Source of the DNA: Eubacteriaceae bacterium
GTDB lineage: Bacteria; Bacillota; Clostridia; Eubacteriales; Anaerofustaceae
Length of the DNA: 46,434 nucleotides
Assembly (NCBI GenBank): GCA_009782515.1
Contig: WRIY01000018.1
Span: 1 to 46,434 of the forward strand
Direction of reading: 5' to 3'
Of the stretch, positions 1-46,434 are shown piece by piece. Below the pieces are notes generated by a model that had not been told where the DNA came from, ran no database searches, and worked only from the letters and a program-made list of their open reading frames with translations. A program made the translations under genes and the position numbers. Each line of letters starts with the position of its first letter. Positions within the stretch are counted from its first letter, which is position 1.

Positions 1-215
1 AGGGCCAGGCTGTCCACTTCCCTTAACCACTCAAATTCGCCTTTGTACGCGGCAGGCGTGATGCGAAGCATTTCCCCGTGCAGCTTATAATAAGCAATCT
101 TGTCTGCAAGCATTTTGTTATAGACAAAGCGCGCGCACCCGAAGGTTTTGGAAATGAGGGCTTGCTGCTCTTTGTTAGGCTGCATTCTGAACTGGAAGGC
201 TTTATGGCATTTCAT
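1..215 (-). CDS. tnpB: TnpB (IS605-type RNA-guided nuclease), N-terminal part
   Basis: The first 71 codons of a TnpB protein, cut by the window edge. The N-terminus reads MKCHKAFQFRMQPNKEQQ, then KTFGCARFVYNKML, then ITPAAYKGEFEWLREVDSLA. These are characteristic N-terminal blocks of IS605 OrfB/TnpB (YK-F-PNKEQ, GC-RFVYN, EF-WL-EVDS). The ATG at 213-215 overlaps the TGA of the upstream tnpA remnant. TnpB proteins are guide-RNA-directed DNA nucleases that help the element persist. The RuvC catalytic residues lie beyond the window, so activity cannot be judged. No frameshift is visible in the part present, unlike the copy at 44542, which is interrupted by another insertion sequence. Confidence 0.88.
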   Translation of the reverse strand, partial: MKCHKAFQFRMQPNKEQQALISKTFGCARFVYNKMLADKIAYYKLHGEMLRITPAAYKGEFEWLREVDSLA

Positions 216-501
216 TGCCGCTCGCCCTGGCTTTCTGTGTGCTGGCGCAGAGCAGCCGGCAGAGCCCCGCCGAGCTTGCTGGTTTCGGTTTTTGGGCGCA
301 CGCCAAATAAAGCGTTGATATGAACGCTTTCGAAGCCCAATTCGAGAAGAGCGTTTGTATAATTTGGGGCAAAGCGCTCGAATATCGATTTCAAGCTTGC
401 AGAAACCTGCTGCCAATAGCTTTTCTCCTATGCTTTGCGGCAGGAACAAGATGGCAGCGCAGCATGAATGCTGAATGGTTGGTGCTCTCTAGTATCGTCA
501 A
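212..501 (-). pseudogene. tnpA: Degenerate, frameshifted IS605-type TnpA (Y1 transposase)
   Basis: From a TTG at 499-501 the frame reads a Y1-transposase-like start (NHSAFMLRCHLVPAAKHRRKAI), then shifts frame near 395-400. It resumes as IFERFAPNYTNALLELGFESVHINALF, ending PALRQHTESQGERQ. Intact IS605 TnpA proteins are about 130-155 aa, begin NHSVF-L-YHLVLVVKYRRKVI, carry an HUH motif (DHVH) and end with a catalytic Tyr helix. Here the HUH region has become SVHINAL with only one His, the C-terminal Tyr segment is missing, and a frameshift separates the halves. The second copy in this window has the same defects without the frameshift, so most of the decay predates the duplication. Confidence 0.8.
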
Positions 502-668
502 TATTTAGCCTTTTATGCTGTTTTATGCTAAATTATACCATGTTTATGCAGAAAAGAAAAGAGAAACAGCGGCGGCGCGCTCCACAGCCACTTTTTCATA
601 CCGCTTTCGATGTGAACTCCGCGCTTGTGGTGTGCGCCAATGTTTCGAAATAACCGCAATTCATCTCG

Positions 669-697
669 CCGCTTAACGACTTTGGCGTTTGAAGCGG
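669..697. repeat. Terminal hairpin of IS605-type copy A
   Basis: Imperfect palindrome with arms CCGCTT...AAGCGG and a smaller inner stem around a TTT loop. It is the last sequence shared with the copy at 44071-44099. IS200/IS605 elements use such subterminal hairpins as single-strand recognition sites for TnpA, so this is the probable left end of the element. Confidence 0.75.
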
Positions 698-1501
698 ATG
701 AACAAAATCATGCCCTTGAGTCAGACCTTGTTGAAGCTGTTATTCAGGTTTTCGAGCAAAAGGGCGCGTATAGAATGAACTATTATAAATATAAAAAGGG
801 CAAAATGCCCTGGCGATGGCAAAATTATTTCTAAGGAAGAAATAGAGTGCTATGCTGCGTGCTCTGGCATAAGCTGAGCGGCGGTAAAGAGCACGCGATG
901 AGGGAATTCAACAGAAAGTTGGCAAACCATAAAATCCTCAAATTTCGAGAGCTGAAACGGCTTTCTTCATTGAAAAGCGCATGTGGGAATCTGGTAGCCA
1001 GGTTCCCATTCGTTGCAGTATTATACACATTTTGTCCGTTTGCCACTACAGAATGTATAACAGGCTTGCTTGTTGTATTATAGTGAGGATCGTTCATCAT
1101 TCCGGCATGCCAAAATAATTAACTCCATTGCCGTCTCTACAATCAGCATAGCCCTGGTTGCCAGTTGCAGCAATCGATACAGTTGGGCATAAGGCTAAAA
1201 TAAGCATATGCATGTTATAGCTAATATTTTCTTGTCACCAATAATACTCGCGAGTTTCAGCGTATAAAGGGCCTATCTATTGAAGATTGGCTAAATTGAT
1301 TTATTACCGTGAAAACAACTCATCATGGCATAGTGCTTTGCATGGTTTCGCTGTTGATAATTTCATATTTACGGCTTAAGCCAAACCAATAACGAGTAGT
1401 AACGAATTCCGCTTCATCAAGTGTGGTTTGAAACGGTCTGCATAATGGCAACGAAAGCAGCTTGTTGCGATTGGCAAATCAGCGCGCAATATATACAGGC
1501 T
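698..1501. other. Gene-poor stretch between the IS605 end and the surface operon
   Basis: Short open frames occur on both strands at 831-1100, but none has a convincing ribosome binding site, conserved motif or family resemblance. A short hairpin (GGGCA-AA-TGCCC) lies near 817-828. The stretch may hold decayed coding DNA, for example the interrupted frame around 820-890, but I cannot assign a function. Its minus-strand end simply abuts the 3' end of the glycosyltransferase-like gene. Confidence 0.4.
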
Positions 1502-2827
1502 TCAATCGATGCTTGGATATTTATAAAGCAAAAGAATCGAGACAAAGCAATTGTAAGCGTATGAGAGCCTATTGCTAAAAGCCAGGCTTGCCGCACAGGC
1601 AGCCAGCTTAATTAAGCTGCCTACAGTATCAGTTGAGCTGAAGCGGCTGCCAAGCAAGCTGGCTGCGCATGCGCCCAGCAATGCCCTGAAAGCAATCCCG
1701 GCAAGCAAGTACAGAACAATGGATGAAAAAAATCCGGAAGGATCAATCAGAAACCTCAGCGGAATGTATACTGCCAAAGCGAGATCAACCAAAGGCGCCC
1801 CCAACTCAGAAAACAGGTAGTATGGCAATGATATAAAGCCTAAGGATTTGTATTCAGCTTTGAAAAAAACTGACCTGTTCGATATAAGGGCAGACATAAC
1901 CTCTTTGTAGCGGGCAATGGCCTCTTTCTTTACAGAGTTTATATCTGTCGGGGCATTAAGCGAACAATAGGGCTCAGCCATCATGAAGCTTTTGCTTCGG
2001 GTTTTGCTTTCAACGATAAGTTTGCTTAAAGCGATATGGTGTGCCAGGCCCGGATAGTCTGAAGTGCGCAAAAAGCCTCCCGCTTGTATCGCCAGCTCCT
2101 TGTCCGCGAGCGCAAAGCCGCAGCTAAAGTAAGAATGTGCGCGATAATTTCCTCCAGGCACAGGCGATATCATGAGTTCATACAGGTGCTCTGCTGCAGC
2201 TTTCATTTCTGTGTGGCTGGCATTGGCCCCCTCCCCAAGAACGATGCCGCAAGGCGAGAAGATCCTGGCGATGCTTAAATCGTATGCCATATAAGATGCT
2301 GCCCTGCGAAGGCATGAGGGGTAAAGCTGGTATTTTTTTTCAGTCTGGGCATACAAAGCATGCTTGCTGATATTAAGGCCGCAATTAAAGCTGTCGCCGA
2401 TTGCGCCCTTTGCTTTGTCCACTACAACCAGATCAGGAAAGTCAGCGCTTATATAAACTGCATTTATTTTTTTGCACTTGAGGCGCATTCTTACCGGAAA
2501 GCCAACGCTAACCAGATTGAAGGCGCCGCACAGCTCATTAATTGCTGCTTCGCTTAAAGCGCTGCAAACTGCAATAACCTCATATGATGGATAGTCAAGG
2601 TTTAGCAGCGATCGCACATATTCAACTAAGCCTTCTTCATCGCCAATAGCGCTGACAAGCGAAATAGGCATAAGCAGGCTGCCTTCTGCCGGGCTGTGCA
2701 CCGCCGGGTTTTTGTTAAGGCATCGGGCCTGGGAAACTAAAAAGCAAATAGCCTGAACAGTGTAAACAAGCGCTAAGATGCTAAGCACAGATATTAAAAA
2801 AAAGTCTATTGCCTTAAAGAAAGCCAC
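1502..2827 (-). CDS. Membrane GT2-like protein with degenerate catalytic motifs
   Basis: A 441-aa protein with one N-terminal membrane helix (about residues 9-32), a cytoplasmic GT2-like fold and several C-terminal helices. This is the layout of processive synthases such as PgaC or hyaluronan synthase. Family landmarks are recognisable: the LLNLDYPSYEVIAV strand and a GGF loop near residue 245. The usual acidic motifs are not: the DDGS position reads CSALS, no DxD-type motif is evident, and the Q(R/Q)xRW acceptor-site motif is absent near its expected place. It starts at GTG 2827 behind an AGGCGA-like site, 11 bp after the HEAT gene, as the last gene of the operon. Membrane glycosyltransferase descent is clear, but catalysis is doubtful; it may be a scaffold or have altered chemistry. 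Confidence 0.65.
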   Translation of the reverse strand: MAFFKAIDFFLISVLSILALVYTVQAICFLVSQARCLNKNPAVHSPAEGSLLMPISLVSAIGDEEGLVEYVRSLLNLDYPSYEVIAVCSALSEAAINELCGAFNLVSVGFPVRMRLKCKKINAVYISADFPDLVVVDKAKGAIGDSFNCGLNISKHALYAQTEKKYQLYPSCLRRAASYMAYDLSIARIFSPCGIVLGEGANASHTEMKAAAEHLYELMISPVPGGNYRAHSYFSCGFALADKELAIQAGGFLRTSDYPGLAHHIALSKLIVESKTRSKSFMMAEPYCSLNAPTDINSVKKEAIARYKEVMSALISNRSVFFKAEYKSLGFISLPYYLFSELGAPLVDLALAVYIPLRFLIDPSGFFSSIVLYLLAGIAFRALLGACAASLLGSRFSSTDTVGSLIKLAACAASLAFSNRLSYAYNCFVSILLLYKYPSID

Positions 2828-2838
2828 AATATATTCGC

Positions 2839-4002
2839 CTAGACATCGATAACTGGCGCCTCAATCGATGTATTCCTGTCTGTTTGGTAAGTTATATAGT
2901 AAATGTTATTAACTTTAGCCTTAGCTGTTTCGCCGGCTTTTTGCATGATTTTGTCAAGCAGCTCGGCTTTGCCGGCTTTTTCAAGCGCATAGCAAAGAGA
3001 GTCATAGGCATAAGGATCGCGAAAGTTAAATTGGTTGAGCAAATGCTCATTAAATTCAATATATGCGATTGCTGACTGCGCAGCTTCCTGCCTTACAGGC
3101 CAGCTTAAATCAGATGCCGCATGAAGCAGAAATACCCCCGCCGGAAGGTAGATATGCCTGCCAAGCAAGTTGGCAGCAGTTGCCCTTACTTGCCATGCCG
3201 AATCATCCAATGCATTTTTAAAGTACTCATACGGATTGCCGCGCTTGCTGTTGGAGAGCGCTATAAGGGCAGCATTTCTCTCTTCATAGCTTTTCGAAAA
3301 TACAAACGGCGTTATATACTCCCTTAGCGCATAAGCGTTTTCTTCTGTAACTGCGCTTAGGGCTGCAGCGCATATTGGGGATCCTGCCCACAGCAGCGCA
3401 TCATGTATTGCCTCTTCAAGATCGCCCTCGTATTCTGTGAATGCCTCCAGATAGCAGCAGTAGGCAAAAGCTTGGCGGCCGGCCAGAATTTTCAGGGCAT
3501 TCAGAAAGCTTTCCTTCTCCCCTATCCTTGCTATGGCAATCAGTCCAGCAAGCTGCACTTGCCCGTCAGCCTTGTACAAAAGCTTTTGCAGCGCGCTTTG
3601 GGCAGGGGCATAGCCGTAAATGCCTGCCTTGCGGGCGCCAAGAAGGTTTTTCTCCTTTGACGAAGATGACAGCAGCGCAACAGTGTTTGAGCTCATGCCC
3701 AGGCGCTGCGCGAGCTGAAGCTGCCAGCGCTTTTTTGCAGGCTTTGGCTTTCGCTCAAGCATGGACAGGAGCAGTGGCTCTAGCGCCTTGGATTCTGCCG
3801 CCTTCTTCTTCGAAAAATGGATGGCCATCTCGTTCAAGTTGGATTTTTTGGTGAGCTCATATAGCTCCGAACTCATTTTTTCTTCTTCAAGGTAGCATTT
3901 GTCGCGCCATTTGAGAACGAAAAACTGGTATATGCCAAATACAGCGCTTGATGTAATAACGGCAGCAAGCGCTATAATATTTGCCTTGTATAGCAAGAGC
4001 AC
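2839..4002 (-). CDS. Membrane-anchored HEAT-repeat protein
   Basis: I choose the GTG at 4000-4002 because AGGAGG lies 6 nt upstream and the previous gene stops just before (TAA at 4004-4006). A longer in-frame start would overlap that gene by about 80 bp with no clear site. The 387-aa product has one N-terminal membrane helix (about residues 7-27, KANIIALAAVITSSAVFGIY), a charged coiled-coil-like linker, and helical HEAT-type repeats over roughly residues 115-345. One repeat is DDSAWQVRATAANLLG and another DLSWPVRQEAAQSAI. HEAT repeats are protein-binding solenoids, probably cytoplasmic here. Position between the repeat-rich surface genes and the GT2-like gene suggests it assembles or regulates a membrane complex. 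No enzymatic motif was seen. Confidence 0.75.
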   Translation of the reverse strand: MLLLYKANIIALAAVITSSAVFGIYQFFVLKWRDKCYLEEEKMSSELYELTKKSNLNEMAIHFSKKKAAESKALEPLLLSMLERKPKPAKKRWQLQLAQRLGMSSNTVALLSSSSKEKNLLGARKAGIYGYAPAQSALQKLLYKADGQVQLAGLIAIARIGEKESFLNALKILAGRQAFAYCCYLEAFTEYEGDLEEAIHDALLWAGSPICAAALSAVTEENAYALREYITPFVFSKSYEERNAALIALSNSKRGNPYEYFKNALDDSAWQVRATAANLLGRHIYLPAGVFLLHAASDLSWPVRQEAAQSAIAYIEFNEHLLNQFNFRDPYAYDSLCYALEKAGKAELLDKIMQKAGETAKAKVNNIYYITYQTDRNTSIEAPVIDV

Positions 4003-4003
4003 T

Positions 4004-5563
4004 TTAGCCCTCCTGATGAACAGAATTGTGTTTGGGCGAAATAATCTCGTACTCCCCTGTTGACAGGCTGCGAGCTTCGTCATCGCTGTCAGGCTGATTT
4101 TTGCTGTTTGCCAAAATCAGGCTCGCAAAAGCAGCAGCTTCAAACGCAGCGCATAAGGCCGCAATGCCCTTAGCGCGCATGGCGCTGAGCAAGCCGGCAT
4201 ATGTAAGCGCAAGCGCTGCCAGCGCTGCCAGCGATATCGATGCAGAGAGCCCGAACGTTTTCCTTCTGTTAAGCTTTGAGGCATACGCAGCGCTCAGAAT
4301 GCAAAATGACAGGGACAAGACGCTAAACAGCACCAGCGACATTGTATCGGAATCATATGCCCGCCTCTCATACATAGAGCTTTCCTGCTGTTCAAGCACA
4401 GCAAATATGGCTATGTCTTCGTCCGGCATCTCATCAGGCATATTGCTCCAGCCAATAAAGCCCTTGATATTGGATGCTTCCGGAGGCAATATTGACTGGC
4501 CTTCATGCAGCGTTTGTGTCTTGTATACAGCATTGCCCAAATAGAAGAGCGCATTGTGGCACTTTGCATAGTGGCCATGCGCCTCAATGTCTTCATTTGG
4601 CATAGTTTCAGGCACGCTGTCCCAGCCAACCAAAATGCAGCCTTGCTTGCTTGGGCCCTCAAGATGCTCTATTTCCTGGCCGGGGGCGTACTCGCAAGCT
4701 TCATAAAGCTCACCGTCTATGTAGTAGCTTATGCAGTAGCTGACAGTTTCAAAGCTGCCGGAGAGCTTTGCGTGATTAACGCCGGCAGGCACAGTTAAAT
4801 AGCCGTCTTGCATATAGCCGTCTTCAGAACGCCAGCCGGAAAATTCATAGCCGCTGACGCTGGCAGGCTGTGGCAGGCTGTGCTGCCTATTCGGCTCGAG
4901 CGCATGCGTTTGGGGTGGGCTTTCGGCCTGATCAGGGACAAAGCCTGTGTATGAATATGATACAGTTGGCAGTATCATCAGCCCTCCGCCGCCCAGCTCT
5001 ATCTGGTAATTTCTAGTTACATCCTTGCGTTTATCAGTTGAGTAAACGGAAAGCCCGTTTACTGATGGCAGGTACAAGTTTGCATTCGTGCCTGAGGCCT
5101 CCAGCGTCCCGCGCAGCTCATCGCCCGGGGCTAGCCCCGATGGCTGCATGTATCCCAAGGCTACTTGATAGCCTTCGCTTGAGTATGGCTTTTGAATGCT
5201 TTCAGCCACTACTCCAAGCTTTGCAGGCAGTATCAAAAGAGACCCGTGGCTGACAGTGACATTTGTGCTGGATGTTATGTCATTGCCGTTTCTGAACACC
5301 CTGATGCTTCTTGCCATTCTGGAGGTTGTGTCGTAGACGCCAGCCTCAGTTTCCTTCAGGCTAAAATTCCATTCGACGCGGATGCCGCTGGCTGGCGATC
5401 CGCTAATGTTATATGTAAACGAGTTCACCTCGTGCTGCGCGCCGTCATAAACATAGGTTTTGCTTTGAACATAAACTGCCACATTCAGCTGCTGCTGCTG
5501 TGGCGCTCCCGTTGAAAATAGAAAGCTCAGAAGCGCTAAAGTTAGAGCTATTCTGTTTGCCAT
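4004..5563 (-). CDS. Secreted, membrane-anchored repeat protein (second of the operon)
   Basis: A 519-aa protein with an N-terminal signal peptide (about residues 1-21). An extracellular region resembles the domains of its neighbour (YVYDGAQHEVNSFT; NYQIELGG). Then come about three Listeria-Bacteroides (Flg_new/InlB B-like) repeats, marked by GYEFSGWRSEDG, YCISYYIDGELYEACEY, GCILVGWDSVPETMP and GFIGWSNMPDEMP. Two or three membrane helices follow (about residues 400-490), then a short polar tail with EYEIISPKH. It is a diverged paralogue of the upstream gene and shares its tail motif. The ATG at 5561-5563 has no adjacent Shine-Dalgarno; the nearest strong one overlaps the previous stop, with a GC-rich hairpin between. 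Probable adhesin or surface structural protein; its ligand is unknown. Confidence 0.75.
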   Translation of the reverse strand: MANRIALTLALLSFLFSTGAPQQQQLNVAVYVQSKTYVYDGAQHEVNSFTYNISGSPASGIRVEWNFSLKETEAGVYDTTSRMARSIRVFRNGNDITSSTNVTVSHGSLLILPAKLGVVAESIQKPYSSEGYQVALGYMQPSGLAPGDELRGTLEASGTNANLYLPSVNGLSVYSTDKRKDVTRNYQIELGGGGLMILPTVSYSYTGFVPDQAESPPQTHALEPNRQHSLPQPASVSGYEFSGWRSEDGYMQDGYLTVPAGVNHAKLSGSFETVSYCISYYIDGELYEACEYAPGQEIEHLEGPSKQGCILVGWDSVPETMPNEDIEAHGHYAKCHNALFYLGNAVYKTQTLHEGQSILPPEASNIKGFIGWSNMPDEMPDEDIAIFAVLEQQESSMYERRAYDSDTMSLVLFSVLSLSFCILSAAYASKLNRRKTFGLSASISLAALAALALTYAGLLSAMRAKGIAALCAAFEAAAFASLILANSKNQPDSDDEARSLSTGEYEIISPKHNSVHQEG

Positions 5564-5580
5564 ATCGACTGTTGTGTGCC

Positions 5581-5614
5581 GGGCGCCTTATTGCATGCGG
5601 CGCCCCTCCCTCCT
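5581..5614 (-). promoter_or_regulatory. Shine-Dalgarno separated from its start by a GC hairpin
   Basis: On the minus strand, AGGAGGGAGG (5606-5614 region) directly follows the TAG of the first operon gene. It is followed by a perfect 7-bp stem (GGGCGCC/GGCGCCC, plus-strand arms 5581-5587 and 5599-5605). The next ATG is only at 5563. Folding the stem would bring the ribosome site nearer the start. Seen: the elements. Inferred: that the hairpin tunes translation of the second gene. Confidence 0.45.
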
Positions 5615-7448
5615 AACCTTGTTTTGGCTTAAGCGAAATAATATCTGCTTCCGGGATCATTTCGCCGCTGTCTGCATCTATAAAAACGTCAACAAAAACT
5701 TTCTTGCCAAGCCTTAGCGGTATAAACGCCTGTATTGCAACAGCCAGGGCGCAGACCGGGCTCCATTGGTCTACAAAAGACAGCCGGCTTGCCCCTATGC
5801 CGCTAAGCACCGTGATAACTGCTGTTGAGAGGCACGAGAGAATGCCAAGCGACCTTAGCAGCACAGTCCTCGGGTACTCCTTGCCGATAAAGCCGAAGTT
5901 ATAGGCAGCGCATAGGGCTATTGCGGCCAGTGCCAGCACGGCATTTATTGGAGACCAGGCAGTTGTTCGCACGGGCGTGCTGCTTGAGCTGCTTTCAGCA
6001 TACAGGGCATATAGCGAGAGGTTCTCAGGCGGCATAACATCCGGTATGCCAGTCCAGCCTTGGAAGCCGTCCAGCAGCGATATATCAGGCGCTGTTACCA
6101 AATCGCCGGCACAGTAGCTTTGGATCTCATACACAACAGCATTGATGTAGTATCCAATCGTGTATTTTATCTTGGTAAAAGTGCCGCGCACTTCAATGTC
6201 TTCGCCCGGCATTTTTACCGGCACCGAGTCCCAGCCTGAGAATGTTGCGCCTTCCCTGCTTGGCTCCTGCAAAATTGCAACCTCGCTGTCTTGCTCATAG
6301 TGCTCCTGCTTATACAGCTCCCCATCCACAAAATAGCTTATCGTGTACGTTCTGCTTGAAAAGCGGCCTTCAAAAACAATCTCATTGATGCCCTTTGGCA
6401 CTGTAAAGCGCGAGCCGGAAACGCTGACGCTCGGCGATGACCAGCCCGAAAACGTATAGCCGCTAAGGGACAAAGAGGGCTTGACGCTTACGCTCTGGCC
6501 GGCGCTTGCCCCTGTTTTCGCGGGCAGCGAAGGCGCGCCCGAAGGCTGGCTGCCTTTGTAGCGGTAGGATATTGCTGTTTGGATGGTGTATTCAGCTTTT
6601 CGTGTCTCAATATTCTTATAGTTTTTGAGCGGCAAAGACTGTGCATCAATTCTCGAAACCCTTATTTCGTATGTCCCGGCATTGCTGCCCGGGCTTCTTT
6701 CGAGCGTGTAGCCTGCCGAGGAGGCGTCATTGCCTAATGCCCCCAGGACTTTTGCTGTCAGGGCCGCATCGCGATCTCCGTAGATTGAGCTTTTCGCTTC
6801 AGGCTCAATGAGGATCACAGTGCTCGTTGGCTCAATTGAAAAAGAGCCGTTTACTGAAATGTCGTAGTTGTGCGTGACATCAGCTTTGCGGCTTGCCGAG
6901 TAAATCCATAAAGAGTTTGCATCCGGAGTGTATGAGCCTGCATTCTTGCCTGAGGCTATCAGCTTGCCTTGCACCTGATCGCCTCTGATCATTGCATCCG
7001 GCTGGCGGTACTGCATTTCAGCTGACTGCTGGCTGCCGCTGTATTCTGAAGGGGCAGCCGAGCATGAAATTGAAATAGGCAGCTTTTTTATCGTCAGGGT
7101 TCCATGCGAAATATATATTCTGAAGAATTCTGTTATGTCTTCCCCATTTTGGTAAACACGAAGCAACGGGGCAAGGCTGTCAGTTGAAACGCTGCCAGCG
7201 TCAACACGGGAAATGCTTATGTCCCATTCAACGGTAGTATTGCTATAGTCGGAAGCATTTGATGTAAACGATGAAATGGAGTGCTCCTGGCCGTCATAAA
7301 CAAAAACAGCGCTTTCAACATCAACATTCAGCACAAGCTTTGATCCACTGCTTGCTTGCGCTGCTTTCAGGGGCCACATGAGTGCCAAAACACAGGCAGC
7401 TGCTATAGCTGCGTATACAGCTCGTCTCAAATTGGGTTCCAATCGCAC
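5613..7448 (-). CDS. Secreted, membrane-anchored Listeria-Bacteroides repeat protein (first of the operon)
   Basis: A 611-aa protein with a signal peptide (about residues 1-32, ending AAQASS). A first beta domain (FVYDGQEHSISSF) is followed by a second MBG-like domain around residues 215-290 (SSIYGDRDAALTAKVLGAL). Three Flg_new/InlB-B-type repeats follow, marked by GYTFSGWSS, YTISYFVDGELYKQEHY with GATFSGWDSVP, and GFQGWTGIPDVMP. Three membrane helices (about residues 495-580) and a cytoplasmic tail with the motif ADIISLKPK come last. It starts at GTG 7446-7448, with AGAGGG about 11 nt upstream. It lacks an LPXTG signal and is instead held by several membrane helices, which is unusual for this repeat type. 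It heads a four-gene run with very short gaps, so the encoded proteins probably act together at the envelope. Confidence 0.78.
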   Translation of the reverse strand: MRLEPNLRRAVYAAIAAACVLALMWPLKAAQASSGSKLVLNVDVESAVFVYDGQEHSISSFTSNASDYSNTTVEWDISISRVDAGSVSTDSLAPLLRVYQNGEDITEFFRIYISHGTLTIKKLPISISCSAAPSEYSGSQQSAEMQYRQPDAMIRGDQVQGKLIASGKNAGSYTPDANSLWIYSASRKADVTHNYDISVNGSFSIEPTSTVILIEPEAKSSIYGDRDAALTAKVLGALGNDASSAGYTLERSPGSNAGTYEIRVSRIDAQSLPLKNYKNIETRKAEYTIQTAISYRYKGSQPSGAPSLPAKTGASAGQSVSVKPSLSLSGYTFSGWSSPSVSVSGSRFTVPKGINEIVFEGRFSSRTYTISYFVDGELYKQEHYEQDSEVAILQEPSREGATFSGWDSVPVKMPGEDIEVRGTFTKIKYTIGYYINAVVYEIQSYCAGDLVTAPDISLLDGFQGWTGIPDVMPPENLSLYALYAESSSSSTPVRTTAWSPINAVLALAAIALCAAYNFGFIGKEYPRTVLLRSLGILSCLSTAVITVLSGIGASRLSFVDQWSPVCALAVAIQAFIPLRLGKKVFVDVFIDADSGEMIPEADIISLKPKQG

Positions 7449-7959
7449 AGCGTTATGCGCCCTCTCATAATTACTAGTGTTTAAAAACAGCGCTGGCGGG
7501 CTGCCGCTTTTAATTCAGGTGTTTTAATGATTCTCGATATAATATAATAAAAGAATCGAAATTTGCCAAATCGCCCATTTAATTACATACACTTATCATT
7601 TAGCAATTTCGCTAAAAAAGTGCATATTTACAGGTTAGATTATATGATAAGTATAAATCAGCCAAGGCATTGTTTCAAGAGAGCTTTTCATGATATTTTC
7701 ATTTTATGCTAATATTATAAGCCGGCATGGGGTTCGCGCCATAATCGTCCGTTTGATAGGCAAGCGCTTGAAGAAGAAAGCAACAGGCAATTTGTGATTG
7801 CTGAGAGCCATGAGAGCTTTGAGCCTGCACAAAGCAGCGCCATCGCTCAATCTCTAATATAACGAAGCGAATCCATGCCAAAAAGTGCCCGGCATCCCCT
7901 ATTCTGTAAGTGTGGCAAGTACGGGTTGGTTCTGCTATATTAATATCTGGAGGCGCTGC
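7449..7959. other. Divergent intergenic region, AT-rich
   Basis: This lies between the start of the surface operon (minus) and the first AAA paralogue (plus), so it must hold both promoters. An AT-rich block at about 7525-7560 contains TATAAT-like runs and a GATTCT/AGAATC inverted repeat. No pair of good -35/-10 boxes could be fixed with confidence. No supported gene was found; the short open frames here lack ribosome sites. Confidence 0.4.
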
Positions 7960-9660
7960 ATGAAAAAAAATCTGCCGATTAGCACTGACGACTTCCCAAC
8001 GGTCATAAATGGCGGCTGCTATTTTGTTGACAAATCGATGTTTGTCGCTGAGGCTTTGGCCAATATATATGAGACTAAGCTCATTTTGCGCCCAAGGCGC
8101 TTTGGAAAGAGCCTGAACATGAGCATGCTGAAAGCTTTTTTAGAGATGGGATCCCCCAAGGGGCTCTTTGACGGGCTGTCAATATCAGAGTGCAAAGAAT
8201 TGTGCGAAGCCCATCAGGCCCAGCACCCTGTTATTTTCCTGTCGCTAAAAGACATAGATGCCAGTGATTTCCCAGAAGCGCTTGAAATCCTTTCCATACG
8301 AATCAGCGACGAGGCCAAGAGGCTTAAAATCGGAAAAGAGTGCATTGAGCTTGATGAAGACGAAAATGCTGTATTTGCCAGAATGTCTGCAAGCAAGGCA
8401 ACTAAACCTGATGTGGCAAGAAGCATTCGCTTAATGTCAAAAGCTTTGCACCAGCGATATGGCAAGAAGGCAATTGTTCTTATAGACGAATACGACGCTC
8501 CTATAAACCAGTCTTATGACATGAAATACTATGGCGAAATGGTTAGCCTATTTAGAGGGCTGCTTGGGCAAGCGCTCAAGAGCAACCCATACGTAGAGTT
8601 TGCAGTATTGACCGGAGTGCTTCGGGTATCAAAAGAGAATATATTCTCAGGCCTTAACAATATTGCTGTATATTCTGCCCTTGACGATGAGTTCAGCAGC
8701 CATTTTGGCTTTACTGGCGAAGAGGTAGCCGCCATGCTCAGCTATTATGGGCTCGATGATCGCATGGCTGATGTGAAAGAGTATTATGACGGCTACAGGA
8801 TGGGCAGCTTTGAAATGTACAACCCATGGGCTGTTGTAAGGGCTTGCAGCCGCATGGCTAAGAATAAAAGCGCAAAGCTTGAGATGTATTGGGCAAACAC
8901 TGCTCCAAGCGACTTGGTGCGAGATATGCTTATGAGAGACGGCTTTGAGGCGATGTCTTCAATTGATGCTCTGGCAAATGGAGGTACAGCTAAAAAAAGG
9001 GTGTCAATTCTGTCTTCCTACAGAGACTTGGCAGCAACCCCCAGCAGCGAGGCATTGTGGGGCATGATGTTCATGGCAGGCTACCTCACATGGGAGGCCA
9101 AGGGAAGCAATAATATATATGAGCTAAGAGCGCCAAACCTCGAAGTTAGGGAAGCTTTGCGAGAAGATGCACTCTCGTGGGCAATGTCAGCTATGCCAAT
9201 AACTGAGAGAAAGGCGGATAGGCTGTATGCTGCCTTGCTTGGTGGCAATGCAGATGCGGCGGAAGCTGTAATAAATGAACTGCTTGAGGGAGTCCTGAGT
9301 GTAAGGGACGGCATAGTTGTCCATGGCGACTTTAAGATAAGCCAGGAAAAGGACTGCCACTTGATAACAGCAGCTCTGCTCGCATGCAGCAACTGGACTG
9401 CCAAAAGCGAAGCAGAGTCCGGCGATGGGTATGCAGACATGATGTGCACAAATGAAGGCCTGAATGCTGCAATCGTAATTGAAGAAAAATTTTCTGAACA
9501 AATCGATGATTCAAGCCTCTCTAAGAAAGCGCAAGAGGCAATGGGGCAGATTGCCGCAAAGAGATACGCAAAGAGCGTTGAGGGCTTAGATACAGTTGTT
9601 GCCGTTGGGATCGCATATGCAAGCAGGAAGTGCAAGGTGATCATTAAGCAGCTTGCATAG
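7960..9660 (+). CDS. AAA-ATPase-like / PD-(D/E)XK nuclease-like protein, copy 1 (intact)
   Basis: A 566-aa member of the predicted AAA-ATPase plus PD-(D/E)XK family (Pfam AAA-ATPase_like with PDDEXK_9), common and multi-copy in gut Firmicutes and Bacteroidetes. The N-terminal opening is KKNLPISTDDFPTVI and the P-loop is RPRRFGKSLN near residue 40. Walker B is IVLIDEYDAPINQ near residue 170. The C-terminal nuclease-like core has GDGYADMM followed by AAIVIEEKFS, giving the Asp and E-x-K residues. The ATG at 7960 is chosen because GGAGG (7949-7953) sits 6 nt upstream; the frame extends farther without such a site. The biological role of the family is not established. Two close paralogues occur at 21140 and 34268, one doubtful and one broken, so this is the only fully intact copy here. 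Confidence 0.88.
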   Translation: MKKNLPISTDDFPTVINGGCYFVDKSMFVAEALANIYETKLILRPRRFGKSLNMSMLKAFLEMGSPKGLFDGLSISECKELCEAHQAQHPVIFLSLKDIDASDFPEALEILSIRISDEAKRLKIGKECIELDEDENAVFARMSASKATKPDVARSIRLMSKALHQRYGKKAIVLIDEYDAPINQSYDMKYYGEMVSLFRGLLGQALKSNPYVEFAVLTGVLRVSKENIFSGLNNIAVYSALDDEFSSHFGFTGEEVAAMLSYYGLDDRMADVKEYYDGYRMGSFEMYNPWAVVRACSRMAKNKSAKLEMYWANTAPSDLVRDMLMRDGFEAMSSIDALANGGTAKKRVSILSSYRDLAATPSSEALWGMMFMAGYLTWEAKGSNNIYELRAPNLEVREALREDALSWAMSAMPITERKADRLYAALLGGNADAAEAVINELLEGVLSVRDGIVVHGDFKISQEKDCHLITAALLACSNWTAKSEAESGDGYADMMCTNEGLNAAIVIEEKFSEQIDDSSLSKKAQEAMGQIAAKRYAKSVEGLDTVVAVGIAYASRKCKVIIKQLA

Positions 9661-9973
9661 GCTGCATCCGTCTATAGCTGGCTTTAAAGCAAGCAAACGC
9701 CCATTAAAAGAACAAACTGCTCACACGGGCAATAATAGCTCAGGCATGCGGGCATCTTGCCAAGGGCAGTTGCCTTGCATTCCTGCTTGCCCTGCCACCC
9801 GTCTGGGCCTTTCATTTGTATGCAAAAAGGCTGATGGCCATGCCCCCAATAATCCGCTTTGCCTCAAAACGCTGTGATAATATTCACAATACCCGCCAAA
9901 GTTTATCTGCCGCCGGCATGCACTAAAAAAGGCGCCCGGCACTTAGCCAAGCGCTAATCTTTAGATTCGAAGC
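9661..9973. other. Intergenic region between convergent genes
   Basis: About 310 bp between the 3' ends of the AAA paralogue and the Uma2-type gene. Short open frames on both strands have no ribosome site or recognisable product. No clear rho-independent terminator (stem plus T-run) was found for either gene. Confidence 0.4.
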
Positions 9974-10486
9974 CTAGAAAAGATCAGCTGAAAAAATCTT
10001 TTGAAGGTTGATCTTGCATCCGTTTAGGCTCTCAACCAAAGCAGTGTCGTTTTCAAAATAGAGCCTTGTGTCATAGCGCTCGCCGTTGAGGATATATGTC
10101 TGGACGGTTTTTGTGTATGTATTGATAATCCAGTACTCAGGGACTCTGGCTTCTGTATAGGCCATAAACTTGTCGGTATAGCAGATGATTCCGTCTTCGG
10201 GCGTTATTATCTCTACTATAAGATCCGGCAGCCCTGTGAACTTGCTTGACTGGGCGTCATAGGACGGTGTGGAGACTACATACACATCAGGTTTGTAAAC
10301 ATCAGCTGAGTCGATTTCAAGAGAGAGTGCATAGCTTTCTATAACTCTGTATGGCTTGCCTTGAAGGTATAGCCACAATTGCCCGTGCAGCTCGCTGGCA
10401 ATAGCTTTTATCTGCCAATACGGCGTTAGCTTAGGCTGTGTGATTCCATTGATAATTTCATAGTCGGTATATTGCTGGTCCGCCAT
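9974..10486 (-). CDS. Uma2-family (DUF820) PD-(D/E)XK protein
   Basis: A 170-aa protein with the DUF820/Uma2 signature: PDVYVV, then GLPDLIVEIITPEDG, a Lys-containing segment (YTDKFMAYTEARVPEYWIIN) and a beta-rich tail. The family has a restriction-endonuclease-like core, and the Asp, Glu and Lys positions look conserved. It is often present in many copies in cyanobacteria and scattered in Firmicutes, with unproven function. The ATG at 10484-10486 is chosen because AAGGAG lies 5 nt upstream; a 22-residue longer frame has no such site. It is transcribed alone, converging on the AAA/PD-(D/E)XK gene, another protein with the same nuclease-type fold. Confidence 0.82.
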   Translation of the reverse strand: MADQQYTDYEIINGITQPKLTPYWQIKAIASELHGQLWLYLQGKPYRVIESYALSLEIDSADVYKPDVYVVSTPSYDAQSSKFTGLPDLIVEIITPEDGIICYTDKFMAYTEARVPEYWIINTYTKTVQTYILNGERYDTRLYFENDTALVESLNGCKINLQKIFSADLF

Positions 10487-10622
10487 TTCAACTCCTTTTG
10501 CATCCAGGCATATAGCTTTTTGCCAAGCTATATTATATTTGTAAAATTTCAATTAGATTATATCGCTTTTATTTCGAAAAATCAAAGGCAATTAAAAGCA
10601 ATAAGCTTATATAAGCGATCGT

Positions 10623-10682
10623 TAATGTTACATTAGAACGGCTAAAGCCTAAAACACTTGCATGTATAGGGATAACATGCAA
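10623..10682. promoter_or_regulatory. Two palindromes upstream of the P1 peptidase gene
   Basis: TAATGT-T-ACATTA at 10623-10635 is a perfect 6+1+6 palindrome. TTGCATGT...ACATGCAA at 10658-10682 has 8-bp arms and a 9-nt spacer. Both lie in the divergent region between the Uma2-type gene and the peptidase gene and are candidate operators. The binding protein is unknown. Confidence 0.4.
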
Positions 10683-10730
10683 CAATATTAGTGAAATTAT
10701 AATGAAAAGCGAAAGATTATTTACTCTTAT

Positions 10731-11699
10731 ATGAACACACAAAAAGCATCACTAGACGATCTGGCCTCATTTGCGATAGGCCAGGCAGAAGATAGCGAAG
10801 GCGCCAGCGGGGTAAGCGTAGCAATATGCCTTAAGGGCGCTGTATCAGGCGTTGACGTCAGAGGGGGCTCTCCATCAACAAGGGACATAGCAGCCTTAAG
10901 CCCTCTTGCCAACAGAAGGGCTACGCATGCTGTTATGCTTGCCGGCGGAAGCTCATATGGCCTTGATGCAGCAGGCGGGGTCATGAAGTATTTGGAGGAG
11001 AAGCAAGTTGGCAGAAATATCGGGCAAACAACAGTGCCAAATGTATCTGCAGCGATCCTGTTTGACCTGAGGTGCGGTTCGGCCTTTTCCCGGCCGGGCC
11101 CTGACATGGGCTATAAGGCGTGTGTAGACGCCTATAGCGGCAGTTCCCCCTTAAGCGGCAATTACGGGGCAGGCTGCGGTGCCACTGTAGGCAAGCACAA
11201 CGGCATCGGCAATGCAATGAAAGGCGGCATTGGCTATGCTTTTTTAAGGTACGGCGAGCTTGTTTGCGGGGCAATGGTCGCAGTAAACTGCGCAGGCGAC
11301 GTTCTCGGGCCCGACGGGAAAATAATAGCAGGGACCCTAAACGATGACAAGGCAGGCTTTGCGGATTCTGAAGAGATGGCGCTCGCGCGCTACAAAAGCT
11401 ATTTCGACCTTTTCGGGAACACTGTTATCGGCACAATCATGACAAATGCCGCATTGACTAAAGCGGAGGCCAACAAGCTGGCCAGCCTTGGCCAGAACGG
11501 AATAGCCCGAAGGATCAGGCCAAGCCATTCAGTGCCGGACGGGGACGCCATCTTTGCGCTTTGCTCCGGCGAGGTTGAGGCAACCCTGGATGCAGTGGGC
11601 ATCTTGGCAACAAGGTGCGTAGAAGAAGCAATATTTGATGCTGTAAACAGCGCCAAGAGCGCTTACGGCTATACTGCAATGGCGGATCTTGCGCTCTAA
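10731..11699 (+). CDS. P1-family (DmpA-type) aminopeptidase
   Basis: A 322-aa protein of the P1/DmpA family, Ntn-type hydrolases that self-cleave and then remove N-terminal residues from small peptides. Family blocks seen are LAGGSSYGLDAAGGVMKYLEE near residue 69, GAGCGATVGKHNG near residue 150 and AMVAVNCAGDVLGPDGKI. The expected cleavage and nucleophile region is FGNTVIGTIMTNAALTK (about residues 228-244), followed by RRIRPSHSVPDGDAIFAL. The Thr in this stretch is the likely nucleophile, but I cannot fix the cleavage site. No good Shine-Dalgarno precedes the ATG at 10731, so translation may be weak or the start slightly different. No signal peptide is present, so it is probably cytoplasmic. 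Single gene, with two palindromes upstream. Confidence 0.88.
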   Translation: MNTQKASLDDLASFAIGQAEDSEGASGVSVAICLKGAVSGVDVRGGSPSTRDIAALSPLANRRATHAVMLAGGSSYGLDAAGGVMKYLEEKQVGRNIGQTTVPNVSAAILFDLRCGSAFSRPGPDMGYKACVDAYSGSSPLSGNYGAGCGATVGKHNGIGNAMKGGIGYAFLRYGELVCGAMVAVNCAGDVLGPDGKIIAGTLNDDKAGFADSEEMALARYKSYFDLFGNTVIGTIMTNAALTKAEANKLASLGQNGIARRIRPSHSVPDGDAIFALCSGEVEATLDAVGILATRCVEEAIFDAVNSAKSAYGYTAMADLAL

Positions 11700-11702
11700 T
11701 GC

Positions 11703-11746
11703 AAAAAAAATCGAACCCCCCACTTTTCTCTGGTTTAAGTGGGGGG
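11703..11746 (-). terminator. Rho-independent terminator for the Rrf2 gene
   Basis: Perfect 10-bp stem (CCCCCCACTT, 11716-11725; AAGTGGGGGG, 11737-11746). Read on the minus strand it is followed by TTCG and then eight T residues. It lies 16 bp beyond the stop of the Rrf2 gene and converges on the peptidase gene, which may also use the stem. Confidence 0.8.
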
Positions 11747-11761
11747 CTGCCTGTAATTCAA

Positions 11762-12169
11762 TTAGCGAGCGCTGCTTAGAATTTCATGCAGCGATTTTTC
11801 CTGCAGGCTTTCAGAGAGCAGGCTCTGAACCCTGAACAGCTCCTCGTGCACTTTGCAGCGTTCATCCTTATTGCTTTTCGGGCATCTGTAGTCTTCGGCC
11901 ATACAGTCACACTCAATAAAGTCCTCTTCAACAGCTACAATGATATCGTACAAAAATATATCTCCCGTGCTCTTAGCGAGCTCAAATCCCCCTAACGCCC
12001 CACGATAGCTCTGCACGATGTTTGATCTGATCAGCTTTTTGAGTATTTTATATGCATACTGTTTAGGCACATGCTCATTTTCGCAGATCTCGTTGACATT
12101 GCGGATTTCGTAATCCGAAAGCGATCTCACTATTCTTACAGCATAATCGCACTCTCGTGAAATAAACAT
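11762..12169 (-). CDS. Rrf2-family transcriptional regulator
   Basis: A 135-aa protein starting MFISRECDYAVRIVRSL, the typical Rrf2 winged-helix opening. The wing helix reads VPKQYAYKILKKLIRSNIVQSYRGALGGFELAKS, with the family's RGA-GGF turn. The effector region carries several Cys: ECDC, then RCPKS, then RCKVHEELF. Rrf2 proteins such as IscR and NsrR use a Cys trio there to bind an Fe-S cluster and sense iron-sulfur status, NO or redox. The CxC arrangement here is not the standard spacing, so cluster binding is plausible but unproven. GAGGAG lies about 12 nt before the ATG. No cluster-assembly genes are adjacent. It may act on the palindrome-rich region just upstream. Confidence 0.88.
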   Translation of the reverse strand: MFISRECDYAVRIVRSLSDYEIRNVNEICENEHVPKQYAYKILKKLIRSNIVQSYRGALGGFELAKSTGDIFLYDIIVAVEEDFIECDCMAEDYRCPKSNKDERCKVHEELFRVQSLLSESLQEKSLHEILSSAR

Positions 12170-12776
12170 AACTTTCCGGCACTCCTCAATACTAACCTTT
12201 TATGGTATTATCTAGTTGTGTTTACAGCGGCTATATCGTTCTCAGCTAGAAAATATTATACATTAATACCAGTATTTATGTGTTAACCAGTATCCTAAAT
12301 TTGTTAAGAAAACTATTAGTTTTCTTGGATTAGTATAAATTACTAAGTTTATACCACATAATGCGCTATATATTATATTTCTTCGACATTTAGTGGGGCA
12401 ATTTGGCATTTTATTACGAAAAATATACTTTGTAAGACAAAAATATTTCCTTATTTTTCTAACGCGATATAAATAATACTTTAGGAATATATTGACTGCA
12501 AATATCACTACATGATGCAGAATTTCCCTTAATTATGCCAATAATTACATAATTCCTACATTAGAAAATCCGCTGAATAAAAAGAGAGCGCTATTCGCTA
12601 TGCCCATAAATTGCCAACGGCAAAGCCGCATTGCCCCACGCCGCTTTTTCCGCAGCCCTAATCCTGCCCGGGTGCGCTATTTTCTTGCGTTATTTTCTAA
12701 TGATCAGAAAAAATGCCTCGAAATACGAACTAAGCTGCTTTTTTGCTCATGATATGCCAAAAGAAGTAAAATTCGA
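12170..12776. promoter_or_regulatory. AT-rich palindrome-rich intergenic region
   Basis: About 600 bp between the divergent Rrf2 and TPR genes. It contains a perfect 10+1+10 palindrome at 12306-12326 (AAGAAAACTA/TAGTTTTCTT) and TTAGTA-TAAAT-TACTAA at 12330-12346. AATACC...GGTTAGTATT lies just ahead of the Rrf2 gene near 12190-12210. Base composition is much more AT-rich than the surrounding genes. I see no supported gene; an 81-codon frame at 12263-12508 is low-complexity AT-rich sequence without a ribosome site. Regulatory use is an inference from the palindromes. Confidence 0.5.
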
Positions 12777-12806
12777 TTGATTCACGGAAAATTTGTGAAG
12801 TATAAT
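12777..12806 (+). promoter_or_regulatory. Sigma-A-type promoter of the TPR gene
   Basis: TTGATT (12777-12782), an 18-bp spacer, then TATAAT (12801-12806). The spacer contains a TTCAC/GTGAA inverted repeat (12781-12785 and 12795-12799), a possible operator. The TPR gene starts about 68 bp downstream. Confidence 0.65.
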
Positions 12807-12874
12807 AAGACCGAGAATAATGTATATTCAGATCGAATTATATATACGTGAGGGTTCGAGGAGAGGCGAATTAA

Positions 12875-13945
12875 ATGGATTTAGAGAACAAGGAGGCGTT
12901 GGGAAGCGATCTAGCCGATGCCGCCACAGAATACTATAATGAAGGCACTGCCCTGTACGACAAAGCTGACTATGCCGGCGCTATGCAAATGCACCAAAAA
13001 GCTTTGGAAATGCGCCTGCAAGCACTGGGAGAGGATCACCTTGACACTGCAGCTTCATACAACAGCATAGGATATGTGCACTATGCCATAGCGGACTTTG
13101 GCACTGCTGTAAAAATGCACAGAAAAGCAGCAAGAATCCGTACAAACTCTCTGGGCAAAGAGCATGCGGACACTGCTGACGCCTACTCTGGCATGGGATC
13201 TGCATATTATGGCCTTGGAGACTTTCCCACTGCCATCAAGGCTCACCAGCAGGCGCTGAAAATCCGCATTAAGGCTCTTGGCAAGGCGCATATGGATACG
13301 GCAATGTCCTATTACTATCTATGCGCCTGCATGAACAGAAACAATGATGCAAAGAATGCCGGCGAAATGCTGAAAAGATCACTTAGCATCAGCATCAACG
13401 CTTTGGATTCGCTCAGAAAGGAATACGGCGAGCAGCACCTGCAAACCGCTTTTGCTTACGACAACATAGGATCTGCGCTTTATATCAAGGGAGATTTCGA
13501 TGTTGCCCTTGACATGCTTTACAGGGCTTTGGCAATCCGCATGAAGACGCTTGGCGACAGCCACCCGACAACTGCAAAGTCATGCAGCAACATTGGCCAG
13601 GTTCTAAATAAAATTGGAGACAGCGACGGAGCTTTGTCAATGCACAATAAGGCGCTTGAAATAAATTTGAAAGCATTTGGCGAAGAGCATCCGAATACTA
13701 TACTCACATACAGCAGCATAGGCACAGCCTACAAAAACAAGAATGATTTCGACACATCGCTTGAAATGTATGAAAAGGCTCTTGAGATCAGCAAAAAATC
13801 CCTTGGGGATGGCCACCAAATCACAAAGACAATAAAGCTTCGAATAAAAGCCAACGAGCGCAAGAAGGCTATTATTCTCAAAAAAGCGCAAAAGGCTGAC
13901 AAAGCCGAAGCCGAAAAGGCAGAGGAAACTGCGCCAGGCAGCTGA
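12875..13945 (+). CDS. Kinesin-light-chain-type tetratricopeptide repeat protein
   Basis: A 356-aa protein made almost entirely of 42-residue TPR_12/kinesin-light-chain-type repeats. The repeated unit has a Y-N-IG/A-Y core, then DFxxAxxMHxKALxIRxKALGxxHxxTA. About seven units run from residue 18 to 318; one central unit is longer (SISINALDSLRKEYGEQHLQTA). The tail is highly charged Lys/Ala/Glu. GGAGAGG sits about 8 nt before the ATG at 12875. There is no signal peptide, so it is a cytoplasmic protein-binding scaffold. Such repeats are common in bacteria with multicellular or defence-linked signalling, but no effector domain is fused here and its partner is unknown. Monocistronic, with its own promoter and terminator. 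Confidence 0.88.
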   Translation: MDLENKEALGSDLADAATEYYNEGTALYDKADYAGAMQMHQKALEMRLQALGEDHLDTAASYNSIGYVHYAIADFGTAVKMHRKAARIRTNSLGKEHADTADAYSGMGSAYYGLGDFPTAIKAHQQALKIRIKALGKAHMDTAMSYYYLCACMNRNNDAKNAGEMLKRSLSISINALDSLRKEYGEQHLQTAFAYDNIGSALYIKGDFDVALDMLYRALAIRMKTLGDSHPTTAKSCSNIGQVLNKIGDSDGALSMHNKALEINLKAFGEEHPNTILTYSSIGTAYKNKNDFDTSLEMYEKALEISKKSLGDGHQITKTIKLRIKANERKKAIILKKAQKADKAEAEKAEETAPGS

Positions 13946-13992
13946 GCAGGGCTTAAATGCTTAGCGCCATATAAACGAGCAAGCAATACAGC

Positions 13993-14025
13993 AAAGCCCC
14001 GGCTTAGGGCCGCCGGGGCTTTTTT
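13993..14025 (+). terminator. Rho-independent terminator of the TPR gene
   Basis: An 11-bp stem (AAAGCCCCGGC, 13993-14003; GCCGGGGCTTT, 14012-14022) with an 8-nt loop, continuing into a T-run to 14025. It lies 48 bp after the TPR stop codon. Confidence 0.88.
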
Positions 14026-14104
14026 AGGCCGAGATAAATCCTGCCGCCTTCCAAGGGCTGCAGCTTGCCTTCATTATGCGGCTTTATGGCAAAGGGCAAA
14101 GCTG

Positions 14105-14974
14105 CTAGCTAAGCTTGATTAATGAAAGGCTCGCCTGGTAAACCATAAGCTTCATGCTGTTTCTATAGCTGATAACAGACATTTGAATCATATCTCCTGT
14201 ATTCAGCTGCTCGATAAAGGACATTGAATTGTCTATTAATTCTGCGCTGCCTTCTGTATAATGGCTGCTGCGATCAACAGGCTTGCCATTTATATTCACT
14301 GAAAACCTGACTGCATTCTTGGCTGAGGCCTTGTATGCTATCCTTCTGGAAATGCTGTATATGCCTGGCAGCTGTATTGTCATTGAATCGTTCGGGCAAT
14401 ACAATACATTCATCGATGGGGAGCCATGGGGCAGCCTTATTTGAGTGGTGAAAGTTACAGATGAATTATAAAGGGCGCTTTCGTTTGCATACCTTTCAGC
14501 ATACGCGCTGAGAGGCTGTGTATATGAAAAAGGGGCAAATGCGCCGATATTGGGGTTAAAGGCATATATAATTGCATTGCATATGTAAAACTCCCCAATC
14601 CTGCCTGTATTAGGCAGATCCGCAACGCTCTCAAGCGTGCCGCAATACTGATCAATCTTAATGGGGATTGTTTCCTGCGATATGCATATATCCCTTACAA
14701 GGTCGTTAAAATCAGCTGAGTGCTGAGCCGCGTCATACTTGTTGCTTGGCCATTCCGGCCCAAACCTAAAATAAGTCCTATCGTCCAATACTCCACCGCC
14801 TCCCACACGTTTCAATATATGCAAGCTGTCCAAGCAATATGCAGGCTCGTTCCCTGCTGATAGCTTATGATTGAAAACTTTCGTATATTTGTGATTTCTT
14901 CGCAAGTTAAGCGTTCTAATAAAACAGCATGCAGGCAATCGTTGCCCCAACGGGGAACAAACAGTGCGAATCAC
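14105..14974 (-). CDS. Unknown protein with BclA/C1q-like C-terminal domain
   Basis: A 289-aa product at most; the true start is uncertain because no clear ribosome site precedes the first codons. The C-terminal 120 residues look like the jelly-roll of BclA, C1q or TNF type: TIQLPGIYSISRRIAYKAS, then VRFSVNINGKPVDRSSHY, then SFIEQLNTGDMIQMSVISY. This pattern is typical of spore exosporium and surface glycoprotein tips. The N-terminal half has a glycine run (VGGGGVLDD) and an unassigned segment (residues about 70-160), and no collagen repeats. No signal peptide is seen. In a spore former, a spore-surface or phage-tail-tip-like role is possible; I cannot separate these. It is divergent from recF. 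Confidence 0.5.
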   Translation of the reverse strand: MIRTVCSPLGQRLPACCFIRTLNLRRNHKYTKVFNHKLSAGNEPAYCLDSLHILKRVGGGGVLDDRTYFRFGPEWPSNKYDAAQHSADFNDLVRDICISQETIPIKIDQYCGTLESVADLPNTGRIGEFYICNAIIYAFNPNIGAFAPFSYTQPLSAYAERYANESALYNSSVTFTTQIRLPHGSPSMNVLYCPNDSMTIQLPGIYSISRRIAYKASAKNAVRFSVNINGKPVDRSSHYTEGSAELIDNSMSFIEQLNTGDMIQMSVISYRNSMKLMVYQASLSLIKLS

Positions 14975-15242
14975 TTAAAACATGCTCTTTAGGCGTTGCT
15001 TTAAGACGCAAAATACTGTTAAAAAGCGCAAAAAAATGATATAATGGCATATGTGGCATTCATCAAGCATTACTGTTGATTACTCTGTTTCCAAACGCAA
15101 AAATATTGCTTAAAAGCCTTTGTAAGTTGCAAGGATGTTTTTTATATCTTTTTGCTTTTGCATATGCCTGCACGTGGCAGGCAGCAAAGAAAAATTTAAT
15201 AAAAAGCTTGCAGAATGCCTTTATCGGGGCCGGGTGGCGAAA

Positions 15243-16334
15243 ATGCACATTATAAAGCTAAGCCTTTCAAATTTTCGTAACATACAGTCTGCGAGCCTAT
15301 CATTCTCAAAAGGCATAAATGCCCTTTACGGCCGCAATGGCCAGGGCAAGACGAATACCCTTGAAGCCATAATGCTGGCGCTGCAAGGGAAAAGCCATAG
15401 AGAGCGAAAGGCCCTGGCTTTTATTGGCCCGTACAGCGACAGCTTGTCTATTGAGGCCGAAGTTGCCTCTGACAGCGCTCAAGCCTATACAGCAGGCCTG
15501 TATATCTCAGCTGAAAAGCGGGTGCACAGAGTTGACGGTCATACCGTCAAGAAAAGATCTGAAATCGCCCCGCTGTTCCCTGCTATCTTCTTCAGCCCGG
15601 CTGATCTCGAGCTTGTCAGGGGGCCTGCCGCCTCCAGGAGAGCATACCTTGACGAATCGATATCGGTAATGAGCAAGAATTATGCTGCTGCGCTGGCTGA
15701 GCATAGGAGGCTGCTCTCACAGAAGTCGTCTATACTGCGCCAGTACAACAGGTCTTTGGATTCTATGCTTGATATTTACGATGAAAAGCTTGCTGAGTGC
15801 GGGGCGATAATAATAAAATCCAGAATTCGCTTTCTCAGGGCGCTCAAGCCGGAGCTTGAGAGGCAGTACCATTACCTCTCCGGAGGGAGGGAAAAGCTTG
15901 ATATTGACTACTATGACAAAGCGGTTATTGAGATAGGCTCAGCCAGCCTCCAGGAATCCTACCTCGGGATGCTTGAGAGGGCAAGAAAAGTTGACATACG
16001 CTACCGCGAATGCACTGAAGGCATACACAGGGATGACATTGTCTTTACTCTGGACAAGATGCAAGCCCAAAACTTTGCCAGCCTCGGCCAGCAAAAGAGC
16101 TTGGCGCTATGCATGAAGCTCTCGCTGATTAATATATACAAAAACGCCCTTGGGGAAAAGCCTGTTGCCCTGCTTGACGATGTGCTCAGCGAGCTGGACA
16201 GCGACAGGAGAAAGCTGGCGCTTACTATAATTGCCGGATCTCAGGCGGTTATTACCTGTACAGACGAAAGCTTCCTTGAGAGCAGAAGAGACGTTAATAA
16301 ATTCATTGTTTCAGAAGGAATAATAAAAAATTGA
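15243..16334 (+). CDS. recF: DNA replication and repair protein RecF
   Basis: A 363-aa SMC-like ATPase that helps load RecA at single-strand gaps through the RecFOR pathway. Walker A is GRNGQGKTN near residue 30. The ABC signature region is SLGQQKSLALCMKLS and Walker B is PVALLDDVLSELDSDRR. Length matches the family. The ATG at 15243 gives the usual start MHIIKLSLSNFRNIQ, with GGTGG 5 nt upstream; a longer in-frame extension to 15135 has no family support. gyrB follows after 12 bp, the standard recF-gyrB-gyrA order near bacterial origins. The usual upstream dnaA, dnaN and S4-domain gene are replaced by about 270 bp of non-coding DNA and a divergent unrelated gene. Confidence 0.96.
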   Translation: MHIIKLSLSNFRNIQSASLSFSKGINALYGRNGQGKTNTLEAIMLALQGKSHRERKALAFIGPYSDSLSIEAEVASDSAQAYTAGLYISAEKRVHRVDGHTVKKRSEIAPLFPAIFFSPADLELVRGPAASRRAYLDESISVMSKNYAAALAEHRRLLSQKSSILRQYNRSLDSMLDIYDEKLAECGAIIIKSRIRFLRALKPELERQYHYLSGGREKLDIDYYDKAVIEIGSASLQESYLGMLERARKVDIRYRECTEGIHRDDIVFTLDKMQAQNFASLGQQKSLALCMKLSLINIYKNALGEKPVALLDDVLSELDSDRRKLALTIIAGSQAVITCTDESFLESRRDVNKFIVSEGIIKN

Positions 16335-18266
<1,932 letters not shown>

Positions 18267-18290
18267 CATACATGGGAAAGGCATATAGCA

Positions 18291-20747
18291 ATGAGCGAGT
18301 ATGGCAGTGATATTGAAATAATAGACATAGCTGAGGAAATGGAGCGAAGCTTCATCGACTATGCTATGAGCGTAATTGTCGGCAGGGCCCTGCCGGACGT
18401 AAGGGACGGGCTCAAGCCTGTGCACAGGCGCATTTTATACAGCATGGACGAGCTTGGCGTGCGCTATAACGCTTCGTACAGAAAAAGCGCGCGCATCATC
18501 GGCGATGTTATGGGCAAGTACCATCCTCACGGCGATGCGGCTATTTATGAATCGATGGCAAGGCTCTCCCAGGAGTTCTCAACCCGCTACATGCTGGTTG
18601 ACGGCCAGGGAAACTTCGGCTCAGTAGACGGCGATCAGCCGGCAGCCATGCGCTACACTGAAGCCAGGCTTTCGCGCCTTGCTTCTGAGATGCTTCGCGA
18701 CATAGACAAAGACACTGTTGAATTTGTTTCAAACTTTGATGACAGCGAGCAGGAGCCTGCTGTACTGCCCAGCCGCTTTCCGAACCTGCTGGTGAATGGC
18801 TCCAGCGGAATTGCTGTTGGAATGGCAACAAGCATTCCGCCCCATAATATGCGCGAAACAGTCGATGCTGCAATACTGCTGCTCAAAAAGCCTGAGGCAA
18901 ACCTCTCAGAGCTTATGGCGCATATAAAAGGGCCTGACTTTCCTACAGGCGGCATCATCATGGGCAGAAACGGCATCATCGACGCTTATAAAACAGGTAG
19001 GGGCAGGGTGGTTGTAAGGGCAAAGACAGAAATCGAAGCTTTAGGCTCAAACCGCCACAGAATAGTTATCACCGAAATCCCCTACATGGTTAATAAGGCA
19101 CGGCTTGTAGAAAAGATAGCCGATCTCGTCAGAGACAAGAAAATCACCGGCATTTCGGATATAAACGACTTTTCAGACCGCAATGGCATGAAAATTGCCA
19201 TCGACCTCAAGCGCGATGCCAACCAGCAGCTTGTCTTGAACCAGCTGTTCAAGTATACCCCTCTTCAGGACACCTTTTCCATAAACATGCTGGCGCTTGT
19301 TGACGGAATGCCTAAAGTTATCAGCCTTAAGGAAGCCTTGGAAAGCTACTTAAGCTTCCAAAAGGAGATAATCGCCAAGAGGACAAAATATGATCTTGAC
19401 AGGGCTCTGGCACGATCCCATATACTTGAAGGCTACATTATTGCCCTTGACAATATCGATGAAGTAATAGCTGTTATCAGGGCGTCTTATGACGATGCTG
19501 AAGAGCGCTTAATGGAAGCGTTCAGCCTCTCAAATGAGCAGGCAAAAGCAATTGTCGATATGCGCCTTAGGAGGCTTCAGGGCCTTGAGCGCGAGAAGAT
19601 AGCCCAAGAGCATGCAGAGCTTGCAGAAAAGATCGCTTATTACAACAGGCTTCTTGATTCTGAAGCAATGGTGGTTGAAGTTCTGGAAAGCGAGCTGCTT
19701 GAAATTAAAAACAGGTATGGCGACGAGCGGCGGACTTCATTTGAGGCAAACGAAGACGATGCCAACTTCGCAATCGAGGATCTTATTACCGAAGAGGATG
19801 TAGTCGTCACTATAACCCACCGGGGCTATATAAAGAGAGTTTCATCCTCGGCATATAAAGCGCAAAGAAGGGGCGGCAAAGGCATAATGGCGCATACAAC
19901 GCTTGAAAATGATTTTGTGCGCCATATCTTCTTTACCACAACGCTGAGCCAGATTCTGTTCTTTTCAAACAAGGGCAGGGCATACAAGATGCTTGCATAT
20001 TACCTGCCGGATGCCCAAAGGCAGGCTAAAGGGCAGGCAATTGTCAATATTCTGTCTTTGTCGCCAGGAGAGAAGATAACAGCGGTTATACCATTTAAAG
20101 GCACAGGCGAAGACAGCTTCCTGTTCATGGCTACCAGAAACGGCATTATTAAGAGAAGCAAGCTGTCGCTGTACAATACCAACAGGAGCCTTGGCTTTCA
20201 GGCAATAACCCTTAATGAAGGCGATGAGCTAATAGATGTTTTAGTTACTGACGGCAAGAGCAATATTCTGCTCGGGACGAGAAATGGCTCTGCTCTCTTA
20301 ATAGACGAAAACCAGGCCAGGCCTACCGGAAGGTCTGCCAGGGGCGTAAGGGGCGTAAAGCTGCTTGACGATGACTATGTTGTTGGCATTGGCTCTTCTT
20401 CAGAAGGCGGATTTGCCCTTACTGCAACCGAAAACGGCCTCGGAAGGCTATCAAGCCTTGACCGCTATCGTTTGACGGGGCGGGGAGGCAAAGGCGTTAT
20501 AAATTATAAGCCTACAGCCAGAACAGGCGCAATATGCGGCATCTGCGTTCTGGATCCCGAAAAGGACGATATTATGATACTTGCCGAAGACGGAAAAGCC
20601 CTTCGCATGGAAGCTTCCCAGCTAAGGAAGCTGAATCGGACTTCAAGCGGCGTCAGGGTGATAAAGCTTGCTGAAAACGTTAGAATATCAGCAATAGCAA
20701 AGGTCCTGAGCGAAGCATCAGAAGATGAAGATGACGGCGAAGAGTGA
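18291..20747 (+). CDS. gyrA: DNA gyrase subunit A
   Basis: An 818-aa breakage-reunion subunit. The catalytic Tyr lies in [10 protein letters not shown] (about residue 122). The C-terminal DNA-wrapping domain carries the GyrA box QRRGGKG near residue 530, and the tail is strongly acidic ([11 protein letters not shown]). The quinolone-resistance-determining region reads [11 protein letters not shown]. The position equal to E. coli Ser83 is Ala here, and residue 87 is Glu. Ala at this position is also found naturally in mycobacteria, where it goes with lower fluoroquinolone susceptibility. It is immediately downstream of gyrB. The 3' end overlaps the following GIY-YIG gene. Confidence 0.98.
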
Positions 20748-21051
20748 TCCATGGCATGTTTATATTCTGACGTGCTCTGACGGCACGCTTTATACCGGGA
20801 TTGCAAAAAATTATGCGCGAAGGCTGGCTGCCCACCGTTCAGGCAAAGGGGCAAAGTATACCAGGGATCGGCTGCCTGTGAGGCTTGAGCATGTTGAGTG
20901 CTATAAGACCCAGAGGATGGCTATGCTGCGGGAGATTGAGATAAAAGCAATGAAGCGCAAGGATAAGCTTTTGCTTACAAAGCATATACAATGCCCGCAG
21001 CAAGCCGCCGTATCATCGCTTCAATTGCAATATGCTTTAACTGCGATCTAA
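20725..21051 (+). CDS. GIY-YIG nuclease-superfamily protein (YhbQ/UPF0213-like)
   Basis: About 108 aa. The compact GIY-YIG domain spans most of it: [20 protein letters not shown] gives the VY-L and YTG halves, followed by [42 protein letters not shown] and KDKLLL. This matches the small stand-alone YhbQ-like group, nuclease-fold proteins of unclear function, possibly repair-linked. It overlaps the gyrA 3' end by 23 bp in another frame; the next ATG (20731) is an equally likely start. Overlap and spacing suggest co-transcription with gyrA. The C-terminus after about residue 95 is not conserved. Confidence 0.88.
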
Positions 21052-21139
21052 TGTTAGAGCGTTCACAACATTTCAAACGAATTGCCACAATTCACTAACC
21101 AGCCCTGAATATCTGAAAGCGTGATTTGATCAAGCGCTT

Positions 21140-22861
21140 TTGTGTTTTTATCTGGAGGCTTTGCATGAAAAGAATTTGCCGATTAGCACTGAGGACTTCC
21201 CAACAGTCATAAATGGCGGCTACTACTTCGTTGACAAATCGATGTTCATCGCTGAGGCATTGAGCAATATGTCTGAGTCAAAGCTCATACTGCGCCCGAG
21301 GCGCTTTGGAAAGAGCCTGAACATAAGCATGCTAAAAGCTTTTTTAGAGATAGGCTCCCCAAAGGAGCTTTTTGAGGGGTTAGCAATTTCAGTTCATAAA
21401 GATTTGTGCGAAGCGCACCAGGCTCAGCACCCTGTTATTTTCCTGTCGCTTAAGGACATAGACGCAAGCGATTTTCCAGAAGCGCTTGATGCTCTTTCAT
21501 TAATCATAAGCGAAGAAGCGGACAGGCTGGAAATTGGGTTTGGAAATGAGCTTAAGGATGCCGAAAATGCATCATTTCATAGAATGTCTGAGATGAAAGC
21601 CAACAGAAATGATGTCAAAAGAAGCATTCGGCTTATATCAAAAGCGCTGCACCGGCGCCATGGAAAGAAAGCAATTGTCCTTATAGACGAATATGACGCG
21701 CCTATAAACCAAGCCTATCAAAAGGGCTATTATGATGAAATGGCCATCCTGTTTAGAGGCCTGCTTGGGCAAGCATTAAAGGGCAACCCATTCGTAGAGT
21801 TTGCAGTGCTTACCGGAATACTGAGGGTGTCAAAAGAGAGCATTTTTTCTGGCCTAAATAATATTGCTGTATATTCTGCCCTTGACGATGAGTTCAGCAG
21901 CCATTTTGGCTTTACTGGCGAAGAGGTGGCCGCTATGGTTGGCTACTACGGCCTTGAAGGCCGCATGGCTGACATGAAAGAGTATTATAACGGCTATAAG
22001 ATAGGCAGCTTTGAAATGTATAACCCTTGGTCTGTTGTCAGGGCCTGCAGCCGTATGGTTAGGAACGAGAGCGCGGCGCCTGAAATGTACTGGGCAAACA
22101 CTGCTTCGAATGATTTAGTTCGCGATATGCTGGGCCGTGACGGCTTTGGCGCGCTGGCCTTAATTGAAGATCTAGCCAATGGGGGCACAATTAACAAGAG
22201 GGTATCAATACTGTCAACATACAGAGATTTGGCTGATATCCCCGGCAGCGAAGCAGTATGGGATATGATGTTCATGGCAGGCTACCTTACTTGGGTGGGC
22301 AAAGCAAACAATGGCATGTATGAACTGAGGGCCCCCAACCTCGAAATAAGGGAAGCTTTAAGAAAAGACGCTCTTTCGTGGGCAATGTCAGCTATGCCAA
22401 TAACAGAGGGAAAGGCAGATGAGCTGTTTTCTGCTTTGCTTGCTGAAAACGCACGAGAGGCGGAAGCTGCAATAAACGATCTATTCGAAAATGTGCTAAG
22501 CGTAAGGGACGGCGTTGCCGTGCATGGCAGCTTCAAGGCAAGCCAGGAAAGGCACTGCCACTTGATAGTAGCTGCTCTGCTCTCCTGCAGCAGCTGGAGC
22601 GTAAAGAGCGAAGCAGAATCAGGCGATGGGTATATTGATTTGCTGTGCACAAACGTGGTTGCCAATGCAGCAATCGTTATTGAAGAGAAGTTTTCAGCTA
22701 CGGACGATGACGAGCAGCTTGCTGTTAAGGCGCAGGAAGCTATTGGGCAAATAGCCAAGAAAAAGTATGCAAAGAGCATTGAAGGCTTTGATACAGTTAT
22801 TGCTGTTGGGATTGCTTATGCAAGCAGGAGATGCAGGATTGCAATAAACACGCTCAAGTAG
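21140..22861 (+). CDS. AAA-ATPase-like / PD-(D/E)XK protein, copy 2 (normal start out of frame)
   Basis: A paralogue of the protein at 7960, about 565 aa. The P-loop is RPRRFGKSLN, Walker B is IVLIDEYDAPINQ, and the nuclease-like core is GDGYIDLLC then AAIVIEEKFS, so catalytic residues look intact. The leader matches copy 1 (ATCTGGAGGC..TGCATGAAAA), but the A-run after the ATG is one base shorter. The conserved Shine-Dalgarno and ATG (21165) therefore read out of frame. The in-frame alternatives are TTG codons at 21140 and 21161; the latter lies only 2 nt after GGAGG. Either the gene is a very recent start-frameshift pseudogene, it is translated poorly from TTG, or the homopolymer length is a sequence error. 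From residue 10 onward the protein is complete. Confidence 0.8.
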   Translation: MCFYLEALHEKNLPISTEDFPTVINGGYYFVDKSMFIAEALSNMSESKLILRPRRFGKSLNISMLKAFLEIGSPKELFEGLAISVHKDLCEAHQAQHPVIFLSLKDIDASDFPEALDALSLIISEEADRLEIGFGNELKDAENASFHRMSEMKANRNDVKRSIRLISKALHRRHGKKAIVLIDEYDAPINQAYQKGYYDEMAILFRGLLGQALKGNPFVEFAVLTGILRVSKESIFSGLNNIAVYSALDDEFSSHFGFTGEEVAAMVGYYGLEGRMADMKEYYNGYKIGSFEMYNPWSVVRACSRMVRNESAAPEMYWANTASNDLVRDMLGRDGFGALALIEDLANGGTINKRVSILSTYRDLADIPGSEAVWDMMFMAGYLTWVGKANNGMYELRAPNLEIREALRKDALSWAMSAMPITEGKADELFSALLAENAREAEAAINDLFENVLSVRDGVAVHGSFKASQERHCHLIVAALLSCSSWSVKSEAESGDGYIDLLCTNVVANAAIVIEEKFSATDDDEQLAVKAQEAIGQIAKKKYAKSIEGFDTVIAVGIAYASRRCRIAINTLK

Positions 22862-23165
22862 GCCGTCGGGCATAACAGCCAATACCAAACTTTTCACCCT
22901 TTCAAAGCTTTCATGCTTTCCTTGCCAGCCATGGCCCATACACAAAATCGCAAGCGCTCTCCCCTTCAATGATCCTCTCGCCCATGTCCCGGCCAATATG
23001 CACGCCATACCTTTTGTCCAGGCTCTCGATATCGCGAAGCATGCCAGACAGACAGGCATGTATTCGCCCCTTCAGGCCATTGGCAGAGCCGAAAAAAGAA
23101 TGCATGATAAAAGGGCTGATGGATTCTGTTAAGCCAGAACCACAGCAGCCCCAAAATATTGCTGT
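22862..23165. other. Intergenic region between convergent genes
   Basis: About 300 bp between the stops of the second AAA paralogue and the URO-D-family gene. A 64-codon open frame on the minus strand (22911-23105) has no ribosome site and no family I recognise. No clear terminator was found. It may hold decayed coding DNA. Confidence 0.35.
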
Positions 23166-24203
23166 TTATTCAGTATAGCCGTACACTTTTCTGCCGTATA
23201 TATCGCTCTCGTCCCAAATGATCTTTTTGACTTCATCTATTACAGGATCGCCAAGATAGCTTATCGGCCATGCGAACATGCCCCAGCCGCCATTCGGGCT
23301 ATACTTGTCTATGGTGTCGCGCACATCCTGGCGAAGATCCTCTTCGCTAAAGTTTGGATATCCGGCAGGGACATGCCTGCCATAGTCAAACCCTCCGATG
23401 AACGAAACCCTGCCTTTGAACTGCTCTTTGAGCCCGATAATATCATTTGACTCTTGCGTAGGCTCGATGTATTTGACGCCGAAGTCGAGCATTTCAGGCA
23501 CAAACGGCTCTATCATGCCGCAGATGTGAAAGAGTACAGGCAAGCCTCTGTTAACTGCTGCCTGTGCCATTCGTGTGTAAATTGGCTTGAAAAACTCCCT
23601 ATACATCTCTACAGAGAAGAATGGCGCGTATTCTGTGCATGTGTCATCTCCGATGCACCAAATGTCAGGCTGGTAGTAGTCAAGTATTTTTTCGTAGTAA
23701 GGCTCTGTAACAGAGATCATGAATTCCTGCAGCTCTTTAACTGCTTCCGGCTCTTCGCTCATTGCTATCAGGCCTTCGCCATGCCCCAAAAATGCCATAA
23801 GCTGCTGGAATGGCTGGTAGACAGTGCCGCATGAGAGCGCAGTTTGGGAGCGGTCAATGTTTATGCGCTCTATATCCGCTTTAGCCATTGCCTCCCAATC
23901 GATGTTTTCCGTTATATTGGGCCTTTTGACTGTTTCGTGCCATTTCGTTATGTCATTGACCAGGAACTCACCCGGCTCGGGCAGGGATGCATTGGCAGTT
24001 TCCTCTGTAGCCACATATGTAACGCCCCACATGTCCTTGCTGCCGCCACTGAAACGGCTGTCACCCCAAATAGCAGGCCCTGCGCGCTTTATAGGGATCT
24101 CCCTTACGCCTTCGCTGCCCATCATTGTGAAGAATGGCACATACTCCGGGTGCCCTCCGCCTGCGAGCTTTAAAAAGTTATCTTTCGCTGATATCTTAGC
24201 CAT
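23166..24203 (-). CDS. URO-D/MtaA-superfamily protein 1
   Basis: A 345-aa TIM-barrel protein of the uroporphyrinogen decarboxylase superfamily. It resembles corrinoid-linked methyltransferases (MtaA, CmuA-like) more than true HemE. Landmarks are ILDYYQPDIWCIGDDTCTEYAPFFS and the metal-site-like block LPVLFHICGMIEPF, followed by YIEPTQ, SFIGGFDYG and GGWGMFAWP. MtaA-type enzymes bind zinc through His-x-Cys plus a distant Cys; here HIC is present, but the distant Cys near GGWGMF is missing. The HemE N-terminal Arg motif is not evident. GGAGGAAT sits upstream of the ATG at 24201-24203. Probable role is methyl transfer with a corrinoid protein, substrate unknown. No corrinoid gene is adjacent, although hgcA lies 12 kb away and a second member of the family is at 42979. 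Confidence 0.8.
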   Translation of the reverse strand: MAKISAKDNFLKLAGGGHPEYVPFFTMMGSEGVREIPIKRAGPAIWGDSRFSGGSKDMWGVTYVATEETANASLPEPGEFLVNDITKWHETVKRPNITENIDWEAMAKADIERINIDRSQTALSCGTVYQPFQQLMAFLGHGEGLIAMSEEPEAVKELQEFMISVTEPYYEKILDYYQPDIWCIGDDTCTEYAPFFSVEMYREFFKPIYTRMAQAAVNRGLPVLFHICGMIEPFVPEMLDFGVKYIEPTQESNDIIGLKEQFKGRVSFIGGFDYGRHVPAGYPNFSEEDLRQDVRDTIDKYSPNGGWGMFAWPISYLGDPVIDEVKKIIWDESDIYGRKVYGYTE

Positions 24204-24635
24204 GTTTTCATTCCTCCATTGTATTGCTTATGAATTGTGCACTAGCATCAGTGTAGCACTATGCGCAAAAAATGGCAAATAACGATTCATGAATGCGCGC
24301 GAAATCCTTGCAAGCCCCACCTCGCGCTCTCGCGGCTGAATCGGCATAATAATTTATGGCAATAGATATAGAAATGGGCAAACCGGCATAAAACAAAAAC
24401 TGCACGGGCCCAGAGCAATTCAATTGCTAAGGAGCATCGCAAGCAATGCGAGAGGCTGGCATTCAAGCTGCAGCTAAAATGGCAAAATAACAGCGTTCCA
24501 TTCGCATTGGGTTTAATGGAAAAAAGGGCAGTTAGTGCCATCAAAGCAGCCTGTGCAGTTGCAGCAGGCAGAATAGGGACAGCAAACATTTGCCTGATGC
24601 CCCGATTAGGCCTTAAAATATTAAAATTTGGATAG
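24204..24635. other. Intergenic region; possible decayed frame
   Basis: About 430 bp without a supported gene. An open frame of roughly 80 codons on the plus strand (about 24399-24633) lacks a start with a ribosome site and resembles no family I know. The promoter of the URO-D gene should lie next to 24204, but no clear boxes were identified. Confidence 0.35.
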
Positions 24636-25376
24636 CTATGATACGCTTACTGTTATTTGGGGGCAGACGATATAGCGAAAGTCTTCGAGGGACACAGCGG
24701 ATACGATATATACGCCTGGTTGGCTGAATGCAATGTCAATTTTGCCTTGCATGCCTGTGACTTTGCCTTCTATTGGCAATATTTCGCCGTCTTCATTAAC
24801 AATGCCTGCTTGGGCATGATCAAGCGGTATGATCTTTTCATTTAGCTCAGGGCTTGCGCCATAGTACATGAAGTAGTAGCCCATCAGCCTAAGGCTGATA
24901 TTTTCATCGGGCTTTGCAGAAATAATGTCTGCACGGGCTTCATTATGCTCAAACCAGCTTTCCTGGTCAGAGTAAAATGAATCGGCGAAAAAGAAAAGCC
25001 GCAAGCTGTCGCCATCTGCAAGCTCAGCCTTGCTAGCAAAGAACCCCATGTACTCGCCAAAAAGAGGGCTGATTTGGCCATCATTAGGCATGGCGCCATT
25101 AATAGAGAACCCAACTGCCTCTGATGGTATTCCAAACATCATCCTTATTGTTCCAGACGGTGACACTAGCAGGTATTCCTTTAGTTCCTCTTGTGAATTT
25201 AAGCCAAAAAGCTGTATGTGAAGCTGGATAAGTGCGTCAAGTACAGATGGCTTTTCGCACTCAGAAGATTTATAGCCGTAGAGCTCTGCAGTGCCAGCCT
25301 TTACATCTAAATGGGATGGCAATGCGAGAAATCGCCCTTCGATCTGGGCCGAGATTTTTATATGTGCTGTTTCCAT
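24636..25376 (-). CDS. Unknown protein with DUF4430-like domain
   Basis: About 246 aa. The N-terminal part is an AELYGY region followed by SVLDALIQLHIQLFG, then VGFSINGAMPNDG and ELADGDSLRLFFFAD. This order (a 'leucine-rich dALi' helix, an NG turn, a 'dGD' strand) is the pattern of DUF4430/transcobalamin-C-like domains. The C-terminal half (about 160-246) is a beta domain (GKIDIAFSQPGVYIVSAVSL), Ig-like. No signal peptide is visible, which is odd because DUF4430 proteins are usually exported. The ATG at 25374-25376 is chosen because an in-frame TTG at 25394 lies inside a palindrome; neither has a Shine-Dalgarno. A good promoter lies upstream. Function unknown. Confidence 0.6.
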   Translation of the reverse strand: METAHIKISAQIEGRFLALPSHLDVKAGTAELYGYKSSECEKPSVLDALIQLHIQLFGLNSQEELKEYLLVSPSGTIRMMFGIPSEAVGFSINGAMPNDGQISPLFGEYMGFFASKAELADGDSLRLFFFADSFYSDQESWFEHNEARADIISAKPDENISLRLMGYYFMYYGASPELNEKIIPLDHAQAGIVNEDGEILPIEGKVTGMQGKIDIAFSQPGVYIVSAVSLEDFRYIVCPQITVSVS

Positions 25377-25378
25377 GG

Positions 25379-25399
25379 AGGTATTGTACCACAATACCT
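25379..25399 (-). promoter_or_regulatory. Perfect palindrome just ahead of the DUF4430-like start
   Basis: AGGTATTGT-ACC-ACAATACCT: 9-bp arms and a 3-nt centre, ending 2 nt before the ATG at 25376. In RNA it would form a hairpin covering the place where a Shine-Dalgarno should be. It is either an operator or a translational control hairpin. Confidence 0.6.
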
Positions 25400-25418
25400 A
25401 AGTCAGCGCATGATCTTT

Positions 25419-25448
25419 ATTATATTTGGCAAAAGGATCATCATGCAA
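25419..25448 (-). promoter_or_regulatory. Promoter of the DUF4430-like gene
   Basis: On the minus strand, TTGCAT (25443-25448), an 18-bp spacer and TATAAT (25419-25424). The predicted transcript starts near 25412 and has a leader of about 35 nt containing the palindrome. Confidence 0.6.
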
Positions 25449-25526
25449 ATGCTGTAAAACCATAAAATTCCATTAACTTGCTGCTTCTTTATCTGCTAAG
25501 GCGCGAAAAGTTTTGCCGATTTGAGC

Positions 25527-26516
25527 TTACGCCAACCGATAAAGCAAGTAATTTAGCGCAACCCCGCAAGCCAGCTTAGCAAGAACAGGATTAATGCCAA
25601 AGGCCGCTGCCGCTGAGCAGGCTATGCCTACAGGGATTGCGCGCCAGAGGCTTGCCAGTGCAAATGAATAATCCTTTCGCGCTGCTGCAGCCAAAAGATA
25701 GCACTGCGCAGCCGCTAAAGCCCTGGCGGCAAGGTAGCACATAAATGCGCTTGGCATGCTTAGCGGCGATAAATTGGCGGCCAATATTGCATACAAAGCC
25801 AAATCAGCAATAGAGCTTATAAGCTTCGGGTATGCATTGCCCCATATGTTTTTATATATGCGCGCAGAATCAACAATGCTTCGGTATGCTGAAGCCTTAT
25901 TTTGCTCGAGATAAATCGTAGCTATCGGAACTTCAGCAAAATTCAGCTTTTGCGCAGCTGCATCCATCAGGACATTCATTTCATACTCAAACCTTGAGCC
26001 GCTGATAATAGACGCCCTTGCAGCATAAGAACCCGGTATGCCCCTTAGGCCTGTCTGGGTGTCAGACACCTTAAGGCCTGTTATTGCCCAATACACATAT
26101 GATGTCAATTTGTTGCCAAAAGAGCTTCTTAGCGGCACCCCTTTTGATGAAAAGTCTCTGCACCCAAGCACCAGCGAGCCGGGCGAGCCATTAAGGCACT
26201 CAGCTACGCGCAGAATGTCATTCGGCGAATGCTGCAGATCGCAATCGGCAGTTACGTAGCCTGCCTCGGTTCCGAATTTTGCAGCAACGTGCGAAGCAAT
26301 TGTCTTTAGCGCTTCGCCTTTGCCCTTATTTGATTCGTGGCGCTCTATATGGCAGCCATATTCTTTCTCGCATGTATCAAAAAATACCCTGGCATCAGGA
26401 CTGCTGCCGTCGTCAACGATGATAATATATTCAATTCCCAGGTTTTTCAGCTCAGCTACAAGCGTTAGCATCTTCCCATCCGGGTTTAGCGCTGGTATGG
26501 CTACTATCGAATGCAC
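25527..26516 (-). CDS. GT2 (DPM1-like) glycosyltransferase fused to a GtrA membrane domain
   Basis: A 329-aa protein. Residues 1-215 form a dolichol-phosphate-mannose-synthase-like GT2 domain: VAIPALNPDGKM, IIIVDDGSSPDA, a DCDLQHSP motif (the DxD metal site) and DTQTGLRGIPGSY. Residues about 225-329 hold four hydrophobic helices of the GtrA type. Such proteins make or flip polyprenyl-phosphate-linked sugars for cell-wall polymer decoration. It starts at GTG 26514-26516 (AAAGGG about 10 nt upstream), 29 bp after the LCP gene on the same strand. This fits a two-gene unit for attaching glycopolymers to peptidoglycan. Catalytic residues look intact, unlike the GT2-like protein at 1502. Confidence 0.9.
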   Translation of the reverse strand: MHSIVAIPALNPDGKMLTLVAELKNLGIEYIIIVDDGSSPDARVFFDTCEKEYGCHIERHESNKGKGEALKTIASHVAAKFGTEAGYVTADCDLQHSPNDILRVAECLNGSPGSLVLGCRDFSSKGVPLRSSFGNKLTSYVYWAITGLKVSDTQTGLRGIPGSYAARASIISGSRFEYEMNVLMDAAAQKLNFAEVPIATIYLEQNKASAYRSIVDSARIYKNIWGNAYPKLISSIADLALYAILAANLSPLSMPSAFMCYLAARALAAAQCYLLAAAARKDYSFALASLWRAIPVGIACSAAAAFGINPVLAKLACGVALNYLLYRLA

Positions 26517-26545
26517 TTATGTTTTGCCCTTTCTTTTCGCTGCAA

Positions 26546-27946
26546 TTATTCGCTTAGGATCCTATTTGCAAATTCGCGAACTTCAGCGCTGTTTACTTCC
26601 CAGTATGAAACGCCGTCAATATCAACGAAGCTTCCGGGTATCGTTGATGCATTGATGTTTGAAAAATCAAATCGCGAAACCGAAATCCCAAGTGCCGCCA
26701 TTGTCTGAAAATCCATGTCCGTGTAAAGCATGCTTGCTGCCTGTGAGATTAGCTTGGGCAGCTTGAGCACGTTCTGCGGGCTGGCAGCAGCTTTTAGCAG
26801 GTCTTTTAGCAGCCTTTGCTGCACATCGATTCTTGCAATGTCGCCTTTGGCATAGCCGCGGTAGCGGGCATAGCGCAGAAATGACAGGCCGTCAAGCAGC
26901 TGGCCATCCCCCTTGCTTATCGCAAGCTTGTTGCTAACATAGATATCGGTATGCACATCGGTTTTTACTCCGCCGATCATATTTACGATCTTAATAACGC
27001 CAGTCATGTCTACGCCGGCTATATAGTTTATGTTAACCCCGAGCAAGCTTTTTACGTTCTTCAAAAGCTCTTGCGCGCCGCCTTGCTCCTTGTCTTCATC
27101 AGTTGCACGGCCGATGCCTCCCCAATAAAAGCTGGCATTGATTTTGTCCATTTTGTCAAGCTGGCCAGCCATCAGCATTCGGGTGTCTCTTGGCACTGAA
27201 ATTATATCGATTGATTCATTGCTAAGATTAATTGAAGCTATAAATATGGTGTCCGGCCTGAATACATCGTACTCTAATCGCCTTGGGTTGTCCCGGTCAA
27301 GGCCATAAACAAGGATGTTTATCCGGCTTGCATTGGCAAAGAGCAGATCAGGGTTATATTCTTCGTAAAGATACTGCTTAGCTAAGAGCTTGGTTTCTTT
27401 CCTGTTATTTATAATAAGGCTGTCAAGGCTATTATTGCTCAGCAGCGCGCCCATAACCGCCATAAACCCTGTAGCAGATACAGCGATCAGGCAAATCGCA
27501 ATAATAGCAAACCGCCCAATTGCTCTAAGCGGCGCCTTTGCTTTCCTGGCTTGCGAGGCTGTTGCTGTTTTTTTCAGAGCTTTGCCCGGCGATTCTATGG
27601 CTTCCGGCTCTGCTATTGGCCCTTGGGCTTCAACACTGCCTCTTTGCAGCGTTATGCGCCGTTTTATGCGCCTTTGCTGTGGCCTATAGCCTATTGGCTG
27701 AGCAAGCGAATGCGATGTATCGCTTTGCTTTGGCCTTGCCAGCGCTTCACGCTTCGTCTTGGCTTTCTGCCTGTTTATTGATCTGCGAGCAGCGCGCTCG
27801 CCTAACTCCCACTTGTCATCCCATCGAGAGCCGGCTTTGCTGTTTGCAAGATTCGCCTCTTTTCTCCGAATGGGAATTGGTCCTTGTCCCGCCAAAATTT
27901 CGTTTCCCTTGCATTTTGATATTCGATAGGCTGATATCGATCGCAC
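26546..27946 (-). CDS. LytR-CpsA-Psr (LCP) family cell-wall glycopolymer ligase
   Basis: Up to 466 aa: a long, basic, disordered cytoplasmic N-terminus, one membrane helix (about residues 145-167, FAIIAICLIAVSATGFMAV) and the extracellular LCP domain. LCP motifs are RINILVYGLDRD, RPDTIFIASINLSN, DIISVPRDTRM, INASFYWGG and LDGLSFLRYARYRGYAKGDIARIDVQQRLL. The conserved Arg and Asp residues for pyrophosphate binding are present. LCP enzymes transfer lipid-linked polymers such as teichoic acids onto peptidoglycan. The GTG at 27946 lies almost at the predicted transcription start (TATAAT at 27955-27960), so the TTG at 27895, with AAGGGA 9 nt upstream, is a reasonable alternative. It pairs with the GT2-GtrA gene downstream. 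Confidence 0.92.
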   Translation of the reverse strand: MRSISAYRISKCKGNEILAGQGPIPIRRKEANLANSKAGSRWDDKWELGERAARRSINRQKAKTKREALARPKQSDTSHSLAQPIGYRPQQRRIKRRITLQRGSVEAQGPIAEPEAIESPGKALKKTATASQARKAKAPLRAIGRFAIIAICLIAVSATGFMAVMGALLSNNSLDSLIINNRKETKLLAKQYLYEEYNPDLLFANASRINILVYGLDRDNPRRLEYDVFRPDTIFIASINLSNESIDIISVPRDTRMLMAGQLDKMDKINASFYWGGIGRATDEDKEQGGAQELLKNVKSLLGVNINYIAGVDMTGVIKIVNMIGGVKTDVHTDIYVSNKLAISKGDGQLLDGLSFLRYARYRGYAKGDIARIDVQQRLLKDLLKAAASPQNVLKLPKLISQAASMLYTDMDFQTMAALGISVSRFDFSNINASTIPGSFVDIDGVSYWEVNSAEVREFANRILSE

Positions 27947-27954
27947 TATAAACG

Positions 27955-27977
27955 ATTATAACAGCTATGAAGCTGTT
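27955..27977 (-). promoter_or_regulatory. Palindrome and -10 box in the LCP/spoIIR divergent region
   Basis: AACAGCT-ATGA-AGCTGTT (27960-27977, 7-bp arms) overlaps the upstream edge of a minus-strand TATAAT (27955-27960). No good -35 box was found. It is a candidate operator controlling the LCP gene; spoIIR starts 60 bp away in the other direction. Confidence 0.4.
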
Positions 27978-28038
27978 CTTTGTTGCTTTTCGCATAAATG
28001 GAAAATTATAGGCCATACTTTATTTGAGGAATAATATC

Positions 28039-28704
28039 ATGAAACTAAGTGAAAAAATCATAGCAGCGTGCTTATGCGCAGCACTAAGCGCGCTTCCAAT
28101 ATTCGCGCTTTGGTACAATAAGCCTCAACCGCAGAGCAGTGCAAATGAGGATTATATGCTTTTGTCGGACTCTGTCATTAGGCTGCATATCATTGCTGAC
28201 AGCGACTCTCCCGAAGCGCAAAGCGCAAAGCTTGCAGTGAGAAACTACATAATCACTAGCTATGCCCCGCTGCTTGAGACATGGGAAGGAAAGCAAAGCG
28301 CTTTAGGCAAAGCGCAGCAGTCACTGCCTGAGCTGCAAAAAGGCGTTAACAGCTTTCTCAGGCGCTCTGGAGCAGATTGCACAGCAAGAATCGAGATCTC
28401 AAGGTCCTACTTTCCCGATAAAGAATATGACGGCGTTGCTTTTCCTGCAGGTGAGTATGACGCTCTTAAAATTATGCTCGGAAAAGGCCAGGGGCAGAAC
28501 TGGTGGTGCGTTTTGTACCCGCCTTTGTGCTTTGCAGCCACAGATGCCGATCCTGTTGATCTTGACAGCTCTGAAATCGAGATACGCTGGAAAGTGATGG
28601 AATGGTGGGAAGAGCTGAAAGCAAAGAGCAGGGATGCTGCCGGGCAAGATGCTGATGCAACTAATGGGCAGGATGCTGCAGTGCCAATGGCTGCCTTTGA
28701 TTAG
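28039..28704 (+). CDS. spoIIR: Stage II sporulation protein R
   Basis: A 221-aa signalling protein made in the forespore under sigma-F. It is secreted and triggers SpoIIGA to cleave pro-sigma-E in the mother cell. An N-terminal signal/membrane segment (about residues 5-25) is followed by the SpoIIR core: LLSDSVIRLHIIADSDSPEAQ, AKLAVRNYI, then RIEISRSYFPDKEYDGVAFPAGEYDALKI and the family hallmark GQNWWCVLYPPLCF. The ATG at 28039 has GAGGA 8 nt upstream; a TTG farther upstream (28024) is less likely. The tail after residue 185 is unconserved. It is strong evidence that this organism belongs to a sporulating lineage. Confidence 0.93.
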   Translation: MKLSEKIIAACLCAALSALPIFALWYNKPQPQSSANEDYMLLSDSVIRLHIIADSDSPEAQSAKLAVRNYIITSYAPLLETWEGKQSALGKAQQSLPELQKGVNSFLRRSGADCTARIEISRSYFPDKEYDGVAFPAGEYDALKIMLGKGQGQNWWCVLYPPLCFAATDADPVDLDSSEIEIRWKVMEWWEELKAKSRDAAGQDADATNGQDAAVPMAAFD

Positions 28705-28734
28705 GCCTTCGATTATTGGAGGCCTGCCATGCCT

Positions 28735-29361
28735 TTATTGCAAAAAGGCAAGGGCAGCTATTGCCATTGCCAATGAATGCGGCTGAACCCTTGTAATAAT
28801 GCTCAGCACAAGGCAGAAGGCTGAAATGGACGCTAAACTTCCAAGGGCTATCTCCAGCGCCCCATGCCTCTTTAGCTTCAGGCTCGACCATGCCATTAAA
28901 AAGAAGACTGCTACAGCTGGCCAGGCGCGGGCGCCATACAGCCATACCAGGGCGCATATAGGGCCGGCAACGCCGCACGCATGGCCGCTTGCCTTCCATG
29001 GCGTAAAAGCATTAAAGGCTGAGAGAAACACTACTGAGGCCATATATGTCCAGTACATTAGCTGGGCTGTTGCCGGTGCGCGTGATGCCAAGGCAAAGGC
29101 CACTCCACACATATACCCTGCAACGGATGCAATAAAAGCAAGCTCCCTCTGCCCTTCCCTGCCCTTGTCTTTGTATTTTGGAAGCAGAGGCTGCAAAGGG
29201 TACGCCAGCGCCGGAAACAGCGTCAGGAAAACTATCATGGCAATATACTGCCTTAGCCCTCCTAAAGCCAGTGAATTTGTTGAAATAAATACGGTAGCTA
29301 CTATAAATGCCAAAATAGGCGGTATAGTCATTACGCGAACGGCTTTTGCCAGCTTGTTCAT
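28735..29361 (-). CDS. Integral membrane protein, possibly PAP2-like
   Basis: A 208-aa protein with about six hydrophobic helices. A block WKASGHACGVAGPICAL near residue 130 resembles the central SGH motif of PAP2-type lipid phosphatases. However, the first (KxxxxxxRP) and third (SRxxxxxHxxxD) PAP2 motifs are not evident, so activity is uncertain. GAGGT sits 4 nt before the ATG at 29359-29361. It is divergent from the DUF1836 gene, with only 113 bp between the starts, and converges on spoIIR. A role in lipid carrier or membrane metabolism is a guess. Confidence 0.55.
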   Translation of the reverse strand: MNKLAKAVRVMTIPPILAFIVATVFISTNSLALGGLRQYIAMIVFLTLFPALAYPLQPLLPKYKDKGREGQRELAFIASVAGYMCGVAFALASRAPATAQLMYWTYMASVVFLSAFNAFTPWKASGHACGVAGPICALVWLYGARAWPAVAVFFLMAWSSLKLKRHGALEIALGSLASISAFCLVLSIITRVQPHSLAMAIAALAFLQ

Positions 29362-29474
29362 GTTTACCTCATCTCATTATATAGTTATCATGACTATGAT
29401 ATATTATTACAATGTCGTTTTCAAGTAGTTGAAATGTCTTTTAATAAAGAGTATACTGATGACGAGGTGGAAAA

Positions 29475-29972
29475 TTGTATACACGTGATGAGATTCTAAA
29501 CTACCGATGCCCGAAATGGAATGACTGGCCGGACATCGGATTATACATGGATCAGGCTACGCGCCTGCTTGAGTCGCATGTAGCCGGCTTCTCAACATCG
29601 GAGGCAACTAAGGCAGTTACGCCAATGATGATTAATAACTATGTCAAGCGCAAGATCATTAAGCCATCGAAAAACAAGGCTTACAACCGCGAGCATCTTG
29701 CCCATTTGTACATCCTGTTCATGCTTAAGCCCGTGCTTAGCCTGTCTGAAATATGCGAGAGCCTGGCTTATGCTTCTGAGAACAGCAGTTTCGAGGATGT
29801 TTATAATAGCTTTTGCGCAAACATAGAAAGCGCAATTGCCATTGCTTTTGGCAGTGAAAGCGAAAATAAAGCCAGGGAGGAAGGCATTCTAAGCGCCTTT
29901 TGCTTAGCCTTTGCCTACTATATGCTGGCCAAGCTCTGCCTGAGCGAAGCTTGCCCGGGGGGCGAAAGCTAG
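29475..29972 (+). CDS. DUF1836 domain protein
   Basis: A 165-aa protein. Residues 1-100 match DUF1836, found in Firmicutes: CPKWNDWPDIGLYMDQA, then TPMMINNYVKRKIIKPSKNKAYNREHLAHLYILFMLKPVLSLSEI as the recognisable block (given here as separate motifs VNNYVKR-like and HLAHLYILFMLK). The helix arrangement suggests a MerR-like winged helix with a C-terminal helical region, so a regulator is likely. Starts at TTG 29475, with GAGGTG 5 nt upstream. The short divergent region in front (29362-29474) contains ATAGT/ACTAT half-sites that could be an operator shared with the membrane gene. Confidence 0.8.
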   Translation: MYTRDEILNYRCPKWNDWPDIGLYMDQATRLLESHVAGFSTSEATKAVTPMMINNYVKRKIIKPSKNKAYNREHLAHLYILFMLKPVLSLSEICESLAYASENSSFEDVYNSFCANIESAIAIAFGSESENKAREEGILSAFCLAFAYYMLAKLCLSEACPGGES

Positions 29973-31135
29973 GGCAAGTAGTAGGGCAGCCTGTGATCAT
30001 AGCTGCCATTGCTGCCCTCAATGCTATATTGATCAGAAAACATTGAGTATACCCGCCAAGCCGCTTCCTCAAAAGCGGCTATTTTTTTGTCCTGCTCACT
30101 ATAGCTGGCCCCTGCTTTTATTGCATTGGTCAGTATTTGGAAACTGCCGGCGCTGTTGATTGAGCGTACAAGCTCTCTGCCCTTCGGGTTCATTGCAAGC
30201 GCTCTGCCAACAGTAGGGTAATGGGTTCGAAAATATCTGAGGTCGCTGTAAGTATATGAAAAAAACGAATTTATATATACCCTTCTGGCTCTTGCCATCG
30301 GGGCCCTTCTGCTTGAAGCTGCAGTTGCTGCCTCTTCAAGCGTAGATGATGCTTTTGCAGCGCTGTAAAGCCTTGATTCGAAGCCTTCAGAGCATTCGGC
30401 AGCCTCTTTGATGCCGGGGGCGGCTTTGGCTATTGCGCTCGCAATGAAGAGTTTTTCAATTCCCTCTTTGTCTACCGGAGCGCAGCTAAGGAGCGTTTCC
30501 CTTGAGGCAAACGGCAGCTGTATGGAGCTTTTCGGCCAGGAAGCCCTAACAGCCCTTGCGCTTGGGGCGCCAGTGAGCCTTTGCACGAATACCGGCTCTA
30601 TAAAGGACCCTTGTGAAAGGATAGCTTTGCAGTACTCCAGGGCCAGGATGTTGTTTGGCTTTCTGAGAAAGGCCAGGCTCTGGCCCATAGCGCTTTCAAG
30701 CGCTTTCAGGCGCGCCGCAGCGAAGCTCTCTCCCTGGCTTAGGGCTTCCCTTAGAGCTCGCGCAAATGCCGGCGGCTCATTAGAAAGGATCTCAGCTGCC
30801 TGGAAATATGCATCGGCATTGAGGTCTTCGCAACCGAATGCCATGTAGCCCAGCCCCATTGCATCCAGCATGGCAACTGCGCCTCGCGCAAACACTTCAG
30901 CCGTTTGGGCGCTGTAAGCATACGGCAGGGCAACTACCAGATCAACGCCGCAAGCGCAGGCTGCTTTGGCGCGCTCAAACGCGCCAAACAGAGCCGGCTC
31001 TCCACGCTGGACAAATGGGCCTGACATCACTGAAGCAATATGCGTAAACCCCATTTCATGCTTTAGGGTGTTTACCAAATATTCATGGCCGAGGTGAAAC
31101 GGATTGTATTCGGCTACTATGCCCACTGCTTTCAT
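29969..31135 (-). CDS. tmcAL: tRNA(Met) cytidine acetate ligase
   Basis: A 388-aa protein of the TmcAL family, which uses ATP to activate acetate and forms N4-acetylcytidine at the wobble base of elongator tRNA-Met. The nucleotidyltransferase opening is GIVAEYNPFHLGHEYLVNT, with the HxGH site, followed by SVMSGPFVQRGEPALF, ERAKAACACGVDLVVALP and FGCED. The NNILALEYCKAI block and the C-terminal helical domain are also present. Length is normal (about 390-400 aa). It starts at ATG 31135 and overlaps the convergent DUF1836 gene by 4 bp. It is the last gene of a trmN6-glycosylase-tmcAL run, a tRNA and DNA maintenance group. Confidence 0.94.
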   Translation of the reverse strand: MKAVGIVAEYNPFHLGHEYLVNTLKHEMGFTHIASVMSGPFVQRGEPALFGAFERAKAACACGVDLVVALPYAYSAQTAEVFARGAVAMLDAMGLGYMAFGCEDLNADAYFQAAEILSNEPPAFARALREALSQGESFAAARLKALESAMGQSLAFLRKPNNILALEYCKAILSQGSFIEPVFVQRLTGAPSARAVRASWPKSSIQLPFASRETLLSCAPVDKEGIEKLFIASAIAKAAPGIKEAAECSEGFESRLYSAAKASSTLEEAATAASSRRAPMARARRVYINSFFSYTYSDLRYFRTHYPTVGRALAMNPKGRELVRSINSAGSFQILTNAIKAGASYSEQDKKIAAFEEAAWRVYSMFSDQYSIEGSNGSYDHRLPYYLP

Positions 31136-31143
31136 ATAATGCC

Positions 31144-31998
31144 CTAACTGAATAGCCCTTCCCTGTAAGCGTAAAACAAGTATTGCTGGGCCAACCCTGC
31201 ATACTTGCCCCAGTTCTGCTCAACATAGATTGCTGCATCCTTGCCGGACAGGCCATACAGGCTGCTAAGCGCCCGTTTCATCCATACATCATGCGGGCAT
31301 GCATCGGTCTTGCCCAGGCTGAACAAAAGAATGCAGTCTGCAACTTTTGGGCCAATGCCCTTAAGCTGCATAAGCCGGCTTCTCGCATCATTGGTTGCCA
31401 TGTGTGATATGGCCTCAAAATCGAGCATTCCATCATAGTGCATTTGCGCTGCGCTGAATACATAGCTGTCCCTGTATCCGAGCCCCATTTCTTCAAGCTT
31501 GCCTTTTCCGCCTTGCACTATATCTTCGGAAGAAGGAAAGATTCCAGCCTCGCTATAGCTGTAGCAGAGCTTTTCTATTGTCTTTGATATTCTGGGTATA
31601 TTGTTGTTTTGCGAAATAATAAAGCTGATCGTGGCTTCCCAGGGATCTTGCTTTAAAATGCGAATGCCAGCGCCGAACTCTATCGCTTTGTCAAGGCTTT
31701 CCTCTCCGGCAATCTGTGCATTCATCATGCTGTAGTCCTCATCAAGCGACAGAAACTCTGCCCAGACATTAAGAAAATCCAGCTCGCTCACACCTGGCAG
31801 AAATACATATCTTCCCTCGTTTACTAAGGTGAGCTCTTTGCCAAAAGCAATTCCTGATGTAGAGCCGTCCTGTTGTTTTTGAAAGCGGAACGCTTGCCCG
31901 CATCCAAATGTTTTGTCTATGTCAAATAAAGGGGACTCAAACCTAAGCCCTCCCCTTTCGATTGTATATCTCATTGATTTCGATTGTGTATTCTCCAT
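31144..31998 (-). CDS. OGG1-like 8-oxoguanine DNA glycosylase
   Basis: A 284-aa HhH-GPD glycosylase. The OGG-type N-domain has TFGCGQAFRFQ. The helix-hairpin-helix is QLKGIGPKVADCILLFSLGK with the catalytic Lys, followed by DACPHDVWMKRAL, whose Asp is the second catalytic residue. IISQNNNIPRISKTIEKLC is also family-typical. These proteins excise oxidised guanine and usually nick the strand. The ATG at 31998 (GGAG 4 nt upstream) overlaps the end of trmN6 by 56 bp; a Met eight codons later is an alternative without a good ribosome site. The overlap implies co-expression with the methyltransferase. Confidence 0.92.
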   Translation of the reverse strand: MENTQSKSMRYTIERGGLRFESPLFDIDKTFGCGQAFRFQKQQDGSTSGIAFGKELTLVNEGRYVFLPGVSELDFLNVWAEFLSLDEDYSMMNAQIAGEESLDKAIEFGAGIRILKQDPWEATISFIISQNNNIPRISKTIEKLCYSYSEAGIFPSSEDIVQGGKGKLEEMGLGYRDSYVFSAAQMHYDGMLDFEAISHMATNDARSRLMQLKGIGPKVADCILLFSLGKTDACPHDVWMKRALSSLYGLSGKDAAIYVEQNWGKYAGLAQQYLFYAYREGLFS

Positions 31999-32674
31999 TG
32001 CGCTCCATCACATAAATTGGCTCTTCAATAACAAAGCTGCCTGCTTTTGCTCCCTTTTGCGCATGCAACAGGATAAATGATGCATTGTGCCCCGGCTTTG
32101 GGTAAACGAAGCGGGCTGATCTCGCGCCAAAGGCGAACTCTGGCAAAAGGCCGACAAGCTCATCAAAGCGGCTGGCTGAGTATGAGACTATCAGCCTGCC
32201 ATTTGGCTTTAAAATTTGCTTTGCAGCTTTAAGCAGCTCGCTGAGCGTCAGCTCAGTTTCAAAGCGCGCCATCGCCTCTGATCTGCCTTTGGGAAGTATG
32301 CCGCTGCCATATTTATAGTAAGGCGGGTTTGTTGCAATCAGATCAAAGGAGCTGCCCATGCTGCTTGGAAGGTTTCTGGCATCAGCAGTGACTGCGGATG
32401 CATTTTCATCAATGCCGTTAAGCTTATAGTTTTCCTGCATTAAGGCTGCCCTTCCCTCATCAAGCTCAATGCCTGTTAACCGGAATGGCCCGGCTTTGGC
32501 ATACATAAGAATGCCAACTATGCCGCAGCCAGCGCACAGATCGCAAACGCTGGCGCCAGCCAGGGCATGCTTTGCTGCATAGTCGCTAAGCAGCACTGAA
32601 TCGACTCCAAAACGGTATGTGCTGTTTTGAAGCGCCTTATAGCCTCCGCCAAGGTCAACAATTTCACTCGCCAT
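31943..32674 (-). CDS. trmN6: tRNA1(Val) (adenine37-N6)-methyltransferase-like protein
   Basis: A 243-aa class I SAM methyltransferase of the TrmN6/YabB group. The N-terminal signature is QNSTYRFGVDSVLLSDYA, the SAM loop is VCDLCAGCGIVGILM, and the catalytic N6-adenine motif is IATNPPYYKYGSG (NPPY). AKQILKPNGRLIVSYS follows. In E. coli the enzyme methylates A37 of tRNA-Val. First gene of the run, with an ATG at 32672-32674 ahead of a 226-bp intergenic space shared with the divergent sigma-factor gene. It is often found in Firmicutes beside rsmI; that partner is not here. Confidence 0.9.
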   Translation of the reverse strand: MASEIVDLGGGYKALQNSTYRFGVDSVLLSDYAAKHALAGASVCDLCAGCGIVGILMYAKAGPFRLTGIELDEGRAALMQENYKLNGIDENASAVTADARNLPSSMGSSFDLIATNPPYYKYGSGILPKGRSEAMARFETELTLSELLKAAKQILKPNGRLIVSYSASRFDELVGLLPEFAFGARSARFVYPKPGHNASFILLHAQKGAKAGSFVIEEPIYVMERNGEYTIEINEIYNRKGRA

Positions 32675-32796
32675 TTTTCCCCCTTGGCAATTATACCATA
32701 CCTTCTTGTATACTAAAAACGTATAGCTTTTATATTTTTCATATGTTCTATATTAAACAATACTAAGTGTTTGAATCAAATATTACAACAAAAAGG

Positions 32797-32825
32797 TTGA
32801 CATTATCAGCGATTTTGCCTATAAT
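32797..32825 (+). promoter_or_regulatory. Consensus promoter of the sigma-factor gene
   Basis: TTGACA (32797-32802), a 17-bp spacer, TATAAT (32820-32825). This is a full match to the vegetative sigma-A consensus, so expression is expected to be strong. The leader to the ATG at 32901 is about 70 nt. Confidence 0.82.
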
Positions 32826-32900
32826 GCGATTACCACTAAATAATTTTGATTATACTATTAACAAATAATCTTTATACAGTAAGGAATTGAGGAAAATTCT

Positions 32901-33473
32901 ATGGAGCAGGTTCTACCACTGAGCGATGAGCAATTAGTCGCAAAAAGCAAAAGCAGCCAAGGCAATGGGGCGATCGATGAGCTTTACATGCGCTATGAAA
33001 AGCGCCTGGCAAGCTATTCTGCATGGATGGCCAAGGAAATGGCAATTGAAGATGTTAAGCAGGAGTGCGCAATAGCATTCCTTAGCGCGGTTAAGAGCTA
33101 TGACGAATCGTATGGCGTGCCATTCCGCCCGTTTGCCATGACTGTAATTAAAAGAAAAATCATCAGCTATAAACAGCGCCAGCGCAAGATTTGGCCAACC
33201 AGGCAGCTGGCGGCGCTGGAGGATGCAGGGGACTACACAAGCAATGGCTATGCTGAAGCAGATGAGCGGCAGTTCATAGAATGGATATGGGGCCTTATTT
33301 CAAAGTCATTGACCGGGCGCGAAAGGGAAGCGCTGACAATGCATGCGAGCGGGATGCGCGCAAAAGAGATTGCAGCAGCAATGCAGACCAGCGAAAAGGC
33401 TGTATACAGGGCTATTGACCGCGGCAGAGGCAAAGTGCGCTCTATGAAAAAACACCTGATCACAAGCACATAG
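32901..33473 (+). CDS. Sigma-70-family RNA polymerase sigma factor, SigH-like
   Basis: A 190-aa sigma factor with region 2 (AIEDVKQECAIAFLSAVKSYDESYGVPFRPFAMTVIKRKI holds the DxxQE-type core and region 2.4, here cited by the motifs DVKQECAIAF and PFAMTVIKRKIISY). Region 4 has SLTGREREALTMHASG then AKEIAAAMQTSEKAVYRAIDR as the helix-turn-helix. Length and layout resemble sigma-H (Spo0H), which starts sporulation in Bacillus, but an ECF-like or other alternative factor is possible. GAGGAAAA lies before the ATG. No anti-sigma gene is adjacent. In a genome with spoIIR, a sporulation or stationary-phase role is reasonable but inferred. Confidence 0.82.
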   Translation: MEQVLPLSDEQLVAKSKSSQGNGAIDELYMRYEKRLASYSAWMAKEMAIEDVKQECAIAFLSAVKSYDESYGVPFRPFAMTVIKRKIISYKQRQRKIWPTRQLAALEDAGDYTSNGYAEADERQFIEWIWGLISKSLTGREREALTMHASGMRAKEIAAAMQTSEKAVYRAIDRGRGKVRSMKKHLITST

Positions 33474-33640
33474 GCCCAGACAAGCTGTGAAAAGCGCGCC
33501 ACATGCAAAAGCATTTGAAAAATATAGCAATAACTATTGTTTTTGATCTATAATAAAACTACTCAAGAATACATACGAAGCACCACCATGGCTTATGCAA
33601 GACTCAGCGTGAGCCAAATGAAATGAAAGGGGTTATGCAA

Positions 33641-34012
33641 GTGAACAAGATTGATTACTTTAAAGCCAGGCAAGCGTCTGAAATGAGCTGCAGGTCATAT
33701 AAGCAAATACTTGATGCAAATGACGAAAAGTATGCAATGCTTGATGCCCGCCCGGGCACACCGGAAGAGCTGAAGCAAACAATACCAGGCGCAATAATGA
33801 TCCCAATTAATGATTTGGCCGATAATCTCGACAAGCTTCCAAAGGATAAAACCATTGTAGTAAACTGTTTCTCACTCACATGCACCATTGCTGTTAGAGC
33901 ATGCATTCTTTTGCTCGAAAATGGCTTTGACGCTATGGAAATGAGAGGCGGCATGGAAGGCTGGCTTGAGTCTGGCTATCCTACGACAGAGTTAGTGCCG
34001 TCAGCCGGATAA
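33641..34012 (+). CDS. Rhodanese-like domain protein
   Basis: A 123-aa single-domain rhodanese. Features are MLDARPGTPEELKQTIPGAIMIP, the loop strand IVVNCFSLTCTIAVRACILL with the presumed catalytic Cys, and FDAMEMRGGMEGWLESGYP. Rhodaneses carry sulfane sulfur as a Cys persulfide. The active loop CFSLTC is not the common CxxGxRS form, so substrate may differ. The GTG at 33641 is chosen because AAAGGGG lies 8 nt upstream; an ATG at 33623 has no ribosome site. It is followed by a terminator and lies about 2 kb from hgcB in the opposite orientation, so any link to mercury or sulfur chemistry is only suggestive. Confidence 0.85.
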   Translation: MNKIDYFKARQASEMSCRSYKQILDANDEKYAMLDARPGTPEELKQTIPGAIMIPINDLADNLDKLPKDKTIVVNCFSLTCTIAVRACILLLENGFDAMEMRGGMEGWLESGYPTTELVPSAG

Positions 34013-34028
34013 AACGGCGCAAAACAAT

Positions 34029-34071
34029 CAGCAGCCCCTGCAAAAACTGTTTGCACGGGCTGCTGTTCTAT
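34029..34071 (+). terminator. Terminator after the rhodanese gene
   Basis: Long hairpin with outer arms CAGCAGCCC (34029-34037) and GGGCTGCTG (34057-34065) and inner TGCAAA/TTTGCA, followed by TTCTATTTT. It lies 17 bp after the stop codon. Confidence 0.75.
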
Positions 34072-34267
34072 TTTCCTTTGAAATTTTGGCTACCCGAATT
34101 TTAGGGAAAATATGGTTTTCGTCTCGTGGCACCCGCTTTCAAGCCTATTTGCATAGAATCGTTAGGCTATAAGCGTTGCTCGGCCATCCTGCATAGCCCG
34201 AAGAGCCTGCTGCTTTGTAAAGTGTAAAACCGCTACAAAACTCAATGCTCGCAATTGATACAGAACG

Positions 34268-35968
34268 CTACTTCATCTGCCTTATAAGCATCTTGCACTT
34301 CCTGCTTGCATATGCTATGCCTACTGCAAAAACTGTGCTGTAGCACTCAATGCTCTTTGCATACCTTGTGCCAATTATTTGCTCCATAGCCTCCCCGGCC
34401 TTTGCTGCAAGGCTTGAGCTATCGCCTGCAGCCGAGAATTTCTCTTCAATAACGATTGCCGCATTTATTTCTTCGTTTGTGCACAGCGTGTCCAGATAAC
34501 CGTCGCCGGACTCAGATTCACTATGAACATCCCAGTTGCTGCAGGCAAGGAGGACAGTCGTAATAAGGTGGTAGTGCCTTTCCTGGGTTATCTCAAAACT
34601 GCCGTGGACAACAACGCCATCCCTTACGCTTAGCACTTTCTCAAACAGGCTGTTTATTACACCCTCTGCCGCTTCAGCATCGCCAGCGAGCAATGCCGCA
34701 TACAGTTGATCAGCCTTTCCCTCGTCGATTGGCAAAGCTAAAATTGCCCACGAAAGCGCGTCTTTTCGGAGAGCGCTCCTAACCTCAAGGTTGGGAACCC
34801 TCAGCTCGTACATTTCATTGCCTGTTTTCTTAGCCCATGTAAGATAGCCTGCCATGAACATCATGTCCCAAACTGCCTCGCTGCCGGGCATTTCAATTAT
34901 GTCTCTGTATGTTGCCATAATTGATACCCTCTTTTTGACTGTGCCCCCTGCGGCAAGCTCCTCAATAGAAGACAGCGCTTTCAAGCCATCGCGTTTTAGC
35001 ATGTCTCGCACTAAGCTGCTTGATGCAGTGTTGGCCCAAAACTTTTCAGGCGCAGCGCTCTTGTTCTTGATCATCCGGCTGCACTGCATGACAACTGGCC
35101 ATGGGTTGTACACTTCGATCTCGCCCATTCTGTAGCCGCCATAGTACTCTTTCATGTCAGGCAAGCGCTCTTCAAGGCTGTAGTAGCTGAGCATGGCGGC
35201 CACTTCCTCTTCAGTAAAGCCAAAGTGGCTGCTAAAGCCCTCTTCAAGGGCTGAATATACAGCAATGTTGTTAAGATCTGAAAATATGCTGTCTTTTGGC
35301 AGCCGAAGCACCCCGCTTAGCACAGCAAGATCAACAAACGGGTTGCTCTTTAGCCCCTGCCCCAGTATGCCTCTGAAAAGAGTAGCCATCTCACCATAAT
35401 AATTCATTTCATATGCCAGGTTTATCGGAGCGTCATATTCGTCTATAAGAACAACAGCCTTCTTCCCATAGCGCCTATACAGCGCTTTTGACATAAGCAG
35501 AATAGCATCCGCAATGTCATTTTCATTTGCCTGCTTTTCATAGATTCTGCGCAATACTGCGTTTTCATAAGCATTAAGCTCTGTATTTTCAATCCCGATA
35601 TCAAGCCTATCTGCTTCAGCGCTTATCCGGCGGCCAATTGCATCAAGCGCTATGGGAAATGTTTGCGCACTCGTATCCTTAAGCGACAAAAAAATAATTG
35701 GATGCTTTCCCTGATGCTCTTCGCACAATCCCTTTTGTTTTGCTATTGCAAGCCCTTCAAACAGTTACTTTGGAGAGCCTATTTCCAAAAAAGACTTAAG
35801 CATGCTCATGTTTAGGCTCTTTCCAAACCTTCTTGGCCGCAGAATAAGCTTCATTTCGCTCATATTTTCCAAAGCCTCTGAAATGAGCATTGATTTGTCG
35901 ACAAAGTAGTAATCACCGTTTATGACAGTTTGGAAGTTGTCAGTGCTAATTGGAAGTTTCTTCTTCAT
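34268..35968 (-). pseudogene. AAA-ATPase-like / PD-(D/E)XK protein, copy 3 (in-frame stop)
   Basis: Third paralogue. The ATG at 35966-35968 has AGAGG upstream and reads MKKKLPISTDNFQTV, then RPRRFGKSLN (P-loop). It then hits TAA at 35765-35767 just after GSPK. Reading continues in the same frame without any shift: LFEGLAIAKQKGLCEEHQG, Walker B VVLIDEYDAPIN, and the nuclease-like GDGYLDTLC and AAIVIEEKFS, to the stop at 34268. In copies 1 and 2 the stop position is Gly and Glu codons. A single nonsense change therefore splits a gene that is otherwise complete. It begins about 110 bp downstream of hgcB on the same strand, so read-through from the hgcAB operon is possible. It is recent decay, or a read-through case if stop suppression exists. 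Confidence 0.88.
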
Positions 35969-36081
35969 ATAAACCTCTAGCTTTACATAAAAGCGAGCGC
36001 ATAGGCCTTTTGGCAAACACTCTGCGCAGAGATATGAGCGTGGGCGGCGCGAGCATGCAACAAATCATGTTTATATGGCTA

Positions 36082-36378
36082 TCAACAGCATTTTTTGCCA
36101 TCCTCGCTGCAATCACAGCTCGGCTCACTTCCGCTTAGCCAGCCTGAGATAAGCGCAGAGGCGCAACCAACCCCTGATTCTACCGATATTGCGCCTGTGG
36201 GGCAGTTCTTCGCGCAGGCTCCGCACTCCATGCAAAGGTTTATATCATTTATCCATGGTTTCTTGCCATTTGATGCAAACACTCCATGCGGGCATACTTG
36301 CACACATCTGCCGCATCCGTTGCATTTGTTGGAAGCCAATGCCAGCGTTGATACATCATCCAAATATATTAAGCTCAT
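36082..36378 (-). CDS. hgcB: HgcB, ferredoxin-like mercury methylation protein
   Basis: A 98-aa protein with two 4Fe-4S motifs: KCNGCGRCVQVCPHG (Cys19, 22, 25, 29) and LCMECGACAKNCPTG (Cys49, 52, 55, 59). They are followed by GVGCASALI (Cys72) and a C-terminal Cys pair (Cys97-Cys98). HgcB is thought to pass electrons to the HgcA corrinoid, and its lone Cys and terminal CC are thought to bind Hg(II) for transfer. All of these diagnostic positions are present, and length equals characterised HgcB (about 95 aa). An ordinary ferredoxin would lack Cys72 and the CC end. The ATG overlaps the hgcA stop (ATGA), with GGGGAG 6 nt upstream. Extra Cys88 and Cys90 add to the metal-binding tail. Last gene of the operon. 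Confidence 0.93.
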   Translation of the reverse strand: MSLIYLDDVSTLALASNKCNGCGRCVQVCPHGVFASNGKKPWINDINLCMECGACAKNCPTGAISVESGVGCASALISGWLSGSEPSCDCSEDGKKCC

Positions 36379-37454
36379 TTCTTCTCCCCTTTTCCAAAAA
36401 GGTGGGCAGCTGCCATCAAAACCCCGCCTATTGCAGCTGCACCGCTGATCAGCGGCATTGCATATTTCAGCTCTTTCTTAACACCAGAGGGCGATGTGTA
36501 TGTGGAGCTGCCTGTAAAGTTTAGCGCCAGATAAGAAGATATAGCCGGGAAAAGCAGCAATTCGCCTGCTGCAAGCATGCGATCCTGCAGCTCAAAACCC
36601 TTTGAAAGCTGCAGTGAGCCTGCTGTCCAGCACAGCCCTGCAAGCCACCCTTTTAATGAAAAGGCCTTGCCAGGTATATAGGGCAGCAATAGCGGAGTGG
36701 CTACCGAACCGGCAATGACAGCACCTGCAAAGGCGGCGAGATCCTTTTTGCCAAGAGGCTTCCTGGCAAATTGGTTGCTAAGAAAAACCACGCCTAAAAT
36801 AGGCAGAGACATTTTTATAGCAGGCACCAATTCCATAGGGACTAAAACAAGCCTGTCTTTAAACGTGAAGCTTACAAGCCGCATTTCCTCTGTTGCCTCA
36901 TTCCCGGACGAAATAAACTCCTTTATATCGCTGGCCCGTACCGGGCCATATTCAACATGAAATCCAGTGCGCTGAGGGATATCCTGGGCGCCTACGCCTG
37001 AAGCGGCTAGCTGTGGCAGGATTATTAGCCTGTGTGACACGATTTCCGAAAGGCCGGCTGCCTGAATGCGGCTAACCAGCTCCTCTGTGCCAAAAGTGCC
37101 TTTCCCTGCAGCGCACCATACATTGATGCCGTCAGTATCGAGAATCAAAACCCAGCAATCAAGCCCGGAGAGTTCCTGTCGCAGTGCATCGAAAGTCAGC
37201 TTATAGTTAGCGCTAACAAGCACAGGCGAAGCTTCATCCGGTTCGCCGACGGCATATAGCCCCGGGCTAACTTTATAGTTCATCCGCCCAATGCCCCATC
37301 GCACTTTCCATGCCCCCAGCTTGTCTTTGGCACTAAGCCGCGTTGCAATTACAGGAACACTCCCTATTGGTGTGGCAAGCTCGCCTATTTGCCAGCTCTC
37401 TGTAATCTCGCTTGATTTTGCCATCTGCCTGCCAGAGTGGGATTGCCCATTCAT
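36375..37454 (-). CDS. hgcA: HgcA, corrinoid protein for mercury methylation
   Basis: A 359-aa membrane corrinoid protein. HgcA receives a methyl group on its cobalt and hands it to Hg(II). The defining cap-helix motif GINVWCAAGKGTFGTEEL lies near residues 110-126, and its Cys (about 114) coordinates cobalt from below. Related CFeSP proteins have Thr there. The corrinoid domain covers roughly residues 30-190. About five membrane helices follow (215-355), with the family-typical NFTGSSTYTSPSGVKKE segment near the last loop. The ATG at 37452-37454 overlaps the arsR stop (ATGA) and has AGGGG 8 nt upstream; an in-frame GTG three codons earlier is less likely. Length slightly exceeds the Pseudodesulfovibrio protein (338 aa). 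Methyl source, probably methyl-THF, is not encoded here. Confidence 0.94.
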   Translation of the reverse strand: MNGQSHSGRQMAKSSEITESWQIGELATPIGSVPVIATRLSAKDKLGAWKVRWGIGRMNYKVSPGLYAVGEPDEASPVLVSANYKLTFDALRQELSGLDCWVLILDTDGINVWCAAGKGTFGTEELVSRIQAAGLSEIVSHRLIILPQLAASGVGAQDIPQRTGFHVEYGPVRASDIKEFISSGNEATEEMRLVSFTFKDRLVLVPMELVPAIKMSLPILGVVFLSNQFARKPLGKKDLAAFAGAVIAGSVATPLLLPYIPGKAFSLKGWLAGLCWTAGSLQLSKGFELQDRMLAAGELLLFPAISSYLALNFTGSSTYTSPSGVKKELKYAMPLISGAAAIGGVLMAAAHLFGKGEKK

Positions 37455-37768
37455 GCATAGCACCCCTTTTTCATATCGTTATTTTCAGTTGGGGAAGATG
37501 TCAACTGCCTTAACAATTCAACGGCATTCCTACTGCCGCTTTCGCTGATGGAGTAATGCGTCCACTTTCCCTCTTTGCGCGATGCAACAATCCCGCTTTC
37601 ACAGAGTATCTTCATGTGATGGGAGAGGGTTGGCTGTGATATCTGCAGCTGTCCAAGCAGAATGCAGGCGCATTTCTCGCCGCTCTGCAGCAGCTCAAGA
37701 ATTTTCAGCCGGTTTGCATCGCACAGGGCTTTGAAAACCGCTGCATTTTTTGTATATACACTGCTCAA
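37451..37768 (-). CDS. ArsR/SmtB-family metal-responsive repressor
   Basis: A 105-aa winged-helix repressor. Motifs are AVFKALCDANRLKILELLQSG, then the CAC pair in GEKCACILLGQLQISQPTLSHH (metal-site helix and DNA helix), then GIVASRKEGKWTHYSI. ArsR proteins leave DNA on binding As(III), Sb(III) or other thiophilic metals; here the Cys pair reads C-A-C. The TTG at 37766-37768 is chosen because GAGGTG sits 6 nt upstream, and the longer frame (37831) runs into the promoter. The stop overlaps the hgcA start, so it is the first gene of the operon. An ArsR-like regulator is reported to control hgcAB in Pseudodesulfovibrio mercurii, which supports the same role here. Confidence 0.9.
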   Translation of the reverse strand: MSSVYTKNAAVFKALCDANRLKILELLQSGEKCACILLGQLQISQPTLSHHMKILCESGIVASRKEGKWTHYSISESGSRNAVELLRQLTSSPTENNDMKKGCYA

Positions 37769-38124
37769 GCAATTCACCTCATATAGAAATATATCAATGT
37801 TAATTATGCCCTTCATATTGACTTCTGTCAATACATTAATTATATGAAGCCGTCAGCTTTTCTCAGCCTGACTATTGATATGCTGCCAGCCATCGCAAGC
37901 AGCATTGCTATGCCACAATAATTGTTTATTTGACAATATAAAAATCATTCAGCTATAATTCAGCTATAAAGCCGCGAATAATTCTATTGGCAAGATTATT
38001 GCCAGCAATTATTTCAAGCAACTACAATTCGCCCGCAAGCATTTAAGCAGCAGGCGCTAAGCGTCCAAGCCTTTGGCATGCGGGCACATCAGCAATGATT
38101 TTTTAAACAATAAAAGGAGCCTAT
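37769..38124. other. Intergenic region upstream of arsR-hgcAB
   Basis: Contains the arsR promoter and operator close to 37769-37834 (listed separately). The rest, up to the start of the next pseudogene at 38125, is AT-rich. I see no further gene or RNA. A plus-strand start for the neighbouring pseudogene is helped by AAAGGAGCC just before 38125. Confidence 0.5.
37804..37834 (-). promoter_or_regulatory. Promoter and ArsR-type operator of arsR-hgcAB
   Basis: On the minus strand, TTGACA (37827-37832), exactly 17 bp, then CATAAT (37804-37809). The -35 box lies inside the palindrome TATTGAC-TTCT-GTCAATA (37817-37834, 7-bp arms), the form of an ArsR/SmtB operator. Bound repressor would block the -35 region. 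The leader to the TTG start is about 30 nt. Seen: boxes and palindrome. Inferred: the binding protein is the product of the first gene. Confidence 0.78.
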
Positions 38125-39274
38125 ATGAAAAACAATAAACGCCAGAAGACGCTCTCAGCAGCGCTGGCAGCAATTCTGGGCATAGGCGCATTATGCGGCG
38201 CAACCGTTTTGGCTTCAAGAGAGTACAATGAAGAGATCATCATGATGGCGCTTGAAAATGAGCAATACGAGTTTAGCAGGATAAGGGGCATGGAGCTGGA
38301 CGAGATTATAGCCCAAATGGCTATCGCTGCCGGCAGCGGCGGCGACTACAGCCCGATATTTTACTATGCAAATGTCTTCTATGAGCGCGTGCAGGCGGGC
38401 AAAGTCAGCGAAGGCACGCTTATTGGGCTAGCGAAAAACCCGCTTATGCCGGACGTTGTGAGGACCACTGTAATTCAAGTTTGCCGAAAGATTGGCATTT
38501 ACCCACAGTCTTTTGACAAAATGCTCTATAGCGAAAAAACCCGGAGCTGTTAAAAACTGACTTAATCATAGCAAAGCCGATTATAGGCGATGACACTAAG
38601 TGGCTTGAGGACATTGCTATGGGGCCCAATGAATACCTAGCCCCGTTTGCATTTCACAGGCTCGCAGTTGATGCGCCTGAGGCTGCCTTTAGGCTTGCCG
38701 ATGCTGTTATTGCCGACCCTTCAATGAAAGGCACGCTAAAGCTTGTATTTGCATGCTATGCAAAGTCGGCGTGGTACCAAAACAACTACACGCCTGAGAT
38801 GGAAAGCGATCCGGATTTTATAAAGTATGTTGAGACGCTCTTTGCCATGGCGGACGAAATTGACATACACGATGAGGACGATGAGGACGATTTGGCAAGA
38901 ATCATGTTCCAGCTTACAGCCATACCAAGCGGGCCTATAGCAATGGCGGTGCTTGAATACAGCAAATTCTATGCCTTGCCGTTTAATACCGCAGTCGCTA
39001 GCGCAGTAAACCAACACAAGGCGCTTATAGGCGTACTGCAGGCAAATCCAACACAAAAGCAGCTTGAGACAGTTCACAAAGCTGTGGAAATCCATCCAGT
39101 ATATGAGGTTGTGGATGCCTTAATCGAAGTTTCATTGAGCGCCCTGAGCTTGCCCCTGAAAATGGGATAGAAAGGCTTGAAGAGCTTAGCGAAGCGGCAG
39201 AGGCCACTATATGTCAGAATGGGAATAGAAATGGCACATGCTATGCTCTTTTGAACAAAGTAAGTGGGAGCTAA
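38125..39274 (+). pseudogene. Doubly frameshifted exported protein of unknown function
   Basis: The first frame (38125-38553, AAAGGAG before the ATG) opens with a signal peptide or membrane segment (LSAALAAILGIGALCGATVLA) and a helical region. It ends in an A6 run at 38534-38539, where one base less gives a frameshift. Reading the other frame restores NPELLKTDLIIAKP and continues into the segment 38619-39170. A second shift near 39130 is needed to read RPELAPENGIERLEELSE to TAA at 39274. The whole would be about 380 aa, helical, HEAT-like in parts, with an acidic stretch (DEDDEDDL). It resembles no family I can name. A programmed frameshift is unlikely, since two independent shifts are needed. 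Confidence 0.75.
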
Positions 39275-39480
39275 ACTGCTAAAGCATTTATGGTGCAAAA
39301 GCTCAAATGAGCTTACCAGCCTCTTTGTTTCAAGAATGCTGCATACTAAAGTGGAAAGCCCGTTTCCAGATCAAGCAATTTTATAAGGCAGGCATTCCCA
39401 CAGATACAGGCGCTAATTCAGCGCAATACATAAAAAACAGATTGCATTCAACAAAAAAGCAAACTTGTTGCCAAAAGGTA

Positions 39481-39510
39481 TTGACACAGCTTATGCCTTT
39501 TTTGTATTAT
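39481..39510 (+). promoter_or_regulatory. Promoter of the tRNA-Tyr gene
   Basis: TTGACA (39481-39486), an 18-bp spacer and TATTAT (39505-39510), with the tRNA starting 10 bp later. Good match to a strong vegetative promoter. Confidence 0.8.
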
Positions 39511-39520
39511 GGCATTCGTT

Positions 39521-39605
39521 GGGTAGGTGCCCGAGTGGTTAAAGGGGGCGGACTGTAAATCCGTTGGCGCGGCCTACGATGGTTCGAATCCATCCCTGCC
39601 CACCA
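39521..39605 (+). tRNA. tRNA-Tyr (GTA anticodon)
   Basis: An 85-nt gene with CCA encoded. The 7-bp acceptor stem is GGGTAGG/CCTGCCC, followed by the discriminator A and CCA. The anticodon loop CTGTAAA holds GTA at 39555-39557 on a 5-bp stem (GCGGA/TCCGT). A long variable arm (class II) precedes the T-arm GATGG-TTCGAAT-CCATC. All features fit tRNA-Tyr. It is the probable integration site of the decayed element found just downstream. Confidence 0.95.
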
Positions 39606-39616
39606 TTTTTTATGTA

Positions 39617-39643
39617 AAAAACGGCTATAAGCCGTTATTTTTT
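39617..39643 (+). terminator. Terminator after tRNA-Tyr
   Basis: Hairpin AACGGCT-ATA-AGCCGTT (39620-39636) followed by ATTTTTT, 15 bp after the tRNA. Confidence 0.85.
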
Positions 39644-39862
39644 ATGTTGTTCATATTTGCATATTTACTCATACCCTAACCATACCACAACGGATCATCG
39701 TGCACCACCCAAAATGCGCTCACATGGCATGGAACGCATACCCTATTATACCCAAACAGAAAATTATTGGCATAATTGCAGTTATACAAACCTTTGAAAC
39801 ACACAGAGCACTAAATTTAGCTGCTTTCTACGAATTGAATGGTTGTAATAAATTGCTCATAA

Positions 39863-40086
39863 TCAGATTTGATCCCTCTCGCTTTTTTCCAAGCTAGTAA
39901 TAAAGTCTTGCATTCGATCAGCACTATCTCTCTTCATTTTTTGAGTCACATGCCCATACACATCGAGTGTGAATGCTGCAGAATAGTGACCTAATGCATC
40001 TTGCAAGGTCTTTGCATCATCTCCATTTGCTAGAGACATAACAGCGAATATGGCGCATATCATGAAAACGGGCTATCGCCGCTTCA
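39863..40086 (-). pseudogene. Remnant of a tyrosine recombinase (integrase)
   Basis: Only the C-terminal end remains. On the minus strand, IARFHDMRH (the HxxR box) is followed by a 1-2-base frameshift near 40050. Reading then resumes as SLANGDDAKTLQDALGHYSAAFTLDVYGHVTQKM; the key blocks are ALGHYSAAFTLD and the catalytic Tyr in DVYGHVT. This is the signature of Tn916/phage-type site-specific integrases. N-terminal and core domains are gone. It lies 258 bp downstream of tRNA-Tyr, the place where integrase genes of tRNA-targeting elements are normally found. Confidence 0.85.
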
Positions 40087-40087
40087 A

Positions 40088-40260
40088 TTAATCGTCATAA
40101 TGCCTTCCGCATTGAATATAGAACCTGGTTTCCTTCGACTTTATATACTATACGGTTTGAGCTGTCTATCCGACGGCTCCAATAACCTCGTTTATCCCCT
40201 TTAGGGGCTCAGGCTTTCCAATGCCTGAGAACGGGTTGCGCTCTATGTCCTATGAGTAAA
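40088..40260 (-). pseudogene. Remnant of a YoeB/Txe-type toxin gene
   Basis: On the minus strand the frame reads DIERNPFSGIGKPEPLKG, the YoeB hallmark. Reading a second frame after a shift near 40190 gives WSRRIDSSNRIVYKVEGN. The end reads either SMRKAL or, in the third frame, CGRHYDD before TAA at 40088. YoeB toxins are ribosome-dependent mRNA interferases of about 85 aa. Here the first third is missing and at least one frameshift is present, so it is inactive. It follows the antitoxin-like pseudogene in the normal antitoxin-toxin order. Confidence 0.82.
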
Positions 40261-40273
40261 TTATTCCTTTTTT

Positions 40274-40529
40274 TTATCTCTTGTTTGCCTGCTGAACTAA
40301 GTTTGCCCCTGCTTCTGCCTGAGATATTCTGCGTTTGATAATTGCTTGGTTTTCCTCACTATAAAACGAATCTTCGCTTGCTGCAATTTCGAATGGGATT
40401 CTCTGCTCGCGAAGAACAGCTTTTATAAATAGGCTGAAAGCAACAGGCGCTCTCAAGCCAACATCCAGGCAAAACTCTTCAAAAGCTGCCTGAGCCATCG
40501 TCCATTTCGAAGATTACTTGTTGATTCAT
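40274..40529 (-). pseudogene. RelB/DinJ-type antitoxin gene, frameshifted
   Basis: The ATG at 40527-40529 has AGAGG upstream and reads MNQQVIFEMDD. It then goes out of frame by one base near 40498-40500; the next frame gives QAAFEEFCLDVGLRAPVAF and FIKAVLREQRIPFEI to the stop at 40274. This is the ribbon-helix-helix antitoxin type of RelB/DinJ. One missing base between the two parts restores a complete protein of about 85 aa. Together with the toxin remnant it forms a dead toxin-antitoxin module beside the integrase remnant. Confidence 0.8.
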
Positions 40530-41072
40530 AGCTTCTACCTCTTTGCATTTTAGTTTATTATATCAAATGCCTCATCGCGCTAGCTGCGAATAAAGCGGAT
40601 CCTGCTTGATAATGGATATCCAGCGAAAAAAATAAAACAATGCATATGCCCAAAAACAGGCGTTTTTAGGGGCTACACACGATTTTGCGCAGCAAAGGAG
40701 TATTTCAGAGTGCAAAATAGATTGCTGCTTGCCATTTAGAGGGAGATCATGCAATGCTGTGCATCAGGAAAAAACTAAGCTGAAACCCGAGGCTTTTGCA
40801 ACATGCCTGCCTTCAGGCATGTTGCTTTCATAATAGTAGCAAAAACATAGCAGCCACATACGATGTATTAAGCTTTTTTGAAACGGCAAAGAGCCAGAAT
40901 TCTTTTCATGCATAAACGAGGCTAACAAGCTGGCATGCGCGTGTTCTTTGCTTGAGCTAAGCCTGAGCTAAGCCTTGTGCTTTCAACAATTGGATTGTCA
41001 GCAATAGGCCAAGATGCAGCAGCAAAGCGAACAGGCTCCTTTGCATAAAATATAAATTTCGGAGTGATTATA
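40530..41072. other. Gene-free stretch with one strong hairpin
   Basis: About 540 bp between the dead antitoxin gene and ytaF. A 60-codon minus-strand frame (40572-40754) has no ribosome site or family match. A 12-bp perfect hairpin at 40798-40825 is the only clear structure. The stretch probably contains the antitoxin promoter and remains of the integrated element. Confidence 0.45.
40798..40825. repeat. Perfect 12-bp hairpin
   Basis: GCAACATGCCTG (40798-40809), CCTT loop, CAGGCATGTTGC (40814-40825). Only three T residues follow on the plus strand, so a terminator role is weak. It may be an orphan terminator or an element end. Confidence 0.55.
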
Positions 41073-41729
41073 TTGAAATTAGCAACAAGCCTTTTACAGG
41101 CATGGGCACTCGTTATGGCACTCGGGATTGATGCCTTTATGAGCAGTTTCGGCTATGGGGTTAGCAATATAAAAATACCGTTTAAATCAATAACTATTAT
41201 CAACTTTATATGCAGCTGTTTGCTGTCTATAGGGCTGTTTTTTGGTTCAGCAGTCGGAGTTTTCGTACCGGAAAAGGCAACAGGATGGATAGCGTTTTTT
41301 ATGCTATTTTCTCTTGGCATATACAAACTGTTTGATAGTGCAGCTAAAAATACAATTCGCAAGCGAAACGGAATTGATACAGAAGTCGAATTTTCGTTGT
41401 TTAGCTTAAAATTCATATTGAAAATCTATGCCGATCCAGAGGAAGCTGATATAGACAACTCCATGGATATCTCGCCAAAAGAGGCAGCGGCCCTTGCAAT
41501 AGCGCTTGGGCTTGATGGCCTTAGCGTAGGTTTTGGCGTTGGCATAGCTGCCTCGCCGGGCTACTGTGCGCTTGTAATCACTCTATCGCTAATTAGCGAT
41601 ATGCTGGCAATTATACTCGGCAGCTACTTAGGAAACAAGGTGGCAAAAAGGCTGGCTATTGATATATCCTGGCTCAGCGGAGCCGTGCTGATGGCTATCG
41701 CTATTCTGGGTGCGCCTAATGCGCATTAA
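41073..41729 (+). CDS. ytaF: YtaF-like sporulation membrane protein (MntP-related)
   Basis: A 218-aa membrane protein of the YtaF group, related to MntP/YebN manganese exporters. It has two internally similar halves of about three helices each. Key acidic positions are in LVMALGIDAFMSSFGYGVSNIKIP and IALGLDGLSVGFGVGI (an Asp in each half). The loop between them is longer and charged (DPEEADIDNSMDISPKEA). In Bacillus, YtaF is linked to sporulation; transport is suspected from the family fold. The TTG at 41073 is chosen because GGAG sits 8 nt upstream; the GTG at 41064 overlaps that site. It is a single gene. Confidence 0.85.
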   Translation: MKLATSLLQAWALVMALGIDAFMSSFGYGVSNIKIPFKSITIINFICSCLLSIGLFFGSAVGVFVPEKATGWIAFFMLFSLGIYKLFDSAAKNTIRKRNGIDTEVEFSLFSLKFILKIYADPEEADIDNSMDISPKEAAALAIALGLDGLSVGFGVGIAASPGYCALVITLSLISDMLAIILGSYLGNKVAKRLAIDISWLSGAVLMAIAILGAPNAH

Positions 41730-41881
41730 GAGAACTCGTGGCACTTTTATAAACTCAAAGCCTGCTTTTGGGCAAAGCCCGGTACAAGCGCGCTTCCGCC
41801 TTTCCTGCAGCCACAGCTCAGGTTTGGCTGCAAGGCTGCCTGTTTAGCAAAAGCGGCTTTCATGACTGCCTGCCAACAGCA

Positions 41882-41913
41882 AAAGGCCCGCTTTGCTGTA
41901 TTGCCGGGCCTTT
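41882..41913. terminator. Hairpin between convergent ytaF and methyltransferase genes
   Basis: A 9-bp stem (AAAGGCCCG, 41882-41890; CGGGCCTTT, 41905-41913). On the minus strand the stem ends in TTTT, so it probably terminates the methyltransferase transcript; it may act in both directions. Confidence 0.55.
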
Positions 41914-41987
41914 ATACTGTCGCAATCGTTTTCGAAAATTAGCTGTGTCTTTCTGCTACCGGCAGTATTTCTGTTTGAAATGCTATG

Positions 41988-42590
41988 CTATAATTTTGCA
42001 AACTTTACGACCTGTGCATACCCTCTGGCAACTGTGCCTTTATGCTGCAAACCAAACTCTGAAAACCGATCTGCCATCTCCTTTGCAGTTTGAAATTCGC
42101 CAACAATACGAAATGCTCTCCTAACGCCATGAATCGCTTTGCGAATGATAAATGGAAATTTCGGGTCGGCTATATATAAACACCCGCCAGGCTTAAGAAC
42201 CCTTGCTGCTTCCCTGGCGAACTCTGATTTATCAGGAAATTGGTAATAAGCCATGCAAGCGACAAGCACATCAAACGATTCACTGGTGAAAGGCATTCTC
42301 CCACTCACTGTTTTCTGAAATGAGCCGTCAGGATATTGCCGAGATGCGATTTCGACCATCTTTACATCTGTGTCTGTTCCATATGCCTCAATGTTGCGGC
42401 CATTGCATAAACGTTTAATCAGGGCGCCTGTGCCGCAGCCAACGTCAAGCAGGCGCATGCCATTATATAAAACAACTTCCTCTGAGAGCAAATCATAGAA
42501 TCGCTTTGAAGCTTTGCCAGCAAGCCCGTTGTCGTATCTATTGGCTAGTTTCCTGTATTTTTTATCTTTTCGCGCTTCCCTCTTAGCCAT
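41988..42590 (-). CDS. Class I SAM-dependent methyltransferase
   Basis: A 200-aa methyltransferase. Motif I is LLDVGCGTGALIKRL, motif II region AYGTDTDVKMVEIA, motif IV FDVLVACMAYYQFP and motif VI EAARVLKPGGCLYIADP. The fold is the UbiE/small-molecule type (Methyltransf_11), and the substrate cannot be told. The basic N-terminus (MAKREARKDKKYRKLANRYD) is family-typical. The ATG at 42588-42590 has AGGAGA 6 nt upstream; a longer frame has no site. Monocistronic and convergent with ytaF. Confidence 0.88.
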   Translation of the reverse strand: MAKREARKDKKYRKLANRYDNGLAGKASKRFYDLLSEEVVLYNGMRLLDVGCGTGALIKRLCNGRNIEAYGTDTDVKMVEIASRQYPDGSFQKTVSGRMPFTSESFDVLVACMAYYQFPDKSEFAREAARVLKPGGCLYIADPKFPFIIRKAIHGVRRAFRIVGEFQTAKEMADRFSEFGLQHKGTVARGYAQVVKFAKL

Positions 42591-42978
42591 CGCTATTCTC
42601 CTGTGCTTTATACATACATCTAAATACAATTCCATATTTTCTACAGCTTTGCCTTAGCGGGTGAAGGCAAAAAATAGAAATGCTCATTTATTATAATAAC
42701 ATTAGAATTGTCAAATCCCAAACTAATGATGCGCATTCATTGCCCGTGAGAGATTATCCTTGGCCAGCTTATGCTTCATCGAGGCTGCTTGAGCGGGCTG
42801 TATAAGTGCCTGCTGCAAAAGGGCGAAGCAAAAATCGGTTAATTGTATGAGGGTATGAATGGGAGTTATGTGTTGCGCGTAACATATTGATTGAACTAAA
42901 TTGGATACAAATGTATACTAATTGTAGAATTTTGGCAGAACGCAAGCGTTGCAACAATAATTTTAGGGGGATAGACAA
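42591..42978. other. Intergenic region between divergent genes
   Basis: About 390 bp with both promoters. The URO-D promoter at 42891-42919 is listed separately. No gene was supported; a 69-codon minus-strand frame (42769-42978) has no ribosome site. Confidence 0.5.
42891..42919 (+). promoter_or_regulatory. Promoter of URO-D-family gene 2
   Basis: TTGAAC (42891-42896), a 17-bp spacer and TATACT (42914-42919). The gene starts at 42979 with AGGGGG about 8 nt before it. Confidence 0.65.
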
Positions 42979-43959
42979 ATGCTAACACCAAGGCAAAACT
43001 TTATGCAGGTGCATAAGGGCGGGAATCCTGACAGATTTGTCAAGCAGTTTGAGTTTTTTGCGATTGTCCCGGACCCGGGCATGTTCGGGGCAAGGCCTGA
43101 GCCGGGAGGCGAGGCTGTTGATGCCTGGGGAGTGACAAGCCGCTGGCCTGAAGGGGTTATTACGCCCTTCCCTGTGCATGATGATGAGCATAAGGTTGTG
43201 AAAGACATAAAAAGATGGAGGGAGTATATAAAAGCGCCCAGCCTCGATTATACAGAGGAAGCTTGGGAAGAGCCAATGAGAATTGCCAGCAGCATTGACA
43301 GAAATGAGCTCTTTGTAGGCACCATTATCTTCCCGGGATTTTTTGAGCATCTGCACTACATGATGGGAATGAATGACGCCCTTATGAATCTGGTGCTTGA
43401 GCCGGAAGAGACTCACGCTATCATTGACAACTACCTTCAATACCTTCTTAAACGAAGCGATATAATATCTGCGCATACAAAACCGGATATGCTTATGCTC
43501 AGCGATGACTTGGGCACATCCCGCAATTCCTTCATATCGCCTGAAATGTTCAGGGAGTTCTTCCTGCCTGCGTACAAAAAGCTCTTCGCCCGCTGGCGCG
43601 ACAATGGAGCTGAGCTTATATACATGCACAATGACAGCTACAGCGCAAACCTTGTGCCTTTGTTTATTGAAGCAGGCATAGATGTTTGGCAGGGGGCCAC
43701 TACGCTTTGCGATGTGGCGCATCTTGTCAAAGAATATGGCGGCCAGATAACTATCATGGGCGACATTGACAGCGGGGTTGTTGATCAGCCAAATTGGACC
43801 AGGGAGCTTGTCGAAGCTGAAGTCAGGCGCGCGTGCAGCTCAAACGGAAAGCTTTACTTTGTGCCTAGCATGACCATGGCTGCCCCGCCGACACTTTACC
43901 CTGGAGTTGACAGCTGCATAGATGAATGCATTGACATGATGTCTAAAGAAATGTTTTAG
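42979..43959 (+). CDS. URO-D/MtaA-superfamily protein 2
   Basis: A 326-aa member of the uroporphyrinogen decarboxylase superfamily, distantly related to the protein at 23166. Landmarks are DMLMLSDDLGTSRNSFISPEMF, then GAELIYMHNDSYSANLVP at the place of the metal-binding His-x-Cys, and TIMGDIDSGVVDQPNW. The site here reads MHND, so the zinc Cys is replaced by Asp. That argues against standard MtaA-type thiol methylation, and the HemE Arg signature is absent too. Ligands His and Asp could still hold a metal. It has its own promoter and terminator and no operon partner. Function unknown; a methyltransferase or a decarboxylase-fold lyase is possible. Confidence 0.8.
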   Translation: MLTPRQNFMQVHKGGNPDRFVKQFEFFAIVPDPGMFGARPEPGGEAVDAWGVTSRWPEGVITPFPVHDDEHKVVKDIKRWREYIKAPSLDYTEEAWEEPMRIASSIDRNELFVGTIIFPGFFEHLHYMMGMNDALMNLVLEPEETHAIIDNYLQYLLKRSDIISAHTKPDMLMLSDDLGTSRNSFISPEMFREFFLPAYKKLFARWRDNGAELIYMHNDSYSANLVPLFIEAGIDVWQGATTLCDVAHLVKEYGGQITIMGDIDSGVVDQPNWTRELVEAEVRRACSSNGKLYFVPSMTMAAPPTLYPGVDSCIDECIDMMSKEMF

Positions 43960-43976
43960 CCAATTACGGCAATTTA

Positions 43977-44022
43977 GCTGCTGCACAGATAAAAAAATAC
44001 TGCTGTGCAGCAGCATTTTTTT
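43977..44022 (+). terminator. Terminator after URO-D-family gene 2
   Basis: A 12-bp stem (GCTGCTGCACAG, 43977-43988; CTGTGCAGCAGC, 44003-44014) with an A-rich loop, followed by ATTTTTTT. Confidence 0.88.
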
Positions 44023-44070
44023 ATCATGCATATGATCGGCCCAAATTTAACGCAATCCGCAAGAATTCTC

Positions 44071-44099
44071 CCGCTTCAAACGCCAAAGGCGTTAAGCGG
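44071..44099. repeat. Terminal hairpin of IS605-type copy B
   Basis: CCGCTTCAAACGCC-AAA-GGCGTTAAGCGG region: outer arms CCGCTT/AAGCGG and inner ACGCC/GGCGT. It is better paired than the copy at 669-697, which has one mismatch. It marks the left end of the element, because the sequence to its left is not shared with copy A. Confidence 0.78.
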
Positions 44100-44266
44100 C
44101 GAGATGAATTGCGCTTATTTCGAAACATTGGCGCACTCCACAAGCGCGGAGCTCACCGCGAAAGCGGTGTGAAAAAGTGGCTGCGGAGCGCGCCGCCGCT
44201 GTTTCTCTTTTCTTTTTTGTATAAACATGGTATAATTTAGCATAAAATAGCATATAAGGCTAAATA

Positions 44267-44545
44267 TTGACGATACTAGAGAGCACCAATCATTCAGCAT
44301 TCATGCTGCGCTGCCAGCCTGTTCTTGCCGCAAAGCATAGGAAAAAAGCTATAGGCAGCCAGGTCTGTGCAATTTTCGAGCGCTTTGCCCCAAATTATAC
44401 AAACGCTCTTCTCGAATATGGCTTCGAAAGCGTTCATATCAACGCTTTATTTGGCGCGCGCCCCAAAACTGAAACCAGCAAGTTCGGCGGGGCTCCGCTG
44501 GCTGCTCTGCGCCAGCATATTGAAAGCCAGGGCGATCAGCAATGA
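44267..44545 (+). pseudogene. tnpA: Degenerate IS605-type TnpA
   Basis: A 92-codon frame from TTG 44267: NHSAFMLRCQPVLAAKHRKKAI, then IFERFAPNYTNALLEYGFESVHINALFGARPK, ending LAALRQHIESQ (blocks cited separately). It aligns with the first two thirds of Y1 transposases, which are usually 130-155 aa. The HUH motif has lost a His and the Tyr helix is gone, so it cannot be catalytically active. Unlike copy A, there is no frameshift. It ends in TGA overlapping the tnpB start. Confidence 0.8.
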
Positions 44546-44671
44546 AATGCTATAAAGCCTTCCAGTTCAAAATGCAGCCTAACAAAGAGCAGCAAGCCCT
44601 CATAGCCAAAACCTTCGGGTGCGCGCGCTTTGTCTATAACAAAATGCTTGCAGACAAGATTGCTTATTATA

Positions 44672-46319
44672 CTGTTGAGTCGTAAGTTTTTCTTCCCAAA
44701 ATACAGACTATGCAATGTCGTATAGCCTGTAAAGATCGAATTCTTCAGGTTTCATCCGAAGCCCTTTGAGTTTTGAGAATGTCCCAAATAGCTCACTGTC
44801 GGGCGACAATCCCAATAATGCTCTAAACCCTGCTGCCACAGATTCCACAGACGGAGCGCTCCCATGCGCTGTGCGCACGAAGCGCATTGCCGGCACGGTG
44901 CCAGCCTGTGCATATTTCATTGAAACCATCTGAAGCGTCCCCAAAGCGATGCACGCTATTGCTGCAAACCTTTCGGCTGCTTCAACTGCCCTAAGGATCT
45001 TTTCCTGATCTTTCGGATCTTTAACTGCCTCGAGCGGGCTGAGGGCACCCTTCTTTGCATATCTGTCAAGCTTAGGCATTGCTTTTGTCCAGAACTGCGC
45101 CCCAAAGCAATTAAGTGTTTGCTTAAGCGCTTTGAATGCCGACTCGATGGAAAACCTTCGGCTGTAGAGCTCGAGCGCTGTTTCAGCAGGCATTTCAGTG
45201 TCAGTGCACCCCAGCACTATCTGCCCGCTGCCTGTTATTGCGAACACAAACAGCAGCTCTTCATTCAGGCCCTTGCCCCATAAAAGCTTTTTAGAGTGTA
45301 TCAGCACCGTCTCCTCTTTGCCGTACAGCACCGCTTTTGCCGCTATAAAGCTTGCTTTATCTGACTCGAACACGCTTGAAAGCTTAACGCTTTCGCCTGT
45401 CTTGCGCGGCCTGCCGGGCTTTCTTTTTTCGCCTGGCTGAAGCTCAGCCGGCCTCTCATAGCCGACATAGCTTGGCTTTGCCCGCATGATGAGATCCGTG
45501 CCATATTCCTTTGCCATCTTCACTGCCCCAACAGACATGAAATATGCGTCAAGCACACCTACAGCCCCTCCGGAGATTTCCTGCGCCGCTTCGCACAGCG
45601 CTCTTACAGACTGAACCACATGGCTGTCTGTTCGCTCTTCGCGCCCAATCCAGCCAAACGCTTCGGCAAGGCCGTTTTGGATTGTTAGGGAAAGCGGGAT
45701 GCAGTATGAGAGAGCGCCAGCCTCAGCCAAAATGCCAAGGCCGCCCCACAAATGCCCATAAATAAATGAAGGCTCAGACGAGTTCTCGGACTGCTGGCTG
45801 TGCTTTTTCACCCCAGGCATATGGGATCCCTCATGGGCCTGCTTAACCCCGTCGCCTATGAGCACAGCCCTTCCATCCCCAAGCCTAAACAAAGGCGCCA
45901 GTTCTCGAACAGCCCTTGCCCAGTACAAAAGGAGGGTTTCAGCGCAGAAAGCTGTTGAGCGGAAAAAGTGCTCAATAGAGCAGTAGCAGCCAAACCTGAG
46001 GGACAGGGCCCGGACAATGCCGGCCATGCCGCCATTGCCAAGGCCGCACAAGAAAGCAATTGCTATGCAGGCGAACCATTTGAATGCCGCCTCCCTTGAG
46101 AAGGCTGGCCTAAGCTTGCTTAAAATTCTGTCTGCAAATTTCATGGCTGCATTTTCCGGCTGCTGTGTTGTGTGCTACAATTAATGAGCAATGGTTCCAG
46201 CTGCGCTATCCTTTTTTTGGAGTTAACAATAGGATAGCATGCATAATGCTGGAATTCATGCTATTAATGGCACATTGTGTCGATTCATAATCTTAGTCCG
46301 CGAACTCGCGACTCTTCAG
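44672..46319 (-). mobile_element. Complete IS4-type insertion sequence (1648 bp)
   Basis: Left end CTGTTGAGTCGTAAGTT and right end (read inward) CTGAAGAGTCGCGAGTT form imperfect inverted repeats. Both ends are flanked by ATTATA (44666-44671 and 46320-46325), a 6-bp target duplication. The uninterrupted target is visible in copy A of tnpB. One transposase gene fills the element. I place it in the IS4 superfamily from the transposase motif; the exact subgroup is unknown. Confidence 0.9.
44708..46144 (-). CDS. IS4-type DDE transposase
   Basis: A 478-aa DDE transposase that appears intact. The first Asp lies in VLIGDGVKQAHEG (about residue 97), followed by the MPGVKKHSQQSE motif. The second Asp is in GGAVGVLDAYFMS (about residue 200). 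The Glu is in the YREK signature YSRRFSIESAFKALKQ, with the exact IS4 spacing Y-2-R-3-E-6-K. A basic GEKRKPGRPRK segment sits in the inserted beta domain. The gene reads inward from ATG 46142-46144. No frameshift or stop was seen, and sharp ends and target repeats suggest recent transposition, so the element may still be mobile. Confidence 0.9.
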   Translation of the reverse strand: MKFADRILSKLRPAFSREAAFKWFACIAIAFLCGLGNGGMAGIVRALSLRFGCYCSIEHFFRSTAFCAETLLLYWARAVRELAPLFRLGDGRAVLIGDGVKQAHEGSHMPGVKKHSQQSENSSEPSFIYGHLWGGLGILAEAGALSYCIPLSLTIQNGLAEAFGWIGREERTDSHVVQSVRALCEAAQEISGGAVGVLDAYFMSVGAVKMAKEYGTDLIMRAKPSYVGYERPAELQPGEKRKPGRPRKTGESVKLSSVFESDKASFIAAKAVLYGKEETVLIHSKKLLWGKGLNEELLFVFAITGSGQIVLGCTDTEMPAETALELYSRRFSIESAFKALKQTLNCFGAQFWTKAMPKLDRYAKKGALSPLEAVKDPKDQEKILRAVEAAERFAAIACIALGTLQMVSMKYAQAGTVPAMRFVRTAHGSAPSVESVAAGFRALLGLSPDSELFGTFSKLKGLRMKPEEFDLYRLYDIA

Positions 46320-46434
46320 ATTATAAACTGCACGGGGAAATGCTTCGCATCACGCCTGCCGCGTACAAAGGCGAATTTGAGTGGCTAAGGGAAGTGGACA
46401 GCCTGGCCCTTTGCAGCGAGCAGCGGTTTCTTGA

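Follow-up and report, generated by a model that had tools for sequence, protein, structure and literature searches.

The hgcAB gene pair determines which microbes can make methylmercury, and questions remain about its native role and the patchiness of its spread. They are raised again by a locus in a stretch of 46,434 nucleotides (the window), which forms contig 18 in a genome of 2.67 Mb with a completeness of 94.17%, and for which the original prediction had claimed hgcAB in a clostridial host. Is the pair genuine, how is it controlled, and how did this host come by it? The answer given here is that the locus is probably a metal-switched mercury-methylating operon, arsR-hgcA-hgcB, which would be repressed by ArsR and was likely gained by the host lineage through horizontal transfer.

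The pair itself has the following features:

36375..37454, minus strand: hgcA, membrane corrinoid protein, 359 aa from the ATG behind AAAAAGGGG; profile search with NF040863 gave 451.5 bits (cut-off 275) and covered model positions 1-323 of 325.
37101..37124, minus strand: cap-helix motif NVWCAAGK with the cobalt-ligand Cys, from the sequence.
36396..36863, minus strand: predicted five-helix membrane domain of HgcA (AlphaFold2 model, residues 201-356 in GTG numbering).
36082..36378, minus strand: hgcB, dicluster ferredoxin, 98 aa, from NF040864 (127 bits, cut-off 99) and the cysteine pattern.

The ATG was taken as the probable start of hgcA; an alternative GTG at 37463 would give 362 aa, and the Cys of NVWCAAGK is Cys117 when counted from the GTG and Cys114 from the ATG. 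Seven of the eight motif residues are invariant in an alignment with 24 close relatives and the K is nearly so. The AlphaFold2 model of HgcA (mean pLDDT 71.5, below 50 in the cap-helix stretch 112-123) predicts C-terminal helices at 201-231, 239-258, 268-286, 292-320 and 325-356, four of which also pass in a hydropathy scan. The 4Fe-4S cysteines of HgcB are at 19/22/25/29 and 49/52/55/59, with further cysteines at 72 and, in the tail, at 88, 90, 97 and 98. The cap helix and five-helix domain claimed for HgcA were thereby borne out, as were the two 4Fe-4S motifs, the Cys72, the terminal Cys pair and the position next to hgcA claimed for HgcB, and the diagnostic residue set was confirmed as complete in both sequences. 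The residues reported as crucial in Pseudodesulfovibrio mercurii ND132, namely HgcA Cys93 and HgcB Cys73 and Cys94/95 (PMC11588087, PMC7305189), all have their counterparts in the window, which is like the ND132 system, as reported, in the HgcA domain plan, the cap-helix Cys and a two-cluster HgcB with an extra Cys and a Cys tail.

Solved structures that matched HgcA by sequence at E <= 0.01 were CFeSP large (gamma) subunits only, with four distinct sequences (PDB 2h9a, 4c1n, 4djd, 9fzy); they share a homologous corrinoid domain at HgcA residues 64-185 (best 46.1 bits), and the match stops before the five-helix domain. The 204.9 bits of HgcA against the HgcAB-like fusion model NF043039 and the 84.2 bits against the CFeSP gamma model NF003195 might suggest a paralogue of HgcAB-like or CFeSP type that has no role in methylation; these scores are, however, below the cut-offs of 285 and 306, on which ground such an identity was rejected, whereas NF040863 and NF040864 are above theirs, and a separate AcsC is present in the genome. 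We consider this reading hardly credible. Placement outside the HgcA clade, which had been named as the outcome that would speak against the pair, was not seen: the NF040863 score is far above its cut-off, and the CFeSP-type matches to this model that fall below the cut-off scored 27-71 bits. The identity of the pair as HgcA and HgcB is supported by these sequence features.

The host was judged from further genes of the window and of the genome:

15135..20747, plus strand: recF, gyrB and gyrA (TIGR00611 306.7 bits, TIGR01059 991.3 bits, NF004043 1143.6 bits, all above cut-off).
26546-27946: LCP protein.
32901-33473: sigma-70-type factor.
Neighbours of hgcAB: spoIIR (Pfam 141.4 bits, cut-off 25; TIGR02837 137.2 bits, below its cut-off of 151.9) and an Mntp-type, ytaF-like pump.

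The hgc contig is linked to the host chromosome by the recF-gyrB-gyrA genes that it also carries. Among the best 120 relatives of GyrB the closest has 80% identity, the nearest named ones are a MAG called Anaerofustis stercorihominis (75%) and Anaerofustis sp. (73%), and others are Eubacteriaceae bacteria (at most 72%) and a non-MAG Anaerofustis stercorihominis record (68%). The predicted neighbours spoIIR, ytaF, a SigH-like factor and LCP all hold, and the clostridial host read from them is refined by GyrB, which supports an Anaerofustis-like firmicute. AcsD, AcsC and AcsE lie side by side on contig 4 above cut-off, formyl-THF synthetase is above cut-off on the same contig, and AcsB is on contig 5 (428.4 bits, cut-off 355.95); because of these genes the host is called a putative acetogen rather than a plain fermenter. 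The acetyl-CoA pathway is regarded as context and is not presumed to be the direct methyl source, since SAM is reported as the methyl donor of the ND132 HgcAB (PMC11588087). A genome-wide search for dsrA gave 42.3 bits at best against a cut-off of 392.85, by which a sulfate-reducing host was rejected and the expected lack of sulfate-reduction genes was upheld.

The original prediction had also seen a fermentative methylator outside the usual groups, which holds in part: the firmicute host stands, but it is a putative acetogen, and such Firmicutes are already known. About 40 hgcAB-positive Firmicutes with seven tested are reported (PMC5893877), and methylators already on record include fermentative, syntrophic and acetogenic Firmicutes or other strains (PMC5893877, PMC10896945), because of which the pair alone is ordinary. 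The window is like the reported firmicute methylators (PMC5893877) in its anaerobic firmicute host and canonical hgcAB and unlike them in its Anaerofustis-like lineage, for which no report of hgcA was found in the open-licence literature. What is new lies in the HgcA family tree, in a supported clade which runs across phyla and domains.

Among 13 genomes of its family, the window's genome and one more, G012, have HgcA above cut-off, as do 5 of 67 genomes of its order. In the order to which a Methanoplasma bin belongs the count was 32 of 147, and in that of a Treponema bin it was 37 of 291 genomes sampled from a larger number. A near-relative search of named genomes with patterns from the window's HgcA matched 346 stretches, 324 of which were confirmed and the best 80 kept, and the top of these 80 is rich in termite-gut bins. 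According to a table of PMC7024585, the bin prefixes Lab288, Nt197, Emb289 and Th196 stand for Labiotermes labralis, Neocapritermes taracua, Embiratermes neotenicus and Termes hospes; the prefixes Nc350, Jx357, Aly426 and Cus372 look like a similar, putative termite set.

The window's clade had a support of 90 in a first quick tree (93 rows) and of 98 in a second (107 rows, 41 distant rows dropped); the careful tree was made from 64 rows hand-chosen from the 107. Left out were L059, which is cut by a contig end, and the duplicates L003, L084, L106, L107, L109 and L139, L003 being present in the first tree. The careful tree places the window's HgcA in an 11-row set (100/100) inside a 26-row clade (99/95), within which its exact neighbours have a support of only 82/8. 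Seven named phyla and both domains are spanned by the clade. Its named bacterial rows belong to Bacillota (L004, L005, L007), Spirochaetota (L016, L024), Synergistota (L008), Actinomycetota (L019), Candidatus Cloacimonadota (L010) and Pseudomonadota (L006), and its named archaeal rows to Methanomassiliicoccaceae of the Thermoplasmatota (L009, L011, L014). Confirmed termite prefixes are carried by 6 of the 12 named rows (L004, L006, L010, L016, L019, L024) and putative ones by five (L007, L008, L009, L011, L014); L005, Syntrophomonas sp. DTU018, is no termite bin. The remaining rows are the window, G012 (L085), L108, the Treponematales L136-L138 and eight database proteins, five of which are labelled Oscillospiraceae or Defluviitaleaceae by a source.

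Nine further Methanomassiliicoccales rows of the careful tree form a separate clade (100/99), as do eight further Treponematales rows (100/99). Of the 30 Methanomassiliicoccales rows in the 107-row tree, 26 are in a clade of their own and four in the window's, which also holds 5 of 33 spirochaete rows. For the AU tests taxonomic groups were used, though they were named after the first trees had been viewed: a single clade was rejected for all 13 archaeal HgcA rows (p 0.011) and for 13 spirochaete rows (p 0.0001, L069 left out). It could be held that the window's order and the Firmicutes have hgcAB by old inheritance, and that the patchiness is due to losses only. The window and G012 of the same family are indeed not separable, as a clade of the two was not rejected (p 0.08), and other Bacillota rows adjoin the clade; but a single clade of all five carriers in the order, the window and G012 included, was rejected (p 4e-7), and with it descent within this order alone, HgcA is found in few genomes of the order, and archaea and spirochaetes are inside the clade. 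Old inheritance is quite improbable on these grounds, and a horizontal gain by the host lineage is preferred.

Such a cross-phylum pattern could also be an artefact of binning, in which hgcA contigs of Firmicutes ended up in bins of archaea, Treponema and other lineages from the same guts. Several contigs of the clade are short (4-10 kb) and come from metagenome bins, and the host assignment of L008 is ambiguous because the mnmG on its contig has 80% identity to one Synergistaceae bin and 47% plus a 75% fragment to another. The hgcA contigs of G023 and G140, two of the four Methanomassiliicoccales genomes in the clade, however, carry an archaeal tyrosyl-tRNA synthetase gene with 63-82% identity to eight other Methanomassiliicoccales genomes of ten searched and 23-35% to the bacterial hits; G018 had no match at full length. 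Three Treponematales hgcA genes are on contigs of 37,301, 62,887 and 207,950 bp, the archaeal clade rows group together at 100/100 across four separate genomes, four of the five Treponematales rows of the clade group at 100/98, and the window's own contig has the recF-gyrB-gyrA genes. Taken over both sides, and with a contig check for host genes limited to rows other than L006, L009, L010, L011, L016, L019 and L024, mis-binning is a very improbable source of the pattern, and the transfer of hgcAB between lineages is kept as the reading. Carriage by a plasmid or phage was considered and set aside, as no such record matched in the two collections searched.

The control of the pair is suggested by the region upstream of hgcA, which has the following features:

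37451..37768, minus strand: arsR, repressor of the ArsR/SmtB family with a CxC pair (NF033788 86.5 bits, cut-off 55; start from relatives' starts).
37803..37831, minus strand: sigma-70-like promoter TTGACA-17-CATAAT, 11 of 12 matches.
37815..37834: O1, operator-like palindrome over the -35 box, 13/14, its inner TATTGAC-N4-GTCAATA being perfect.
37781..37800: O2, operator-like palindrome between the -10 box and the ribosome-binding site, 12/14.

This arsR, directly upstream of hgcA, had been overlooked in the first reading of the window, as had the operators and the spread of HgcA across phyla and domains, which tell more than the pair itself. Its mechanical open reading frame starts at 37831, and the TTG at 37768 behind GAGGTG is the more probable start as the better fit to the relatives. 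The arsR stop and the hgcA ATG at 37454 share an ATGA with a 4-nt overlap, as do the hgcA stop and the hgcB start at 36375-36378; because both junctions share ATGA, arsR-hgcA-hgcB are likely one translationally coupled operon, and 36082-37834 is likely its extent. An ArsR-family gene is also upstream in ND132, where it is reported as co-transcribed (PMC10349881), and by comparison the genes in the window overlap by 4 nt, and its HgcA is on another branch, in the termite-rich clade.

Four promoter-like sites were counted in the upstream region against a shuffle mean of 3.8, which is no excess. The pattern TATTGAC-N4-GTCAATA with at most one mismatch, which was derived from O1 itself, occurs once in the window and in 0 of 100 shuffles; with two mismatches allowed, O1 and O2 are the only sites in the window, and at least two sites also occur in 14 of 100 shuffles. 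A CxC pair in the helix before the recognition helix is a metal ligand in other ArsR proteins.

Linkage to arsR was counted in related loci at more than 45 bits, many of them with only about 1.4 kb of flank. In the clade, 9 of 18 loci have an arsR immediately before hgcA, versus 4 of 122 other loci. The remaining clade loci are one with arsR downstream, three with too little DNA and five without arsR, among which is G012, the only other carrier of the window's family; the remaining other loci are six with arsR elsewhere within 3.5 kb, five with too little DNA and 107 with none. The bacterial-type arsR-hgcA-hgcB set is present in four Methanomassiliicoccales genomes, whose ArsRs have 68% (L108), 68% (L011), 69% (L009) and 56% (L014) identity to that of the window, and which are nearer to it in ArsR than in HgcA (58-60%) in three of the four. 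In the ArsR tree the window, the four archaea, L004, L007 and L019 fall into a single set (97/94). The rest of that tree has long branches, and the ArsRs of L005, L016 and L138 are outside the set. All 8 members of the set have the CxC, and 7 of them a C-terminal Cys.

The operator form ATATYGA-N6-TCRATAT was drawn from a comparison of nine arsR-hgcA loci, and the presence of a site of at least 12/14 before arsR in eight of them (the window having 13 and 12 at its two sites) is in-sample, because the form was drawn from these same loci; the ninth, L009, has only 9/14 at its arsR. In held-out loci it was found at 14/14 in L138, L021 and L032 and at 10/14 in L029. Over the 842,605 positions of loci L004-L100 there are 48 sites of at least 12/14, 12 of at least 13/14 and five perfect ones, all of the latter (L005, L014, L019, L021, L032; three of them defining loci) lying 58-107 nt before the (V/I)FKA codons of hgc-linked arsR genes, with no perfect match elsewhere in these loci. 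In L004, where arsR is behind hgcB, the site at arsR has 9/14, but one of 13/14 is at 4235-4254, about 90 nt before hgcA. The palindrome marks most hgc-linked arsR genes of this kind, both bacterial and archaeal.

A leader of HgcA with a CC pair is present in 15 of the 17 clade loci, in 8 of the 11 other Firmicutes and in 21 of the 59 remaining loci, versus 0 of 26 other Methanomassiliicoccales and 0 of 26 other Treponematales; leader start codons were picked by rule, by which L004 was cut short and some leaders may be read too long. As a mark of the clade a Cys-rich leader was rejected, since other Firmicutes have it and the window's own leader holds a single Cys if read from the GTG and no Cys if read from the ATG. 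Its only use is to mark a Firmicutes-type HgcA within archaea and spirochaetes, and because of this pattern the archaeal and Treponema members of the clade are taken to have a Firmicutes-type HgcA.

On the preferred reading, arsR, hgcA, hgcB and the operator would have been transferred as one block. When metal is lacking, ArsR would sit on O1, over the -35 box, and on O2, before the ribosome-binding site, and the operon would be off; a soft or thiophilic metal, for example arsenite or mercury(II), on the CxC of ArsR may release it and turn the operon on. The hgcAB genes of ND132 are reported to be under ArsR control and to respond to arsenic (cited in PMC10349881). By analogy with ND132, HgcB would reduce the cobalt bound to HgcA, SAM would methylate the corrinoid cobalt ligated by the cap-helix Cys, the methyl group would pass from the corrinoid to Hg(II), and the tail cysteines of HgcB may deliver Hg(II) or remove the methylated product; the cysteine roles are those described for ND132, where the HgcB tail cysteines are proposed as mercury carriers (PMC11588087, PMC7305189). 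Mercury methylation by the window's HgcAB, the ligand of its ArsR and the vehicle of the transfer are matters which we infer.

The arsR gene may also bring to mind an enzyme system for arsenic or another metal, with methylmercury as a side product. Besides arsR in the window, two acr3-type genes are beside hgcA in L007 (381.9 bits above and 124.9 bits below the cut-off of 282.8), an arsC-like gene and a metal-binding-domain gene, both below cut-off, are beside it in L004, and PMC10349881 treats the native role of hgcAB as an open question. All residues reported as necessary for mercury methylation in ND132 are nevertheless kept, and acr3 has no match in the window's genome, by which a partnership of ArsR with an acr3 gene outside the locus was rejected as well. 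Such a system is unlikely, and methylation of mercury is retained as the probable function of the pair.

From permafrost, hgcAB regions are reported that five genomes from four phyla have in common and that are preceded by a putative regulator (PMC7438021); the present loci are alike in cross-phylum HgcAB similarity and upstream regulator, and unlike that report in their archaeal recipients, an ArsR regulator with a common palindrome and the dominance of termite-gut bins among the named rows. It has been proposed that a PrlF-like gene controls archaeal hgcAB and arsR the bacterial one; the 31 confirmed methylators of that work included one archaeon with arsR, a Methanosphaerula (PMC10349881). 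The four Methanomassiliicoccales arsR-hgcAB sets enlarge this exception and qualify the proposal of separate archaeal and bacterial control. According to reports, hgcAB of termite guts is already in surveys and methylmercury is known from one termite, and its formation in termite guts has been described (Limper 2008, cited in PMC7075563). In open-licence papers, the literature joining Methanomassiliicoccales, Treponema and horizontal gene transfer has no hgcA, and no hgc cassette shared in guts was found in titles or abstracts among the matches listed.

It is fairly likely that a self-contained, metal-switched cassette with its own operator has moved from Firmicutes-type donors to Treponema and Methanomassiliicoccales in animal guts, above all those of termites, and that methylmercury formation is there an exchangeable community trait. 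A cassette that retains its regulator and operator on crossing phyla, and the border from bacteria to archaea, points to metal control as part of the trait. Termite guts are a place where the gain of methylation by transfer can be tested.

The gene lying downstream of hgcB in the window appears to be disrupted and split over two frames, and an intact relative from the same AAA-ATPase_like/PDDEXK_9 family is present elsewhere in the window (21140-22861). A match to an IS701-like transposase was also observed, about 7 kb away from arsR.

34268-35728 and 35765-36016, minus strand: AAA-ATPase_like/PDDEXK_9 gene apparently in two pieces, downstream of hgcB
44708-46144, minus strand: IS701-like transposase, under the cut-off (106.9 bits against 170)

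The URO-D family, which has corrinoid methyltransferases among its members, is represented by two proteins in the window.

42979-43959, plus strand: first URO-D-family protein
23166-24203, minus strand: second URO-D-family protein

In G012, the other hgcA-carrying genome of the host's taxonomic family, an ORF directly upstream of hgcA (L102:5271-6425) resembles these proteins as judged by eye; its search against NCBIfam returned no match.

The hgcA neighbourhoods of two clade members, a Methanoplasma bin (L009) and a Labiotermes-gut bin (L004), contain the following genes.

L009:2379-3020, minus strand: 214 aa protein adjoining hgcA, CFeSP gamma match under the cut-off
L004:5840-7095, downstream of hgcB: arsR, a gene resembling arsC, and a pair of small ORFs with metal-binding domains

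The match of the 214 aa protein is to the C-terminal portion of CFeSP gamma (131.1 bits, below the cut-off of 306), and weak HgcA matches in frames of 200-240 aa are recurrent in other genomes of the order of this Methanoplasma bin. In the host genome (G000), two acsB-like matches are located on the single contig C5 (34814-36037 and 14925-16100), with scores of 428.4 bits, over the cut-off, and 214.1 bits, under it.
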